A stretch of DNA of 64,000 bases. Source: Octadecabacter sp. (GTDB lineage: Bacteria > Pseudomonadota > Alphaproteobacteria > Rhodobacterales > Rhodobacteraceae). The translations under genes and the position numbers were made by a program. The notes below the pieces were generated by a model. It did no database searches and was not told where the DNA came from. It saw only the letters and a list, made by a program, of their open reading frames with translations. Shown here in pieces: positions 1 through 64,000 of the stretch; within the stretch, counting starts at the first letter, position 1, and every line of letters starts with the position of its first letter. The DNA lies in NCBI GenBank assembly GCA_028825445.1, contig JAPKAD010000008.1:1-64000 (forward strand), written 5' to 3'.

Positions 1-66
1 CGCTTTCAATGCACATTTGCGGTCAGCGGAAGCGATCTATCGTTCTTGGATTTAAAGGAATATTGA
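1..66 (+). other. possible 3' end of an upstream gene (unresolved)
   Basis: Two forward frames are open from the window edge, one stopping at 53-55 and the other at 64-66. Neither is long enough to identify. A perfect 7-bp inverted repeat (74-80 with 96-102) follows and could be its terminator. This may be the tail of a gene running in from the left, or non-coding. Confidence 0.2.
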
Positions 67-183
67 TTCTGTCAGTGGTCAGGCAACAAGAATTCGACCA
101 CTATTTCTTAGGCAGGCTTTATGGGGGGTAGGTCTTTCACACTTTTGAAATATAGTTAAAAAACAATACATTATAAGAAATAA

Positions 184-271
184 TGGCAGAGAGACAGGGA
201 TTCGAACCCTGGGAGCCGTTAGGCTCAACGGTTTTCGAGACCGCCACGTTCGACCACTCCGCCACCTCTCC
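184..271 (-). tRNA. tRNA-Ser (anticodon CGA)
   Basis: On the reverse strand the sequence folds as a class II tRNA. It has an acceptor stem starting GGAGAGG, an anticodon arm with loop CTCGAAA (anticodon CGA, reading UCG), a long variable arm typical of serine tRNAs, and a T arm with loop TTCGAAT between CAGGG and CCCTG. The 3' CCA appears to be encoded (184-186). It stands alone between the window edge and the DUF2059 gene. Confidence 0.95.
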
Positions 272-415
272 GCAAAAGTGTTGAATTAGACTTAATCGGA
301 CGGATCACATCGCGCAAGTGCTTATGGTGACAATTGCGTGCGTCATCTGTGCTGCCCCTTGGAAAAGTGGAGATCTGCGTCTATTATTTAATTATCCGGA
401 AAAAAGAGGCTAATT

Positions 416-1237
416 ATGTTTATGCGCTTTGCAACACTTGCCACCGTTGCCACTCTTGCCATGCCAGTGATGGCGCAAGAAAGTGAGGCTGAGATGCTAT
501 TTGATCTGCTGATGCTCCCTGATATTGTTGAAATTATGCGTGAAGAGGGGGTCAGTTATGGTGGTACTGTTGGCCAAGATCTGTTTGCTGGGCCAGCATC
601 GGCAGAATGGGCCGCGACCGTGGAGCGAATTTATGATTATGAAATGATGCAAAGAATAGTTCGTGTTGATTTTATGGCGTCTTTGGTTGGAGCTGATCTT
701 GAGCCAATCACCGATTTCTTTAGCTCACAACAAGGCCAAATTATTGTTGGTCTTGAAGTTAATGCACGGCGTGCACTTCTCGATGATGCTGTTAAAGAGG
801 CTAGCAAAGAAGCGGCAGCAATCGCAATCGCAAATGATAATCCGCGCATTGCCTTGATTAGTGAATTTGTTGACATCAACAACCTAATTGAAAATAATGT
901 TGAAGGGGCCCTGAATTCTAACCTTGCTTTTTATAAAAGTATTTTTGATGGAAATGCGTTTGATGATGCATTAAGTGAAAAGCAAATCCTATTGGATGTC
1001 TGGAGCCAAGAGGCCACTATCCGCGAAAGTACGACTGAATGGATTTATTCTTTTCTGTTTATGGCGTTCCAACCTCTTAATGATGTGGATTTGCAAGCGT
1101 ATATTGCATTTTCTGAAACTGCTTCTGGTGCAGTAATTAACCGTGCAATTTTTGAATCATTCGATCGATTATTTATGGGGATTAGCCGGTCTTTGGGTAG
1201 CGCTGCTGCTAATGAGATGATGAGTAAAGAACTTTAA
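416..1237 (+). CDS. DUF2059 domain-containing exported protein
   Basis: The 273-residue protein opens with a short signal peptide ending near MPVMAQ, so it is probably periplasmic. The mature part is helical and carries the features recalled for Rhodobacterales DUF2059 proteins: a leading leucine-rich segment (LFDLLMLPDIVEIMREEG), a Y(D/E)xxxM segment near residue 75, and FFSSQQGQ near 103, the phenylalanine-rich turn that defines the DUF2059 core. The function of the family is not known. It is a single gene with an AT-rich, gene-free stretch downstream. Base composition is like its neighbours and nothing looks broken. The family assignment is from recalled similarity. Confidence 0.75.
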   Translation: MFMRFATLATVATLAMPVMAQESEAEMLFDLLMLPDIVEIMREEGVSYGGTVGQDLFAGPASAEWAATVERIYDYEMMQRIVRVDFMASLVGADLEPITDFFSSQQGQIIVGLEVNARRALLDDAVKEASKEAAAIAIANDNPRIALISEFVDINNLIENNVEGALNSNLAFYKSIFDGNAFDDALSEKQILLDVWSQEATIRESTTEWIYSFLFMAFQPLNDVDLQAYIAFSETASGAVINRAIFESFDRLFMGISRSLGSAAANEMMSKEL

Positions 1238-1789
1238 CTACTTTAATGCGATACGTTTGTCACATTCGTGCGTCTGCAATAACAATAATCAACACATTAA
1301 ATTATGATAAATAATAGGAGCTAATTATAATTAAAAAATAGATGTATTATTCATGGTAAAGAGCAACATTTTACAGTAACAATTTTTTTATAAAGTATTA
1401 TTTCAACTAAACTTAATACCTGAGATTATGTCAGGTAAGTAGTTTTTAATAAGATTTAATCTAACAGTTTGTATGATTGCACGACAAAATGGCAACTAAG
1501 CAATTGGCCAACATTAGCGGATCACCATTAAAATTAGTTACATTTTTTCAACTGACCTCACGGAACAATAAATTGAAAAAATTTGTTAATTTGATGCCGC
1601 GCTTCGGGTTGACTTGATGAGCAGTTGGGAGGATAAGATACAACTCGTACAGTCTTTTTGTTCGATGATAAGTTAAATTATGCTCCTCTCATACCTTGGG
1701 ATAAGGGCACGCTGTTTACGGGTCGCGCAAGCGATTAACGCCCTAGAAGTAGGGGACCCCAGAGACGCGATTATAAAAAGGAAGACACT
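1238..1789. other. intergenic region upstream of rplU
   Basis: This 552-bp AT-rich stretch shows no open frame that resembles a protein on either strand. Near its right end a promoter-like pair (TTGACT at 1609, TAAGAT at 1634, spacer 19) and a GC-richer leader precede rplU. The leader contains short complementary blocks around GGGGACCCC at 1753-1761. A leader regulated by ribosomal protein binding is conceivable but not shown. Confidence 0.5.
1609..1639 (+). promoter_or_regulatory. candidate promoter of rplU-rpmA
   Basis: A TTGACT box at 1609-1614 and a TAAGAT box at 1634-1639 lie about 150 bp ahead of rplU. The 19-bp spacing is longer than ideal; taking GATAAG at 1632 gives 17. Assigned by eye only. 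Confidence 0.3.
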
Positions 1790-2473
1790 ATGTTTGCGGT
1801 TCTAAAAACCGGCGGCAAACAGTATCGAGTCACTTCTGGTGATGTACTGCGCGTCGAAAAGATCGCTGCCGAAACTGGCGATAAAATTCAATTTAACGAG
1901 ATTTTAATGGTAGGCAGCAATGTCGGATTGCCTCTGGTTAAAGATGCTGGCGTTCAAGCTGAAGTAATTGACCAAATAAAAGGCGATAAAACGATTAACT
2001 TCGTGAAGCGCCGTCGGAAGCATTCCTCCAAGCGTACCAAGGGTCATCGCCAGCAACTGACACTTGTCCGCATAGGTGATATTTTAGAAAGTGGTGCAGC
2101 CAAGTCTGGTGTCATGTCTGCGGTAAATGGCACAGGCTTCATGTCAGCGTCTATGATTGAGCGCGCAGCCAATAAAGGTTCACCTTCTTCTTTGAAAGCA
2201 GCTGCTAATGCTCAACGCGCATCTCAGCCAAAAAATGCAACTAAAACGCTTAAGCCTGAAGTTAAATCTGCTAAATTAACCTCTGAGAAAGTAACTTCTA
2301 TTGCGTCCGATGATTTGACAGCCATTGTGGGTGTTGGTCCGGCTGCTGCCAAGAAGCTCGAAGCGGCTGGCATCACATCTTATGCAGAGCTTGCAGCAGT
2401 TGATGTTAATACGTTTGATGCGGTTAAAGTGAAGCCCGAATGGGTGGCGCAAGCTGCCGACCTCGTGAAATAA
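1790..2473 (+). CDS. rplU: 50S ribosomal protein L21 with C-terminal helix-hairpin-helix extension
   Basis: Residues 1-103 are a complete L21 (start MFAVLKTGGKQYRV, core FVKRRRKHSSKRTKGHRQ), which binds 23S rRNA in the large subunit. The protein then runs on to 227 residues, about twice the bacterial norm. A lysine/alanine-rich linker (about 110-180) leads to a helix-hairpin-helix-like module near 188-220 (IVGVGPAAAKKLEAAGI). Such tails are, as I recall, common in Rhodobacterales L21; their role is unknown and RNA or DNA binding is only a guess. The ATG has a good ribosome site (AAGGAAG). rpmA follows after 12 bp and is probably co-transcribed. Confidence 0.96.
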   Translation: MFAVLKTGGKQYRVTSGDVLRVEKIAAETGDKIQFNEILMVGSNVGLPLVKDAGVQAEVIDQIKGDKTINFVKRRRKHSSKRTKGHRQQLTLVRIGDILESGAAKSGVMSAVNGTGFMSASMIERAANKGSPSSLKAAANAQRASQPKNATKTLKPEVKSAKLTSEKVTSIASDDLTAIVGVGPAAAKKLEAAGITSYAELAAVDVNTFDAVKVKPEWVAQAADLVK

Positions 2474-2485
2474 GGATAGACACCA

Positions 2486-2755
2486 ATGGCACATAAAAAA
2501 GCAGGCGGTTCATCCCGTAACGGTCGCGACTCCGCTGGTCGTCGTCTTGGCATCAAGAAATTTGGTGGTGAACTCGTTATTCCTGGTAATATTATTGCGC
2601 GTCAACGTGGTAATAAATGGTGGCCAGGGCAGGGTGTTGGCGAAGGCAGAGATCATACGATCTTCGCAGTTGTTGAGGGCAACGTAACTTTCCGCAAGGG
2701 TTTCAAAGGCCGCACCTTTATTTCTGTCGCTCCGTTTGCCGAGGCAGCAGAGTAA
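2486..2755 (+). CDS. rpmA: 50S ribosomal protein L27
   Basis: At 89 residues this is full length for L27, a large-subunit protein whose N-terminus reaches toward the peptidyl-transferase centre. It shows the family start [16 protein letters not shown] and the conserved QRG(N/T)xWWPGxxVGxGRDHT stretch. There is no cleavable N-terminal extension of the kind found in Firmicutes. It sits 12 bp after rplU and ends just before a GC-rich hairpin, so the two form a short operon. Confidence 0.98.
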
Positions 2756-2781
2756 CCGAACTTTAGGATTTAAGAATTTAG

Positions 2782-2810
2782 AGGGGTTGGTGCAAACTGG
2801 CCCCTTTTCC
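2782..2810 (+). terminator. terminator after rplU-rpmA
   Basis: A 10-bp stem (2782-2791 with 2796-2805, including G-U pairs) closes a GCAA tetraloop and runs into TTTT. It lies 27 bp after the rpmA stop. Confidence 0.6.
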
Positions 2811-2842
2811 TGTTTGCGTTACAATTTACATGGAGGGGATCT

Positions 2843-3478
2843 ATGCCTGTCACTATTCTACCCTTTCTTACATTTGCAATGTCGCAAGTCGGAACACCTG
2901 GCCCAGCCAATATGATTTTGCTGGCAACTGGCGCGAGATACGGTTTGCGGCGTGCTTTACCGTTTGTGGCAGGTGTTGCTCTTGGCAAGCAACTCGTCAT
3001 TTGGCCTTTGGGTTTTGGACTGCTCGCATTACAAGATGACTACCCATTCTTTTTTGAAATGCTGAAATATACTTCAGTCGCCTATATTCTTTGGCTTGCC
3101 TATCGTGTTGCAGGCATGCGCTTTAAAGTGAAGGAAGTGGATGGCCCACCACCTGGTTTTTTTGCTGGCCTTATAGTACACCCACTTAATCCTAAGGCTT
3201 GGGGCATGATTACGACAGGCTTCACAACTTTCGTAGTCGCAGGCACGCCCTCTTTGCAAGCAACAGCTACTATCGCCATTTGTCTTTTGTGTGTGCAAAT
3301 GTTGTTGCATCCAATTTGGACTTATGCCGGTCAGAGGGTAGCAGCAGGTTTGGCCGGAAAACCTGGTGAGAAATACTTGATGTGGATACTTGCTTTTTTG
3401 ACCGTTGCTTCAGTTATCTATGGATTATTTGGTCATACTTTATTTAATGACGCAATTTTGAAAGGAACACACCAATGA
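2843..3478 (+). CDS. LysE/RhtB family translocator
   Basis: The 211-residue membrane protein has about six hydrophobic helices, as in the LysE/RhtB exporters that pump amino acids or related small molecules out across the inner membrane. The family signature is visible at residues 17-26 (GTPGPANMIL), followed by a G(A/x)RYGLRRALPFVAG stretch and a later HPLNPKAW segment, which also fits the family. The chosen ATG has a strong site (TGGAGGGG) 5-10 bases upstream. The GNAT gene overlaps its stop by 4 bp, so the two are translationally coupled. The substrate cannot be told from the sequence. Confidence 0.88.
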   Translation: MPVTILPFLTFAMSQVGTPGPANMILLATGARYGLRRALPFVAGVALGKQLVIWPLGFGLLALQDDYPFFFEMLKYTSVAYILWLAYRVAGMRFKVKEVDGPPPGFFAGLIVHPLNPKAWGMITTGFTTFVVAGTPSLQATATIAICLLCVQMLLHPIWTYAGQRVAAGLAGKPGEKYLMWILAFLTVASVIYGLFGHTLFNDAILKGTHQ

Positions 3479-4047
3479 CTGTAGCTGACGAGCGCATCAG
3501 CCAGAGCGTGATCCAAACGCCAAGGTTTATATTGCGCCCTCTTGTTATGTCTGACGGTGGTCTACTTAAAATGTATCTATCAGACATGCGTGTAGCAAAT
3601 ATGACGCGCGTAATCCCCCATCCACTACCACCGGAATATATCTCTAATTTGATTGAACGTGCGTCTAATCCAAAGCGCCGCGAAGACTTTTGGGTGATTG
3701 ACGGTTCCGCAAATGGTCATGCCGAAGTTATGGGCGTCATTAAGATGTTCAAACTTGATCGTAATCAATCCGAGATTCGCTATTGGGTTGCGCCGCCGTT
3801 CTGGAATTCTGGGATCGCAACTGATGCCGTCGAAGCAATTTTGCGTGCCAACCCTCAAAAAGCCTGTGACATTTATGCGGAAGTATTTCAAGATAACCCC
3901 AGTTCTGCCCGTATTCTTACCAACATGGGCTTTGCCTATCTTGGCGATGCTGAAACATTTTCTGTGGCGCGCAATGCAGTGACACCTACTTGGACTTATG
4001 CGCGCAAAATGGACCAGCTAATGCTCAAAAAGCTAGACTGTAACTAA
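3475..4047 (+). CDS. GNAT family N-acetyltransferase (RimJ/RimL-like)
   Basis: This 190-residue protein has the layout of RimJ/RimL-type acetyltransferases: an opening TPRFILRPL strand, a middle VIKMFKLDRNQSEIRYWVAPPFWNSGIATDAV stretch covering beta-4 and the acetyl-CoA pyrophosphate loop, and a closing NxxSARILTNMGF motif. Substrates of such enzymes include protein N-termini and small amines; this one cannot be assigned. It starts inside the end of the LysE-type gene (ATGA overlap) and is followed by obgE 75 bp later. It is probably a cytosolic enzyme co-expressed with the exporter. Confidence 0.82.
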   Translation: MTVADERISQSVIQTPRFILRPLVMSDGGLLKMYLSDMRVANMTRVIPHPLPPEYISNLIERASNPKRREDFWVIDGSANGHAEVMGVIKMFKLDRNQSEIRYWVAPPFWNSGIATDAVEAILRANPQKACDIYAEVFQDNPSSARILTNMGFAYLGDAETFSVARNAVTPTWTYARKMDQLMLKKLDCN

Positions 4048-4122
4048 AGGACTGATCAAGCCTGCTTAAGCCGTATCAACGTTTCGCGTAATCTCTGTTA
4101 AACTAGTTAGAAAGCCCACCCT

Positions 4123-5157
4123 ATGAAGTTCCTAGATCTCTGCAAAGTCTATATTCGTTCTGGAACCGGCGGTGGGGGATGTATTGCTTTCCGACGTGAA
4201 AAATACATAGAATACGGCGGCCCTAATGGTGGCGATGGCGGGCGCGGAGGTGATGTGATCGTCGAAGCAGTCGATAACCTAAATACCTTGATTGACTTTC
4301 GCTATCAGCAACATTTTTTTGCGAAAAATGGTGAAGCTGGCAAAGGTCAGCAACGCACAGGTGCAGATGGTAACGATATTTTACTGAAGGTTCCAACTGG
4401 GACTGAAATTATGGATGAGGATCAGGAAACTGTCCTCATTGATTTGGCCGAAACTGGTCAAACTGTTGTACTGGCAAAAGGTGGCAACGGTGGCTGGGGC
4501 AACCTGCATTTTAAATCGGCCACCAACCAAGCGCCGCGTCGGTCTAACCCAGGTCAGGATGGTATCGAACGCACTGTCTGGCTGCGATTGAAACTGATTG
4601 CAGATGCAGGACTATTAGGACTTCCAAACGCTGGTAAATCAACATTTTTAGCAGCTACATCCAACGCACGTCCAAAGATTGCAGATTATCCATTCACCAC
4701 ATTGATCCCAAACTTGGGTGTTGTGGGTGTTGACGGGTCTGAATTCGTGGTTGCAGATATTCCTGGCTTGATTGAAGGAGCGAGTGACGGCAAGGGCCTT
4801 GGCGATTTGTTCCTCGGTCACGTTGAGCGCTGTTCAGTTCTATTGCACCTAATTGATGGCACATCAGGCGACCCGGTGGGCGACTACAAAACCATCATTG
4901 GAGAACTGGAAAAATACGGGGGCCATTTGATCGACAAGTCGCGCGTGACTGTGTTGAATAAAGTGGATACGTTGGATCCCGAAGAACGAAAATTCATCAT
5001 GGACGAAATTAAGGCAGAGACCGGCGTTGATGTGATGTTGATGGCAGGTGCCACGGGTGAAGGTACGCTCGAAGTGCTAAGAGCACTTAAAGCTGCAATA
5101 GCTGCTGATAGAGTGGCCCGAAATGTTGTCGAGGAGGAAGAACCTTGGCGACCCTAA
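4123..5157 (+). CDS. obgE: GTPase Obg
   Basis: The 344-residue GTPase acts in 50S subunit assembly and growth control. It has the glycine-rich Obg fold at residues 1-159 ([29 protein letters not shown]) and then the G domain with G1 GLPNAGKST at 166-174, G3 DIPGLIEGA and G4 NKVD. It ends shortly after the G domain without the long C-terminal OCT domain of Gram-positive versions, which is usual for this group. The position next to rplU-rpmA is the classic Obg context. proB begins 13 bp before its stop. Confidence 0.97.
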
Positions 5158-6248
5158 AATTAACAAAACGACTTGTTGTTAAAATTGGTTCGGCATTACT
5201 TGTGGATCAGGTTACGGGGCTGCGGATAAGTTGGTTGCGATCACTGGCTACGGATGTAGCCATGATACGAGCACGCGGTACAGACGTTATTTTGGTGTCA
5301 TCTGGATCAATTGCGCTTGGTCGTGGTGTGTTGGGTTTGCCACAATCTGAATTGGCGCTTGAGCAGTCACAAGCAGCTGCCGCTGTTGGACAAATCCGCT
5401 TAGCACGTGCTTATGAAGAAGCTTTGTCACCGTATGGGATCACCACAGCACAAGTTTTGGTTACGCTTGAAGATTCCAAGGATCGCAGGCGCTATCTTAA
5501 CAGTCGGGCGACGATGGAAACATTGTTGTCTCTAGGCGTGACGCCGATCGTCAATGAGAATGATACTGTTGCTACGGACGAAATCCGCTATGGTGATAAT
5601 GATCGCTTAGCGGCACAGGTAGCGGTAACGATTGGTGCGGATTGTTTGGTATTACTGAGTGATGTTGACGGATTTTACTCTGATAATCCCCACACCAATA
5701 GTATCGCGCAGCATTATGATATTATTGAAAAAATCACGCCTGATATTGAACGTCAGGCAGGTGACGCTGAGTCTGGATTGTCCAAGGGCGGAATGAAGAC
5801 CAAGCTGATGGCGGCAAAAATTGCAACAGATGCGGGGTGCCGCATGGCGATTGCGTTAGGAACACCGCTTAACTCATTGAAAAAAGTTGATGATGGTGCA
5901 CGTTGCACGTGGTTTACCGCACAAACAAACCCTCAGGCTGCACGCAAACGCTGGATCGCAGCCATGAAACCTCACGGCGACATAACCGTTGATGATGGGG
6001 CGCAAACTGCATTAAAATCTGGTCGATCTTTGTTACCTATAGGTATTACTATCACTACAGGTACTTATCAGCGTGGCGATCCGGTAGCAATTTTGACTAC
6101 GCGTGGTGAACGGCTTGGCCTTGGGCTATCGCGTTATTCTAGTGATGAAGCAGAGGTAATTAAAGGATTAAGCAGTCAAGACATCTGTAGTGTCCTTGGC
6201 TACGAAGGACGAGGTGTATTTATTCATCGCGACGATATGGTTATTTGA
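5145..6248 (+). CDS. proB: glutamate 5-kinase
   Basis: ProB phosphorylates glutamate, the first step of proline synthesis. The 367-residue protein has an amino-acid kinase domain (about 8-255, with [34 protein letters not shown] and GGMKTKL) and a PUA domain (about 275-355), which together are full length. The start is TTG at 5145, inside obgE, placed 7 bases after a strong GAGGAGG site at 5131-5137; no ATG nearby fits better. In relatives proA normally follows directly. Here the next 380 bp lack proA, so the second enzyme must be encoded elsewhere. Confidence 0.96.
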
Positions 6249-6630
6249 TAAATTTTTTTATGTGTAGTGTCGTGTTTAAAAACACTTCTGGTACTAGCAT
6301 TGTTTTAAACATCAGAGCTTAGCAAATTACGAAAGACATTTAATTATCAATTCAACAAACGATCGCGTGTCATGGCTTCAAGAAGTCTGAGAATTTATTG
6401 TGTAGTATAGTCTGCTCGTGCATCACCGCCTTAAAGGCAAGATTTAGAAATTTTATTTTGATAGAGGTTTTGACGTTTTTGTTTAGTTTGTCATCTTGGG
6501 TTCCGCTGCAAAAATTGCGCGTTCGATCAGTTCAATCCCGTTGCTGATCATGCTCAATGGGTTATGAGATAATGACAAGTTTGACAGCTAATAAAGGCGT
6601 TAATACTAGACAATTGGGAGCTCTGATTAA
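6249..6630. other. gene-poor gap where proA and chpT are expected
   Basis: This 382-bp AT-rich gap follows proB. No trace of proA was found in any frame of its first 230 bp. A small stem (GTGTT at 6272-6276 with AACAC at 6281-6285) lacks a following T-run and is a poor terminator. The right third carries the reverse-strand chpT remnant listed separately. Confidence 0.6.
6483..6598 (-). pseudogene. chpT: remnant of histidine phosphotransferase ChpT
   Basis: On the reverse strand one frame reads AFISCQTCHYLI (6598 downward). A second frame, shifted by one lost base near 6563, reads PLSMISNGIELIERA. Joined, they match the ChpT helix around the phospho-accepting histidine, recalled as GSRICHDLISPxGAIxNGxELL, including the CH-LI and ISNGIEL parts. 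After about 40 residues the match ends at a TAA (6483-6485), and the catalytic-ATPase-like half of ChpT cannot be found. ChpT passes phosphate from CckA to CtrA and CpdR. It sits back-to-back with the DUF3553 gene, which is, as I recall, its usual neighbour. Short but well conserved at the key site. Confidence 0.6.
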
Positions 6631-6810
6631 GTGACAGGATCATCAATTTATCAGCCTGGGATGATCGTAAAGCATCCGACTCAACCAGAGTGGGGTTTGG
6701 GACAGGTCCAATCCACTGTTGGTGGAAAAGTAACAGTTAACTTTCGCGATGTTGGTAAAGTTGTCATTGACGAGATGCGAGTAAATCTCCTGGTTGTGTC
6801 TTTTAATTAA
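6631..6810 (+). CDS. DUF3553 domain-containing small protein
   Basis: This 59-residue protein begins at GTG 6631 and reads on through QPGMIVKHPTQPEWGLGQVQ and VTVNFRDVGKVVI. These match the DUF3553 family of small Rhodobacterales proteins, recalled as having a FV-HPxxPDWGxGQVQS core and a GKxVI end. The fold resembles an SH3-like barrel, similar to the small domains of some helicases and CarD-like proteins; the function is unknown. A GGGAG site (6616-6620) precedes the GTG at an acceptable distance. It is intact although chpT, apparently its former divergent neighbour, has decayed. Confidence 0.8.
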   Translation: MTGSSIYQPGMIVKHPTQPEWGLGQVQSTVGGKVTVNFRDVGKVVIDEMRVNLLVVSFN

Positions 6811-6916
6811 TGCTCACATACATAAATGTATTCAGGCTTTTCATATACTGCAAAGTTTATAGATTGCTTAATTGTATTTTGTTATCAAAAGTCTGGGTGA
6901 TATAAGTGTTATCCCA

Positions 6917-7699
6917 ATGAATTATTTTGAATCTACAAATGCTACGCCTCAGTATGCAGTGCGTATGGCACAAACATTGGGTGACGTGCGCCAAGCTCAG
7001 TCATTGCGGTATCGCGTATTCGTTAAAGAACTCGGTGCAGATGGTCCGCTTATTGACCACAGCGCATGGCTAGAAAAAGATGACTTTGATAAACATTCAG
7101 AACACCTTTTGCTGCTTGATATGGCGCGAAACGATGGCGATCGTGTAGTTGGTGTCTATCGTTTAATGGACAGTGAAAGCGCTTCAATAGCCGGACAATT
7201 TTATTCACAACGCGAGTTTGATTTAGAACCTTTGATTAAATCAGGGCGCACTTTACTGGAACTGGGACGGTCTTGTTTGCACGCTGATTATCGTGGTGGT
7301 GCTGGCATGATGCATTTATGGCAAGGATTGGCTAAAATTGTGCGCGACCGTCAGATTGATGTTTTGTTTGGTGTTGCCAGCTTCCATGGCACAGATTTGG
7401 AAACGTTAGCGCCGTCCTTGTCGCTTTTACACTGTGACTATCTTGCGCCGCGCGATATTTGTGTTCGCTCCAACATCTATGAGGCGTTGGATCGAGGCAC
7501 CGTTTGGGATCGTGTTGACGCGATGAAACAGGTTCCTGCACTTATGAAAGCTTACCTGCGCCTAGGCGGCTTTGTTGGTGATGGTGCATATGTAGATTAT
7601 GAGTTCAACACGACTGATGTTTGTGTGATCCTAGATTTGGCACGTATGAACCAGAATCAAGCGGCGCTATATGGGATACGTAATGATTTGGATGTCTGA
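6917..7699 (+). CDS. olsB: L-ornithine N-acyltransferase OlsB (GNAT fold)
   Basis: OlsB attaches a 3-hydroxyacyl chain to ornithine, giving lyso-ornithine lipid, a phosphorus-free membrane lipid. The protein has the acyl-homoserine-lactone-synthase-like GNAT start (QSLRYRVFVKELGA), then VVGVYRLM, the E(L)GRSCLH stretch and GVASFHGTD, all typical of OlsB. I start at ATG 6917 (260 residues), because the upstream TTG at 6872 adds 15 residues with no family likeness and no good ribosome site. Neither start is strongly marked. The olsA gene overlaps its 3' end, so the two are co-translated. Confidence 0.87.
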   Translation: MNYFESTNATPQYAVRMAQTLGDVRQAQSLRYRVFVKELGADGPLIDHSAWLEKDDFDKHSEHLLLLDMARNDGDRVVGVYRLMDSESASIAGQFYSQREFDLEPLIKSGRTLLELGRSCLHADYRGGAGMMHLWQGLAKIVRDRQIDVLFGVASFHGTDLETLAPSLSLLHCDYLAPRDICVRSNIYEALDRGTVWDRVDAMKQVPALMKAYLRLGGFVGDGAYVDYEFNTTDVCVILDLARMNQNQAALYGIRNDLDV

Positions 7700-8516
7700 C
7701 GATTTACCGCCAAATTATCAGATCACACCGATGGGCTGGGTGCGTGTTGTGGTGCGTGGCACGGCGGTTGGTATTGTGATGTTTGGGTGTTTGGCATTCT
7801 TGTTAGGCCTTCGCTTAATTGAACGTCCTTTGTTCGGTCAATGGAGACCGGTGACGCCATATATTACGCAATTTGTCTGTCGCGTGGCGTTTGTGCTGAT
7901 TGGTATTGGTTACAACCGCATTGGTATACCTATGGCTGGAGCTGGTGCGGTTGTGGCAAACCACACGTCGTGGTTGGATATTTTTGCGCTCAATGCTGGC
8001 AAGCGAATTTACTTTGTCAGCAAGGCAGAAGTTGCAGGCTGGCCAGGCATCGGTTGGTTAGCCCGCGCCACAGGGACGGTGTTCATCGCACGGGATCGTA
8101 GCCAAGCCGTGGCGCAGGTCAAAGTGTTTCGCTCTCGCTTGAACTATGGGCACAAGCTGTTGTTTTTTCCCGAAGGTACGTCAACAGACGGGCAACAGGT
8201 TATAGCATTTAAGCCAACGCTATTTGCGGCGTTTTTTGACGCATCGTTATGTGACACATTAGCTATCCAGCCAGTGTCTGTTGTGTACAATGCTCCGAAT
8301 GGATTTGATGTGCGGCATTATGGTTGGTGGGGTGAGATGGATTTTGCTTCACATCTGCTAAAGACATTAGCGCAATCACCACAAGGCCAAGTGACTGTAA
8401 TTTATCATGATCCCGTCAAAGTTGCAGATTTTAAAGACCGTAAAGCATTGGCTTTTCATGTGCATCGCGTTGTTTGTGATGGACATTTAGTTCATCGCAG
8501 CGGCGAGAATTTTTAA
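7683..8516 (+). CDS. olsA: lyso-ornithine lipid O-acyltransferase OlsA (PlsC family)
   Basis: OlsA adds the second acyl chain to make ornithine lipid; PlsC-type relatives also acylate lysophosphatidate. Visible are a hydrophobic membrane helix (VGIVMFGCLAFLLGLRL), the catalytic NHTSWLD motif (HX4D) and the FPEGTSTDG motif. Three in-frame starts are possible (7671, 7683, 7692). 7683 is preferred because GGGA lies about six bases upstream. It overlaps olsB by 17 bp and its last 30 bp overlap the convergent ThiE-like gene. Presumed to work at the inner membrane together with OlsB. Confidence 0.86.
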   Translation: MIWMSDDLPPNYQITPMGWVRVVVRGTAVGIVMFGCLAFLLGLRLIERPLFGQWRPVTPYITQFVCRVAFVLIGIGYNRIGIPMAGAGAVVANHTSWLDIFALNAGKRIYFVSKAEVAGWPGIGWLARATGTVFIARDRSQAVAQVKVFRSRLNYGHKLLFFPEGTSTDGQQVIAFKPTLFAAFFDASLCDTLAIQPVSVVYNAPNGFDVRHYGWWGEMDFASHLLKTLAQSPQGQVTVIYHDPVKVADFKDRKALAFHVHRVVCDGHLVHRSGENF

Positions 8517-9122
8517 GTTCGCAATAGGATCTGCTGAAGCCCAAACCTCATCGCCAAGCCCAAAAAAGTCTGCGTGTGGCGCAAAGGTTCGTATCAGGGT
8601 TTCATCCAGTGCACCCTCAGCGACACAAGGAACTTCGATCATTTCTGACCACCACTGAAATAGTTCCAGTTCAGCGCGATGACCATTGCCTAAGTTTGTT
8701 TCACCTACTGGTCCAAAACTGATGTAGTCGGCGCCAAGTTCACAAGCTGTCATACCATTGTGGCGTGATGCATAGCAATTTGTGCCGATAACAGCGTTGT
8801 CGCCGAGTTCCTTGCGCACGGCTTTGATCGTTCGGGCTGCGTCCGTCAGGTGCACGCCGTCAAGACCGAGCTTATCAACCATCAAAATATGGCTATCGAT
8901 CACCAGTGCCACGTCACGATCATGGGTAACCAAGCGCAAGGCGTCGGCGGATTTGGCAATGTGGGCGTCGTCCGTTGTGCCCAATGATAAGCGCACGCAG
9001 GCAATATCAATAGTGTCAAGGCAACGTGCGAGGATGTCAGGAAATGTCACTAAGTCAATCTCGGACGGAGTGATCAAATAGATTTGTGGGGTTTCTTTTT
9101 CGTCAATGATCATATCGGTCAT
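8487..9122 (-). CDS. thiamine phosphate synthase-like protein (ThiE/TenI fold)
   Basis: The 211-residue protein has the TIM-barrel pattern of ThiE, which joins the thiazole and pyrimidine halves of thiamine: PQIYLITP at the first strand, LGLDGVHLTDAAR, a CYASRHNGM turn and GADYISFGPV near the end. It is a divergent member, since the usual ThiE arginine and lysine residues for pyrimidine binding are not obvious to me. It may be a Rhodobacterales paralogue rather than the main enzyme. AGGAC stands eight bases before the ATG. It converges on olsA with a 30-bp overlap. Confidence 0.7.
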   Translation of the reverse strand: MTDMIIDEKETPQIYLITPSEIDLVTFPDILARCLDTIDIACVRLSLGTTDDAHIAKSADALRLVTHDRDVALVIDSHILMVDKLGLDGVHLTDAARTIKAVRKELGDNAVIGTNCYASRHNGMTACELGADYISFGPVGETNLGNGHRAELELFQWWSEMIEVPCVAEGALDETLIRTFAPHADFFGLGDEVWASADPIANLKILAAAMN

Positions 9123-9242
9123 ATCTTTGTCCTTTATGTGTCGTCTTTGTGGGTCGACGATTTAATTTATGCGGATATAGCGCTCATGTTGCGTATTGAA
9201 TAGGGGTAGGCTAATTCAAGCTCTGATATATGGAGAGACGGC

Positions 9243-9980
9243 ATGCCTACAGACGCCCCACAGCCCACAATCGTTTTAATTCGCCCGCAAATGGGTGAAA
9301 ATATCGGTGCGGCTGCGCGTGCGATGTGGAATTTTGGTTTGGATAGGATGCGGATCGTAGACCCGCGTGATGGTTGGCCCAATCCGGCTGCAATCGCTAT
9401 GGCGTCTGGTGCAGGAAGGCTTCTGGATGAGGCTGAGATATTTACTGACGTGGCTGACGGGATTGCAGATCGTACCTATGTTTATGCAACGACGGCACGT
9501 CCACGTGAGCTTACCAAGCCAGTATTTTCCCCGGAAGCCGCCATGACAGAAGCCGCAGCGCGTATAGCACGTGGTGAAAAAGTTGCAGTGATGTTTGGGC
9601 CTGAGCGGTCAGGGATGGAAAATGCTGACATCGCCTATGCTAATGCTATTATCACCATGCCAGTGAATCCGCTATTTCCATCGCTGAATCTTGCACAATG
9701 TGTTTTGTTGGTAGGGTATGAATGGCGGCGTGCAATAGGCGAGGTCGTGGATGTGATGGTCCAAGGCCAAACCGTTGATCCTGCTGATCAGCAAGAAATT
9801 GAAGCTTTGGCGCGCCATTATGAAGATCGGTTGAATGACGCTGGGTTCTTTTATCCCACTCACAAAGCAGCCAGCATGAAGTTAAATTTGCGAAATCTTT
9901 GGAGCCGCATGCCAATGACACGGGCGGACGTACAGATGTTGCATGGAATGTTACGCCAACTGTTACGCGGAAAAACCTGA
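9243..9980 (+). CDS. trmJ: TrmJ-like tRNA/rRNA 2'-O-methyltransferase (SPOUT family)
   Basis: This 245-residue methyltransferase carries the SPOUT signatures of TrmJ: IVLIRPQMGENIGAAARAM at the start, MFGPERSGM in the knot, and IITMPVNPLFPSLNLAQCV at the cofactor loop. TrmJ methylates the ribose at position 32 of several tRNAs using S-adenosylmethionine. The ATG follows GGAGAGACGGC closely. It is transcribed away from the ThiE-like gene. A small 5-bp stem (9987-10001) lies just past its stop. Confidence 0.88.
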   Translation: MPTDAPQPTIVLIRPQMGENIGAAARAMWNFGLDRMRIVDPRDGWPNPAAIAMASGAGRLLDEAEIFTDVADGIADRTYVYATTARPRELTKPVFSPEAAMTEAAARIARGEKVAVMFGPERSGMENADIAYANAIITMPVNPLFPSLNLAQCVLLVGYEWRRAIGEVVDVMVQGQTVDPADQQEIEALARHYEDRLNDAGFFYPTHKAASMKLNLRNLWSRMPMTRADVQMLHGMLRQLLRGKT

Positions 9981-10196
9981 AGGTTTGCTTGTTACACAAG
10001 CATTTTGCTTCTGCCCGAGGTGATAGCGCGCCTTTGTTGCGCAAAGTAAATGTGGCGCTACCTCAATTCTTTAGATTTACCTGTAACATTTTGAAGTTTA
10101 GGCTCCGTAAAAAAGAGGGTGTGGCTAATTGGTCCGGCGGGTTGCCGAGCGCCATGGTACAGATTAGTTTTTGAGGTATAAGTATTGAGGTAAAAA

Positions 10197-11348
10197 ATGA
10201 CCACCAAAACGCGCAGTATTTTTGAAGATGTGAGCAACATTCAAAAGCCCTTAGCAGCCCCTGGTGGGATTGATGCCGCAGGTAAAGGCGCGCGGTGGGC
10301 TATTCGCGTTTGGCTAATTATGTTGTTTTCTCTTGTGGTTTTAATGATAACTGTTGGTGGGCTGACGCGCCTAACAGATAGTGGGCTATCAATCACTGAA
10401 TGGGCACCTGTATCTGGTGCGATGCCGCCCATTAATGCGGCCTCTTGGGAAGCCGAATTTGCGGCTTATAAGTTAATACCGGAATATATTAATCAGAATG
10501 CGGGCATGTCGATGGCTGAATTCAAGGTTATCTATTATTGGGAGTGGGGACACCGCCAGTTGGGGCGGTTTATAGGTCTTGTCTGGGCAGTTGGCTTCTT
10601 TTACTTTTTAGTCCAGCGTCAAATTCCTGTTGGTTGGAAGAGACGGCTGGTTTTAATTGGTGCATTGGGAGGATTGCAGGGAGCTATCGGCTGGTGGATG
10701 GTTTATTCTGGGCTGCAAGCGGGGATGGTTGATGTGGCATCTTATCGCCTCGCCACGCATCTTGGGCTTGCGTTTGTCATTCTTGGCTTCATTGCGTGTT
10801 ACGTATTTTTACTTGGACGTAAAGAGTCGGATTTGATGCAGGCGCGGCGTGGTGGCGATGTGCGACTGTTCAAAATATCCACAGCTCTAATGTACTTTAT
10901 CTTTTTACAAATTATTCTTGGAGCCTTAGTGGCAGGGATCGACGCAGGGCGTAATTTCCCGAATTGGCCTTTGATGACAACTGGAACGGGTGGGAGTTTT
11001 TTCCCACCAGAGCCGTTTCAAATCACCCCCGTATGGCGTAATTTTTTTGAGGATGCGGGTCTAGTACAGTTTATTCACCGTATGTCAGCATATTTTTTGT
11101 TTATTTTTAGTGTGTTCGTCTGGTTGCGTGGGCGTAAATCTTCTAACGATCAAACTCGGTTTGGGTTCAATATTATGATGGTAGCCATGACTCTGCAGAT
11201 GGTCATTGGAATTGTCACGGTTTTGTATTCAGCACCTGCCAATATAGCGATTGTGCACCAGTTCATGGCAGTCCTTTTATGGATCGCTATTTTGCGGGCA
11301 AGATATTTGGTTCGCTATCCGATCCCCCAATCATTAAGAGGGAAATAA
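10197..11348 (+). CDS. ctaA: heme A synthase (COX15/CtaA family)
   Basis: The enzyme oxidises the C8 methyl of heme O to make heme A for aa3-type cytochrome oxidase, in the inner membrane. At 383 residues with about eight membrane helices it matches the alphaproteobacterial COX15-type length. Family blocks are VGGLTRLTDSGLSITEWAPV, YYWEWGHRQLGRFIG with one heme-ligand histidine, and later LVQFIHRMSAYF and IVHQFMAVLL with two more. A carboxypeptidase gene begins only 3 bp after its stop. It implies a heme-A-dependent terminal oxidase somewhere in the genome. Confidence 0.95.
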   Translation: MTTKTRSIFEDVSNIQKPLAAPGGIDAAGKGARWAIRVWLIMLFSLVVLMITVGGLTRLTDSGLSITEWAPVSGAMPPINAASWEAEFAAYKLIPEYINQNAGMSMAEFKVIYYWEWGHRQLGRFIGLVWAVGFFYFLVQRQIPVGWKRRLVLIGALGGLQGAIGWWMVYSGLQAGMVDVASYRLATHLGLAFVILGFIACYVFLLGRKESDLMQARRGGDVRLFKISTALMYFIFLQIILGALVAGIDAGRNFPNWPLMTTGTGGSFFPPEPFQITPVWRNFFEDAGLVQFIHRMSAYFLFIFSVFVWLRGRKSSNDQTRFGFNIMMVAMTLQMVIGIVTVLYSAPANIAIVHQFMAVLLWIAILRARYLVRYPIPQSLRGK

Positions 11349-11351
11349 CAT

Positions 11352-12821
11352 ATGTCAACTTATGATGATCTGATGGCATTCCAGCGCGAGACGGAAGCCT
11401 TGTCACAAGTGGCGGGTCGTTTGAGCTGGGATCAAGAAACTATGATGCCACACGCTGCTGCTCCTCAGCGTGGTGAGGAAATTGCCGCGATGGAGAAAGT
11501 TTTACATGCACGGCGCACTGATCCAAGGGTCGCTGACTGGTTAGCTGAGACGAAAACTTGCGGTGAGGTAGAGGACGCACAGCTGCGCCACATTCGTCGA
11601 TCATTCGATCGAGCCAGTAAAGTTCCGGCAAAACTGGCTAGCGAAATTGCACGTGTCGCATCGGAAGCGCAGGGAAAATGGGCTCAAGCGCGTGAAGTTG
11701 ATGATTTTAAAGCGTTTGCACCTGTTTTGAAAGAGATTGTATCCCTAAAACGCGAAGAGGGGTCAGCACTATCAGCGGGCGGTGATGTTTATGACGCGAT
11801 GCTTAGTGACTATGAGGCTGGTGCTACAGCTGCCGAACTAACGGCAATGTTTAATACGTTGCGCCCACGTTTGGTAGCGCTGCGCGCGGCAGTGCTTGCT
11901 GGGCCGACGCCTGCCGTTTTGTCAGGAAAGTTCGACGAAGTCGCGCAAATGAAACTCAGCCGTCAGATAGCCAAAACATTCGGCTATGATATGACCAAAG
12001 GGAGACTAGATAAGGCGGTACATCCATTTTCAAGTGGTTCTGGTCTAGACGTGCGTATCACTACTCGCACTTCTGAGGTGGATCCTTTTAATTGCCTATA
12101 TTCGACTATTCATGAGGTAGGTCATGCTGCATATGAGCAGGGCATCAACTCGGATTATCTTCTGACCCCTTTGGGGCACGGCGTGTCTATGGGTGTGCAT
12201 GAAAGCCAAAGCCGGATCTATGAGAACCAGATTGGGCGAGGTCGTGCTTTTACCAGCTGGCTATATGGTCAGATGCGTGACGCATTTGGAGATTTTGGCA
12301 TTCCTGATGAAGATGCGTTCTATGCTACAGTTAATCGTGTAGAAAATGGTTATATCCGAACCGAAGCTGATGAAGTTCAGTATAACCTCCATGTGTTGTT
12401 GCGATTTGATTTAGAACGCGCCATTATTGCACGTGATATTGAGGTCTATGATCTCGAAGCAGCCTGGAACGAACGCTTTGAAGCTGATTTTGGATTTGCG
12501 GTTGATAAGGCAAGCAATGGGGTCTTACAGGATGTTCATTGGTCGGTCGGGCTGTTTGGATATTTTCCAACCTATTCGCTGGGCAATGTCTATGCGGGTT
12601 GTCTGAACGAGGCGATGCGGTCGATGGTACCCAATGTGGATGCGGCCTTGGAGCGTGGTGATACGTCTCTTGTGACTCGTTGGTTACGCGAAAATGTACA
12701 GCAACATGGCGGACTTTATACCCCGCGCGACGTTATTGAAAAAGCGTGCGGATTTGTGCCATCAGAAGCACCGCTTCTAAATTATCTCGAAGATAAGTTC
12801 CGTGGCATTTATGGGTTGTAA
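11352..12821 (+). CDS. M32 family metallocarboxypeptidase
   Basis: The 489-residue enzyme is a thermostable-carboxypeptidase-1-type M32 peptidase that trims C-terminal residues from peptides. The zinc site is intact: HEVGH at residues 254-258 and the downstream glutamate in HESQSRIYEN at about 283-292. Other family blocks are AGRLSWDQETMMP near the start, VRITTRT before the metal site, and the closing YPTYSLGN-like FPTYSLGNVYAGCL. The length is normal. It has no signal peptide and is cytosolic. It is coupled to ctaA (3-bp gap), an arrangement with no obvious functional logic. Confidence 0.94.
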   Translation: MSTYDDLMAFQRETEALSQVAGRLSWDQETMMPHAAAPQRGEEIAAMEKVLHARRTDPRVADWLAETKTCGEVEDAQLRHIRRSFDRASKVPAKLASEIARVASEAQGKWAQAREVDDFKAFAPVLKEIVSLKREEGSALSAGGDVYDAMLSDYEAGATAAELTAMFNTLRPRLVALRAAVLAGPTPAVLSGKFDEVAQMKLSRQIAKTFGYDMTKGRLDKAVHPFSSGSGLDVRITTRTSEVDPFNCLYSTIHEVGHAAYEQGINSDYLLTPLGHGVSMGVHESQSRIYENQIGRGRAFTSWLYGQMRDAFGDFGIPDEDAFYATVNRVENGYIRTEADEVQYNLHVLLRFDLERAIIARDIEVYDLEAAWNERFEADFGFAVDKASNGVLQDVHWSVGLFGYFPTYSLGNVYAGCLNEAMRSMVPNVDAALERGDTSLVTRWLRENVQQHGGLYTPRDVIEKACGFVPSEAPLLNYLEDKFRGIYGL

Positions 12822-13241
12822 ATATAAATAAAAAATCTTTTTTCCATTTTTTACCTATTTAAACAAAATGTAATTAATAGGATCAACTATGCTCAAGCTG
12901 TTCAATGAAAGTCTAGATGCCTCAAATTTTTGTAATATTTATTATTTAATCAAAAATTACGTGTTCGTATAAACTCCAGTTGTGCATTTTAAACCGTGAC
13001 ATGTACAAAACGCTTTATCAATAAAATTAAAATAACAAACGTTGTGCTTTTGTTCATCAAAGAGTTTTACGGTTACAATTGCAGGGTTTAAAAAAATTTG
13101 CTGATAAACATTTAATTACAGCTTAATTATTTTATATTTTAGATCATATTAACAACGATAAAAGGGACGTGAGGTGTCTTGTATCTCGTGCTAAAAGCCA
13201 AGTTGACTTAAATATTATAGATCATAGAATAAGGGACTGCT
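12822..13241. other. AT-rich intergenic region
   Basis: No protein-like reading was found in this 420-bp stretch on either strand. A weak promoter-like TTGACT at 13203 lies just ahead of the thioesterase gene. No repeat structure stands out. Confidence 0.5.
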
Positions 13242-13664
13242 ATGGAAATGAAGATGGACGTTGCTGAACTTCAGGCGTTTTTAGAACTGGATTTCCCTCA
13301 AGTCTCAAAAAGTTTTGAATTTGTTGAAGTGGCACCGCCGTTTGTGACTATGATGTTGACTGCTTCTGACAAACATCTAAGGCCAGGTGGGACTGTTTCT
13401 GGGCCGTCGATGTTTGCTTTAGCAGACGTTTGCGCTTATTTTTGCATTTTGGCAGCTCTGGGGCCAGTAGCTTTGGCCGTCACCACTAATTGTTCAATTG
13501 ATTTTATTCGTAAACCTGTAGCAGGTCGGTTGCTTTGCCGAATGGAACTGCTGAAACTTGGTCGCACGCTTGCGGTATGTGAAGGGCGAATATTTAGTGA
13601 CTCCATACCAGAAAAAATTGTCGCGCGGGCATCGTTGACTTATTCAATTCCAGCAAACCCATAG
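13242..13664 (+). CDS. PaaI family thioesterase (hotdog fold)
   Basis: At 140 residues this is a typical single hotdog domain. The PaaI hallmark is the segment HLRPGGTVSGPSMFALADV, where the glycine-rich turn and the following aspartate line the acyl-CoA site. The later TTNCSIDFIRKP strand is also typical. Such enzymes hydrolyse acyl-CoA thioesters; the substrate is not evident. A site (AAGGGA) lies upstream of the ATG. It stands 165 bp ahead of rplM, a neighbour arrangement I recall from other Rhodobacterales. Confidence 0.85.
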   Translation: MEMKMDVAELQAFLELDFPQVSKSFEFVEVAPPFVTMMLTASDKHLRPGGTVSGPSMFALADVCAYFCILAALGPVALAVTTNCSIDFIRKPVAGRLLCRMELLKLGRTLAVCEGRIFSDSIPEKIVARASLTYSIPANP

Positions 13665-13829
13665 ATTAAGTGGGGTATAATAATACCATTTTATTAAGTA
13701 TTTGAAAACAAACAATTAAATCATATTTAAGGTACTTGACCGCTAGCCAAACCTAGCTATAAACGCGAAATCAAATATCGGGTCTTCACTATTTTTATAT
13801 GGAGTGGACCAAACACTTAGGAATTACCG

Positions 13830-14294
13830 ATGAAAACTTTCTCTGCTACTCCGGCAGATATCGAGAAGAAATGGATACTAGTTGACGCTGAAGGCGTTAT
13901 TCTGGGCCGTCTTGCCTCTGTTATCGCCATGCGTCTTCGTGGCAAGCATAAGCCGTCTTTCACACCGCATATGGACATGGGCGATAATGTAATTGTTATT
14001 AACGCTGAAAAGATTCAGCTGACCGGCAACAAACGTGATAAGCCAAATTACTGGCACACTGGTACAGTTGGTGGCATCAAGTCTCGTACAACGGGTGAAA
14101 TACTTGAGGGCAAGCACCCCGAGCGTGTAGTGATGCAAGCTGTTAAGCGTATGCTGCCCGGCAATCGTCTGTCGCGCGTTCAAATGACACATCTACGTGT
14201 GTTTGCGGGCACCGAGCATGGTATGGAAGCACAACAGCCTGAAGTTCTGGATGTTGCGTCCATGAACAAGAAGAATACGAGGACAACAGCATAA
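13830..14294 (+). CDS. rplM: 50S ribosomal protein L13
   Basis: The 154-residue L13 is full length. It shows [17 protein letters not shown] at the start, the [12 protein letters not shown] strand and the basic [10 protein letters not shown] helix that contacts 23S rRNA. The ATG of rpsI overlaps its TAA stop by one base, so L13 and S9 are made from one message, as in most bacteria. Confidence 0.98.
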
Positions 14295-14791
14295 TGGCCG
14301 ATCAAGTAAACTCACTCGAAGATCTGGGCCAAGTTGCAGACAGCATCGAAACTGTTGAAGCTCCGCAGATAACCACGATCCAACGCGAAGTCGTCAAAGA
14401 CGCCCTTGGTCGTTCTTATGCCACTGGTAAACGTAAAGATGCAGTTGCACGTGTCTGGATTAAACCAGGTTCTGGCAAGGTCATCGTCAATGGTCGTGAT
14501 CAATCGATCTATTTCGCACGTCCTGTGCTGCGAATGATTTTGCTTCAGCCGTTCGAAGTATCTGGCGTAGCGGGTCAGTTTGACGTTATGGCGACTGTCA
14601 AAGGTGGTGGTCTATCTGGCCAAGCTGGTGCGGTTAAGCACGGTATTTCGAAAGCTCTGCAATTATTTGACCCGTCTTTGCGTGCGGCATTGAAAGCTGC
14701 TGGGTTCATTACTCGAGACAGCCGTGTTGTAGAACGTAAAAAATACGGTAAAGCAAAAGCTCGTAAGAGCTTCCAGTTCTCCAAGCGCTAA
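14294..14791 (+). CDS. rpsI: 30S ribosomal protein S9 with N-terminal extension
   Basis: The S9 core starts near residue 37 ([15 protein letters not shown]) and ends in the conserved [17 protein letters not shown] tail that reaches the P-site tRNA. The first 36 residues form an acidic extension seen, as I recall, in other Rhodobacterales S9 proteins. The total is 165 residues against about 130 in E. coli. A strong terminator follows. Confidence 0.98.
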
Positions 14792-14824
14792 CTACGAGAG
14801 AGTAAATTACTCAACGATTACTGA

Positions 14825-14852
14825 GGGCTCGCAATTTGCGAGCCCTTTTTTT
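14825..14852 (+). terminator. rho-independent terminator of rplM-rpsI
   Basis: A GC-rich stem of about 10 bp (GGGCTCGCAA at 14825-14834 with TTGCGAGCCC at 14836-14845) is followed by a run of seven T. It is the strongest terminator in the window. Confidence 0.93.
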
Positions 14853-14942
14853 ATGTGTAGCAGATTAACAGTAGCGGTTTGATGTCATTGACGTATTTAA
14901 TTAGCGAAATTAGCATAACTACAGTATTAAAATATGTTTTGA

Positions 14943-15581
14943 GTGGTACATAAAAAAGTGGCCATAGTTTATTTACTTACGAGCCCAGCTTTTGAAAATT
15001 TTATAAAAATCAGTAGAACTACAAATTTGGTTTAGCGACTGCATCAGCTTGATAGTACAAGTGAACCGCTACCGTTTAGATGTATTTATGCCGTCGAAGT
15101 TGAACTTGAAAAACTTGTACATCAAGTGTTTGCTGATCACAGAACTCGAACAACGCCCGAGTTTTGTGAAATTGATCCACAGCGCATAATTGCTGCTCTC
15201 AAGCTAACACGTGAACCAGATGTTACGCCAAAAGGTGACATTGCAGAAAACAAAGAGGGTGTAAAAGCACTCGAAAAAGCAATACTTAGGCCACGTAAAT
15301 CATATAAATTGCCTGACGCCGCTTTGAAAATTGGTGATACTATAAATTACGAAAACAACGAAAAAATTATTGCACAAGTAGTTAGTGAAAAGAAGATATT
15401 GTTTGAAGGTGAGGAAACAAGCCTGAGTAAGTCAGCACTGAAACTGCTGCAACGGGACCGATACACATGGCAAACGGTGAAAGGTTGGCAGAACTGGTCG
15501 TTTGAACGTGAGACGATTGCTGAAGGCTTAGAGCGATTACTTAATGATGCAAACTTAGCGACTATGGATAACGAAGAATAG
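14943..15581 (+). pseudogene. GIY-YIG (T5orf172-like) nuclease-family protein interrupted by an amber stop
   Basis: One uninterrupted frame runs from a GTG at 14943 or 14958 to the TAA ending at 15581, except for a single TAG at 15033-15035. Before the stop it reads VAIVYLLTSPAFENFIKISR, the GIY-YIG start (IVY, then KI-S where the family has KIG). After it come RLHQLDSTSEPLPFRCIYAV and FADHRTRTTPEFCEIDP, the rest of a T5orf172/Mug113-type domain. The C-terminal half (about residues 115-195) resembles the RAMA/DUF4357 module with a EGEETSLSKSAL segment. The stop removes the N-terminal catalytic strand from any product. Translation could restart at GTG 15126 to give 151 residues, probably inactive. 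No frameshift was found, so the decay may be recent. Confidence 0.72.
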
Positions 15582-15587
15582 GTAGTT

Positions 15588-16107
15588 ATGGTACTTAACT
15601 TTAAAACACAGATTTTAGTACAAATTATTGAAAGTCTGGTTGTTGTTGAGTTGGGTAGGCGAAACATAGTTGCTACTGCGTTTGCCGGCAACGTACCCGA
15701 CATTGATGTGCTCGCTTATGAAAATGACGCGACATTGCAAGTACAGGCAAAAGTATGGCGTAAAGGTTCAATTCATTTTAATGTAATACGCTATTTGCAC
15801 ATTGATTTTTAAGGTGACCCATCAACATCACATAGGATAGATCAGACATTAGATAAAAAACTAATTTATATTTATAAAAAATTGGTAAAATTGAAGGACA
15901 AATAGATTTTATATCCTTTTACAATCCCAGTTGAAGAAAATCGTTAATAGCAATCATTGCGCATTTTTAAACGAACACAACTGTATGCGTTCCAGCAATC
16001 TAAAATCAACTCATGTATCACTCGAAATGTCGTCCTTAAAGGTTATTTCAGAACAACTGGGCTTTGATAAAGCAATGGTTTGGAGTGAGTTAATTTATCA
16101 TATTAAA
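15588..16107 (+). pseudogene. decayed PD-(D/E)XK-like nuclease-family gene
   Basis: The first part (15588-15812) reads ELGRRNIVATAFAGNVPDID followed by LQVQAKVW. This pattern (GNVPDxDxLA, then QVKA) is that of small restriction-endonuclease-like proteins with a PD-(D/E)XK core. A TAA at 15810-15812 ends it, but the same frame continues with KKLIYIYKKLVKLKDK to a second stop near 15903. A shifted frame from about 15931 then reads FLNEHNCMRSSNLKSTHVSL, like the C-terminal RPKNPESxHC segment of that family. So one gene with two stops and a frameshift explains three small open frames. The family name is uncertain. It lies 6 bp after the broken GIY-YIG gene. Confidence 0.5.
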
Positions 16108-16185
16108 AGAAATAACTATAACACTGCGCAGGTACACCAAAAAGTTTGCATTTTATCTTCAGCTGTGTCGGTTAATCAAGATTTA

Positions 16186-16755
16186 TCAACTACCCCAGCT
16201 GCGTACCGTACCACAATCCATGTGTACAAAATTCGAGCCAGTATAACTGCCAACGCCTCCTGCACTACAGCTGGCGGCTGCTCGCGCCATCTGATTAACC
16301 GAACGACCCTGCATGCGCAGATCAGCAGCCTTTCCTTGAAGATGTAGCGAATTACGCGCAACACCGGATGAATTGGACCGTAACATTGCATTTGTCTGCT
16401 GCGAACGGAAGCCGGAAACCAAAGTATAGGGTTGGTTGGTGTTTAAAAGGTTTTGGGTGGCTGCAACTATATCGATAGCGCGAGTGTCTATCTGATGAGT
16501 AAGATCACTACGCCAATCACGGAAGAAATGGTTCACTTCTGTCAATGCCTCGGGAATGTAGTTACCTTCTATCCAGTAAATTGTATTGATACTTTCACCA
16601 GTACGGCCTGAATACATTTTTAAGCGCCGAATGTCGCCGCCACCACGTAAAAAACCTGCCGCGTTTGAATAGGTAGGTGTGATTGATATAGCTGTTGCTG
16701 CAAAAGCACCTAGTAGAGAACGCCGAGAAATGCCCGAAGCTAATTTATTTTTCAT
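16186..16755 (-). CDS. DUF882/YcbK-like murein endopeptidase (M15-type), Tat-exported
   Basis: The 189-residue protein starts with a twin-arginine signal (ISRRSLLGAFAATAISIT), so it is sent folded to the periplasm. The mature domain has the M15/DUF882 pattern: FFRDWRSDLTHQID, VSGFRSQQTNAMLR, NSLHLQGKAADLRM with a metal-binding histidine and aspartate, and the closing FVHMDCG with another metal histidine. Relatives cleave meso-DAP crosslinks in peptidoglycan. It is divergent from the L,D-transpeptidase gene 351 bp away, which makes crosslinks, so the two probably act on the same structure. Confidence 0.88.
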   Translation of the reverse strand: MKNKLASGISRRSLLGAFAATAISITPTYSNAAGFLRGGGDIRRLKMYSGRTGESINTIYWIEGNYIPEALTEVNHFFRDWRSDLTHQIDTRAIDIVAATQNLLNTNQPYTLVSGFRSQQTNAMLRSNSSGVARNSLHLQGKAADLRMQGRSVNQMARAAASCSAGGVGSYTGSNFVHMDCGTVRSWGS

Positions 16756-17106
16756 GTTAGCGTCGTCCCGTCGCTTAATTGTAGTACCATGATTTTATAG
16801 GGCTTAAACTACTCGCACCCAGATTAATTTTCTATGCCACAAATTGATACTTGGACCAAGCCCTGTGAAAGTTTGAAGCTATAAAAAGCGTCTGATAGGC
16901 GAAATTTTGCGCAAGTTGAGTGCGTATCTGGCAAAGTTGTGTTTGTGCGGAGCTTTGTAGCGTTATTACTTGGAAAGTTAAAACCACTTCTCGACATTTC
17001 ATGTTAGGGTTTTGTTTAAAGTCAATTGCTGTTGATTAAAAGTTCTTTGCCATTAAATGCAATTACATATCTGTTTTGCATGCCAAGTATATTTATGAGA
17101 GACCTA
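16756..17106. other. intergenic region between divergent peptidoglycan genes
   Basis: The 351-bp spacer should hold both promoters. An upstream in-frame TTG at 17026 would extend the L,D-transpeptidase, but the added residues do not resemble the family. No operator-like repeat was recognised. Confidence 0.4.
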
Positions 17107-18714
17107 ATGCCGATTATTAATATAAAGTTTCAGCGCATATCTGCAATGTTGATCATTTTTCTGGTCTTCTCTGTTTTTCCGCAAACCATAGCTGCGCAAA
17201 ATACAGCTTTTCGCCAAGCCGTAGCTGAGGCTGCAGAACGCGAAGCTCCATTAATTGAATTTTACCGTACGCGCAAATTTGAAGGCATTTGGACTGGAAC
17301 CACCCGTATCGATCGGTCGCGCCGAAACGCTTTGCTGGCAGCCTTTGCGGGTGCTGGTGATCATGGCTTGCCTCTATCTAAATATGATCCAGAAATTTTA
17401 ATGGCTAGGCTTATGGCAGCAAGCACGCCTGCTGAAAAAGGTGCTATGGAAGTTGAAATGTCACGCCTGTTTCTGTCATACGCAAGCGACATCCAGACGG
17501 GCATTTTGACACCAATAGAAGTTGTGCCCGAAATTCGCCGTGATGTTCAGTTGCGTCCGCTCCTTGGGTATCTAAAAGACTTTTTGAGTGGTGCGCCCGC
17601 ATCTTTTCTTGCGTCATTGCCACCAAGCTCACCTGAATATGCTCGTTTATTGCGCGAAAAGGTATCCCTTGAAGATCTTTTGGCGCATGGAGGCTGGGGG
17701 CCGTCAATTTTGTCTAGCAGTCTCGCTGTTGGGGCATCAGGAGCGGGAGTTGTAGATCTGCGCGATCGTTTGTTCACCATGGGTTATATGGAACGATCTG
17801 CAACACAAACATATGATTCCACAGTCCAAGCAGCCGTTAGGCGGTTCCAACAGGCCCACGGCCTAAGCGAAGATGGCGAAGCAGGTTCTAAAACTATGTC
17901 AGAGCTCAACGTTTCCGTTGTTAGCCGTTTGCAGCAAATAATAGTTGCCATGGAACGGGAGCGCTGGATGAATAACCCGCGCGGCGAACGTCACATTTGG
18001 GTTAATCTTGTCGATTTTTCTGCCGCTGTCATTGATAATGATCGCGTCACATTTCAAACTCGATCTGTGATAGGTGCAACTAATGATGATCGTCAGACCC
18101 CTGAATTTTCTGACGTAATGGAGTTTATGGTCATAAATCCCAGCTGGTATGTTCCACGTTCTATCATCGTGAATGAATACCTGCCCGCACTACAAATCGA
18201 TACTAATTCTATCGATCATATCGAAATTACAGATCAAAGTGGCTTCACAATTGACCGCAGCAAAGTTAACTTCAATCAGTTTAACCCCAGTACTTTTCCT
18301 TATTCGATGCGCCAGCCACCGAGTCTAAGTAATGCACTTGGTTTGGTAAAATTTATTTTTCCCAACGAGTACAATATTTACCTACATGACACGCCTGCAA
18401 AGTCACTATTTGGCCGTGAAGTTCGCGCATTTAGTCATGGTTGTGTCCGCCTGAACGATCCTTTTGACTTTGCGTATGCATTGTTGGCTGCTCAAGAAAC
18501 CGATCCAAAAAGCGTATTTCAGACATATGTGCAGACAGGCCAAGAAGTCCGAGTTAACCTTGTTGAACCTATTCCAGTCCACCTTGTATATCGCACAGCT
18601 TTTACGCTTACGACGGGTCAGTTAAACTTTCGTCGTGATGTATACAACCGTGACAGTCGAATTTGGAATGCGTTGGCAAACCAAGGGGTGGCCGTTCGCG
18701 GAATTGACGGGTAA
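17107..18714 (+). CDS. murein L,D-transpeptidase, YcbB/LdtD type
   Basis: The enzyme forms 3-3 (DAP-DAP) crosslinks in the periplasm. From the start at 17107 it has 535 residues: a signal peptide (IIFLVFSVFPQTIAAQ), a scaffold domain (about 30-200), a peptidoglycan-binding repeat (about 215-275, DLRDRLFTMGY and AVRRFQQAHGL), and the YkuD catalytic domain with HGCVRL at 444-449, the cysteine being residue 446. The ATG at 17107 is chosen for the GAGAG site just upstream; ATG 17095 is possible. All catalytic residues are present. It is divergent from the DUF882 hydrolase and 39 bp ahead of lpxD. Confidence 0.9.
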   Translation: MPIINIKFQRISAMLIIFLVFSVFPQTIAAQNTAFRQAVAEAAEREAPLIEFYRTRKFEGIWTGTTRIDRSRRNALLAAFAGAGDHGLPLSKYDPEILMARLMAASTPAEKGAMEVEMSRLFLSYASDIQTGILTPIEVVPEIRRDVQLRPLLGYLKDFLSGAPASFLASLPPSSPEYARLLREKVSLEDLLAHGGWGPSILSSSLAVGASGAGVVDLRDRLFTMGYMERSATQTYDSTVQAAVRRFQQAHGLSEDGEAGSKTMSELNVSVVSRLQQIIVAMERERWMNNPRGERHIWVNLVDFSAAVIDNDRVTFQTRSVIGATNDDRQTPEFSDVMEFMVINPSWYVPRSIIVNEYLPALQIDTNSIDHIEITDQSGFTIDRSKVNFNQFNPSTFPYSMRQPPSLSNALGLVKFIFPNEYNIYLHDTPAKSLFGREVRAFSHGCVRLNDPFDFAYALLAAQETDPKSVFQTYVQTGQEVRVNLVEPIPVHLVYRTAFTLTTGQLNFRRDVYNRDSRIWNALANQGVAVRGIDG

Positions 18715-18753
18715 ATTGACCCCTAAAACGTGGGGGCTTAAATTGTTAATGAT

Positions 18754-19800
18754 ATGTCACGAACTTTAAAAGAACTTGCTGATACGCTTGGGGCTGAGAC
18801 TCTTGGAGACACATCTCTTTTGGTAGACCGTTTGGCAGAACCACTAGAAGCCCGCCTGGGGGATCTGGCACTGGCTATAGCGCCAAAATTTGCAGAACAA
18901 CTTAAAGCTTCTGCGGCGCGCGCAGCGGTTGTTTGGGCTGGCGCTGATCTGCAAGCACTTGGACTTAATGGAGCAATTATTGCCCCATACAGTCGTCTTG
19001 CTATGGTTGGGTTAACCCAAGCCATGGATGACGATCCTGCATTTTTTGGAGAACCTGCGATTCATCCAAGCGCTGTAATAGACGAAACGGCTGTGATTGG
19101 AACTGGGGCGCGGATTGGCCCGTTTGTATCTATTGGTGCGCGTTCACGGGTTGGTGCTAATGCCAGGATTGCAGCTCATGTGTCCATTGGGGCTGAGTCA
19201 ATAATTGGTGTCTGTACTACGCTTCATACAGGTGTAAGAATCGGTGCGCGGATTCTAATAGGTGACAGTTTTATCGCGCAAACTGGAGCTGTTATTGGCA
19301 GTGATGGATTTTCATTTACTACAAGTGGACCATCCAACGTGGAACGAGCCATACGTGCCCGACCAGGTGCTGCGCTTGAACCGATGGATGGCACCTGGCA
19401 CCGCATTCATTCCCTTGGCGGTGTTGCTATCGGTGATGACGTCGAAATTGGTGCCAATTCAACAATTGATTCTGGTACAGTTAGAGCAACGCAAATTGGC
19501 AATGGTGTTAAAATCGACAACCTCGTTCATGTTGCTCACAACGTGATACTCGGTGAAGATTGTTTGTTGTGTGCACAGGTTGGCATCGCCGGTTCTTCGG
19601 TACTAGGTGCGCGGGTAATTATGGGTGGACAGTCTGGTGTGGCTGACAATTTAACAGTTGGTCGAGATGTTGTAATCGGTGGTGGTGCAGGCGTTTTAGC
19701 GAACATTCCAGATGGTATTTTTGTTTTGGGCTATCCGGCACAGCCGAGCCATGAATACCGTTCTGGTCTTAAGGCTATGCGACGTTTGACAAAGTTATAG
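18754..19800 (+). CDS. lpxD: UDP-3-O-(3-hydroxyacyl)glucosamine N-acyltransferase
   Basis: LpxD adds the N-linked 3-hydroxyacyl chain in lipid A synthesis, using acyl-ACP. At 348 residues it is full length. There is a uridine-binding N-terminal domain (about 1-100, PYSRLAMVGL), a left-handed helix of hexapeptide repeats (about 105-310), the catalytic histidine in KIDNLVHVAHNV, and a C-terminal helix (HEYRSGLKAMRRL). In many proteobacteria lpxD sits between skp and fabZ. Here it is 29 kb away from that block, grouped with an acyl carrier protein and a ketosynthase. Confidence 0.95.
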   Translation: MSRTLKELADTLGAETLGDTSLLVDRLAEPLEARLGDLALAIAPKFAEQLKASAARAAVVWAGADLQALGLNGAIIAPYSRLAMVGLTQAMDDDPAFFGEPAIHPSAVIDETAVIGTGARIGPFVSIGARSRVGANARIAAHVSIGAESIIGVCTTLHTGVRIGARILIGDSFIAQTGAVIGSDGFSFTTSGPSNVERAIRARPGAALEPMDGTWHRIHSLGGVAIGDDVEIGANSTIDSGTVRATQIGNGVKIDNLVHVAHNVILGEDCLLCAQVGIAGSSVLGARVIMGGQSGVADNLTVGRDVVIGGGAGVLANIPDGIFVLGYPAQPSHEYRSGLKAMRRLTKL

Positions 19801-19866
19801 TGGTGCCAAAAGCTGCTTGCGCGCATTACTTTAAAAAATAGATTGGACTGACATGGGTGATCTTGG

Positions 19867-20124
19867 ATGAATATTACCGTACAAGTGATCGGAATTGTTG
19901 CGCAACAGGCTTTGCTTCAACCTAGTGACGTCAAAATTGAACACACGCTCGAAGACCTTGGCATTGACAGTTTAGGCCTAGTTGAAAGTATTTTTGCCAT
20001 TGAAGAGGCTTTTGATATTACTGTGCCGTTTAATGCCAATGACCCAAGTGGTAGCGATTTTGATATCACGTCAGTCGGTTCCATCATTAAAGCTGTACAA
20101 ACGCTGGTACAGGATCAAACTTGA
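19867..20124 (+). CDS. acyl carrier protein (dedicated, lpxD-linked)
   Basis: The 85-residue protein has the phosphopantetheine attachment site DLGIDSLGLVE, with the serine at residue 35, and the helical pattern of an acyl carrier protein. It is not the housekeeping AcpP, whose sequence (DLGADSLDTVELV) differs. Its place between lpxD and a ketosynthase suggests it carries acyl chains for lipid A or another envelope lipid, a role comparable to rhizobial AcpXL, though that is inference. It ends in a TTGA overlap with the ketosynthase start, so the two are made in step. Confidence 0.85.
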   Translation: MNITVQVIGIVAQQALLQPSDVKIEHTLEDLGIDSLGLVESIFAIEEAFDITVPFNANDPSGSDFDITSVGSIIKAVQTLVQDQT

Positions 20125-21329
20125 GACGAGTTGTCATCACCGGTTCTGGTACGATCAACGCACTGGGTCACGATGTCCCCAAAACGCTCGAGGCCATGCG
20201 CGAAGGGCATTGTGGCATTGGCTTGTTAGATATTCGCGACGTCGATCGGCTAGCTATAAAAATTGGTGGGCAGGTAACCAATTTCGACGAACATACCCAC
20301 TTTAACCGCCAACAAATCAGCCTCTTTGATCGTTTCACCCAGTTCACCATTTTGGCTGCAGCACAAGCGATTCACGAAGCTGGTTTAACATTTTTAGGCG
20401 CTTTGGCGGATCGATCCGGTGTGGTGTTAGGGACGTCAGGTGGTGGGTTAAACACGCAAGATGAAAGCTACCGTGCCGTGTATGAAGAGGGTAAAAATCG
20501 TGTGCACCCGTTAATTGTACCTAAGTTAATGAACAACGCTGCTGCATCCCACGTGTCAATGCAATATAACTTGCGCGGCCCATCGTTTACCGTTGCGACA
20601 GCCTGCGCTTCTTCCAACCACGCAATGGGACAGGCGTTCATGCTAATCCGGTCTGGAATGGCAGATGTTATGGTCACGGGTGGATCTGAAGCAATGCTTT
20701 GTTTTGGTGGCGTAAAAGCTTGGGAAGGACTGCGCGTGATGTCCAAAGACGCGTGTCGACCGTTCTCTGCTAACCGAAATGGTATGGTACAGGGTGAAGG
20801 CGCAGGAGTATTTGTGTTTGAAGACCGCGAACACGCTATGAAACGCGGCGCTGTCATCTTGGCTGAAGTTGCAGGGTTTTCGATGTCATCGGATGCGTCC
20901 AACATCGTGACCCCGTCCACAGAAGGCGCGGCACGTGCAATTGCAGGGGCCTTGAGAGATGCTAACCTAAACTGTGAAGATGTTGGCTATATTAACGCGC
21001 ACGGCACTGGCACGGCTGCAAATGATAAGACAGAATGTGCGGCTGTGAAAAATGTATTCAAGGCCCACGCCGAAAAACTTATGATTTCCAGTACCAAATC
21101 CATGCACGGACACTTGATTGGAGGTACTGGCGCAGTTGAGTTATTGGCCTGTATCATGGCATTGCGCGACGGGATCATAGCACCGACAATTGGTTACGAA
21201 AAACCAGATCCTGAATGTGCTCTCGACGTGGTGCCAAACATAGCGCGTGAGGCAAAAGTCATAGCGACGCTTTCAAACGCTTTTGCTTTTGGAGGGTTGA
21301 ATGCGGTTATTGCGCTTAAATCAGCCTAA
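20121..21329 (+). CDS. beta-ketoacyl-ACP synthase (FabF-like)
   Basis: The 402-residue condensing enzyme extends acyl-ACP by two carbons. Its catalytic triad is visible: cysteine 162 in TVATACASSNHA, histidine in NAHGTGTAANDKTE and histidine in SMHGHLIGG. The start MRRVVITGSGTINALG is that of FabF. It begins with TTG overlapping the stop of the acyl carrier protein gene by 4 bp. Because it is paired with its own carrier protein and lpxD, it is likely a specialised paralogue for an envelope lipid rather than the main FabF. Confidence 0.9.
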   Translation: MRRVVITGSGTINALGHDVPKTLEAMREGHCGIGLLDIRDVDRLAIKIGGQVTNFDEHTHFNRQQISLFDRFTQFTILAAAQAIHEAGLTFLGALADRSGVVLGTSGGGLNTQDESYRAVYEEGKNRVHPLIVPKLMNNAAASHVSMQYNLRGPSFTVATACASSNHAMGQAFMLIRSGMADVMVTGGSEAMLCFGGVKAWEGLRVMSKDACRPFSANRNGMVQGEGAGVFVFEDREHAMKRGAVILAEVAGFSMSSDASNIVTPSTEGAARAIAGALRDANLNCEDVGYINAHGTGTAANDKTECAAVKNVFKAHAEKLMISSTKSMHGHLIGGTGAVELLACIMALRDGIIAPTIGYEKPDPECALDVVPNIAREAKVIATLSNAFAFGGLNAVIALKSA

Positions 21330-21386
21330 ACAAAAAGTACCACATTAAAAGTAAAGGCGGCACTAATGATATTCAGTTCATGTCAC

Positions 21387-22043
21387 CTATTGTTTCGTTG
21401 CAGTGTAAGCCGCTGTGAAGCCTGAAAGCGACATTGTCACTGTTACAATTTGATCAGGTGCAGCTGCGGGTACCATGCTAAGTGTTGCGGATGCACCCCT
21501 TTGAAAGAGGATCATATCCGTTTCAGTCAGGCCAACACGCGTTACACAACCGCCAGCATTACAAAAGTCAAACGGAAACCGGCGAGCTTGCCCACCATCA
21601 ACCCGTAATGTCATTTGTTCATTTAGTAGTGTTTCAAGTGGTGCAACTATTGTCGCACCTGCAACAGCTTCGCCTGTGGAAGCAAGTGAAACAATTGCTA
21701 TTTCCGCAACAGCATTGCCGTCTTCATCACTTAAAAGTTGATACATTTGGCATGGGTCATCACCGTTTTCAACTTTTAAGCAGCGTAACGCCCAATCGTT
21801 AAAAACCTCTTGCAGGTATTGCTGGCCCGGTTGTGGCTCTTGTGAGGCCGTTTCGTTAGACGAAATTGGACTGTCAATTTCATTGACGTTTTCGCCCATG
21901 TTGAAAACATTTTGTGTCTGCTCTTCATTTGTTGCAGCAGAAGTGTCGTTTGTTGTTTCTTGCGCAGAAAATGGTGCACCAAAAACGCACACCAACGTTG
22001 CAGCCACCAAAGTTCTAGACTTAAACACGTTGAAAAATATCAT
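21387..22043 (-). CDS. invasion-associated locus B (IalB) family protein
   Basis: The 218-residue exported protein has a signal peptide (TLVCVFGAPFSAQ), a low-complexity linker rich in N, E and T (about 30-70), and an IalB domain marked by NDWALRCLKVENGDDPCQMY and FDFCNAGGCVTRVGL, whose cysteines probably pair. IalB proteins are periplasmic or outer-membrane associated with no settled biochemical role outside Bartonella. The start is set at 22043, where a GGAGAA site lies about four bases upstream; ATG 22055 lacks one. It is convergent with the ketosynthase. Confidence 0.86.
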   Translation of the reverse strand: MIFFNVFKSRTLVAATLVCVFGAPFSAQETTNDTSAATNEEQTQNVFNMGENVNEIDSPISSNETASQEPQPGQQYLQEVFNDWALRCLKVENGDDPCQMYQLLSDEDGNAVAEIAIVSLASTGEAVAGATIVAPLETLLNEQMTLRVDGGQARRFPFDFCNAGGCVTRVGLTETDMILFQRGASATLSMVPAAAPDQIVTVTMSLSGFTAAYTATKQ

Positions 22044-22545
22044 AAACTTCTCCATTGTTGTTAGTTATTATGAGAGCATTAACATTAGTTTTTTAAAGTG
22101 TCAGGGAGAAAAAAATTTTGGTAATGCCTTGCCAAAATTGAGGTAGATAACGCCAGTAATAATTTTAAAATATTAGTGCTGCTTCAATTTTTCATAAACA
22201 AAGGCCCTATATCTATTTACTACCTATCTAACATTGATGAGTAAAAGCTTTTGATATGGAATGAGATTTAGTGCGTCAACAGTGACACTAAAGTGATTAT
22301 GGGAGCTCTGCTTATTATTTTTCTAATAATGACTATCTGCTTGAAAATGATAAAGTGTCACACCAAATCTATTTACAAGCAGCTCAACAAGATCAAGTAA
22401 AGATCTCCTTTAACAATATTTTGAAATATTAGTTTTTTCAAAACTAATATCTGACCCCAAAAATCAAATAATGTATTTTGGCATAAGATTACCGTGAAAC
22501 AAAAGTTAGACTGTGCAAATATCAATTCAAAATAGCGAATTAGCT
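22044..22545. other. AT-rich intergenic region with a perfect inverted repeat
   Basis: No gene-like frame is seen in these 500 bp. The stretch holds the upstream region of the IalB gene and of the decayed helicase gene. At 22426-22450 an 11-bp perfect inverted repeat with a 3-base loop is present (listed separately). Confidence 0.45.
22426..22450. repeat. 11-bp perfect inverted repeat
   Basis: ATATTAGTTTT (22426-22436) is followed after three bases by AAAACTAATAT (22440-22450). It has no T-run and no adjacent gene end. It could be an operator or a chance AT-rich palindrome. Confidence 0.4.
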
Positions 22546-24007
22546 ATGCGCGACAGAATTTCACGATTGACCGTTGTAAATATTATGCTGATGCATGAGA
22601 TCTGTTGTTAAATTTGAAAATCAGCATGGATTAATTATGAGGACTCATGATATTGGAAAAACTGTAACTCTGCAAATGCTTGCTGAAGTGTTTTCCGAAA
22701 TCGGCGCCACTATGTTTTTGTCGAAAGTAAGGGATAATTTGTAGAAGCTGGTAAAGCTTAGAATCCCATAGTTAAAATTCCATGATCTCTTTATAAAATG
22801 TGCAGCAAACATTGGATTAGATTTGTATTACTTTTTTTCTATGACATTTAAAACCCTTTTTACAAACAAGGCCACCCGATACACGCAACTATTTCAGAAA
22901 AGAGACCGTCATTGATTTTCAACCTAATGGGACTGTCGGGCGCAGAAGATGGTGTTTCGTGTGTTGCATTACACGTAGAAAATGAAGAGGGGTCGCTGTC
23001 ACTAAAGCGTAGTTTTTTACATGCTCTGTTGGTCTGAGCTGGAAAAATTCTGCAAACGTGTTCTTACTCAACGACAATGCAGCGACATCGTCTGTTGCTG
23101 CAATTCAGCTATAATTAATGGTGTTTGAAATCTAAGGTTGAGCAGGGCTGTTTGGTAAATCAGACCCAAGTCTTTTCCATGTTTAGACAACTGAACAGAA
23201 TAGGCTGCGCGTTGTACAATGGCGAATAATATTTTGCGCAATATGAATTAATGTCAATCTTTTGATTTTAAACCATCTTTACATGATTTTAACCTAATTG
23301 TATTAAACAACTACTAGAAATTGGCAATCTCAAAAGCTCAAGCTGATGTTTTTCTTTAATGAAAAGCGTTTCCTTTTAATAACGTTCACAAAGCATTGAT
23401 GGACAAGGAAGATCAGGCTGTGCGGTTGATCTGTTCTAAGGTCGTTGATGTCTATTTTATTATTTAAAAACTGTCTCATGTCTTCAAAACATGCTGAGCA
23501 GGCTTGGCAATTATGTTCAAAAAGCACGGCGGGCCATTATGGCAAATGATCAAAACGTACTCAAGCTAGTAGCGAAAATCTATTGAAAAGATTCTCCATT
23601 TGATACTGTTGAAGAAGTTCGTTCAGTTGATATAGGAGAAGCTATAATACTTATGCTGTTAGACATTGGCACATTCGGAATTTAGAGCTCAAGCTGATAC
23701 ATCCACAGTAATCACAAATGAGCCCAATTACGAAAAATGAACGTGCTGGAGTAATTGTTGCTTTGCTAATGGCCGGTAAACACAAAAGTAATTCTATGTT
23801 TTGCATCCGAGTTTTGAATGCCTGCTAAACGGGCAGGCGCTTAGGAAAATGTAGCAGAAAGAAAGCAGAAAAAGGTATTGTTGAAGAAGAAACGCCAAAG
23901 GCAGAAGAACGCTAAACCCTCTGTCTTTTGTTGCTAAAGAACTGATTGGCATAAAAGGCCAGCGCATTGTGAGTGGCATTCTGAGCGGGCTATATCGCAG
24001 GCGATAA
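22546..24007 (+). pseudogene. decayed HerA-like/DUF853 (YjgR-type) ATPase gene
   Basis: Read across frames, this stretch gives most of a HerA-like C-terminal-domain ATPase of about 500 residues. Segments in order: YADA-DLLLNL (22580s), QHGLI then GKTVTLQMLAEVFSEIGATM in the P-loop region (22625-22720), IGLDLYYFFSMTFKTLF, HPIHATISE, NLMGLSGAEDGV, KLMFFFNEKRFLFNN (Walker B, family FFFDEAHLLF), KALMDKEDQAVRLICSK, DTVEEVRSVDIGEA, SPITKNERAGV and finally QRIVSGILSGLYRRR ending at TAA 24005-24007. The P-loop glycines are changed (family GATGTGKT). Many stops and frameshifts and a deleted middle show old decay. Intact relatives are DNA-binding ATPases of unclear role. It lies between the IalB and CNNM/CorC genes. 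Confidence 0.85.
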
Positions 24008-24046
24008 GGCTACATAAATCTCGCCAGAAACTGGATTAAAAAAAAC

Positions 24047-25345
24047 CTAGACCAGTGGGGAAATCTTTAATTCTGAGATGCGATTTTCGTCTTTTGCCTG
24101 CACTTCAAACCTAAAGCCGTGAAAGCTGAATACCTGACCAACAATTGGAATCATTTGCGCTTCGTGGATAACCAGACCTGCGACTGTGTTGGCCTCATCA
24201 TCGGGGAGGTTCCAATCTGTTGCACGGTTCACATCTCGGATCGTCATCGTCCCATCTACTGTATAACTGCCGTCCTCGGCCGCTGTGACGTCGTTTTCTT
24301 CATCCGTGTCAAATTCGTCAGTAATTTCACCTACAATCTCTTCAAGAATATCTTCGAGCGTGATTAAGCCTTGCAAAGTGCCATATTCGTCAACAACCAG
24401 TGCAAAATGTGTGCGCCTGGCCAAAAACTGGCGCATTTGATCATCCAGAGTTGTGGTTTCAGGAACAAAATATGGAGGCATAGCCACGGTAAGAATGTCA
24501 AAATCAACCATTTCTTGCGGTTCAATCCGACCGTCACCCAGCATTTTATGCAAAGCACGCAAGAGGTCTTTTGCGTGGAGGGTTCCGATAATATTTTCTG
24601 GTTCATCTCGATATAGCGGCAGACGAGTGTGATTGCTATCCAGACAGAGGCGCAGAATTTCTGCCACTGGTAGGGCAGCATCGATCATCTCGATCTCTTT
24701 GCGATGCAGCATAATTTCTTCGACTGTGCGTTCACCCAAATCTAGCGCGCCTAAAATACGGTCGCGGTCTTCTTTTTCCACCACCCCTTCAGAATGGCCA
24801 AGCTGCAAAGCGCCTGCAATTTCTTCGCGCACTGCAAGTATGTTGCTGTCCGGGTCGGTCTGTACGCCAAAAAGACGAAGTGAAACGCGAACAACTATGC
24901 GAACACCCGCTACAAGTGGGGAAAGAATACGGATCACCCATATTACGATAGGTGCGGAAACTGAAGATGCCTTTTCGGGTCGAGTAATGGCATAGGTTTT
25001 AGGAAGAACTTCAGCGAAAATCAGGATCAGAGCTGTCATTACGACCGACGCATAAATGACGCCGTTAACTCCAAAAGTTTTGGTCAAAAGGGCTGTTGCT
25101 AGTGATGTGGCTACGACGTTGGCAATATTATTGCCCATCAGGATTGCGCCAATAAAGCGTTCTTCGTCTTCTTTAATTTTGAGCGCTAATACTGCGCCTT
25201 TGTCACCACGATCTGCATTCGAACGTAGTCGTCCACGTGATGCAGCTGTCAAGGCCGTTTCTGTGCCCGAAAAGAACCCCGATGTCATCAACAGGACAAA
25301 GACAACGCCACAGGTGATCCAAAATGAAGCGTCAAACATTGTCAT
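24047..25345 (-). CDS. CNNM/CorC (HlyC) family hemolysin-like protein
   Basis: The 432-residue inner-membrane protein has a CNNM/DUF21 transmembrane domain (about 1-190; GFFSGTETALTAASRGRLR and LMGNNIANVVATSLATALL), two CBS domains (about 205-335; MLHRKEIEMIDA, FALVVDEYGTLQGLITLEDILEEIVGEI) and a CorC/HlyC C-terminal domain (about 350-430; YTVDGTMTIRDVN, TVAGLVI). Relatives are linked to magnesium or cobalt export; the hemolysin name is historical. It is the last gene of a reverse-strand set (small protein, 519-residue protein, xerD, this gene), 84 bp after xerD. Confidence 0.92.
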   Translation of the reverse strand: MTMFDASFWITCGVVFVLLMTSGFFSGTETALTAASRGRLRSNADRGDKGAVLALKIKEDEERFIGAILMGNNIANVVATSLATALLTKTFGVNGVIYASVVMTALILIFAEVLPKTYAITRPEKASSVSAPIVIWVIRILSPLVAGVRIVVRVSLRLFGVQTDPDSNILAVREEIAGALQLGHSEGVVEKEDRDRILGALDLGERTVEEIMLHRKEIEMIDAALPVAEILRLCLDSNHTRLPLYRDEPENIIGTLHAKDLLRALHKMLGDGRIEPQEMVDFDILTVAMPPYFVPETTTLDDQMRQFLARRTHFALVVDEYGTLQGLITLEDILEEIVGEITDEFDTDEENDVTAAEDGSYTVDGTMTIRDVNRATDWNLPDDEANTVAGLVIHEAQMIPIVGQVFSFHGFRFEVQAKDENRISELKISPLV

Positions 25346-25429
25346 ACTCGTATGATTTTGAATAAATACTGTTAAACATGAACTAGGTTATGGGCGCGCA
25401 GGCAAGCAGCTTCAAGTGGAACCGTTTAT

Positions 25430-26359
25430 TTAAGTGGTTTTAGAAAGTGGATGATGTTCGAGTACCAGTTTTTTTAGACGTTCGTCCAGCACATGAGTGT
25501 ATATTTCGGTCGTCGCGATATCCGCGTGGCCCAAAAGCGTTTGTATTGACCGTAAGTCAGCACCGCCTTCAAGCAGATGAGTGGCAAAAGCGTGACGCAA
25601 AGTGTGGGGTGTGACTTTTGATGGGGCCACGCCGCCAGCTATGGCAAGGTCTTTTGTCAAGTTAAAGAAGCTTTGCCGCGTAAGGTGACCAAGTTTACCA
25701 CGAGACGGAAACAAAAACCTTGAGCGTTTTACGCCATCTTTGAACGCGGCATCTTGCGCGTTGTCTAATGTTTTTAGCCAGATAATAGTGGCTGCGCGTG
25801 CGGGTGGAGACAGCGGCACCATGCGTTCTTTGCCACCTTTACCGCACACCAATAACATACGTGGATCGCCCCGTGCAGCTGACACCGGCAATGAGACCAA
25901 TTCAGTTACGCGCATTCCCGTAGCATACAGAAGTTCCATTAAACAAGTAGTCCGCAGCGCATCTTTTTTGATTTCGCGAGCGGCGGTGAGCAGCGCGTCG
26001 ACTTCATCATGGCTCAACGTTTTGGGTAAAAGTTTGTCACGACCGGGGCCAGATATTTGTATCGCCGGATTATCGCTTCGCCATAGTTCCTCAAAGGCAA
26101 AACGAAAAAGCTGTTTAATTGCTGACAACCTTCGTGCGCGAGTAGCTTTTGCAAGGCCTTGCGTGTCGCACCAAATTAAGTATTTTTCGATATGTTTTTT
26201 AAGTACAGTGTCAAAGTGCATTCCAGCCAGCCAGTCTGAAAAATCAATCAGGTCGCGCGCATAAGCTAATTGTGTGTTGGTCGCCGCGTCTAGTTCGGCC
26301 GCCTGTGCTTCAATGAATGATTGTATCCATTGGGCATTGAGACGTTTATTAAAATTCAT
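25430..26359 (-). CDS. xerD: site-specific tyrosine recombinase XerD
   Basis: XerD works with XerC at dif to resolve chromosome dimers. The 309-residue protein has the SAM-like N-terminal domain (about 10-95, IQSFIEAQAAELDAATNTQL) and the catalytic domain with all active-site residues: arginine in LYATGMRVTELVSL, lysine in VCGKGGKERMVPL, HTLRHAFATHLLEGG, the histidine of LLGHADIATT and the tyrosine of TEIYTHV. The length is usual. Its ATG overlaps the stop of the upstream gene by 4 bp. The gene order with CNNM/CorC and aroK is typical of Rhodobacterales, which argues for the housekeeping enzyme rather than a phage integrase. Confidence 0.95.
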   Translation of the reverse strand: MNFNKRLNAQWIQSFIEAQAAELDAATNTQLAYARDLIDFSDWLAGMHFDTVLKKHIEKYLIWCDTQGLAKATRARRLSAIKQLFRFAFEELWRSDNPAIQISGPGRDKLLPKTLSHDEVDALLTAAREIKKDALRTTCLMELLYATGMRVTELVSLPVSAARGDPRMLLVCGKGGKERMVPLSPPARAATIIWLKTLDNAQDAAFKDGVKRSRFLFPSRGKLGHLTRQSFFNLTKDLAIAGGVAPSKVTPHTLRHAFATHLLEGGADLRSIQTLLGHADIATTEIYTHVLDERLKKLVLEHHPLSKTT

Positions 26360-27915
26360 GGCAAAAGCAGATATTGTAATGCAACACGCCTGGCCACATC
26401 CTCAAGTCCCAAGGCACGCAGGGTTGCAAAGCCTTCTTTGAACGCGACTTGGTCACCATCTATGCCGTTTTGTAGGGTTGCAAGTGCGCGCAGGATAGCT
26501 TCTCCGATGCGCCCTTGTCGGGCCATTTTTATTAGTGCTGAGTTTGGATTTGAAACAAATGCATTTTGTATCAAAAAATAATCTTCATGGATAGGAAACG
26601 TTTCTGATGGATCACCACGCGCAGTAGCTGCAAGAAATGCATCGGTTGTTGACAAGTTTTCGATCAGTGCCGCCTGTTCGTATTGATCCGACAATAGCAG
26701 CAACTTGAATACAATTGTTCCCTCATGCCCAATGTCCGCATCAATCAATTGGCGGGAAAATACTCGCGATAGGGGCACTAGTACGCCAACAGGGCGAGCT
26801 TCTCTCCAAAGATTTGAAACCGCATTATAAGTAGTTTTAGAATTATTGCCTGCTAAAGCAGTATTAAGAGCGTTCACTGCCTTTGCGCGTTCCCAAACTC
26901 CACCAGATGCAGCAGGAACCATTGCGGTGTAGAGCCCAAGTAGCGCGTTGTCTGAAATTGCGCCCGCGCGTGAAAGGCGTTCTGCAGCTTCGAGCTGGGC
27001 CTTCCAGCCAACGTTAGCGCGAAGATCTGCATGGGAAAACGCGCGTGGCAAATCTGAAGTGGTCAACGGGAATCCAATAGCCTCAAACATCCGGAATGTG
27101 AGTGGTGTAGTGCGTTCAGGCACCTTAAGTGCCTGCTCACCTTCATATAAATCAGGATCAAGAAATCGCGCAATTAGAGCGCCAGTATCTACGTCGATGT
27201 CCCCTAGAGCCAAAACAGTATTTAACGTTAAAGCGGCCGCGGACCAATCACCAGATCGAGCCAAACAAAATATAAGTGCTGATTGGGTTGGGGCTAAATC
27301 CGGTTTATTACTTAAAGCTTGACACACCTCATCTTCGGTACCTGTTAAAAGAGACACATCAAACCAGCGTCGAAACAAGTTTGGTGAGTCTGGTGTAGCC
27401 GCTTGCAGCATCGCTTGCGCGGGTTCCAACGCTCCAAGATCAAGCAATTTGTCCACGCGAGCTAACAAAAATGCATCAGGTATTGCGGTTTCACGTGGTG
27501 GGTTAGCTTGTGTAATGGTTAATGTGAAAAAAAGCTCCTGTATTGCGGGAAGCGTATTGATCTGACCAGCTTGTAACAGCTCAATTAACGTTGCAGTGTC
27601 ACTCCCATCCCATAAATTAGTGGGTAGGCCTGTCGAAGAAGGTGGTAGTAAACCAAGTATTCTTGGCTCAGTATCACTTAGCTCTATAACTGATACATCA
27701 GGCATAATTGCTGAATTAGTGACGGGAACTTCACTTACGTCGGGTGCACGGATTGATTTGGTGCCAAGGACAGGGGCAATGATGAAAAAATCGGGCTGTT
27801 CAACACTTTCAGATAACCAATCTATGGCAGTCAGTGGGGCAAAATCAATGTCTTGGCACCATACGGGAGCCACACAAAAAAAATACATCCCAAATGTTGC
27901 GATACGTAAAGCCAT
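26356..27915 (-). CDS. conserved exported protein of unknown function
   Basis: I do not recognise a named domain. The 519-residue product has an N-terminal signal peptide (RIATFGMYFFCVAPVWCQD), an aspartate/proline-rich segment to about residue 110, and then a long helical region with repeated alanine- and leucine-rich helices (ALEPAQAMLQAATPD, LLLLSDQYEQAALIENL) suggestive of a TPR/SEL1-like solenoid. Homologues of similar length upstream of xerD occur, as I recall, in other Rhodobacterales. The start is put at ATG 27915 because it forms a TGATG junction with the small upstream gene; a TTG lies one codon earlier. It overlaps xerD by 4 bp. Confidence 0.75.
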   Translation of the reverse strand: MALRIATFGMYFFCVAPVWCQDIDFAPLTAIDWLSESVEQPDFFIIAPVLGTKSIRAPDVSEVPVTNSAIMPDVSVIELSDTEPRILGLLPPSSTGLPTNLWDGSDTATLIELLQAGQINTLPAIQELFFTLTITQANPPRETAIPDAFLLARVDKLLDLGALEPAQAMLQAATPDSPNLFRRWFDVSLLTGTEDEVCQALSNKPDLAPTQSALIFCLARSGDWSAAALTLNTVLALGDIDVDTGALIARFLDPDLYEGEQALKVPERTTPLTFRMFEAIGFPLTTSDLPRAFSHADLRANVGWKAQLEAAERLSRAGAISDNALLGLYTAMVPAASGGVWERAKAVNALNTALAGNNSKTTYNAVSNLWREARPVGVLVPLSRVFSRQLIDADIGHEGTIVFKLLLLSDQYEQAALIENLSTTDAFLAATARGDPSETFPIHEDYFLIQNAFVSNPNSALIKMARQGRIGEAILRALATLQNGIDGDQVAFKEGFATLRALGLEDVARRVALQYLLLP

Positions 27916-28067
27916 CAATTATCACCTAATGTGATTGGTAAAATAACCTCTTGTAAAGGAGCTGCAAAATCATTGGCCATAAAAATAGGGCCTAAATAAG
28001 CGTAAGCTACGAATGCAATTACCGCCAAAACCACGAGCACAAACAAGAATTTAATCAATCGCCACAT
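27915..28067 (-). CDS. small single-pass membrane protein (50 aa)
   Basis: The 50-residue reading starts at ATG 28067 with MWRLIKFLFVLVVLAVIAFV, a basic N-terminus followed by one membrane helix, and ends with a short tail of about 24 residues. Its TGA overlaps the ATG of the next gene (TGATG), the mark of translational coupling. Similar small membrane proteins occur, as I recall, in the same place in other Rhodobacterales. The function is unknown; it may anchor or assist the exported protein that follows. Confidence 0.72.
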   Translation of the reverse strand: MWRLIKFLFVLVVLAVIAFVAYAYLGPIFMANDFAAPLQEVILPITLGDN

Positions 28068-28285
28068 GAAATTTGCCCTTTTTTAGCCATATTTTTTGAC
28101 TTGTATGCACAGCCTTAGTTGCTGCTTTAACAATCATTATATATGTCCTTGTCAGTAAGAACACGCCACTCTGTCATAATTATTTTCAAACCGGTGGGAG
28201 CTAGCCTATTTTTTGATGATTTTAGGCAAACGTCTGTCGGGTAAGTTGCTGCTAATGCAGTAAAAAGGTATAGGTTAACCCTAGA

Positions 28286-28867
28286 ATGGACAACTTTAAA
28301 AACTCTCAAGCAGATCAGCGATTGCATCGATTGCGCACCACTGTGGTTCTTGTGGGCATGATGGGGTCTGGCAAAACGGCTATTGGTCGGGCAATGGCGC
28401 TGAAATTAGATGTTCCTTTTGTCGATTCTGATGCAGAAATCGAAGCAGCAGCCAAAGCCACTATTTCTGAGATTTTTGCTCGATCTGGTGAGCCATTCTT
28501 TCGAAATCGTGAGGCAGAAGTCATTGAGCGTCTATTGCAATCAACACCTTGTGTGTTGTCCACGGGTGGGGGTGCCTTTCTAGAAGAACGCAATCGCGCA
28601 GCAATTTTTAAATATGGCGTGGCGGTGTGGCTGGACGCCGATCTTGATCTGCTATGGGAGAGGGTCCGCCACAAGGATACGCGCCCGCTGTTGAGGACGA
28701 ATGATCCACGCAAAACTCTGCGCAAGATTTTCAAAGATCGCGCGCCAATTTATCAATTAGCTGATTTGCGAGTCGAAGCGAAACCTGAATATTCAATTGA
28801 TTATATGACTGACGAGGTGATGCGCATGCTGACCACTCGCGTTGACGTATTGGAAGCTGTAACATGA
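28286..28867 (+). CDS. aroK: shikimate kinase
   Basis: AroK phosphorylates shikimate in the pathway to chorismate and the aromatic amino acids. The 193-residue protein has the P-loop GMMGSGKTAIGR near residue 26, the DSDAEIE segment (Mg and shikimate), FRNREAEVI and STGGGAF for substrate binding, and the lid arginines (RPLLR). An N-terminal extension of about 16 residues precedes the core. It overlaps aroB by 4 bp and is divergent from the xerD set. Confidence 0.95.
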   Translation: MDNFKNSQADQRLHRLRTTVVLVGMMGSGKTAIGRAMALKLDVPFVDSDAEIEAAAKATISEIFARSGEPFFRNREAEVIERLLQSTPCVLSTGGGAFLEERNRAAIFKYGVAVWLDADLDLLWERVRHKDTRPLLRTNDPRKTLRKIFKDRAPIYQLADLRVEAKPEYSIDYMTDEVMRMLTTRVDVLEAVT

Positions 28868-30003
28868 TTGAAACTATCCATATCGACCTGCCTGGTAGAG
28901 CTTATGATGTGGTGATTGGGCCCGGATTACTAGCACAGGCTGGCACATGGATCATGCCGTTTCTCAAGCGCCCACGCGTATTGATTGTCACTGAAGAAAA
29001 TGTAGCAGCTCTACATCTTGGTGAGTTAAAATCTGGGCTCGCAGCATTAGGAATTATGTCTGAAGCCCTTGTGCTGCCGCCGGGTGAAAATACTAAAAGC
29101 TGGCCATACTTTGAACAGACTGTCGAATGGCTAGTGGCCCAAAAGGTGGAACGTGGCGATATTGTAGTAGCTTTTGGTGGTGGAGTGATTGGCGATCTGG
29201 TGGGTTTTGCAGCTGCCACTGTTCTTCGCGGTGTGCGGTTTATACAAATACCGACATCATTGCTTGCGCAAGTTGACAGTTCGGTCGGAGGTAAGACAGG
29301 GATAAATTCTTCAAGTGGCAAAAACTTAATTGGTGCGTTTCATCAACCCACATTGGTTTTGGCGGATACCTCACTTCTCGAGACTCTCACTTCTCGAGAC
29401 TTTTTGTCGGGTTACGGAGAAGTCATCAAATACGGGTTGTTGGGTGACGTAGCTTTTTTTGATTGGCTTGAACTTGAAGGTAAAAATCTTAAGCCTATGA
29501 TAAATAATACCTTATCAGTAAATGATACTGTCAAGGCAAGGGTATGGGCAGTCAAACGATCAGTCGAGATGAAAGCCCGTATCGTTGAAAGTGATGAAAC
29601 CGAACGGGGGGACCGTGCGCTTCTAAACCTTGGCCATACGTTTTGCCACGCGCTAGAGGCGGCAACCGGATATGGTGATCGACTGTTACACGGTGAAGGT
29701 GTGGCAATAGGCTGTGCCTTAGCTTTTGAATTGTCCGCACGGATGGGACTGTGTAGTCAAGAAGATCCAAGCCGTGTTCGTGCTCACCTCAAAGATATGG
29801 GCATGAAGACTGACCTGGCTGACATTGATGGTATTTTGCCAGATGCTGACACGCTGCTGGCACTAATGAGGCAAGATAAAAAAGTCATCAATGGCCAGCT
29901 ACAGTTTGTTCTGGTCCGTGGCATTGGTGACGCATTTGTGACTGGTGATGTACCCGCAGATACTATACTAAATGTTCTGCGTGATGGATTAGTGAGCCAC
30001 TAA
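28864..30003 (+). CDS. aroB: 3-dehydroquinate synthase
   Basis: AroB makes 3-dehydroquinate from DAHP, using NAD and a metal ion. At 379 residues it is full length. It has PPGENTKSW, the NAD-binding FGGGVIGDLVGFAAATVLRG, the QVDSSVGGKTGIN stretch, and metal ligands in GYGEVIKYGLL, LNLGHTFCHALE and LLHGEGVAIG. It is coupled to aroK. Oddly, codons around residues 169-180 contain a perfect 16-bp tandem repeat read in two frames without disturbing the protein. Confidence 0.96.
   Translation: MIETIHIDLPGRAYDVVIGPGLLAQAGTWIMPFLKRPRVLIVTEENVAALHLGELKSGLAALGIMSEALVLPPGENTKSWPYFEQTVEWLVAQKVERGDIVVAFGGGVIGDLVGFAAATVLRGVRFIQIPTSLLAQVDSSVGGKTGINSSSGKNLIGAFHQPTLVLADTSLLETLTSRDFLSGYGEVIKYGLLGDVAFFDWLELEGKNLKPMINNTLSVNDTVKARVWAVKRSVEMKARIVESDETERGDRALLNLGHTFCHALEAATGYGDRLLHGEGVAIGCALAFELSARMGLCSQEDPSRVRAHLKDMGMKTDLADIDGILPDADTLLALMRQDKKVINGQLQFVLVRGIGDAFVTGDVPADTILNVLRDGLVSH
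29370..29401 (+). repeat. 16-bp perfect tandem repeat inside aroB
   Basis: CTCACTTCTCGAGACT occurs twice head to tail (29370-29385 and 29386-29401). As 16 is not a multiple of three, the two copies encode different residues, yet the frame stays open. Confidence 0.9.
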
Positions 30004-30009
30004 AAAAGT

Positions 30010-30041
30010 GAACCCGCGGCTGGCCGTGGTGACGCGGGTTC
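30010..30041 (-). terminator. shared hairpin between convergent aroB and ssb
   Basis: GAACCCGCG (30010-30018) pairs with CGCGGGTTC (30033-30041). On the reverse strand the stem is followed by a T-run (CACTTTTTTA), so it terminates ssb best. On the forward strand a looser T-rich stretch follows, and it may also end aroB. Confidence 0.85.
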
Positions 30042-30068
30042 CAAACTATTTTTGTAATTAGAAAACTT

Positions 30069-30569
30069 TTAAAACGGAATTTCGTCATCCATGTCACTGG
30101 CGCCACCGCCTTGGCCTCCGCTCTGACTACCACCATTTCCACCCTGATCGGCGCTGCCAAAACTGCCGCCTTGGTCACCGTTGGAATACGCCCCACTATT
30201 GGTAGAACCACTATCACTGCGACCGCCAATCATTGTCATCACACCGTCAAAGCCCTGTAACACTATCTCGGTTGAATATTTGTCAACGCCAGATTGATCC
30301 TGCCACTTCCGAGTTTGTAATTTGCCCTCAATATAAACAGTTGAACCTTTTTTTAGGTATTGTTCTGCAACACGCACCAACCCTTCTTGAAAAATTGCGA
30401 CTGAATGCCATTCTGTCTTTTCGCGCCGCTCACCTGTGTTTTTGTCTTTCCAGGTTTCAGATGTTGCGATGCTCAGGTTGCACACCTTGCCACCGTTCTG
30501 AAAGCTTCGCACCTCTGGGTCGCGACCCAGATTGCCGATAATCATGACTTTATTAAGTGAACCGGCCAT
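30069..30569 (-). CDS. ssb: single-stranded DNA-binding protein
   Basis: The 166-residue SSB has the OB-fold at residues 1-110 ([56 protein letters not shown]), a glycine/serine-rich linker, and the acidic tip MDDEIPF that binds partner proteins. It coats single strands in replication, repair and recombination. The gene stands alone. I saw no GTTC-N7-GTTC box upstream, so SOS control is not evident. Confidence 0.97.
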
Positions 30570-30699
30570 GGTGAATCTCCTATAGAATCTGATTTATATA
30601 ATTAAGTGTTACATTACCTGAAACTAGTAAATAACCCCATAATGAGTAGATTGAGCGTCTTGTTTAGGCTACCATTATTTTTTATCTCTAGGTAATTGG

Positions 30700-31287
30700 A
30701 TGCGAATGTTGAAAATTATGGCCATATTTGCAGTTGTGTTATTAAATTCATCATTGATGGCGGAAAACTTGTCGACCCGCAATCGCACGACGCTTTTCGG
30801 TTTACAACTTGATGTTTTAGACGGACGTGCGTCTGCCCAATACGCCAACTCGATCCGATTACAGCCACCTGAAGTCAATATTTCTTCTACTGATAACGCT
30901 GTAATGCAATATAGTGGTGAATATCGTGGTGAATTTTTCAATATGGCTAAATCAGCGGCACAACGTAATTCTGTGCCAGAGGGTTTGTTTCTGCGTTTGG
31001 TGCAACAAGAAAGCGCTTGGAACCCGCATGCGGTGTCTTCAGCTGGGGCGGTGGGTTTAACGCAACTAGTGCCCAAAACTGCGCAATATCTGCAGGTAAA
31101 TGCCCAAAACCCTTATCAAAATCTTGATGGTGGGGCGCGGTATCTGCGCGAACAGTATGACGAATTTGGATCGTGGCGTTTAGCGCTTGCAGCCTATAAT
31201 GCTGGACCCGGTGCGGTGCAACGTTATGGTGGCCTACCGCCCTACCGTGAGACACAAAATTACGTTAAAATTATTTTAGGAATTTAA
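30700..31287 (+). CDS. lytic transglycosylase domain-containing protein (SLT family)
   Basis: The 195-residue exported protein has a signal peptide (MLKIMAIFAVVLLNSSLMA), a spacer, then an SLT-type domain from about residue 90: catalytic glutamate in LRLVQQESAWNPHAVSSAGAVGLTQLVPKTA, split here as LVQQESAWNP and AGAVGLTQLVP, and the LALAAYNAGPGAV motif near the end. Such enzymes cleave glycan strands to 1,6-anhydro ends. It is smaller than most transglycosylases but complete for the group. It is convergent with the ABC transporter operon. Confidence 0.9.
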   Translation: MRMLKIMAIFAVVLLNSSLMAENLSTRNRTTLFGLQLDVLDGRASAQYANSIRLQPPEVNISSTDNAVMQYSGEYRGEFFNMAKSAAQRNSVPEGLFLRLVQQESAWNPHAVSSAGAVGLTQLVPKTAQYLQVNAQNPYQNLDGGARYLREQYDEFGSWRLALAAYNAGPGAVQRYGGLPPYRETQNYVKIILGI

Positions 31288-31423
31288 AATCCAAAAACTT
31301 TTATTTAATTTTTTTTGCTGTTTTTGTTCTATAATTGTAGGAAATCTCAGAAATTTTTACTGAAGCACGAAACCCAAGTCAGCACATCAAATACGCATGC
31401 TTAAATACTGATAACGAACAATC

Positions 31424-31448
31424 GTTATTCAGATGTTATCTGAATAAC
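31424..31448 (-). terminator. perfect inverted repeat at the end of the ABC transporter operon
   Basis: GTTATTCAGAT (31424-31434) and ATCTGAATAAC (31438-31448) form an 11-bp perfect stem with a 3-base loop that includes the stop codon of the ATPase gene. A second stem (31408-31417 with 31422-31432) shares bases with it, so only one can form at a time. There is no T-run, so it may protect the message end instead of terminating. Confidence 0.45.
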
Positions 31449-33503
31449 AGGTTCCATGTTTGCCATATCAGTATCTGTGAGGTGGCATTTAATCTGGTGT
31501 CCATTGTCTAGTCTCCGTACTAATGGCACTTCGGTTTCGCACCTAGTACGTCCGGCGATGTCTTTCCAATTACATCGTGTTTGGAACGGGCAACCTGATG
31601 GCGGGTTTATAGCTGACGGAATGTCTCCTTCAAGAACGATATGTTTTTTCTTAACCTTGGTGTCCGCAATCGGCACGGCTGATAGCAATGCTTCTGTGTA
31701 GGGATGGTAAGGTGGGCTAAAGACCTGATCAGTAGAGCCCATCTCAACTACGTGGCCAAGATACATTACCATAACGCGATCAGATAGATATCGCACGATG
31801 CTCAGGTCATGACTGATGAACAGCAGGGTGGTTTTGTGCTCGCGCTGGATTTCCATCAACAGATCCGTCACAGCGGCTTGCACCGACACATCTAGTGCTG
31901 ATACTGGTTCATCCGCTACAACAATTCGCGCATCACCAGCAAAAGCGCGCGCAATTCCGACGCGTTGCTTTTGACCACCCGACAATTGACGTGGCATTCG
32001 GCCAGAAAATTCCCGCGGCAGCTTTACTAAATCAAGTAGTTTCAGCATACGCGAATGGCGTTCTCTATCATTATTGCCGATCTTAAAAATTTCAAGTGCT
32101 CGCGTAATTTGACGCCCGACGGTCATAGATGGGTTTAGTGTGTCGAATGGATTTTGAAATACCATCTGCACATCTGCAACGGTCTTAGTGTCACGCTTTT
32201 CAATTGGAATGTTACCGATGCTTTTTCCATCAAGCAAAATTTCGCCTGATGTTGCAGTTTCAAGCCCCATCAAGACTTTCGCAAAAGTCGATTTACCGCA
32301 CCCAGATTCACCTACAATGGCCAGAGTTTCACTTTCTCGAGCTTCAAATGTTAGCGTTTCATTCGCCTTCACAACTTTCAAATCACCACTAGCAAAGAGC
32401 GTGGATGCTGCGACCTCATAGTATTTTTTCAAGTTATTCATTTTTAAAACTACGCAACCAGGCGCAGGCTTTTCGGTCTGAACACTAGCAACACGTGGTG
32501 CGTCCCAATCAATTTCTACGTGTCGCAAACAACGGCTTTCATGATCAATTCCTGCGTCTTCCATGAAAATGTGGTCTTGATCGCAGCGCCCAGCCTCAAA
32601 ATAATCACAACGTGGACCAAAGTTACAACCATTGGGCCGTTCATGGGGCAGTGGGAAGTTTCCTGGAATAGTCACTAAGGGTCGAGCGTTCTTGTCGGCG
32701 CCAGGCAATGGTATCGAGCGGAACAGCGCCTTTGTATATGGATGGCGCATCTTGTTAAATACGCCTTCAATGGTGCCGCGTTCAACTGCTTCGCCGGAGT
32801 ACATGACACAGATCCGGTCACAGGTTTCCAACACCAGGCCAAGGTTGTGGCTAATGAACAGCATCGATGTACCATATTTCTTGCCAAGGTCTTTGACCAA
32901 TTCGACAACTGCCGCCTCAACCGTTACATCGAGCGCGGTTGTTGGTTCGTCCAAAATTAACAGAGACGGCTTTGACATTAATGCCATTGCTATCACGATG
33001 CGCTGCTGCTGACCGCCAGACAGTTGGTGGGGGAACGAGTTTAGCATTCGTTCGGGGTCGGGGAGCTTCACGTCTGTCACAACTTCAAGCGCGCGCGCGT
33101 GGGCTTCAGCCTTTGACACACCTTCGTGAATCATGGGGACTTCCATCAGCTGTTTGCCTATGCGCATAGCGGGGTTTAACGACGCCATGGGTTCTTGATA
33201 GATCATCGCAATTTCCGAACCGCGAATATCGCGCAATTCCTCGCGCGTCATAGTGTTCATTTCACGGCCCTTAAACTTGATTGAGCCACCAACGATGTGC
33301 CCATTTACGCCAAGGTCTTGCATGATCCCAAGCGCAACTGTGGATTTTCCACAACCGGATTCGCCTACAATACCTAGAGCTTCACCGGGTTGCAGCGAGG
33401 CTGAAAAGTTCATCACCGCAGGAATTTCGCGCAGCCTCGTAAAGAAACTTATGGATAGCCTATCGATCTCAAGAATTGGTCCACCGTGGGATCTCTTTTC
33501 CAT
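31425..33503 (-). CDS. ABC transporter, fused double ATPase (DppD-DppF type)
   Basis: The 692-residue protein joins two ATPase units that are separate in E. coli Dpp/Opp. Each has a Walker A (GESGCGKST), a signature motif (LSGGQQQR in the first, LSGGQKQR in the second), a Walker B (LLILDEPTTALD; IVVADEPVSALD) and a cysteine-containing oligopeptide C-terminal motif (CNFGPRCD; CPFQTRCN). It powers import by the two permeases encoded directly upstream (4-bp gap). It is the last gene of the operon. Confidence 0.94.
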   Translation of the reverse strand: MEKRSHGGPILEIDRLSISFFTRLREIPAVMNFSASLQPGEALGIVGESGCGKSTVALGIMQDLGVNGHIVGGSIKFKGREMNTMTREELRDIRGSEIAMIYQEPMASLNPAMRIGKQLMEVPMIHEGVSKAEAHARALEVVTDVKLPDPERMLNSFPHQLSGGQQQRIVIAMALMSKPSLLILDEPTTALDVTVEAAVVELVKDLGKKYGTSMLFISHNLGLVLETCDRICVMYSGEAVERGTIEGVFNKMRHPYTKALFRSIPLPGADKNARPLVTIPGNFPLPHERPNGCNFGPRCDYFEAGRCDQDHIFMEDAGIDHESRCLRHVEIDWDAPRVASVQTEKPAPGCVVLKMNNLKKYYEVAASTLFASGDLKVVKANETLTFEARESETLAIVGESGCGKSTFAKVLMGLETATSGEILLDGKSIGNIPIEKRDTKTVADVQMVFQNPFDTLNPSMTVGRQITRALEIFKIGNNDRERHSRMLKLLDLVKLPREFSGRMPRQLSGGQKQRVGIARAFAGDARIVVADEPVSALDVSVQAAVTDLLMEIQREHKTTLLFISHDLSIVRYLSDRVMVMYLGHVVEMGSTDQVFSPPYHPYTEALLSAVPIADTKVKKKHIVLEGDIPSAINPPSGCPFQTRCNWKDIAGRTRCETEVPLVRRLDNGHQIKCHLTDTDMANMEPVIQITSE

Positions 33504-33507
33504 GGGC

Positions 33508-34962
33508 TTAATCCTTTAAGCTTTCTTCACGCAGACCGTCTGCAAGAAGATTGAGTCCAAGTACCAGCGACAACAATGCCATCGCTGGTGGAAGTGCAGG
33601 GTGCGCATAAATCAACAGCAGCTTGCGGCCTTCGTTGATTGTGCTACCCCAATCGGGGCTTTCAGGTGGAAGGCCTAGGCCAAAAAAGCCAAGGGTGCCA
33701 AGCAGGATTGTTGTGTAGCCGATGCGCAGACAAAAATCGACAATCAGCGGGCCACGTGCATTTGGTAAAATTTCCCAAAGCATGATGTACCATGTGCCTT
33801 CGCCACGGGTTTGCGCTGCTGCCACGTAATCGCGGGTTTTGATATCGAGTGCCAATCCTCGCACGATACGGAACACTGTTGGCGAGTTCACAAAAACTAC
33901 TGATACAAACACAACAAGAATGCCACTCGGAATTGTGATGAAATCGAGTTTTGATGGCCAGATAACGAGGGGACTGGCGTTGTCACTGATAACCATCAGG
34001 TAGATCAGCGCCAGTGGGACTAATACTATGGAGAGATATAGTATATTCTTCTTACCTTGGGTTTTATAGCGTGAATTTATCAGCACTCCGCAAAAGATTA
34101 GTGGAAAAATAAACAGAAATGCGCCCATATAATTTGGCAGACCAGTTGCAACAATTTCTGGCGTCACCAATAGATAGAAAAGTAAAATCACAGGGAAAGC
34201 GAGAATTAGGTTGGCAAGAAATGACAAGATTGTATCGAGTTTGCCACCGTAATACCCTGCAGGTAACCCTAATGTGATACCAACCATAAATGCAAAAACT
34301 GTGGCCAATGGTGCGATAAGCATTACGATCACCGATCCATGAACAACACGACTAAATATATCGCGCGCTAGGTTGTCACCACCCAAGAGATAGTGCGGAA
34401 AAAAATTAGCTTCTTGTCCATCAGGAACAAGGAAGCCTGGGGTTTTATTTTTAATGCCAGAAATTTGCTGTAGCGGATCATGGGTCGCAATTAAGTCAAA
34501 AAAACCAACAAATATTGATGTGAAGACCCAAAACATTACGAGGGCAAAGCCGATCATACCAATCGTGCTGTCAAACAATTTGCCATATAGGCCAAGCTTG
34601 CGTTTAAAGAAAATTGACACAGCGAAGGTCACGATCAGCGCAATCCAAACGGGCATGAAACGTTTGATGATTTCACCTAGGATGCCGGCTTTTCCGTAAG
34701 GCATAAACCAAGACACAACGATTATTGCCGCGCCAATCAAAACGATCAACATAAAAAGTTGGGTGTTGATCTTTTCAAGTTGCCCCTGAAGTCCACCACG
34801 TGATTTTAACGTACCATCAGTGTTAGATTGCAATTTTACTTCAGATGCAAAAAACCCCATTACGAGTTGCAAAATAATTCCAATTAAAAAGATAGCGAAT
34901 GCAATCATTATTGCGGGGATGAGAGTACTCGCGAAGGAGCCGGTCCAAGAAAGTTCTTCCAT
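33508..34962 (-). CDS. ABC transporter permease (DppC-like, with long N-terminal membrane part)
   Basis: This is an inner-membrane permease of peptide/nickel-type ABC importers. The 484 residues are well above the roughly 300 of DppC, because extra helices (about 15-165) precede the DppC core. The core shows HYLLGGDNLARDIFSRVVHGS, the EAA-like loop RDYVAAAQTRGEGTWYIML, and LLGTLGFFGLGLPPESPDWG. Such extended versions occur, as I recall, in other alphaproteobacteria. It lies between the partner permease (12-bp gap) and the ATPase (4-bp gap). Confidence 0.92.
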   Translation of the reverse strand: MEELSWTGSFASTLIPAIMIAFAIFLIGIILQLVMGFFASEVKLQSNTDGTLKSRGGLQGQLEKINTQLFMLIVLIGAAIIVVSWFMPYGKAGILGEIIKRFMPVWIALIVTFAVSIFFKRKLGLYGKLFDSTIGMIGFALVMFWVFTSIFVGFFDLIATHDPLQQISGIKNKTPGFLVPDGQEANFFPHYLLGGDNLARDIFSRVVHGSVIVMLIAPLATVFAFMVGITLGLPAGYYGGKLDTILSFLANLILAFPVILLFYLLVTPEIVATGLPNYMGAFLFIFPLIFCGVLINSRYKTQGKKNILYLSIVLVPLALIYLMVISDNASPLVIWPSKLDFITIPSGILVVFVSVVFVNSPTVFRIVRGLALDIKTRDYVAAAQTRGEGTWYIMLWEILPNARGPLIVDFCLRIGYTTILLGTLGFFGLGLPPESPDWGSTINEGRKLLLIYAHPALPPAMALLSLVLGLNLLADGLREESLKD

Positions 34963-34974
34963 AGTCTGGCTCCT

Positions 34975-36021
34975 TTATGAAATACGAATGCGTGGGTTAA
35001 GGAATACATAACCAATGTCAGATATCAGCTGTGTCATTAGAACAACGATAACTGAGATTACGGAAACGCCAAGCAACATTTCAATATCGTTGTTGGACGC
35101 AGCCCGCACAAGTTCCCAACCAAAGCCCTTGTAGTTAAAAAGAGTTTCAACAATTACTACTCCGTTGAGAAGCCACGGTACTTGCAACATTATGACTGTA
35201 AATGGTGCTATTAACGCATTGCGTAAAGCGTGTTTTATGACGATATTGGCAAAGCTCACACCTTTAAGGCGGGCAGTGCGGACATATTGTGCAGTCATTA
35301 TCTCGGTCATTGATGCGCGTGTCATACGGGCGATGTAGCCCATACCATAAATCGCAATCGTCATTACCGGAAGAAAAAAGTTGTTGAATGTAATATTGTC
35401 CATGGCCGATGTTGCGGTTCCCTTGAAATACTGCATCCCAAATAATGGTGTCGCGAACAGAGCTATTAAAATGACACCTGATACATATTCCGGCGTTGCC
35501 GTTGCAATAATTGATACTGTGGAGAGTGAGCGATCGGTACGTGAACCTTCGCGCATACCTGCAAGCACACCGATAATAAGCGCCCCTGGAACCATGACCA
35601 TTAGTACCCAGAACATCAATTTTCCGGTATTGCCAAGACGTGTTGGCAGCACATCAGCGACGTCTTCTTTGGCAACTGTTGAAAACCCCCAGTTACCTTG
35701 AATTATGCCACAGAAAGTCGGGGTTTCATCAGTTGGAGGGGAATTCCGTTCGCATTTTGAGCGGATCTCACCATCTGAACCTTCAATAATATAGCCAGGG
35801 ACTACACCAAGCCATTGTCCATACTTTACAGGCAAGGCCTGCGTATAACCTCGGTTACCCAGATAACTGATTACCGCTTCGTCAGACATACGGAAATTAC
35901 CTTGAGTCTTGGCTAGTACTTCAAGTTTTGGGTAGAGGTTAGTAAGCCAAAACACTATAAATGTTAGGCAAATCGCAGTGAGGACCATTACCCCAAGGCG
36001 GCGCAAAATAAACAGTCCCAT
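34975..36021 (-). CDS. ABC transporter permease (DppB-like)
   Basis: The 348-residue membrane protein is the DppB-type half of the import channel. It has the N-terminal helix (RRLGVMVLTAICLTFIVFWL), a periplasmic stretch of about 100 residues, and the EAA loop YVRTARLKGVSFANIVIKHALRN, which docks on the ATPase. The last segment (ISDIGYVFLNPRIRIS) is the family end. The gene is separated from the binding-protein gene by a hairpin, which would let the binding protein be made in excess. Confidence 0.93.
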   Translation of the reverse strand: MGLFILRRLGVMVLTAICLTFIVFWLTNLYPKLEVLAKTQGNFRMSDEAVISYLGNRGYTQALPVKYGQWLGVVPGYIIEGSDGEIRSKCERNSPPTDETPTFCGIIQGNWGFSTVAKEDVADVLPTRLGNTGKLMFWVLMVMVPGALIIGVLAGMREGSRTDRSLSTVSIIATATPEYVSGVILIALFATPLFGMQYFKGTATSAMDNITFNNFFLPVMTIAIYGMGYIARMTRASMTEIMTAQYVRTARLKGVSFANIVIKHALRNALIAPFTVIMLQVPWLLNGVVIVETLFNYKGFGWELVRAASNNDIEMLLGVSVISVIVVLMTQLISDIGYVFLNPRIRIS

Positions 36022-36104
36022 ATAGTACCCCTGTTGGCTGTGTCGCGCAATTCAAGCCGCGCGATTTATTCGTCAGGTCGAGTAGACGTAAGAAGTCATT
36101 CGAA

Positions 36105-36134
36105 AAGGGCCGGCCAAATAACTGGACGACCCTT
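36105..36134 (-). terminator. attenuating hairpin between binding-protein and permease genes
   Basis: On the reverse strand AAGGGTCGTCCA pairs with TTGGCCGGCCCTT (one mismatch, two wobble-type pairs) and runs into TTTT. It lies 12 bp after the binding-protein stop. Partial termination here would lower expression of the permease genes relative to the binding protein. Confidence 0.6.
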
Positions 36135-36146
36135 TGGTCATGGCAC

Positions 36147-37814
36147 TTAAGCTGCAATTCCGATCTTATAAATTTGTGGTAGGTATGCAATGTGCATTTC
36201 CCAACCTACAAAACCGGGTTTGCAGTGACGGTAAAGCGAACGCCAGTATGGTTGAATGGTAACAGCTTCGTCTACAAGGATCTGCTGGATTTTTGCCATT
36301 ACAATTGCACGCTCGTCTGCGGCAGCGATCGCATTGGCATCGTCCAGAAGCGCGTCAAATTCAGCATTGTTGAATGCAAATTCGTTCCACGCTTCACCTG
36401 AACGGTAAGCAAGACCAAGAACTTGTGTCCCAAGTGGGCGGTGGTTCCAGTTTGTTGAAGAAAACGCGTATTTAGTCCAGTCATTCCAGAATGTAGAGCC
36501 TGGAATAATTGTACGTTTTACATTAAAACCAGCGTCGCGTAACTGCGCAGCTACAGCGTCAGTAGTATTTTTACGCCAGTCATCATCAATGGAAGAAATC
36601 TCCATTTCAAAGTCCTGCATGCCAGCTTCTGTTAGCAAAGCTAGCGCTCCTGCTGGATCATAATCGATTGCAGGAACGTCAGCCCATTCTGGATGCATTG
36701 GACCCACGTGTTGGTTGCGAGCCACTATACCGCGGTCTGCATAGCCAAGTTCAAGACAAATACTGTTATCAACCGCCATTGAAATGGCACGGCGAACCCG
36801 AACGTCTGCGTATGGCTTAACGCCATCAACTTCTGCAGCTTGATTAGGACGAATAACCAATGTTGCAGCAGATGCGATCTCAGAGCGCTCATATCCAATT
36901 GATTCGAAAACATCAACAAAATCACCAACTGTTTCATAGGTCATATCGACTTCGTCAGCGGCTGCTGCGGCAACCCAAGCGGATGGGTCAGTGCCATAAT
37001 CAATGTATTCGATACGATCCAAGTATGCACCTTTACCTTCTGCATAACCCCACCATTCGTGACCTTCATTTCGGACCAAAACAGCTTTAACGCCAACTTC
37101 GTTGGATTCGATCATGTATGGACCGGTACCAACGGGTGTATTTGCAGGGTTTTCGCGATCAATTGAGCTGTGATAGACAGCTGCTGGGTAGTCGGACATC
37201 CCTGCTATTAACGAAATATCTGACTGTGGTAAGTTTAGGCGAACCGTGTACGCATCAACGACTTCAATGCCGCCTTTAATTGCCGTACCAGTGACATCGT
37301 CCACCAAAGCAGTCATACGCCCAGCCATCGAATTGCCCTCAGCGTTTTTGTCACACCAGTCTGTGATGACTCGTGCAACATCATCAGCAGTAAAGTTTTC
37401 GCCGTTGTTCCATTGAACTCCCTGACGGACTGATAGAGTATAGACCGTTGCGTCATCGTTGATTTCCCAACCAGACAACAACATTGGCTCAAATGAACCA
37501 TCAGAATTATATTCTACGAGGTATTCAAGCCAGCCTGCGGTAACAAATGCCATCTGCGTCCAATCAAATGCGCGCGGATCTTTCAGAGCTCGTACTTCCA
37601 TCTGCATACGCATGGTACCGCCCTGTTGAGCGTGGCCTGCTGCGGCGGCTGGCTGAGCAAGTCCTAAAAGACCGTATGCGGCAGCAGACGTAACGCCAAG
37701 TGCGGTAGTACGTGCCATAAATTCGCGACGGCTAAGTTTACCAGTTTGGGCGTCTTTGACGTAGATTTCTACCGCAGGATGTAGCGGTGCGCCTGTGAGT
37801 GTTTTATTGGTCAT
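36147..37814 (-). CDS. ABC transporter substrate-binding protein (peptide/nickel type, Tat-exported)
   Basis: The 555-residue periplasmic protein belongs to the solute-binding family 5 used for peptides, opines, nickel and similar ligands. Its start has a twin-arginine signal (SRREFMARTTALGVTSA followed by a hydrophobic stretch to AAAAGHA). Family blocks include VRQGVQWNNGENFTADDVAR, NTPVGTGPYMIESNEVG and DVRVRRAISMAVDNSICLEL. The ligand cannot be told. It is the first gene of the importer operon, and a broken AraC-type regulator gene lies just upstream in the same direction. Confidence 0.94.
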   Translation of the reverse strand: MTNKTLTGAPLHPAVEIYVKDAQTGKLSRREFMARTTALGVTSAAAYGLLGLAQPAAAAGHAQQGGTMRMQMEVRALKDPRAFDWTQMAFVTAGWLEYLVEYNSDGSFEPMLLSGWEINDDATVYTLSVRQGVQWNNGENFTADDVARVITDWCDKNAEGNSMAGRMTALVDDVTGTAIKGGIEVVDAYTVRLNLPQSDISLIAGMSDYPAAVYHSSIDRENPANTPVGTGPYMIESNEVGVKAVLVRNEGHEWWGYAEGKGAYLDRIEYIDYGTDPSAWVAAAAADEVDMTYETVGDFVDVFESIGYERSEIASAATLVIRPNQAAEVDGVKPYADVRVRRAISMAVDNSICLELGYADRGIVARNQHVGPMHPEWADVPAIDYDPAGALALLTEAGMQDFEMEISSIDDDWRKNTTDAVAAQLRDAGFNVKRTIIPGSTFWNDWTKYAFSSTNWNHRPLGTQVLGLAYRSGEAWNEFAFNNAEFDALLDDANAIAAADERAIVMAKIQQILVDEAVTIQPYWRSLYRHCKPGFVGWEMHIAYLPQIYKIGIAA

Positions 37815-38075
37815 GCGTATTCTCCCTGATTAAACATTTTTTATTAGCAGGTAATTGGGATGCATAGGTTCCTAAATCTACATTTGGCCGATCAAAGTAG
37901 CTTAATTTTATATTCCCAACAAACTTTAGTATTAAGGCAGGTTTTTTATCCTGCGGTCAACGGCTGTAATCGACAGTTCTAATCAAATTTACGACATTTA
38001 TTTGGTCGCAAATTTACAGAAAAAAAGCAAACCCGTTGATGCTGCACTGCGGCGAGAAAGTACGAAAAAATTATT

Positions 38076-38894
38076 TTAAACCTTCTCAAGCGGACCTTTT
38101 TTACGCAATTGTGATGGTGTTAAGCTGGTATTAGCCTGAAAAGCACGAGCGAAATAAGCAGAGGAGCTGAAGCCAAGATCTGCTGCGATTTTATGTATCG
38201 GTACTTTGCTGTTGCGCAGCAGTATGTGCGCTTCAAAAAAAATACGAATATTCAGAAGGGACAGTGCAGGTTTTCCACAGGTCTTTTTACAACAACGCGC
38301 AAGGTGGGTCGGCGTGAAACCAAGATTAACAGCATAAACAGCGACACCTGCTTGCTGGTGGTAATCGCGGTCGATCAGGCTCGTGTAGGCTGAAACTAGT
38401 TTGGCCGCTGCGGTGTTGGCGCGATTATCTGTTTTTTATTCTGGTCGCAAAGCCACCTGACGCTCAATGTAAACAGATAAAAGGCCAACCTGATAGTGAG
38501 CCGCGCGGTAGTGGCCAAGCTGTGTTGATTTCAGCTCTCTTTCCAACGCTTCCATCTGTCCAGCAAGTTCTTTTTGGGCTATTATATATAGCAGGCGTAA
38601 ATATAGTGAGTTTGACGGCCATTCGGTCGCTATTGCGGTCGGGACTGTTCGAATGACCCCAAACACTGTTTGATTAACTTTAAATCAGTACATAGTTCTG
38701 CCTGGAATATATATCAGGTTGTTGGCACTGTAACCGTTGGTTAGAGTAGATATCTTGATGCGTCCTTGAACTCGCGTTACAAAAATCAGAAGCGGCGTCT
38801 TGTGAGAACGCATCGTTTCTGTACGCCAGTGACCTTGGCCGGCGATTTGACTGATTGACGGTAATGCCAAGCGGTTTTGCGGGTCAGTTATCAT
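38076..38894 (-). pseudogene. AraC-family regulator gene with two in-frame stops
   Basis: One continuous reverse frame of 272 codons runs from ATG 38894 to TAA 38076-38078. It is broken only by TGA at 38685-38687 (codon 70) and TAA at 38436-38438 (codon 153); no frameshift is needed. The N-terminal part (LLIFVTRVQGRIKISTLTNG, NNLIYIPGRTMY) is a cupin-like sensor, the middle (ELAGQMEALERELKS, AAHYQVGLLSVYIERQ) is helical, and the end has both AraC helix-turn-helix motifs (YAVNLGFTPTHLARCCKKT; IHKIAADLGFSSSAYFARAF). No part alone would have both sensor and DNA-binding parts. It may once have controlled the importer operon 260 bp downstream. Confidence 0.9.
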
Positions 38895-38972
38895 AGTCAG
38901 TTATATTGAAACATTATTTATTTGAGGAAAATTTACAGAATATTTATACGTAAATTTATTATTTTATTTCGC

Positions 38973-39878
38973 CTACATAATATCATTCATATTCGGTAGA
39001 GCAATGACCTGCCACCTTTTCATTCGAGACCGAATCCAAGTGCGTTGACGTTTGGCATATTGCCGTGTGGCGTTTATTACCAATCTACGTGCCGTTTCGG
39101 CTGTAATTTCACCGCCCAAGAGTTGGATCATTTCCGCAGCGCCGATGGCCTTTGATGATGGGGCTGCAGGGTCCCAGTGTTGTACCATTGCTTTAGCTTC
39201 AAACATTGCCCCAGCGTCCATCATCATATTGTACCGCTTTTCGATCCGCGAATTCAGCCAATCCACGTTGGGCATCAAAGCGAGGGCGGTGCAATCATTT
39301 AGTTTCAGAAGTGGTGGTGGTGTTTCATTTTGCCAATCACGAATAGAACGTCCCGTCGTTTCTTGTACCTCCCAAGCGCGCTGCACGCGGGCACGATTGT
39401 TAAGATCGAGAACCGAAGCTGTAGCATTATCAAGCGCCGACACCAGATCGAGCAAAACAATTGCATTAGCTTTGGCCCTGATGTGGGCAGGGGTTGGAGG
39501 TATTTCAGCCAACCCTTCTGTCAGGGCGGTAAAATACAACCCAGTGCCACCAACAATAATTGGCCGTGTCTTATTTCGGTGCGGTCTTGTCAGAAATGGT
39601 GCCACATCGCGGAGCCAATCGCCAACTGAATACTGCTCATCAATTGCAAGGTGAGCGTAAAGGTGATGTGGAACCCTAGCTAAATCAGCGCTTGGTGGTT
39701 GCGCTGTCAGAATTGGCCAGCCTTGATAAGTTTGAAGCGCATCACCGTTAATGATCACACCACCCTGATGCTGCGCAATTGCCAAAGCTAAACCTGATTT
39801 TCCAGACGCAGTGGGTCCATATATCAAAACTGGTTTTTCAGGATCGATTTGCGAGAGTTCAATCATTAACTTTCCCAT
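38973..39878 (-). CDS. miaA: tRNA dimethylallyltransferase
   Basis: MiaA puts a dimethylallyl group on A37 of tRNAs reading U-starting codons. The 301-residue protein has the P-loop YGPTASGKSGLALAIA, INGDALQTYQGWPILTAQP with the catalytic aspartate, VGGTGLYFTALTEGL, and the C-terminal KRQRTWIRSR motif of the tRNA-binding part. A second ATG at 39866 is possible. It is divergent from pyrH. Confidence 0.95.
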   Translation of the reverse strand: MGKLMIELSQIDPEKPVLIYGPTASGKSGLALAIAQHQGGVIINGDALQTYQGWPILTAQPPSADLARVPHHLYAHLAIDEQYSVGDWLRDVAPFLTRPHRNKTRPIIVGGTGLYFTALTEGLAEIPPTPAHIRAKANAIVLLDLVSALDNATASVLDLNNRARVQRAWEVQETTGRSIRDWQNETPPPLLKLNDCTALALMPNVDWLNSRIEKRYNMMMDAGAMFEAKAMVQHWDPAAPSSKAIGAAEMIQLLGGEITAETARRLVINATRQYAKRQRTWIRSRMKRWQVIALPNMNDIM

Positions 39879-39960
39879 TTTATAATAACCTATTTAACAT
39901 TGCGCCCAAACCCCTTTTGCGACATTTTAAGCATAACGCAAAGCTGCATTGGAGATCGTT

Positions 39961-40686
39961 ATGCCTGAACCCGAAAAAGTCGCGTATAAAAGGGTCATGC
40001 TGAAGATTTCTGGTGAGGCCTTAATGGGTGATCAAGGTTACGGTCTACATCCTCCCACTGTCGAACGCATTGCACGCGAGGTTCAATCTGTCCAAGAAAT
40101 GGGCGTTGAAATTTGTATGGTTATAGGCGGAGGAAATATTTTTCGCGGGCTGCAGGGCTCAGCGCAAGGTATGGAACGCACAACAGCAGATTATATGGGT
40201 ATGTTGGCCACGGTAATGAATGCCTTAGCGATGCAGGCAGCACTCGAAGGTTTGAAAATTCACACACGTGTTATTTCTGCCATTACAATGAACGAGGTCG
40301 CTGAACCATATATTCGCCGTCGTGCCGTGCGCCATTTAGAAAAAAAACGGATTTGCATTTTTGCAGCCGGTACTGGCAACCCTTACTTTACGACTGACAC
40401 TGCTGCGACGCTGCGTGCGTCTGAAATGGCCTGCGAAGCTATTTTCAAGGGTACCAAAGTTGACGGAGTTTATGATAAGGATCCTAATAAGTTCGAGAAT
40501 GCCAAACGTTATGAAACGATCACTTACGACGAAGTTTTGGCTCAACATCTTGGTGTGATGGATGCCAGCGCAATTGCTTTAGCCCGAGAAAATAACTTAC
40601 CAATCATTGTTTTTAGTCTTGATGAGCCTGGTGGGTTTAGAGCAATACTCGACGGAACTGGTACTTCAACAACTGTAAGTACTTAA
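39961..40686 (+). CDS. pyrH: UMP kinase
   Basis: PyrH makes UDP from UMP and is a hexameric amino-acid-kinase-fold enzyme. From ATG 39961 it has 241 residues, with [18 protein letters not shown], the glycine-rich [29 protein letters not shown] and the late [20 protein letters not shown] at 39949 would add four residues, but the GGAGAT site sits correctly for 39961. frr follows 106 bp downstream, as in most bacteria. Confidence 0.96.
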
Positions 40687-40792
40687 TTTAATGTATAAAA
40701 TAGGAAGCAATCATCACCTTGATTGGGTGTTATATACAAATGACTGCATTTAACGATATATCAAACAAAACAATTCAAGAAGAGCAGTATAT

Positions 40793-41356
40793 ATGTCAGA
40801 TGATTTTATCCTTGATACCGACGATTTAACCCGACGCATGGACGGGGCAATTGCTAATTTACGCGTAGAGTTTGCGTCACTTCGCACTGGACGCGCGTCC
40901 GCATCCATTCTGGAACCAATAATGGTCGATGCTTATGGATCGCAAACCCCGATCAACCAATTAGGTACCGTCAACGTGCCAGAATCGCGCATGGTTACAG
41001 TTAATGTTTGGGACAAAGGTCTTGTCGGTAAAGTCGAAAAAGCTATCCGTGAAAGTGGTCTTGGAATAAACCCGCAACTGAACGGCACTATTATTATGTT
41101 ACCAATCCCAGAATTAAACGAAGAGCGTCGTACCCAGCTGACCAAAGTTGCTGGTACTTATGGCGAAAACGGTCGGGTTTCGATCCGAAATGTGCGCCGC
41201 GACGGAATGGATCAAATCAAAAAAGCCAAGAACAATGGGATGTCAGAAGACGATCAGAAGTTTTGGGAAGGCGCAGTTCAAGAAATGACCAATGAATATA
41301 CCAAGCGTATCGATGACCAGCTTGAGATTAAGCAGGCAGAAATTATGCAGGTCTGA
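40793..41356 (+). CDS. frr: ribosome recycling factor
   Basis: RRF, with EF-G, splits the post-termination ribosome. At 187 residues it is the usual length. It has the two-domain pattern: helix bundle at the ends ([42 protein letters not shown]) and a small beta domain between (about 30-105, [20 protein letters not shown]). It stands between pyrH and uppS. Confidence 0.97.
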
Positions 41357-41425
41357 CTTTTAATCGTGGAACGGACCGAAATTCCCCAGTTTTGGGGCGT
41401 GAGCAAGTAAAACGGGGGGATTGAT

Positions 41426-42145
41426 ATGTCCAAAGTCAGCAGCGTCGGACCAAAACATGTTGCAATTATTATGGACGGTAATGGTCGCTGGGCACAATTG
41501 CGCGGGCGACCGCGGTTGATGGGTCATCACGCAGGCGCGCGTCGTGTCCGTGACATAGTTGAGGCCTGTCCTGATCAGGGTGTTAAATATTTAACAATCT
41601 TTGCATTTTCCACAGAAAATTGGAAACGGACACAAACTGAAGTTGCCGGACTTATGAAATTGTTTCGCCGCTATATTCAACGCGAAGCTCGTAATTTATT
41701 AGCAAATGGTGTTTGTGTTCGCTTCATCGGTGACCGCGTGCGGTTGGATGATAAATTGGTGCGCCTGATGGATGAACTAGAACTGCTGACATCTCAAAAT
41801 GACCGCGTGCATCTTACTGTTGCGCTTAACTATGGTGGTCGTGATGAAGTCACGCGTGCAACTCAACGGTTAGCTCATGATGTTGGAGCTGGCAAACTTT
41901 CTCCAGCGGATGTTTGTGATAAAACCCTTCCAAAATACCTTGATACTTATTTTCTACCTGACCCCGACTTGGTGATCCGCACTAGCGGTGAAGCACGGAT
42001 ATCAAACTTTTTGCTATGGCAGTCAGCATATGCAGAATACGAATTTATTGATACGCTCTGGCCTGATTTTACGCCGGTTATTTTTGCTAAAGTACTGACC
42101 AGCTTTAAGGTGCGGGACCGCCGCTTTGGCGCGGTAAAAGCCTGA
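41426..42145 (+). CDS. uppS: isoprenyl transferase (undecaprenyl diphosphate synthase)
   Basis: UppS builds the C55 carrier for peptidoglycan and surface polysaccharides by cis-condensation of IPP. The 239 residues include VAIIMDGNGRWAQLRGRPR with the catalytic aspartate, GHHAGARRVRDIVE, FAFSTENWKR and DLVIRTSGEARISNFLLWQ. The ATG follows a GGGGGGA site. It heads a run of tightly spaced envelope genes; cdsA starts 1 bp after its stop. Confidence 0.96.
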   Translation: MSKVSSVGPKHVAIIMDGNGRWAQLRGRPRLMGHHAGARRVRDIVEACPDQGVKYLTIFAFSTENWKRTQTEVAGLMKLFRRYIQREARNLLANGVCVRFIGDRVRLDDKLVRLMDELELLTSQNDRVHLTVALNYGGRDEVTRATQRLAHDVGAGKLSPADVCDKTLPKYLDTYFLPDPDLVIRTSGEARISNFLLWQSAYAEYEFIDTLWPDFTPVIFAKVLTSFKVRDRRFGAVKA

Positions 42146-42146
42146 T

Positions 42147-42938
42147 ATGGCTGTTGATTGGGATGACCTTAAATCGCGCTTATTATCAGGTGCGTGGCTG
42201 GCATTAATTGGAATTGGTTCGATTATTGTCGGTGGGGTCTGGTTCCAGATGCTCGCCGTTTTTGTGACTGCTCTGATGGTTTGGGAATGTTGGACAATGA
42301 TCCGTGGTGCGTCGACCACAACAGGTATTTTGATAGCCGTCGCTGCCACAACAATCTTGTCAGCGCAGGTTTTTGGAGGTGCGGGTTACTATGAGTTTCT
42401 TGGGCTCTTTTTTTTAATACCCATTGCAGGCGCGGTTTTACTAGAACGTGAACGCATGACATTTTTTATTTTTGCACTGGGCTTGCAAATTGCTGGAAAT
42501 GCTCTGGTGCATTTCCGTGTCGATTTAGGACTAACTTTAATGATTTGGCTGGTAAGTATTGTTGTCGTTACTGATGTTGTTGGCTATTTTGTAGGTAAAG
42601 CATTTGGTGGACCAAAATTCTGGCCAACTATCAGCCCAAAAAAGACATGGAGTGGAACAGTTGGTGGCTGGATTGGAGCGGCAATTGTTGGAATTATTTT
42701 TGTAATGTTTTTTAATGCTGGTTGGACAATTATATTGCTATCAATTGTAGTCAGTTTTGCAGGGCAGATGGGTGATATTGCTGAAAGTGCTCTTAAACGA
42801 CGCCAAGGAGTGAAAGACAGCTCAACTCTTATTCCAGGCCATGGTGGCTTGTTTGATCGCTTTGATGCTCTTCTGGGTGCGTCGTTGTTTATGTTGCTTT
42901 TCATTAGCCTTTTTAATGTATCAGGTGCTACATTTTGA
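42147..42938 (+). CDS. cdsA: phosphatidate cytidylyltransferase
   Basis: CdsA makes CDP-diacylglycerol from phosphatidate and CTP, the branch point to phospholipids. The 263-residue membrane protein has about seven to eight helices and the signature near its end: DIAESALKRRQGVKDSSTLI then PGHGGLFDRFDALLGA. It overlaps dxr by 4 bp (TTGA) and follows uppS by 1 bp. Confidence 0.95.
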   Translation: MAVDWDDLKSRLLSGAWLALIGIGSIIVGGVWFQMLAVFVTALMVWECWTMIRGASTTTGILIAVAATTILSAQVFGGAGYYEFLGLFFLIPIAGAVLLERERMTFFIFALGLQIAGNALVHFRVDLGLTLMIWLVSIVVVTDVVGYFVGKAFGGPKFWPTISPKKTWSGTVGGWIGAAIVGIIFVMFFNAGWTIILLSIVVSFAGQMGDIAESALKRRQGVKDSSTLIPGHGGLFDRFDALLGASLFMLLFISLFNVSGATF

Positions 42939-44107
42939 AGCGGGTCAGCATTTTTGGGGCTACAGGCTCGATCGGTCAAAATACTGTTAATCTAATTGGT
43001 CGTAATCGCGATGAGTATCAAGTTGTAGCCTTAACGGGTTCTCAGAATATTTCGCAATTGATTATGGATGCCAAAATGTTACAAGCAGAAATTGCTGTAA
43101 CTTCTGACCCCAGCCGGCTTACTGAATTGCGTGATGGACTTGTAGGGTCTGGCATTGATGTTGCAGCAGGTGATGCAGCATTAATCGACGCTGCGGCGCG
43201 ACCCGCAGACTGGATTATGTCGGCGATAATTGGAGCTGCGGGCCTCCGACCTGGTTTGGAAGCTCTAAAACATGGTACAGTCTTGGCGCTGGCAAACAAA
43301 GAGTCTCTGGTTACTGCAGGACCGCTTTTAATGAGCGAAGCTGAGCGATTTGGGTCTACTATTCTTCCAGTTGATTCAGAGCATTCAGCTGTATTTCAAG
43401 CTTTGGTTGGTGAAGATTTAACTACGGTTGAAAGGGTTATTATTACGGCGAGCGGTGGTGCGTTTCGCGACCACCCCTTGTCTGCCCTCGATAATGTCAC
43501 GGTAGAAGAAGCATCGAAGCACCCAAACTGGGATATGGGTCAACGAATTACCATTGATTCAGCATCAATGTTTAATAAAGCGATGGAACTAATAGAAACA
43601 AAAGAGTTTTTTGGCGTTAGGCCAGATCAAATTGAAACAATCATTCATCCAGAGAGTCTGATCCACGCACTCGTCGGTTTCAAGGACGGTGCATTGATGG
43701 CCCATGTCGGTCCACATGATATGCGCCATGCGATTGGCTTTGCACTGAATTGGCCCTTTCGTAAAGACCTTCCTGTACAACGCCTTGATCTTGCAAAAAT
43801 TGGTCAGCTTAATTTCCTTGAACCGGATCTGGCACGTTATCCGGCGCTTATGATTGCGCACAAAGTGATGGAAGCGGGTGGTCTAACAGGTGCAGTCTTC
43901 AACGCTGCCAAAGAACGAGCCTTAGACGCATTTATTGCAGGTGCTTGCAGCTTCACAGATATGGCGCGCATTGTTGATCGTGTAGTTGACTTAGTTTTAG
44001 CACGTGAGGGGCTGCAAAATGCTTCGATCACATTAGATAATATAAATGAAGTTGACGCTATGGCGCGTGCACTAACAAGCGAAGAAATCGCAAAACTAGA
44101 AAGCTGA
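42935..44107 (+). CDS. dxr: 1-deoxy-D-xylulose 5-phosphate reductoisomerase
   Basis: Dxr is the second enzyme of the MEP route to IPP, which feeds UppS encoded just upstream. The 390-residue protein opens with the NADPH-binding RVSIFGATGSIGQNT and has ALANKESLVTAG, PVDSEHSAVFQ with metal ligands, ITASGGAFRD and HPNWDMGQRITIDSASMFNK. The start is TTG at 42935, overlapping the cdsA stop; the family start MKRVSIFGATGSIG begins there. Confidence 0.96.
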   Translation: MKRVSIFGATGSIGQNTVNLIGRNRDEYQVVALTGSQNISQLIMDAKMLQAEIAVTSDPSRLTELRDGLVGSGIDVAAGDAALIDAAARPADWIMSAIIGAAGLRPGLEALKHGTVLALANKESLVTAGPLLMSEAERFGSTILPVDSEHSAVFQALVGEDLTTVERVIITASGGAFRDHPLSALDNVTVEEASKHPNWDMGQRITIDSASMFNKAMELIETKEFFGVRPDQIETIIHPESLIHALVGFKDGALMAHVGPHDMRHAIGFALNWPFRKDLPVQRLDLAKIGQLNFLEPDLARYPALMIAHKVMEAGGLTGAVFNAAKERALDAFIAGACSFTDMARIVDRVVDLVLAREGLQNASITLDNINEVDAMARALTSEEIAKLES

Positions 44108-44119
44108 ACTTTGGATTTT

Positions 44120-45445
44120 ATGACCAACTTGATCCCGTCCTTCGGGAATATCGTCTTCACAATGCTTTTCTTTGTAATTGCCCTTTCGATAATCGTGGCA
44201 ATTCATGAGTATGGTCATTACATAATTGGAAGGTGGTCAGGTATCCACGCAGACGTGTTTTCGATCGGGTTTGGTAAGGTTATCTGGAGTGGCACAGACA
44301 AGCGTGGAACTGTCTGGCAGATCGCTGCTTTGCCGTTTGGTGGTTACGTTAAATTTAAAGGTGATAGTAATTTAGCGTCAGTGGGTGGTGATGAAAATGT
44401 AGTTTCGGCGCGCGATACTATGCTGGGCGCTCCACTTTGGGCCAGAGCTGCAACCGTTGCTGCAGGTCCAGCGTTCAACTTTATTTTATCCTTTATTTTG
44501 TTTTCTGGAATTCTCCTTTTTCAAGGACAACCTATCACACCTCTGACTGTTTCGACTTTGCCGGACTTCCCTGATAATATTGAACAGCAACTTGAACCAG
44601 GTGATCGTGTCTTAAAGGTTGAAGGTATAGCTCTAAATTATCCAGAAGGTTTTGTTGCTGCAGTTGCCAATGTACCCTCGCAATCGTCGGTTGAATACGA
44701 GGTTGAGAGGGACGGAGAGCGCATGCTTGTCCTTGGTCCACAGCCCCAACCTGCCTTTGTACAATCAATTACACCGCGTTCTGCGGCAGATGATGCTGGC
44801 TTGCGATTTGGTGATGTTTTGGTCAGCTTGAATGGTACGGATGTTTATCAATTTGGTGATATGGTTGAAATTGTGAAGAAAACACGTGCTCAGCCAATTG
44901 AACTGGTTATTTGGCGCGACGGGGAGATATTCACAACTACGCTGACGCCCCGTCTGATGGCGATCCCACAACCAGATGGTTCGATGATAGATGAACCCAA
45001 GCTTGGTATTGGCAACGGTGGTCTTTTCTTTGAGCCTGCAACCACAGATGTTGGGGTCCGGAAATCTATGAAACTGGCAGTCCAGCAGGTTTGGTTTATT
45101 ATCAAACAGTCCCTTAACGGCTTAAAACAAATGATCATTGGTAACATAAATACCTGCAATTTAAGTGGACCAGTGGGAATTGCTGAAACGTCGGGGTCAA
45201 TGGCAAGTCAAGGTACACTGGCGTTTATTAGTTTTATTGCAGTTCTGTCTACAGCAGTTGGTTTGCTTAACCTATTTCCAATTCCTATTTTGGACGGTGG
45301 CCACTTGTGTTTTCATGCCTATGAAGCAGTAACTGGCAAAATGCCAAGCGATGGTTCCCTGCGAATTCTTATGGCAATAGGCGTCGCTTTAATTGGGACG
45401 TTAATGTTGTTTGCGATTGGCAACGATCTGCTATTCTGCCCATAG
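44120..45445 (+). CDS. rseP: site-2 protease RseP
   Basis: RseP is an inner-membrane zinc metalloprotease that cuts anti-sigma factors and signal-peptide remnants within the membrane. It shows HEYGH in the first helix (VAIHEYGHYIIGRWSG), GPAFNFILSFILF, one clear PDZ domain (about 200-285, TPRSAADDAGLRFGDVLVSL), and the LFPIPILDGGHLCF motif. The start at ATG 44120 is chosen over TTG 44111, which adds three residues only. bamA follows after a 414-bp gap that contains a promoter-like pair. Confidence 0.94.
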   Translation: MTNLIPSFGNIVFTMLFFVIALSIIVAIHEYGHYIIGRWSGIHADVFSIGFGKVIWSGTDKRGTVWQIAALPFGGYVKFKGDSNLASVGGDENVVSARDTMLGAPLWARAATVAAGPAFNFILSFILFSGILLFQGQPITPLTVSTLPDFPDNIEQQLEPGDRVLKVEGIALNYPEGFVAAVANVPSQSSVEYEVERDGERMLVLGPQPQPAFVQSITPRSAADDAGLRFGDVLVSLNGTDVYQFGDMVEIVKKTRAQPIELVIWRDGEIFTTTLTPRLMAIPQPDGSMIDEPKLGIGNGGLFFEPATTDVGVRKSMKLAVQQVWFIIKQSLNGLKQMIIGNINTCNLSGPVGIAETSGSMASQGTLAFISFIAVLSTAVGLLNLFPIPILDGGHLCFHAYEAVTGKMPSDGSLRILMAIGVALIGTLMLFAIGNDLLFCP

Positions 45446-45859
45446 AAGTTAGTGAAAAAATACTAATTGTGCTAAAAATAGGTGAACTACTGCGACGCTA
45501 AGATATGTTCAAATTTGTTTGTCAATTTAATATTTTTTGATTATGCTTATTTTTGTACAATACTTGAAGTTTTGTATGATTAATGCTTTTTGAGGTCAGA
45601 ACCCTTCTTGTTAATTCATAATGGGATTTGTTGATTTTGGATCCATGGTTGAAGCACTTGGTTTAAGACTTAATTTTGAATCTCTTTAAGCCGAGCCTTA
45701 CTGATGGTGTAATCTAGCGAATTGTTAACAATATTTAGTTTGGATGACATTTAATTGTGCACCTGTCACTTTCTTCTAGTTTGGGGGATGGTTGGTTTTG
45801 ACAAGGCTCAACTGCCCAGTTAAAACAATAACATATGGTATGGCTAAACGGACAATATA
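45446..45859. other. intergenic region between rseP and bamA
   Basis: This 414-bp AT-rich gap interrupts an otherwise tight operon and has no protein-like frame. A well-formed promoter lies near its right end, suggesting that bamA and the genes after it have their own transcription start. Confidence 0.55.
45798..45826 (+). promoter_or_regulatory. candidate promoter of bamA
   Basis: TTGACA (45798-45803) and TAAAAC (45821-45826) are separated by exactly 17 bp and lie 34 bp ahead of the bamA start. The -35 box is a perfect consensus; the -10 box matches partly. Confidence 0.5.
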
Positions 45860-48190
45860 ATGAATGATAAGCTTCACTCTGTTAAAGCAATTTTTGGACG
45901 TGTTCGGGTCAAAGCCCAAAAATGGATTTTGGCCTTTATACTCCTTTTTTCAACTTTAATTGCCCTAGCCACACCTACTCTCGCTCAGAATTTTAATTTT
46001 TCCAGATTTTCAGTTGAAGGAAATCAGCGGATAGAATCTGCAACTATTTTATCGTATTTGGAATTCACATTTGATGAAATTGTCACCGCAGGGGCTATGA
46101 ATGATGCCGCTCAACGGATTCGTGAAACTGGCCTGTTTGAAAGTGTTGACTTTGAGCCTCAAAATGCAAATTTAATTGTTCGAGTGATCGAATTTCCAAC
46201 AATTAATCAAATTACATTTGAGGGCAATTCTCGAGTTCGCGATTCTGAATTAGCTGCAGCCGTTCGTAGCCAATCACGCCGTGTTTATAGCCCCAAACAA
46301 GCTGAAACAGACACTGCGGCAATCGCACAGGTATATGCTGATCAAGGCCGAATAAACGCAACGGTTACACCTCGTATTATCCAACGATCAGACAATAGAA
46401 TCGATTTGATTTTTGTGATCTTTGAAGGTGGTTTGACTGAAGTTGAGCGAATTAGTTTTGTGGGTAATAGTGCATTTGGGGAAAGTCGGCTGCGCCGAGT
46501 TTTGGCAACAAAACAAGCTGGTATTCTTCGTGCTTTGATCAATAGTGATACCTTTATTGCGGATCGTGTGGCATTTGATCAGCAAGTGTTAGCCGATTTT
46601 TATCTCTCACGCGGTTATGTTGATTTTCAAGTTCAGAATGTTGATGTTTCCCTAACACGCGAACGCGATGCCTACTTAATTACGTTTAATATCCAAGAAG
46701 GTCAGCAATTCAAATTTGGTAATTTGTCGGTTACTTCAGAAGTGCTCGGAGCGGATCCCGCCGTATTTAATGACGCACTCCGTTTACGAACAGGCGTAAC
46801 TTATTCACCTGAATTGATCGAACGGGATATATCGCGATTAGAGCTTCTCGCTTTGCGCCAAGGATTAAACTTTGTGCGCATTGATCCGCGCGTAGTTCGT
46901 AAAGATCGTAATTTGACACTTGATGTTGAATTTGCATTGGTTAATGGCCCGCGCATTTTTATTGAACGCATTGATATTGAGGGAAACAACACGACATTGG
47001 ACCGTGTTATCCGTTCGCGCTTCAATGTAATAGAAGGTGATCCATTTAATCCGCGTCAAATTCGCGAAACTGCTGAACGTATCCGTACATTAGGATATTT
47101 CAGTAATGTTGATGTGGATACGCGCGAAGGGACTAGTCCGTATCAGGTGATAATTGATCTTGACGTCACTGAAGCACCAACTGGATCACTTTCGTTTGGT
47201 GGTAACTTTTCGACTGACAACGGTTTTAGCCTAATGGCCAGTTTCAAACAGCGCAATTTCTTAGGCCGTGGTCAGGCGCTGAATTTTAATATCCAAACTG
47301 GTGTAGACAATCAAAACCTTTCGTTTAGCTTCACAGAACCGAACCTATTGGGTCGCGATCTCAGTTTTGGAATTGACACTAATTATAAATCTACGAATTC
47401 GCAAAATGCGCTTTACGATACTTCCCGTGCGTCTTTACGTCCGCGTTTGGGTTTCCCTATCAGCGAAAATGGTCGTCTGATTTTATACTACGCTTATAAT
47501 TATACCGACGTGACACATTATACGCCGTCAGGCCAATCATCACCATTTATTCTTGCTGATTTAGCGCGGGGTGGCATTGGAACCAACGCGCTGGGTTACG
47601 GGTTTAGTTACGATACTCGACGTACGGGTCTAAACCCCAACGCTGGTGTGTTATTCCGCTTTGGGCAGGAGTTTGGTTTTGGTGACAGTAGATTTGCCGA
47701 AACTACCGCTGAGCTAACAGCACAATCTCGCGTTCTGTCAGAAGAAGTCACATTGCGTGCCACGATCGAAGGTGGTCTTTTAAATTACACGAATGGAAAC
47801 AGCCGGATTACGGACCGTTATTTCTTAGGTAGTGGCACCATGCGCGGCTTTGAAGTAGGCGGTATTGGCCCACGCGATACAGCAGCCGAAGAAGCACTTG
47901 GTGGTAATGCTTTTGCTGTGGTTCGCCTTGAGGCAGAATTCCCGTTGGGTTTGCCAGAAGAATATGGAATTTCAGGTGGTGTGTTTCTTGACTATGGGTC
48001 AGTTTGGGATGTGGGAAGCAATGCTGGCCCAGTTTTGTATGATGATTTCACGCCGCGTACAATTGCGGGTGTCTCAATTTTCTGGAAAACACCAATTGGT
48101 CCCCTACGTTTTAATTACACCGAACCACTGAATGTACAGCTTAACGACGAAACCAAACAGTTTGATTTGACAGTTTCGACAGACTTTTAA
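45860..48190 (+). CDS. bamA: outer membrane protein assembly factor BamA
   Basis: BamA inserts beta-barrel proteins into the outer membrane. The 776-residue protein has a signal peptide (ending TPTLAQ near residue 43), five POTRA domains (about 44-440; for example FSVEGNQRIESATILSYL and IDIEGNNTTLDRVIRSRFN), and a 16-strand barrel with the lid-loop motif DRYFLGSGTMRGFEVGGIGP and the final strand ending in F. Its TAA overlaps the ATG of the Skp-like gene. Confidence 0.96.
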   Translation: MNDKLHSVKAIFGRVRVKAQKWILAFILLFSTLIALATPTLAQNFNFSRFSVEGNQRIESATILSYLEFTFDEIVTAGAMNDAAQRIRETGLFESVDFEPQNANLIVRVIEFPTINQITFEGNSRVRDSELAAAVRSQSRRVYSPKQAETDTAAIAQVYADQGRINATVTPRIIQRSDNRIDLIFVIFEGGLTEVERISFVGNSAFGESRLRRVLATKQAGILRALINSDTFIADRVAFDQQVLADFYLSRGYVDFQVQNVDVSLTRERDAYLITFNIQEGQQFKFGNLSVTSEVLGADPAVFNDALRLRTGVTYSPELIERDISRLELLALRQGLNFVRIDPRVVRKDRNLTLDVEFALVNGPRIFIERIDIEGNNTTLDRVIRSRFNVIEGDPFNPRQIRETAERIRTLGYFSNVDVDTREGTSPYQVIIDLDVTEAPTGSLSFGGNFSTDNGFSLMASFKQRNFLGRGQALNFNIQTGVDNQNLSFSFTEPNLLGRDLSFGIDTNYKSTNSQNALYDTSRASLRPRLGFPISENGRLILYYAYNYTDVTHYTPSGQSSPFILADLARGGIGTNALGYGFSYDTRRTGLNPNAGVLFRFGQEFGFGDSRFAETTAELTAQSRVLSEEVTLRATIEGGLLNYTNGNSRITDRYFLGSGTMRGFEVGGIGPRDTAAEEALGGNAFAVVRLEAEFPLGLPEEYGISGGVFLDYGSVWDVGSNAGPVLYDDFTPRTIAGVSIFWKTPIGPLRFNYTEPLNVQLNDETKQFDLTVSTDF

Positions 48191-48813
48191 TGACCTCAAA
48201 GATTTCATGTAAACTTGCCAGCCTTATAGTTGCTTCACTTGCAGAAACAGCTGTTGCACAACAAAATCTTGGTGCGCCAAAAGTTGAGGTGACCGTTGAA
48301 CAAGTCGTATCCACTATTTTAACAATAGACATTGATTGGTTTTTTTCGCAATCCCAGTTTGGGCAGCGCGTGGCGCAAAGCTATGCGGCAGAGCGTGAAG
48401 CGCTGGCGATGGAGAATAGCCGAATTGCGGCTGCGTTACGTGAAGAGGAACTCGTCCTGACAGCGCAGCGTGCAAACATGGCTCCGGCTGTTTTTCGTAC
48501 TCAAGCTGAAAATTTTGACGAAAAAGCTCAAAACATTCGCAGCGCGCAAGACGCGAAAGAACGCGCACTAGAAGACACATTGGAACAAGGTCGTGATCAA
48601 TTTTTTGAAGTGACACGTCCGATTTTGGGACAGTTGATGGTGGACCGTAAAGCTTTTGCCATTCTGGACCGCAGATCAGTGATGTTGTCATTAGGCAGCA
48701 TTGATGTCACCGAAGATGCTATCGCACGGATTGACGCCCTGATTGGTGAAGGGACGGGGGTAACACTTGGAACGAATACCGATTTAAGTCCTGACACGGG
48801 GGGCGAAAACTAA
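48190..48813 (+). CDS. OmpH/Skp family periplasmic chaperone
   Basis: The 207-residue exported protein has a signal peptide (LASLIVASLAETAVAQ) and a long charged helical region (about 65-135, AAALREEELVLTAQRANM, REALAMENSRI) expected to form the two arms of the Skp trimer, which holds unfolded outer-membrane proteins for BamA. The sequence is divergent from E. coli Skp, as usual in this group, and the assignment leans on position directly after bamA (TAATG overlap) and before fabZ. Confidence 0.86.
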   Translation: MTSKISCKLASLIVASLAETAVAQQNLGAPKVEVTVEQVVSTILTIDIDWFFSQSQFGQRVAQSYAAEREALAMENSRIAAALREEELVLTAQRANMAPAVFRTQAENFDEKAQNIRSAQDAKERALEDTLEQGRDQFFEVTRPILGQLMVDRKAFAILDRRSVMLSLGSIDVTEDAIARIDALIGEGTGVTLGTNTDLSPDTGGEN

Positions 48814-48895
48814 ACCCACCTTGCCGTGGTGATATGGTCTTGCTAGTCAGATCAAATAAATAATTTGGTTGCGTCGCGTTTAAATGGAGAACAAT

Positions 48896-49357
48896 ATGTC
48901 AGCCCCCTTCACCTCTGCGGATATCCAGTTGATTCAACGAATTATCCCGCACCGCTACCCGTTTCTTTTGGTGGACAAGGTCATCGATATTGATGGTACA
49001 AATACGGCAACAGGTATCAAGAATGTTACTATGAATGAACCGCATTTCCAGGGTCATTTTCCCGGCTTCCCCATCATGCCTGGTGTGACGATCATAGAGG
49101 GGATGGCTCAAACATCTGCCGTTATGGTTGGAACCACAATGAAACTAATGGACAAAAACATGCTGATATATTTTATGGGAATTGATAATTGCAAATTCCG
49201 GCGCAAGGTTTTGCCAGGAGATGTATTGCGCATGGCAATTCAAACAACACGCGGAAAGCCCGGTGGCAAGGTGTGGAAATTCAAAGGCGTGGCAACGGTG
49301 GATGGTGAACTCGCCGCAGAAGCAGAGTTCACTGCGATGATGGATGTGCAGGCCTAA
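48896..49357 (+). CDS. fabZ: 3-hydroxyacyl-ACP dehydratase FabZ
   Basis: FabZ dehydrates 3-hydroxyacyl-ACP in fatty acid synthesis and competes with LpxA for substrate. From ATG 48896 there are 153 residues with [14 protein letters not shown], the catalytic histidine in [18 protein letters not shown], and the glutamate in [14 protein letters not shown] 48884 is rejected because its first bases form the GGAGA ribosome site for 48896. lpxA follows 3 bp after the stop. Confidence 0.96.
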
Positions 49358-49360
49358 CTC

Positions 49361-50140
49361 ATGACCATTCACCCTTCAGCAATCATCGAAGATGGGGCTC
49401 AAATTGGTATTGGTGTGTCGATTGGTCCGTTCTGCATTGTAGGTGCGAAAGTTGTGCTTCAGGATCGCGTTGAACTGAAATCACACGTTGTCGTGACGGG
49501 TGATACGAAGGTCGGCGAAGACACGACAATCTTTCCATTTTGCTGTATTGGTGAGATTCCTCAGGACGTAAAATTCAAAGGTGAGGCTGCAAAGTTAATT
49601 ATTGGTGAACGCAATCGAATCCGTGAACATGTGACAATGAATCCTGGAACTGAAGGTGGCGGTGGAGTTACATCTATCGGTAATGACGGTTTTTTTCTTG
49701 CAGGTTGTCATGTCGCACATGACGCGCGAGTAGGCGACCGTGTGATTATCGTCAACCAATCCGCCGTCGGTGGGCATTGTGTAATTGAGGACGATGTTAT
49801 CATTGGTGGACTTTGCGGTATCCACCAGTTTGTACGAATTGGTTGCGGTGCCATCATTGGCGCGCTGTCCATGGTCACAAACGACGTCATCCCACACGGT
49901 TTGGTGGTGGGTCCGCGCGGTGAATTGGACGGTTTGAACCTCGTTGGGTTGAAACGTCGTGGGGTTGATCGCAAAGATATCACAGCGCTGCGCGTGGCGT
50001 TCCAAACTCTGAAGGATGGGGAGGGGTCGTTCATGGATCGCGCTCGTCGACTAGATGCGGATAGTGATAGCAAGCATGTATCAGAAATGATGGATTTCAT
50101 TTTGGGTGAGACCCGGCGCAATTTTTTGACTCCGAGGTGA
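49361..50140 (+). CDS. lpxA: acyl-ACP--UDP-N-acetylglucosamine O-acyltransferase
   Basis: LpxA starts lipid A synthesis by putting a 3-hydroxyacyl chain on UDP-GlcNAc. The 259 residues form a left-handed helix of hexapeptide repeats (about 1-190: IHPSAIIEDGAQIG, IGPFCIVGAKVV) with the catalytic histidine in the CHVAHDARVGD segment, and a helical C-terminus. It lies directly between fabZ and lpxI. Confidence 0.96.
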   Translation: MTIHPSAIIEDGAQIGIGVSIGPFCIVGAKVVLQDRVELKSHVVVTGDTKVGEDTTIFPFCCIGEIPQDVKFKGEAAKLIIGERNRIREHVTMNPGTEGGGGVTSIGNDGFFLAGCHVAHDARVGDRVIIVNQSAVGGHCVIEDDVIIGGLCGIHQFVRIGCGAIIGALSMVTNDVIPHGLVVGPRGELDGLNLVGLKRRGVDRKDITALRVAFQTLKDGEGSFMDRARRLDADSDSKHVSEMMDFILGETRRNFLTPR

Positions 50141-50147
50141 AACGGAA

Positions 50148-50948
50148 ATGACACTTGCTCTGATCGCGGGTTTGGGTGGGTTGCCAATAGTTTTAGCGGC
50201 ATCTCTGCAAAAGCAGGGTCGCTCTTTAATCCTTTGCGAGATGTACGGATTTGTTTCCAAGGTGACGGGCGATTTTCACCGAATTCCTTTCAGGTTTGAA
50301 ACACTCGGAACATTTCTTTCAGCCTTGAAAAAAGCTGGTGTGACTGAGGTTTGCATGGCTGGTGAAATTCAGCGCCCTAAAGTTGATCCATCTTTCATTG
50401 ATGCAGCTACGATGCCGCTGGTGCCGCGATTAATGGCAGCAATGGCCAAAGGTGATGATGGTACTCTGAGTGCTGTTGTTGCTTTGTTTGAAGAATATGG
50501 GTTCTCTGTGGTTGGTGCTCATGACATTGCACCTGAATTATTGCCGATGCCGGGCTTTCATACGCGGGTAGAGCCACCAGATTTGACGAACGCTATTACT
50601 GCAGCAGAGGTTGCTTTGATTGATATGGGTCAGATGGACCTTGGTCAGGCACTATTATTGCAAGGCAGTGAGGTTATTGCACGCGAAGATGGTCGCGGCA
50701 CAGCTGCCATGCTGAAGGATTTACAAACGCAGGGAAACGGATTGGGTGTGACCTTGTTTAAAGCTCCAAAACCAAATCAAAATATGCGAGTTGATATGCC
50801 TCTGATTGGTCCTGATACCGCTAAACAAGTCGTTGACGCTGGACTGGCAGGTATTGTGATTCCATATGGTGTGGTCATGGTGTTGGACTTGCCGCAGATC
50901 ATCATTACCCTTGATATGCATGGCTTATTTTTATGGGTAACACATTGA
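50148..50948 (+). CDS. lpxI: UDP-2,3-diacylglucosamine hydrolase LpxI (DUF1009)
   Basis: LpxI removes UMP from UDP-2,3-diacylglucosamine to give lipid X. It is the alphaproteobacterial replacement for LpxH. The 266 residues include LALIAGLGGLPIVLAAS at the start, MAGEIQRPKVDP, GDDGTLSAVVALFEEYGF and the late ARDGRGTAAM-like AREDGRGTAAML and KAPKPNQNMRVDMPLIGP. It overlaps lpxB by 16 bp. No LpxH is needed with this gene present. Confidence 0.94.
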   Translation: MTLALIAGLGGLPIVLAASLQKQGRSLILCEMYGFVSKVTGDFHRIPFRFETLGTFLSALKKAGVTEVCMAGEIQRPKVDPSFIDAATMPLVPRLMAAMAKGDDGTLSAVVALFEEYGFSVVGAHDIAPELLPMPGFHTRVEPPDLTNAITAAEVALIDMGQMDLGQALLLQGSEVIAREDGRGTAAMLKDLQTQGNGLGVTLFKAPKPNQNMRVDMPLIGPDTAKQVVDAGLAGIVIPYGVVMVLDLPQIIITLDMHGLFLWVTH

Positions 50949-52108
50949 AGGTGTTCATAATTGCAGGAGAACCGTCTGGTGACAAACTCGGTGCATCCCT
51001 GATGAAAGGGTTGGCAGCGCAAGTGCGAGACATCGAATTTGAAGGAATCGGTGGGCCATTGATGGAAGACCAGAGCCTAGAGAGCCTGTTCCCGATAGAT
51101 GAATTAACTCTCATGGGAATCGCGGAAATTTTGCCAAAATATTTTCACCTTAAAAGTCGTATACGCCAGACTGCCAAAGCAATAATTGCCTCTAAGTCTA
51201 ATGTGTTGATTACAATCGATAGCCCCGATTTTTGCCTGCGGGTTGCGAAATTGGTTAAGGCTGGATCAAATATTCCAACAGTGCATTATGTTGCACCTAC
51301 TGTTTGGGCATGGCGTCCGAAACGCGCTGCTCGGATGGCACGCTACATCGACCATGTCCTTGCTTTATTTCCATTTGAGCCTCACTATATGGATAAGGCG
51401 GGCATGTCCTGTGATTTTGTTGGCCATCCCGTTGCTGCCGAACCATCTGTGTCTCTCGCCGAACTTGATGATTTTAAAATTCGCCACGGCATTATCCATC
51501 ACCCTGTATTGGCTATTCTTCCTGGATCGCGACAATCGGAAATATCGCATCTTGGTGCAACGTTCAACTCTTCCTACGCACAAGTTGCAGCCATTTTCGG
51601 GACTGTATTAGTTCCGACGTTGCCGCATCTGGCTAAGGCCGTAAGCGATGCTTTGCCTTTGCCGGGCGCATCTTTGCGCTGTATCGTATCTGGGTCAGAA
51701 ATGTCGCCCCAAGACGCCGCTCGTGAACGCCATATCGCCATGGCTTTTGCAGATGTTGCGCTAGCAACGTCAGGTACAGTGTCCTTGGAATTGGCTGCGG
51801 CTCATACGCCAATGGTGATTGCCTATGACATGCATTGGATCAGCCGCCAGATTATTAGCCGCATGTTGCTGACGGACACTGTGACCCTGGTAAATTTAGT
51901 TTCTGAAACCCGCGCCATACCTGAATTTATAGGTTCTAATTGTGAACCAGTTACAATTGCGGCGGCGCTTATGGCAACGCTTGCGGACCCATCCGCGCAG
52001 TTGGATGCACTTGATCTAACAATGGACCGTTTGGGACGTGGTGGTGAGGCACTCGGATTGCGGGCTGCACGCGCCGTGCTTGCACACCTTACGACAAAAA
52101 ATATTTGA
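50933..52108 (+). CDS. lpxB: lipid-A-disaccharide synthase
   Basis: LpxB joins lipid X and UDP-2,3-diacylglucosamine into the lipid A disaccharide; it is a GT19 glycosyltransferase on the inner membrane. The 391-residue protein has VFIIAGEPSGDKLGASLMKG, TIDSPDFCLRVAK, YVAPTVWAWRPKRA, LPGSRQSEI and the GTVSLELAAAHTPMVIAY stretch. With lpxA, lpxI and the distant lpxD, the window encodes the path to the disaccharide apart from LpxC. Confidence 0.95.
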   Translation: MGNTLKVFIIAGEPSGDKLGASLMKGLAAQVRDIEFEGIGGPLMEDQSLESLFPIDELTLMGIAEILPKYFHLKSRIRQTAKAIIASKSNVLITIDSPDFCLRVAKLVKAGSNIPTVHYVAPTVWAWRPKRAARMARYIDHVLALFPFEPHYMDKAGMSCDFVGHPVAAEPSVSLAELDDFKIRHGIIHHPVLAILPGSRQSEISHLGATFNSSYAQVAAIFGTVLVPTLPHLAKAVSDALPLPGASLRCIVSGSEMSPQDAARERHIAMAFADVALATSGTVSLELAAAHTPMVIAYDMHWISRQIISRMLLTDTVTLVNLVSETRAIPEFIGSNCEPVTIAAALMATLADPSAQLDALDLTMDRLGRGGEALGLRAARAVLAHLTTKNI

Positions 52109-52123
52109 TTTTAGGAGAAATCG

Positions 52124-52900
52124 ATGCCTGCACCAACGAATGATCTAAAGGCAGCGCTTGAACGTGGTGTTACTCAATGTGGTATCTGGTTGGCATTGGC
52201 CAATGAGACGGTTGCAGAAATAGCAGGAAAGGCTGGGTTTGATTGGTGTTTAATTGACGCAGAACACGGACCCAATACACTCACAACGATTGCTACGCAG
52301 CTTCGTGCACTTGCTGGTACACCTGCACACGCGGTGGTGCGTGTCCCGATGGATGAAGATTGGATGCTTAAACAGGTACTCGATCTTGGCGTACAGACAG
52401 TCGTGGTGCCGATGGTGAACACTGCCAAACAAGCTGCGCAAGTCGCTGCTGCTGTACGCTATCCGAATTCAATTTCTGGCGTAGGTACACGGGGTATGGG
52501 GGCGGTGCTTGCACGGGCGTCTGACTATGGGGAGATTGTCGATTATGTCAGTTCTGCCAACGAACAAATTTTTCTGTTCGTGCAGATCGAAAGTGCACAA
52601 GCCGTTGCAAATGTTGATGCTATCGCTGCAACCATCGGTGTGGACGGAGTATTTGTTGGTCCTGCTGACCTCAGTGCCGATATGGGTTTTGTTGGCCAAA
52701 TTGATGCGCCAGAGGTAATTGCTGCGATTGATCACGTTTATGCTCGCACCAAAGCAGCAGGTAAAATTGTTGGTACTGTTGTGTTCGATGAGAACGACTT
52801 TCAGAATCAAATCGACAGAGGTGTCACGTTTCTTGGACTTGGCGGCGACGGCTTCTTGTTGCGAAAGTCGTTGCGTTTGCTAGCAGCCAAAGCGCCCTAA
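52124..52900 (+). CDS. HpcH/HpaI aldolase family protein
   Basis: The 258-residue protein is a class II, metal-dependent pyruvate aldolase of the HpaI type. Typical parts are CGIWLALANETVAEIAGKAGFDWCLIDAEHGPN (read as GIWLALAN and WCLIDAEHGPN), the VRVPMDEDW turn, and VDGVFVGPADLSADMGF near the end, with the metal-binding glutamate and aspartate. Relatives cleave 4-hydroxy-2-oxo acids such as 2-oxohept-3-ene or deoxy-sugar acids. Which one applies here is open. It follows lpxB by 15 bp, possibly by operon extension, and has no evident link to lipid A. Confidence 0.85.
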   Translation: MPAPTNDLKAALERGVTQCGIWLALANETVAEIAGKAGFDWCLIDAEHGPNTLTTIATQLRALAGTPAHAVVRVPMDEDWMLKQVLDLGVQTVVVPMVNTAKQAAQVAAAVRYPNSISGVGTRGMGAVLARASDYGEIVDYVSSANEQIFLFVQIESAQAVANVDAIAATIGVDGVFVGPADLSADMGFVGQIDAPEVIAAIDHVYARTKAAGKIVGTVVFDENDFQNQIDRGVTFLGLGGDGFLLRKSLRLLAAKAP

Positions 52901-52966
52901 TAAGGTGGACTTAAAATAACTAACTTTGGTCGATGCATACATCAATCATCAGATTATCTACGCCCA

Positions 52967-54079
52967 TCAGTAAGGTGCGTCGTCTAAAACGCCATGTGCC
53001 GACATTTGTTGGTACAGCAAGCCTTCGCGCAAACCGCGATCTGCAACAGACAAACGGTCTGTTGGCCAAAGCCGCATTAAAGTTTGTAGGATTGCAGCGC
53101 CAGACATGATTAAAGCTTGACGGTCTTTTCCGATGCGCGTGTCAGCTTTACGCCCAGCTTCGCCTTGCCTGAGGTATCCTTGAATTACCGTATCAATCTG
53201 ATCTGAAGTCATGCACAGCCCGTCAACTTTGGTGCGATCATAGCGTCTCAAGCCCAGATGACTGGCCGCGACTGCTGTGACTGTTCCGGAGGTTCCAACA
53301 ATCTGGAAACCTTCTCGAAGTTGTTCTTGTGCCGATGGCGCAAATTTTTCGAGACTTTCCTCAAAGAACCATGACATTAGTGCAAAGCGCGCAGAGTCAT
53401 CTTCCACGTCGGCAAACTGGTCATGCAAAGTAGCCACGCCTAATGGCACAGAAATCCAGTCGACGACCTTGGCGGCGGCAAAAGGTCCTGGGGCTTGGCT
53501 AAAGCCCGAATGGAGGCGCATGATGGCACGCGGGCGCTCATGAGACGGTACGTCCGTTAAATCAATCCAGACAAGTTCTGTTGACCCACCACCAATGTCC
53601 ACAACAAGCAATTGATCGGTTTTGGTGCTGACTAGTGGTGCACACGAAATGACTGCCAAACGCGCTTCTTCTTCGGGCTCTATAATCTCAAGCATAAGAC
53701 CAGTTTCGCGTTTCACTTGTTGAATGAAATAATGTGAATTGCGTGCGCGACGACATGCTTCGGTCGCGATAAGTCGCATGTTCTTGACGTTATGGCGCTG
53801 CAATTTTAGGCGGCACACACGCATAGCATTTAATGTACGCGCCATGGAGGCGCGAGATAATTTGCCAGTCTGTTCCAGCCCTTGTCCAAGTTGGACAGAT
53901 CTGGAAAAGCTGTCGACCACGTGAAACTGGCTGCCCTTGGGTTGGGCAATCAGCATGCGGCAACTGTTCGTGCCCAAATCCAACGCGGCGTATAGCCTAG
54001 ATGGATAGGGCGGTGTCGGCACGGGGTGCTCTACCGAAATTGGGAACGCGCCCGCACCATTGGGACGCTTGGGCGTCAT
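52967..54079 (-). CDS. Ppx/GppA family phosphatase
   Basis: The 370-residue protein has the sugar-kinase/actin-like fold of exopolyphosphatase and pppGpp phosphatase. Blocks are YAALDLGTNSCRMLIAQP, QLGQGLEQTGKLS, RLIATEACRRARN, EPEEEARLAVISC and VVDIGGGSTELVWI. It lacks the long C-terminal HD part of E. coli GppA, which is common in alphaproteobacteria. The start is put at 54079 because GGAGGG lies seven to eight bases upstream; ATG 54094 would place that site inside the gene. It is divergent from the folate trio. Confidence 0.9.
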   Translation of the reverse strand: MTPKRPNGAGAFPISVEHPVPTPPYPSRLYAALDLGTNSCRMLIAQPKGSQFHVVDSFSRSVQLGQGLEQTGKLSRASMARTLNAMRVCRLKLQRHNVKNMRLIATEACRRARNSHYFIQQVKRETGLMLEIIEPEEEARLAVISCAPLVSTKTDQLLVVDIGGGSTELVWIDLTDVPSHERPRAIMRLHSGFSQAPGPFAAAKVVDWISVPLGVATLHDQFADVEDDSARFALMSWFFEESLEKFAPSAQEQLREGFQIVGTSGTVTAVAASHLGLRRYDRTKVDGLCMTSDQIDTVIQGYLRQGEAGRKADTRIGKDRQALIMSGAAILQTLMRLWPTDRLSVADRGLREGLLYQQMSAHGVLDDAPY

Positions 54080-54283
54080 TTTAACGCCCTCCATTTTGAG
54101 TTACTTGTAACTTATGCTCACGGCAGAGGTCGTGCAAGGCTTGTCGTCACCCTCACAGTCATGATGAAGATAATGATCTCCAACAGGGGTCGCCAAATGC
54201 CTGCACGATGTCGAAAATGGGCGTCGTAGATTATTGGACCCAGTTTAAGAGTAACTCGAAACGCAGGTGGCAAAGGGAATCGC

Positions 54284-54589
54284 ATGGCAGATGTAGTAGT
54301 CGTTTATTGGCGGGACATCCCCGCGCAGGTCATCGTTGGCAAAGGTCGACGAGCGACAAAAATTCAGTTGAGTGAACGTTTTGAACAAGCTATAGACCGC
54401 GCTGCGATGAAATCTGGTGCTGCCAGCACTGACGACTATCTTGCAGATTGGCGTAAGGCTGCATCATATTCTGTCGATGGGTCTGACGCTGATGTAGCCG
54501 CTGCCGAAGCTTCGAGATTTGAGACTGAATACGACAAAGACCGTCTTATTATTTTAATTAACAATGATGGCCGCGCAATAGTGCGCTGA
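54284..54589 (+). CDS. 'virulence factor' domain protein (PF13769-like)
   Basis: The 101-residue protein (VVVVYWRDIPAQVIVGKGRR, then FEQAIDRAAMKSGA and TDDYLADWRK) matches what I recall of the small Pfam 'Virulence factor' family. The name is historical and no biochemical role is established. It lies 11 bp ahead of the methylenetetrahydrofolate reductase gene, a linkage I recall from other Rhodobacterales, so a role in folate/corrinoid methyl transfer is more likely than virulence. Confidence 0.75.
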   Translation: MADVVVVYWRDIPAQVIVGKGRRATKIQLSERFEQAIDRAAMKSGAASTDDYLADWRKAASYSVDGSDADVAAAEASRFETEYDKDRLIILINNDGRAIVR

Positions 54590-54600
54590 AGGAGAGTCTT

Positions 54601-55527
54601 ATGGCACTTTTAAGCTTCCACAGAAAAAATGACGCGCCAACAGGCTTGAATTTGCAACTTGAGGCATTCTTGGGTGGGTATTCTATTGAAGTTATGCCGC
54701 GTACCGCCGAAAAAGTCGAAGATTTTGCCGCCTTACTGCCATTAGGCACGTTGATTTACGTCGCTCACATTGAAGGTACGCCCATCGAGGACATGGTCGC
54801 GACAGCAAAGCGGCTTGCCGACGCAGGATATCCAGTCATGCCACATTTTCCTGCCCGTATTATCAAAAATGCGGAGGTACTGGAAAATTGGATCGCCATG
54901 TATCAAGGCGAGGCGGGCGTTGATAAGGCACTGTTGCTCGCGGGTGGCGTGGCCAAGCCGCACGGTGATTTTGAAAACTCAATGCAACTTTTAGAAAATG
55001 GCGCTTTTGATCGTGCAGGTTTCAAATCCTTGCACATCGCGGGTCATCCTGAAGGCAACAAAGACATCGATCCCAAGGGCGGTATGGCCAACGTCGATGA
55101 TGCGCTTCGCTGGAAGCAGAAATTTAACGAAACGACAGATGCAAAAATGGCGTTGGTAACGCAGTTCGCGTTTGAGGCCATCCCGATCATTGCTTGGGTT
55201 GATAGCTTAAAAGAAGCTGGCATCGATATTCCAGTCCACATCGGTATCGCTGGTCCAGCGAAGCTACAAACTATGATAAAGTTTGCGATTGCCTGTGGCG
55301 TTGGGCCATCGCTCAGAGTGCTTCAAAAGCGTGCCAAAGATGTAACCAAGCTGTTGTTGCCATTCAATCCCACAACAGTGTTGACAGAACTGGCAGCCCA
55401 CAAGGCTGAAAATCCAGATTTTAATATTGAAAAAGTACATTTCTTTCCCCTTGGTGGCATTAAAACTAATGCAACTTGGGCCATTCAAAATGGTGGGGCG
55501 TCTGCCGTACCCGCAAATCTGTCTTAA
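54601..55527 (+). CDS. methylenetetrahydrofolate reductase
   Basis: The 308-residue TIM-barrel protein belongs to the MetF family, reducing 5,10-methylene-THF to 5-methyl-THF. Features are the early SIEVMPRTAEKVEDF (family EVxPP), YVAHIEGTPIEDM, GYPVMPHFPAR, and LLLAGGVAKPHGDF. It is a short, divergent form typical of C1-metabolism clusters, not the 290-300 residue E. coli-type MetF tied to methionine. GGAGAG stands before the ATG. A methyltransferase gene follows 9 bp later, so the two probably act in sequence. Confidence 0.88.
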   Translation: MALLSFHRKNDAPTGLNLQLEAFLGGYSIEVMPRTAEKVEDFAALLPLGTLIYVAHIEGTPIEDMVATAKRLADAGYPVMPHFPARIIKNAEVLENWIAMYQGEAGVDKALLLAGGVAKPHGDFENSMQLLENGAFDRAGFKSLHIAGHPEGNKDIDPKGGMANVDDALRWKQKFNETTDAKMALVTQFAFEAIPIIAWVDSLKEAGIDIPVHIGIAGPAKLQTMIKFAIACGVGPSLRVLQKRAKDVTKLLLPFNPTTVLTELAAHKAENPDFNIEKVHFFPLGGIKTNATWAIQNGGASAVPANLS

Positions 55528-55536
55528 GGACCTGAT

Positions 55537-56619
55537 ATGACCCGCACAGTTATCGAATCCAAAACTAAAACTGCCATTATCGGCTTTGATCAGCCGTTCT
55601 GCGTTATTGGGGAGCGGATCAACCCAACTGGCCGAAAGGTCTTGAACGAAGAGCTTGAACGTGGCGATTTCTCCCGCGTAGAAGCGGATGCGATTGCCCA
55701 GACCTTAGCGGGTGCGACAATTCTGGATATCAATTCTGGTGCTGTCTTTTCAAACATGATGGCTGAAGACCCGCGGTATGCGGACAACAACTTTGTCGAA
55801 CCTGCATTGATGGAAGAACTGGTTAAACGTGTACAGGCAATTGTTGATACACCGCTTTGCATCGACAGCTCCGTTCCTGGTGCGTTGGAAAATGGTCTGG
55901 CTGCCGCAGAAGGGCGCCCACTGCTCAATTCCGTTACCGGCGAAGAAGAACGCATGGAGTTGGTCCTACCTTTGGTTAAGAAGTATAATGTGCCAGTGGT
56001 TGCGATTTCCAATGATGACACTGGCATTTCAGAAGACCCTGATGTGCGGTTTGAGGTAGCCAAAAGGATCGTTCAACGAGCTGCGGATTATGGTATTCCG
56101 GCCTATGATATCGTAGTAGATCCTTTAGTTATGCCCATTGGCGCAATGGGCACCGCAGGATTGCAGGTATTTGCATTAGTCCGACGTCTACGAGAAGAAC
56201 TTGGCGTAAATACAACCTGCGGCGCGTCCAACATTTCGTTTGGTCTGCCCAATCGCCACGGTATCAACAACGCATTTCTGCCCATGGCCATAGCTGCTGG
56301 TATGACGTCTGCGATCATGAACCCTGTGGCACTGCCTATCGGTCCTCTAAAAATCGCTGAGAAAAAAGCCCTTATCGAGGCGGCCGGCATTATTCTGCCA
56401 GACGACATTGATGATGAAACATTTGTGACGCTATTCGGTCTGGGCTCAACCAAACCGCGGGCGGGCAAGGAGATGGAAGCCATCCGCGCTGCCAACTTTC
56501 TGACCAATAATGACGATGGTGGTGCCGCATGGATTGCGATGAATCGTGAAGCCCCAAAAGCTGGTCAAGAAGGGCGCGGACGTGCAGCGCGCACAGGTGG
56601 GCGTCGTCGGGCAAGCTAG
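55537..56619 (+). CDS. methyltetrahydrofolate:cobalamin (corrinoid) methyltransferase
   Basis: The 360-residue protein has the pterin-binding TIM barrel of dihydropteroate synthase, in the form used by methyl-THF:corrinoid methyltransferases: VIGERINPTGRKVLNEEL, ILDINSGAVF, LCIDSSVPGALENGL, LLNSVTGEEERM, and CGASNISFGLPNRHGINNAF. It would move the methyl group between folate and a corrinoid protein. The C-terminal 40 residues are basic and glycine-rich (GRGRAARTGGRRRAS). No corrinoid-protein gene is in the window; in relatives such genes often follow, but here a decayed DUF1348 gene does. Confidence 0.88.
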   Translation: MTRTVIESKTKTAIIGFDQPFCVIGERINPTGRKVLNEELERGDFSRVEADAIAQTLAGATILDINSGAVFSNMMAEDPRYADNNFVEPALMEELVKRVQAIVDTPLCIDSSVPGALENGLAAAEGRPLLNSVTGEEERMELVLPLVKKYNVPVVAISNDDTGISEDPDVRFEVAKRIVQRAADYGIPAYDIVVDPLVMPIGAMGTAGLQVFALVRRLREELGVNTTCGASNISFGLPNRHGINNAFLPMAIAAGMTSAIMNPVALPIGPLKIAEKKALIEAAGIILPDDIDDETFVTLFGLGSTKPRAGKEMEAIRAANFLTNNDDGGAAWIAMNREAPKAGQEGRGRAARTGGRRRAS

Positions 56620-56701
56620 ATAGTTATTATCAATGCTATTGTCTCCCTAAATAACTGCAAACTTTGCTAGACTAAATTAAGCTCCACGAAAAGCCATTCT
56701 G

Positions 56702-57162
56702 ATGAATACGCTCCCACCTTTTAAGTTTGAATCCGCCGTGCAAAAGATGCGCATGGCTGAGGATGGATGGAACAGCTGCGATGCAGCCAAATTTTCAACT
56801 GCCTATACACTGGATACACAATGGTGAAACCAAACGCATTTTCTGACAAAACGCGATGAAGTTGAAGAAATTTTTTTAAAAAATGTTTGTGCAAAAACTA
56901 ATATCGATTGATCAAAGAACTTTAGGACTACCGTCAATCGCATCGCATCGCATTACGCTATGCCTATGAATGCCACGATGATGGGGGCAGTAACTTTCGT
57001 TCATACTGAAACGAAAACTTGGAATTTGTAGAAGACGGCCTCATTCAGAACCGGCACTCAAGAATAATGATCTCGCAATCAGTGAAGAAGACCATAAATT
57101 TGGTTTGCAATTTGGGAGTCGTGCCAATGACAGAAGCAAGTCTGTCAGATCTAAATTTATAG
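56702..57162 (+). pseudogene. decayed DUF1348 (NTF2-like) protein gene
   Basis: Joining frames gives a DUF1348 protein of about 153 residues. From ATG 56702: [28 protein letters not shown], then a TGA (where the family has arginine), THFLTKRDEVEEIFL, a frameshift near 56910, LIKEL and a TAG for the family tryptophan, RIALRYAYECHDDGGSNFRS, another TGA, EFVEDGLIQNRHS, and finally TEASLSDLNL ending at TAG 57160-57162. A run of three ATCGC units (56937-56951) marks a probable 5-bp slippage insertion. Several lesions show it is dead. Intact relatives are small NTF2-fold proteins of unknown role. Confidence 0.9.
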
Positions 57163-57177
57163 TAAGGAAGTGACTTC

Positions 57178-58317
57178 TTAATACCCGCGCCAGATCCACC
57201 CACCACCAAAGATGCGGCTACTATTACTGTCATAAAATACACATGCCTGTCCGGGTGCAACACCTTCTTCTGGTGTTAGTAGTTCGATTTCGGCTGTTGT
57301 AGCGGACAATGGACGTACTATCGCCTCCATTGGGGGTTTTGTAGACCGAATTTTGACTGAAATATGGCGTTCAGTCGTTGCATCAAATTCATCATCGCCA
57401 AGCCAGTTGATTTCGCGCACCGGAACGGTGCGAGTGGTTAGCAGGTCTTTCGGGCCAACAATTACGTGCTTCTTGTCAACATCGAGCTTTACCACATAAA
57501 GTGGATCTGCAAGCCCTCCGATTCCAAGGCCACGGCGCTGGCCTATTGTGTAGTGTATGACCCCGCAATGCTGCGCCAAAACTCTTCCGTCCATGTCCAC
57601 GATATCACCAGGTTCAGCAGCTCCAGGGCGCAGTTTTTCGATTACAGATGCATAATTGCCGTTTGGAACGAAACAAATATCTTGGCTATCGGGCTTGTCT
57701 GCAAGCGCCAGCCCATATTTTCGTGCTAATTCGCGCGTTGCATCTTTAGAAGGAAGATGTCCCAGCGGGAAACGCAGATAATCAAGTTGTTCCGGCTTGG
57801 TTGAGAACAGAAAATAGCTTTGATCGCGGTTGGCATCTTCAGCGCAATGCAACTCCGCCCCGCGTACGCCCATTTTGCGTTGAATATAGTGTCCGGTCGC
57901 CATGCAGTCAGCGTCAAGATCTTTAGCAGTTTCTAACAAATCCTTGAACTTCACCCGCTCATTGCAGCGAATACATGGCACAGGGGTCGCACCTGCTAGG
58001 TAGCTATCAGCAAATTCATCAATTACAGCTTCACGGAAGGTGTTTTCATAATCAAGGACATAGTGGGGAAAACCCATGTCCTCAGCTACGCGGCGCGCAT
58101 CATGGATATCGCGCCCCGCACAGCAGGCACCTTTTTTGGCCAATGCGGCCCCGTGATCGTACAGCTGCAAAGTCACACCAACCACATCATAGCCCTCTTC
58201 AGCCAACTGTGCGGCGACCACAGAGCTGTCCACCCCACCAGACATCGCAACAACGACGCGGGTTTGTGATGGTGGCTTGGCAAAACCGAGCGAATTGAGA
58301 GGTTGATCAAGGGGCAT
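57178..58317 (-). CDS. mnmA: tRNA-specific 2-thiouridylase MnmA
   Basis: MnmA thiolates U34 of Lys, Glu and Gln tRNAs. The 379 residues include the PP-loop [51 protein letters not shown] with the catalytic cysteine, [18 protein letters not shown], and [17 protein letters not shown], then the C-terminal beta domains ([17 protein letters not shown]). In relatives sciP and ctrA lie on its other side; here both are decayed. Confidence 0.96.
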
Positions 58318-58448
58318 GGAATCGTCCTAACAGAGATTTAAGCTTAAAAATATGAAAATTGTAATCACTCTCAAATGGTAGCTTTGCCCCTCATTAGGTT
58401 GGAGATATCAAAATGTGAAGCATGAAGAATAACATTTAGGTGTGAGAG

Positions 58449-58707
58449 ATGTATTTAAAGAAGTATGAAGGTTAAGACTGGTAAAATTACCAGATGTATT
58501 CAACATGACACGATCAAATCTTCAACTGCCTGAAACACGGCAATATGGGAATTGCACAAAATATTTGTTGTGCGTGTAAATTTTTATTTTTTATTTTTGC
58601 TTAATAATTTGTAAGTCACCTGTGTGTTGTCCGATGAAGCGTTGTTGAAGTGGGAAGTGGCTGTTCTAGGCCACATCCAAGTTACGTTTAAAGCAATTGC
58701 ATTATAA
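58449..58707 (+). pseudogene. sciP: decayed sciP (DUF1153) gene, inhibitor of CtrA activity
   Basis: From ATG 58449 the frame reads MYLKKYEG and stops. A shifted frame continues LVKLPDVFNMTRSNLQLPET, and another gives KIFVVRVNFYFLFLLNN, VLSDEALLKWEVAVLGH and TFKAIAL before TAA 58705-58707. Intact DUF1153 proteins, as recalled, read MYLKKVxGPRxVTLPDGxxMTRSDLP, RWVxxRKAAVVRAVxxGLLS, LSxEEFxSWxxAV and KATALQKYR over about 90 residues; the remnant's 86 codons fit. SciP binds DNA and blocks CtrA-driven transcription in Caulobacter. At least two frameshifts make it non-functional. It sits between mnmA and the ctrA remnant, the expected position. Confidence 0.85.
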
Positions 58708-58797
58708 TTATAATTTAAGGAGGATCTGTAAATTTATGTACAATTTTTAATGTGTGGTAAACCATTGTTAGCATAAGTTCTTTTAGACATCGAAAGA

Positions 58798-59456
58798 ATG
58801 GAAAAAGTGTACAGTTGGTAGAAGACAATTCATTGACCGCCAAGATTTCAACTATTAATTATGGTTAAGAGGGAATAGTTCTCGCAAAGTTTGATTATTA
58901 CGACTTGATCCCTCTGCGCCTTAATCTGCCGATTATAAATGGAGATGAGAAGTTTAGCCAAATCAGACTTAGATTAACCGAAACCGAATGCTGATTTTAT
59001 TTGGCTAAGATGCAATTAAAAGTAAGTTTAATGAGTTGAGTTTTAGACTGACGACTATATAAAAATTATCTCTTCATTACGAAAGAAGGGTATAGTGGGT
59101 TAATGCTACCATCCACTGTTAAAAAGGTAATAAAACATTATCCAAATGATTTTACCGCTCTAAAATTAGTTGTTAAAAAAGTTGATGTCCATAATAGCCC
59201 TGTGCATTTAACGGGCAATGAATAACAAATATTTGAAATGTTGAACCTGTTTAAGGGAACGGCAGATACCAAAGAGTTGTTTCTTAATCATTTGTATGAT
59301 GACAAGAATAAACTTAATTTTAAAATTATTGATATTTTTATTTACAAGCTGCATTAGAGATTATTTGAGACAACGGGCGATGACAATCACGCCAAAAATG
59401 TTTGAGGCCCTGCACTTTCTAGAACCGAAGGCCAAGCATGGTTGGAAAACTGGTGA
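58798..59456 (+). pseudogene. ctrA: decayed ctrA, cell-cycle response regulator
   Basis: Across frames the stretch reads VQLVEDNSLTAKI (receiver start), LAKFDYYDLIPLRLNLP (family DYDLILLDLNLP, with arginine where the phosphorylated aspartate should be), DAIKSKFNELSFRLTDDYIK, VHLTGNE, KELFLNHLYDD, KIIDIFIYKL and ETTGDDNHAKNV followed by TGA where CtrA has tryptophan. These cover both the receiver and the OmpR-type winged-helix domain in order, with about 15 residues missing near the start. Many stops and frameshifts are present. CtrA controls cell-cycle, motility and gene-transfer-agent genes in alphaproteobacteria. It lies between the sciP remnant and intact ligA, the usual locus. Confidence 0.9.
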
Positions 59457-59490
59457 TAGGCGCTTAAATTGCAATACAGAAACTTAGTGC

Positions 59491-59514
59491 CTCTGTTAAA
59501 TACATCTAACAGAG
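59491..59514 (+). terminator. inverted repeat after the ctrA remnant
   Basis: CTCTGTTA (59491-59498) and TAACAGAG (59507-59514) form an 8-bp perfect stem with an 8-base loop, 35 bp after the end of the ctrA remnant. The T-run is weak. It may be the former ctrA terminator. Confidence 0.4.
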
Positions 59515-59549
59515 TACCTCCGTCTTTGGACCTAGTGCTTTTGATTTAG

Positions 59550-63877
<4,328 letters not shown>

Positions 63878-63905
63878 ATTTTAACTTCTTACTTTGTTCA
63901 CTTTT

Positions 63906-63920
63906 GTTCTTTAAAAGTTC
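63906..63920 (+). promoter_or_regulatory. LexA (SOS) box, GTTC-N7-GTTC
   Basis: GTTC at 63906-63909 and GTTC at 63917-63920 are separated by seven A/T bases, exactly the alphaproteobacterial LexA operator. Further GTTC words lie at 63896 and 63930. The box is about 66 bp ahead of the gene starting at 63986, which is thus probably induced by DNA damage. Confidence 0.65.
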
Positions 63921-63985
63921 TTGCATTAAGTTCTATTAAATGAGAACAAAGAGAAAACATATTGAAAAATATAAGGAGAAGTTAA

Positions 63986-64000
63986 ATGACCAAGGAAATC
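63986..64000 (+). CDS. start of an unidentified gene (cut by the window edge)
   Basis: An ATG at 63986 begins MTKEI and runs out of the window. A strong AAGGAGAAG site lies seven bases upstream, so it is very likely a real gene. Five residues do not allow identification. The SOS box upstream suggests a DNA-damage response function. Confidence 0.6.

Follow-up and report, generated by a model that had tools for sequence, protein, structure and literature searches.

Pseudogenes of ctrA and sciP and a chpT remnant point to loss of the CtrA regulatory module in an Octadecabacter lineage

Introduction

The response regulator CtrA, which is essential in Caulobacter, belongs in Rhodobacterales to a phosphorelay with the hybrid kinase CckA and the phosphotransferase ChpT, and is accompanied by an inhibitor, SciP. 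Those Rhodobacterales that have been studied survive mutation of ctrA (PMC8116508); the core CtrA targets are flagellar genes and genes for c-di-GMP turnover, the gene transfer agent (GTA) is a conserved target, and the fla2 and fla3 flagellar clusters have moved horizontally (PMC12363192). Natural absence of ctrA is described for Granulibacter and Pelagibacter (PMC2877005). For Octadecabacter, CtrA sites are reported before quorum-sensing genes in O. antarcticus 307 (PMC4046655), and O. arcticus and O. antarcticus are described as non-motile despite their flagellar clusters (PMC3646047). The latter paper is not among the open-access papers naming both Octadecabacter and CtrA, and we found no report of Octadecabacter ctrA decay among the matches listed for an open-access library.

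Here we analyze a stretch of 64,000 nt (the window; positions 1–64,000 of contig JAPKAD010000008.1) from the Octadecabacter sp. assembly GCA_028825445.1 (the host; 3.22 Mb, 135 contigs, 88% complete). Compared with the Rhodobacterales-type CckA-ChpT-CtrA phosphorelay with SciP, the host remnants are orthologous and keep the ancestral order mnmA-sciP-ctrA-ligA, but ctrA, sciP, and chpT are broken. Like Granulibacter and Pelagibacter, the host is an alphaproteobacterium without ctrA; in those genera no ortholog was found (PMC2877005), whereas in the host a decaying ctrA and its partners can still be read in place, within a family in which ctrA is near-universal. The laboratory deletions of ctrA, cckA, and chpT in P. 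inhibens and D. shibae (PMC12363192 and PMC4046655) likewise remove the phosphorelay from living cells, but the loss in the host is natural, old, and joined by deletion of the GTA target. The host also shares its genus with the pseudogene-rich polar Octadecabacter genomes, whose pseudogenes are mostly tied to mobile elements (PMC3646047), while the decay described here consists of point changes and indels. We consider loss of the CtrA regulatory module in this Octadecabacter lineage highly likely; the circuit would have become dispensable and decayed together with its partners.

Results and Discussion

ctrA and sciP are pseudogenes between intact flanking genes

We compared the host with its genus in a set of 19 Octadecabacter genomes, host included. 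Genome G003 is O. arcticus 238, and G002 is probably O. antarcticus 307, on the basis of its chromosomal flagellar cluster (PMC3646047). In a tree of MnmA and LigA, the host, G002, G003, and G009 form one clade (support 100), within which the host groups with G002 (support 85) and G009 with G003 (support 55). The locus contains the following features:

57178..58317, minus strand: mnmA, intact, 379 aa, left flank of sciP-ctrA (ORF, PF03054, synteny)
58449..58727, plus strand: sciP pseudogene, CtrA inhibitor, PF06627 / NF051866 (tblastn fragments, frame translations, alignment)
58806..59467, plus strand: ctrA pseudogene (NF045991 match with stops; alignments to intact relatives; translation)
59649..61769, plus strand: ligA, intact, 706 aa, right flank of ctrA (ORF, PF01653, synteny)

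The Rhodobacterales CtrA model NF045991 matches window positions 58833–59408 (E 5.6e-27, 95 bits, model positions 23–216 of 224) through seven in-frame stops (four TGA, one TAG, and two TAA), and at the DNA level homology with the intact G002 gene spans about 58806–59467. Deletions of 4 (at the start codon), 36, 1, 1, 4, 1, 11, and 2 bases and a single 1-base insertion separate the two genes, the exact division of these indels being dependent on the alignment. At the phospho-acceptor site the remnant reads DLIPLRLNLP in place of DLILLDINLP, so that arginine replaces the aspartate. With seven stops, a deleted start codon, and arginine at the phosphorylation site, this gene does not specify a functional CtrA response regulator. 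Its orthology to ctrA is nonetheless supported by the 95-bit match despite the stops, its alignment to G002 ctrA, and its position at the ancestral mnmA/ligA locus.

An initial annotation of this DNA had placed a ctrA pseudogene here, with coordinates and a description that agree with the NF045991 match, the seven stops, and the alignment to G002. Its account of homology in several frames with stops is accurate in view of the nine indels, although a single frame holds most of the homology, and the arginine that it read at the receiver's phosphorylated aspartate is borne out. The neighbors mnmA and ligA are intact, as it had stated; the nearest upstream neighbor, however, is sciP, itself a pseudogene.

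The sciP remnant, located between mnmA and ctrA, consists of two tblastn fragments with deletions of 1, 1, and 6 bases and stops in all three frames. A functional SciP would be an unbroken DUF1153 protein some 90 aa long, but the host assembly yielded no PF06627 match. The intact copy of G002 is identified as CtrAInhibSciP, with 116 bits on NF051866 (cut-off 100). Across the genus, ctrA scores above the cut-off in 16 of 19 genomes, the exceptions being the host, G008 (79% complete), and G014 (61% complete), and PF06627 likewise matches in 16 of 19, with the same three exceptions. Among 80 named loci scanned from mnmA, 77 have, next to mnmA, a stop-free CtrA match that covers 225 or more of the 239 residues; the remaining three are L100 with no match and L111 with 72 residues at a contig end (both short contigs), and L112 with 179 residues. 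The order mnmA-sciP-ctrA-ligA is ancestral and the two remnants are orthologs.

The decay of ctrA and sciP looks neutral and old

To characterize the changes we considered sites that are identical in five relatives (G002, G003, G004, G005, and G009). Host ctrA carries 122 substitutions at 456 such sites, affecting 51 of 193, 54 of 210, and 17 of 53 sites at codon positions 1, 2, and 3, respectively (chi-square p = 0.64), and sciP behaves similarly (20/70, 27/76, and 4/23; p = 0.23). The intact mnmA control differs at 3 of 282, 1 of 303, and 15 of 79 sites (p = 5e-19). With change distributed equally over codon positions, the decay of ctrA and sciP looks neutral. The 122 ctrA changes include 82 from GC to AT and 19 from AT to GC, an excess that agrees with the GC content of the host, which is 46% where the corresponding stretches of G002 and G003 have 56%. 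At fourfold sites selected by the same rule of identity among relatives, the host differs at 8 of 23 in mnmA and 8 of 19 in ligA (four relatives for ligA). The pseudogene divergence of about 0.27 therefore amounts to a large part of the silent-site divergence, and judged by this rough dating from few sites the loss of ctrA is not recent.

chpT is an eroded remnant and the GTA cluster is deleted

The phosphotransferase gene chpT is damaged at a second locus of the window, which has the following layout:

5145..6248, plus strand: proB, intact, left flank of the chpT site (ORF, synteny with G009)
6249..6405, no strand: site of the deleted proA and the 3' part of chpT (comparison with the G009 order, ORFs of both)
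6406..6614, minus strand: chpT remnant (phosphotransferase), about residues 1–71 of 195, eroded, the rest gone (tblastn fragments, blastn to the G009 chpT locus)
6631..6810, plus strand: DUF3553 gene, intact, right flank of the chpT site (PF12073, E 3.1e-24; blastn to G009)
6872..7699, plus strand: OlsB-like ornithine acyltransferase gene, intact (NF052554, 347 bits, slightly below the cut-off of 350)

The order in G009 is obg-proB-proA-chpT-DUF3553-acyltransferase, where obg, proB, and proA are genes that we presume to be so named. In the host, 275 bp replaces about 1.75 kb of G009, and the match resumes inside chpT after the end of proB. By tblastn, chpT residues 18–41 lie at 6563–6492 and residues 54–71 at 6459–6406. 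PF10090 scores above the cut-off in 16 of 19 genus genomes and is absent from the host, G014, and G015; the host assembly as a whole contains no PF10090 match and hence no functional ChpT (about 195 aa with PF10090). The gene proA is gone from this site, and its best match on the window contig has an E value of 2.6. Unless proA sits elsewhere, the host may need outside proline following this deletion.

The GTA, a target of CtrA, is missing as well. The GTA marker PF13547 has no match in the host assembly (88% complete) and is found in 15 of 19 genus genomes, being absent from the host, G005, G008, and G011. Contig C106 of the host matches G002 up to the edge of the GTA cluster and resumes 14.4 kb further on, with a host gap of only 1.1 kb. 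Seven G002 ORFs scanned within these 14.4 kb include genes for terminase, major capsid, head-tail connector, tail proteins, and the GTA_TIM protein. The scar in the host (L201 10914–12037) retains about 0.2 kb that still resembles the terminase ORF. The RcGTA-type structural cluster has thus been deleted from between conserved flanks, and its absence is a real deletion at its own locus. GTA loss alone does not bring about decay of the module, because G005 (about 99% complete), which lacks PF13547, keeps ctrA, sciP, and chpT.

Taken together, the decayed ctrA and sciP, the chpT remnant, and the deleted GTA cluster support the proposal of the initial annotation that this lineage lost CtrA control, the last three of these having escaped it.

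A divergent flagellum is retained, and cckA likely falls into an assembly gap

FlhA is intact on host contig C89 and is of the same divergent type as in G002 and G003. FlhA scores are 776–783 bits in these three genomes versus 699–717 in 14 others (17 of 19 genomes with a match), and no second FlhA was found in the host, G002, or G003 assemblies. FlhA was named by search; the other flagellar genes are ones that we take to be such. Five host flagellar genes, flhA among them, differ from their G002 counterparts mainly at third codon positions and hence look selected. The divergent flagellar cluster may correspond to the fla2 type of the literature. Using motifs that we assume to represent CtrA sites, we found no excess of CtrA-like sites in the flagellar stretches of the host, G002, and G003, nor in those of the controls G006, G009, and G012. 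GTTAAC exceeded expectation in two of five control stretches with the other FlhA type (11 versus 5.5 in G018 and 10 versus 6.4 in G004), so the lack of an excess in the host does not establish that its flagellum has escaped CtrA control.

For the hybrid kinase CckA (about 780 aa), a protein search found no ortholog in the host assembly; the best match is a paralog of 30% identity, compared with 91–100% for the orthologs in G002, G003, and G009. A 10-kb DNA query around G009 cckA gave no match in the host assembly (88% complete), although a query of this type did succeed for the GTA region, and guaB is likewise missing. The two genes adjoin in G009 and G002 and lie about 126 kb apart in G003. 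A shared assembly gap for guaB and cckA is likely, although not certain.

Two relatives carry separate lesions in the same module

In G003, ctrA (L151 15501–16121 and downstream) shifts frame near codon 207, in the winged helix. The alignment contains two single-base deletions, and the CtrA model match ends at position 207 yet remains above the cut-off. An ORF that we take to be transposase-like lies downstream, and the GTA_TIM gene of G003 is in two pieces. The chpT gene of G002 is interrupted by a single in-frame stop, at codon 56 (L161 9409–9411); the match is otherwise full length at 89% identity, and the open frame, at 139 aa, is correspondingly short. In G003 and G009, chpT is open. These single or double small changes in G002 chpT and G003 ctrA could be sequence errors.

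All three genomes with the divergent FlhA (host, G002, and G003) hence carry a lesion in the CtrA module, in a small sample of three genomes from one clade. G009, which belongs to the same clade and has the usual FlhA type, has open ctrA, sciP, chpT, and cckA. Of the 14 genomes whose FlhA is of the usual type, ctrA is above the cut-off and stop-free in 12, with the incomplete G008 and G014 as exceptions, and chpT is above the cut-off in 12, with G014 and G015 as exceptions (by domain match; the whole gene was inspected in G009). Having the divergent flagellum does not entail loss of the whole module, because G002 keeps ctrA, sciP, cckA, and the GTA, and G003 keeps sciP, chpT, and cckA.

A model for loss of the module

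We propose that the CtrA-controlled traits, namely the GTA and the usual Rhodobacterales flagellum, would no longer have paid, such that selection on the phosphorelay lapsed. The divergent flagellar type, the only one found, would stand in place of the usual flagellum. Subsequently, ctrA, its inhibitor gene sciP, and the phosphotransferase gene chpT would have decayed through AT-biased point mutation and deletion. Cells can still grow and divide, since CtrA is dispensable in those Rhodobacterales that have been studied. A more specific version, which we advance tentatively and rate a little below even, is that a divergent flagellum replacing the ancestral CtrA-driven one made the phosphorelay expendable in polar Octadecabacter, with a different step breaking in each genome: old and throughout the module in the host, fresh in O. 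arcticus 238 and G002. If true, these genomes would form a natural record of how a core alphaproteobacterial regulator is cut off from its regulon and disappears, with flagellar genes being retained. More generally, with regulator, inhibitor, and phosphotransferase half decayed, the host shows the company that a circuit keeps as it is lost and the traits that outlive it, and serves as a natural test case for the question whether CtrA is kept in Rhodobacterales by motility and gene transfer.

Alternative explanations

The alternative that survives best, although we consider it unlikely, is general genome decay, in which the CtrA module fell along with many other genes under weak selection for a cause unrelated to its targets. 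The low GC content of the host relative to the matching regions of its relatives would fit such a process, as would further gene decay within the window. The region collinear with G002 holds 48 ORFs that both G002 and G003 conserve, and eight of them are not intact in the host: ctrA, sciP, genes that we take to be a HerA-like ATPase, an AraC-like regulator, and a xerC-like gene, and three ORFs whose status as genes is doubtful (62, 64, and 156 aa). The HerA-like gene is fragmented at 22604–23155 and the AraC-like gene has two stops at 38088–38894, both being intact in G002 and G003; the stop in the xerC-like gene lies close to the gene end. According to PMC3646047, O. arcticus and O. antarcticus contain 411 and 361 pseudogenes, respectively. 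However, the other 40 of the 48 ORFs are intact, so decay is not wholesale in the collinear region, yet ctrA, sciP, and chpT, the three module genes open to assessment, are all broken and the GTA has been lost. The apparent selection on five flagellar genes and the separate module lesions in G002 and G003 also argue against general decay.

It is improbable that only the window copy was lost while an intact ctrA persists on a replicon outside the assembly, possibly together with sciP and chpT, and maintains CtrA control. A second ctrA could sit in the missing part of the 88% complete assembly, and O. arcticus 238 bears large gene clusters on plasmids (PMC3646047). A search of the whole assembly found no match above the NF045991 cut-off and therefore no intact second ctrA, and across the 19 genus genomes the best match besides the one ctrA reaches 178 bits against a cut-off of 350. 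Moreover, a spare ctrA leaves unexplained the damage to three module genes at two loci and the GTA deletion. None of four host regulators scanned against NCBIfam passed the CtrA cut-off, and only the best of them, C9:115375–116040, passed that of any family shown, which identified it as PhoB (334 bits versus a cut-off of 296).

We regard it as very improbable that the decayed region still serves some other purpose, for example as an RNA or short peptide. Between mnmA and ligA, about 1.3 kb that contains no long ORF has been kept, but no Rfam family matches there at the gathering threshold and the changes look neutral. Finally, a sequencing or binning artefact can be virtually dismissed even for a fragmented draft of 135 contigs, since collinearity with G002 and G003 (about 74–83% identity) runs through the ctrA site, the 122 substitutions at invariant sites are even over codon positions, AT-biased, and located between intact genes, and the chpT and GTA losses lie between conserved flanks.

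CtrA loss in the family

Loss of the CtrA module in the host is a natural loss of a known system rather than a new kind of system. We surveyed 395 genomes of the family, comprising the host and others at a requested completeness of at least 95%. Of these, 373 match CtrA with an E value of at most 1e-70 and 369 score above the cut-off, and 22, host included, have no match at E 1e-70; CtrA loss or strong divergence thus recurs at about 5%. The host case is therefore informative and not unique, given that gene loss is ordinary and that CtrA has repeatedly been lost or has diverged within the family. Unusually, the host shows the circuit in the course of decay: the fate of its partners and of its target can be read at their respective loci, and two relatives have lesions of their own. 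The 21 further family genomes without an E 1e-70 match include G024, G151, G166, and G309, which are 99–100% complete.

Elsewhere in the window, Cis52_sRNA (Rfam) matches at 35220–35393 with 77 bits, above its gathering score.
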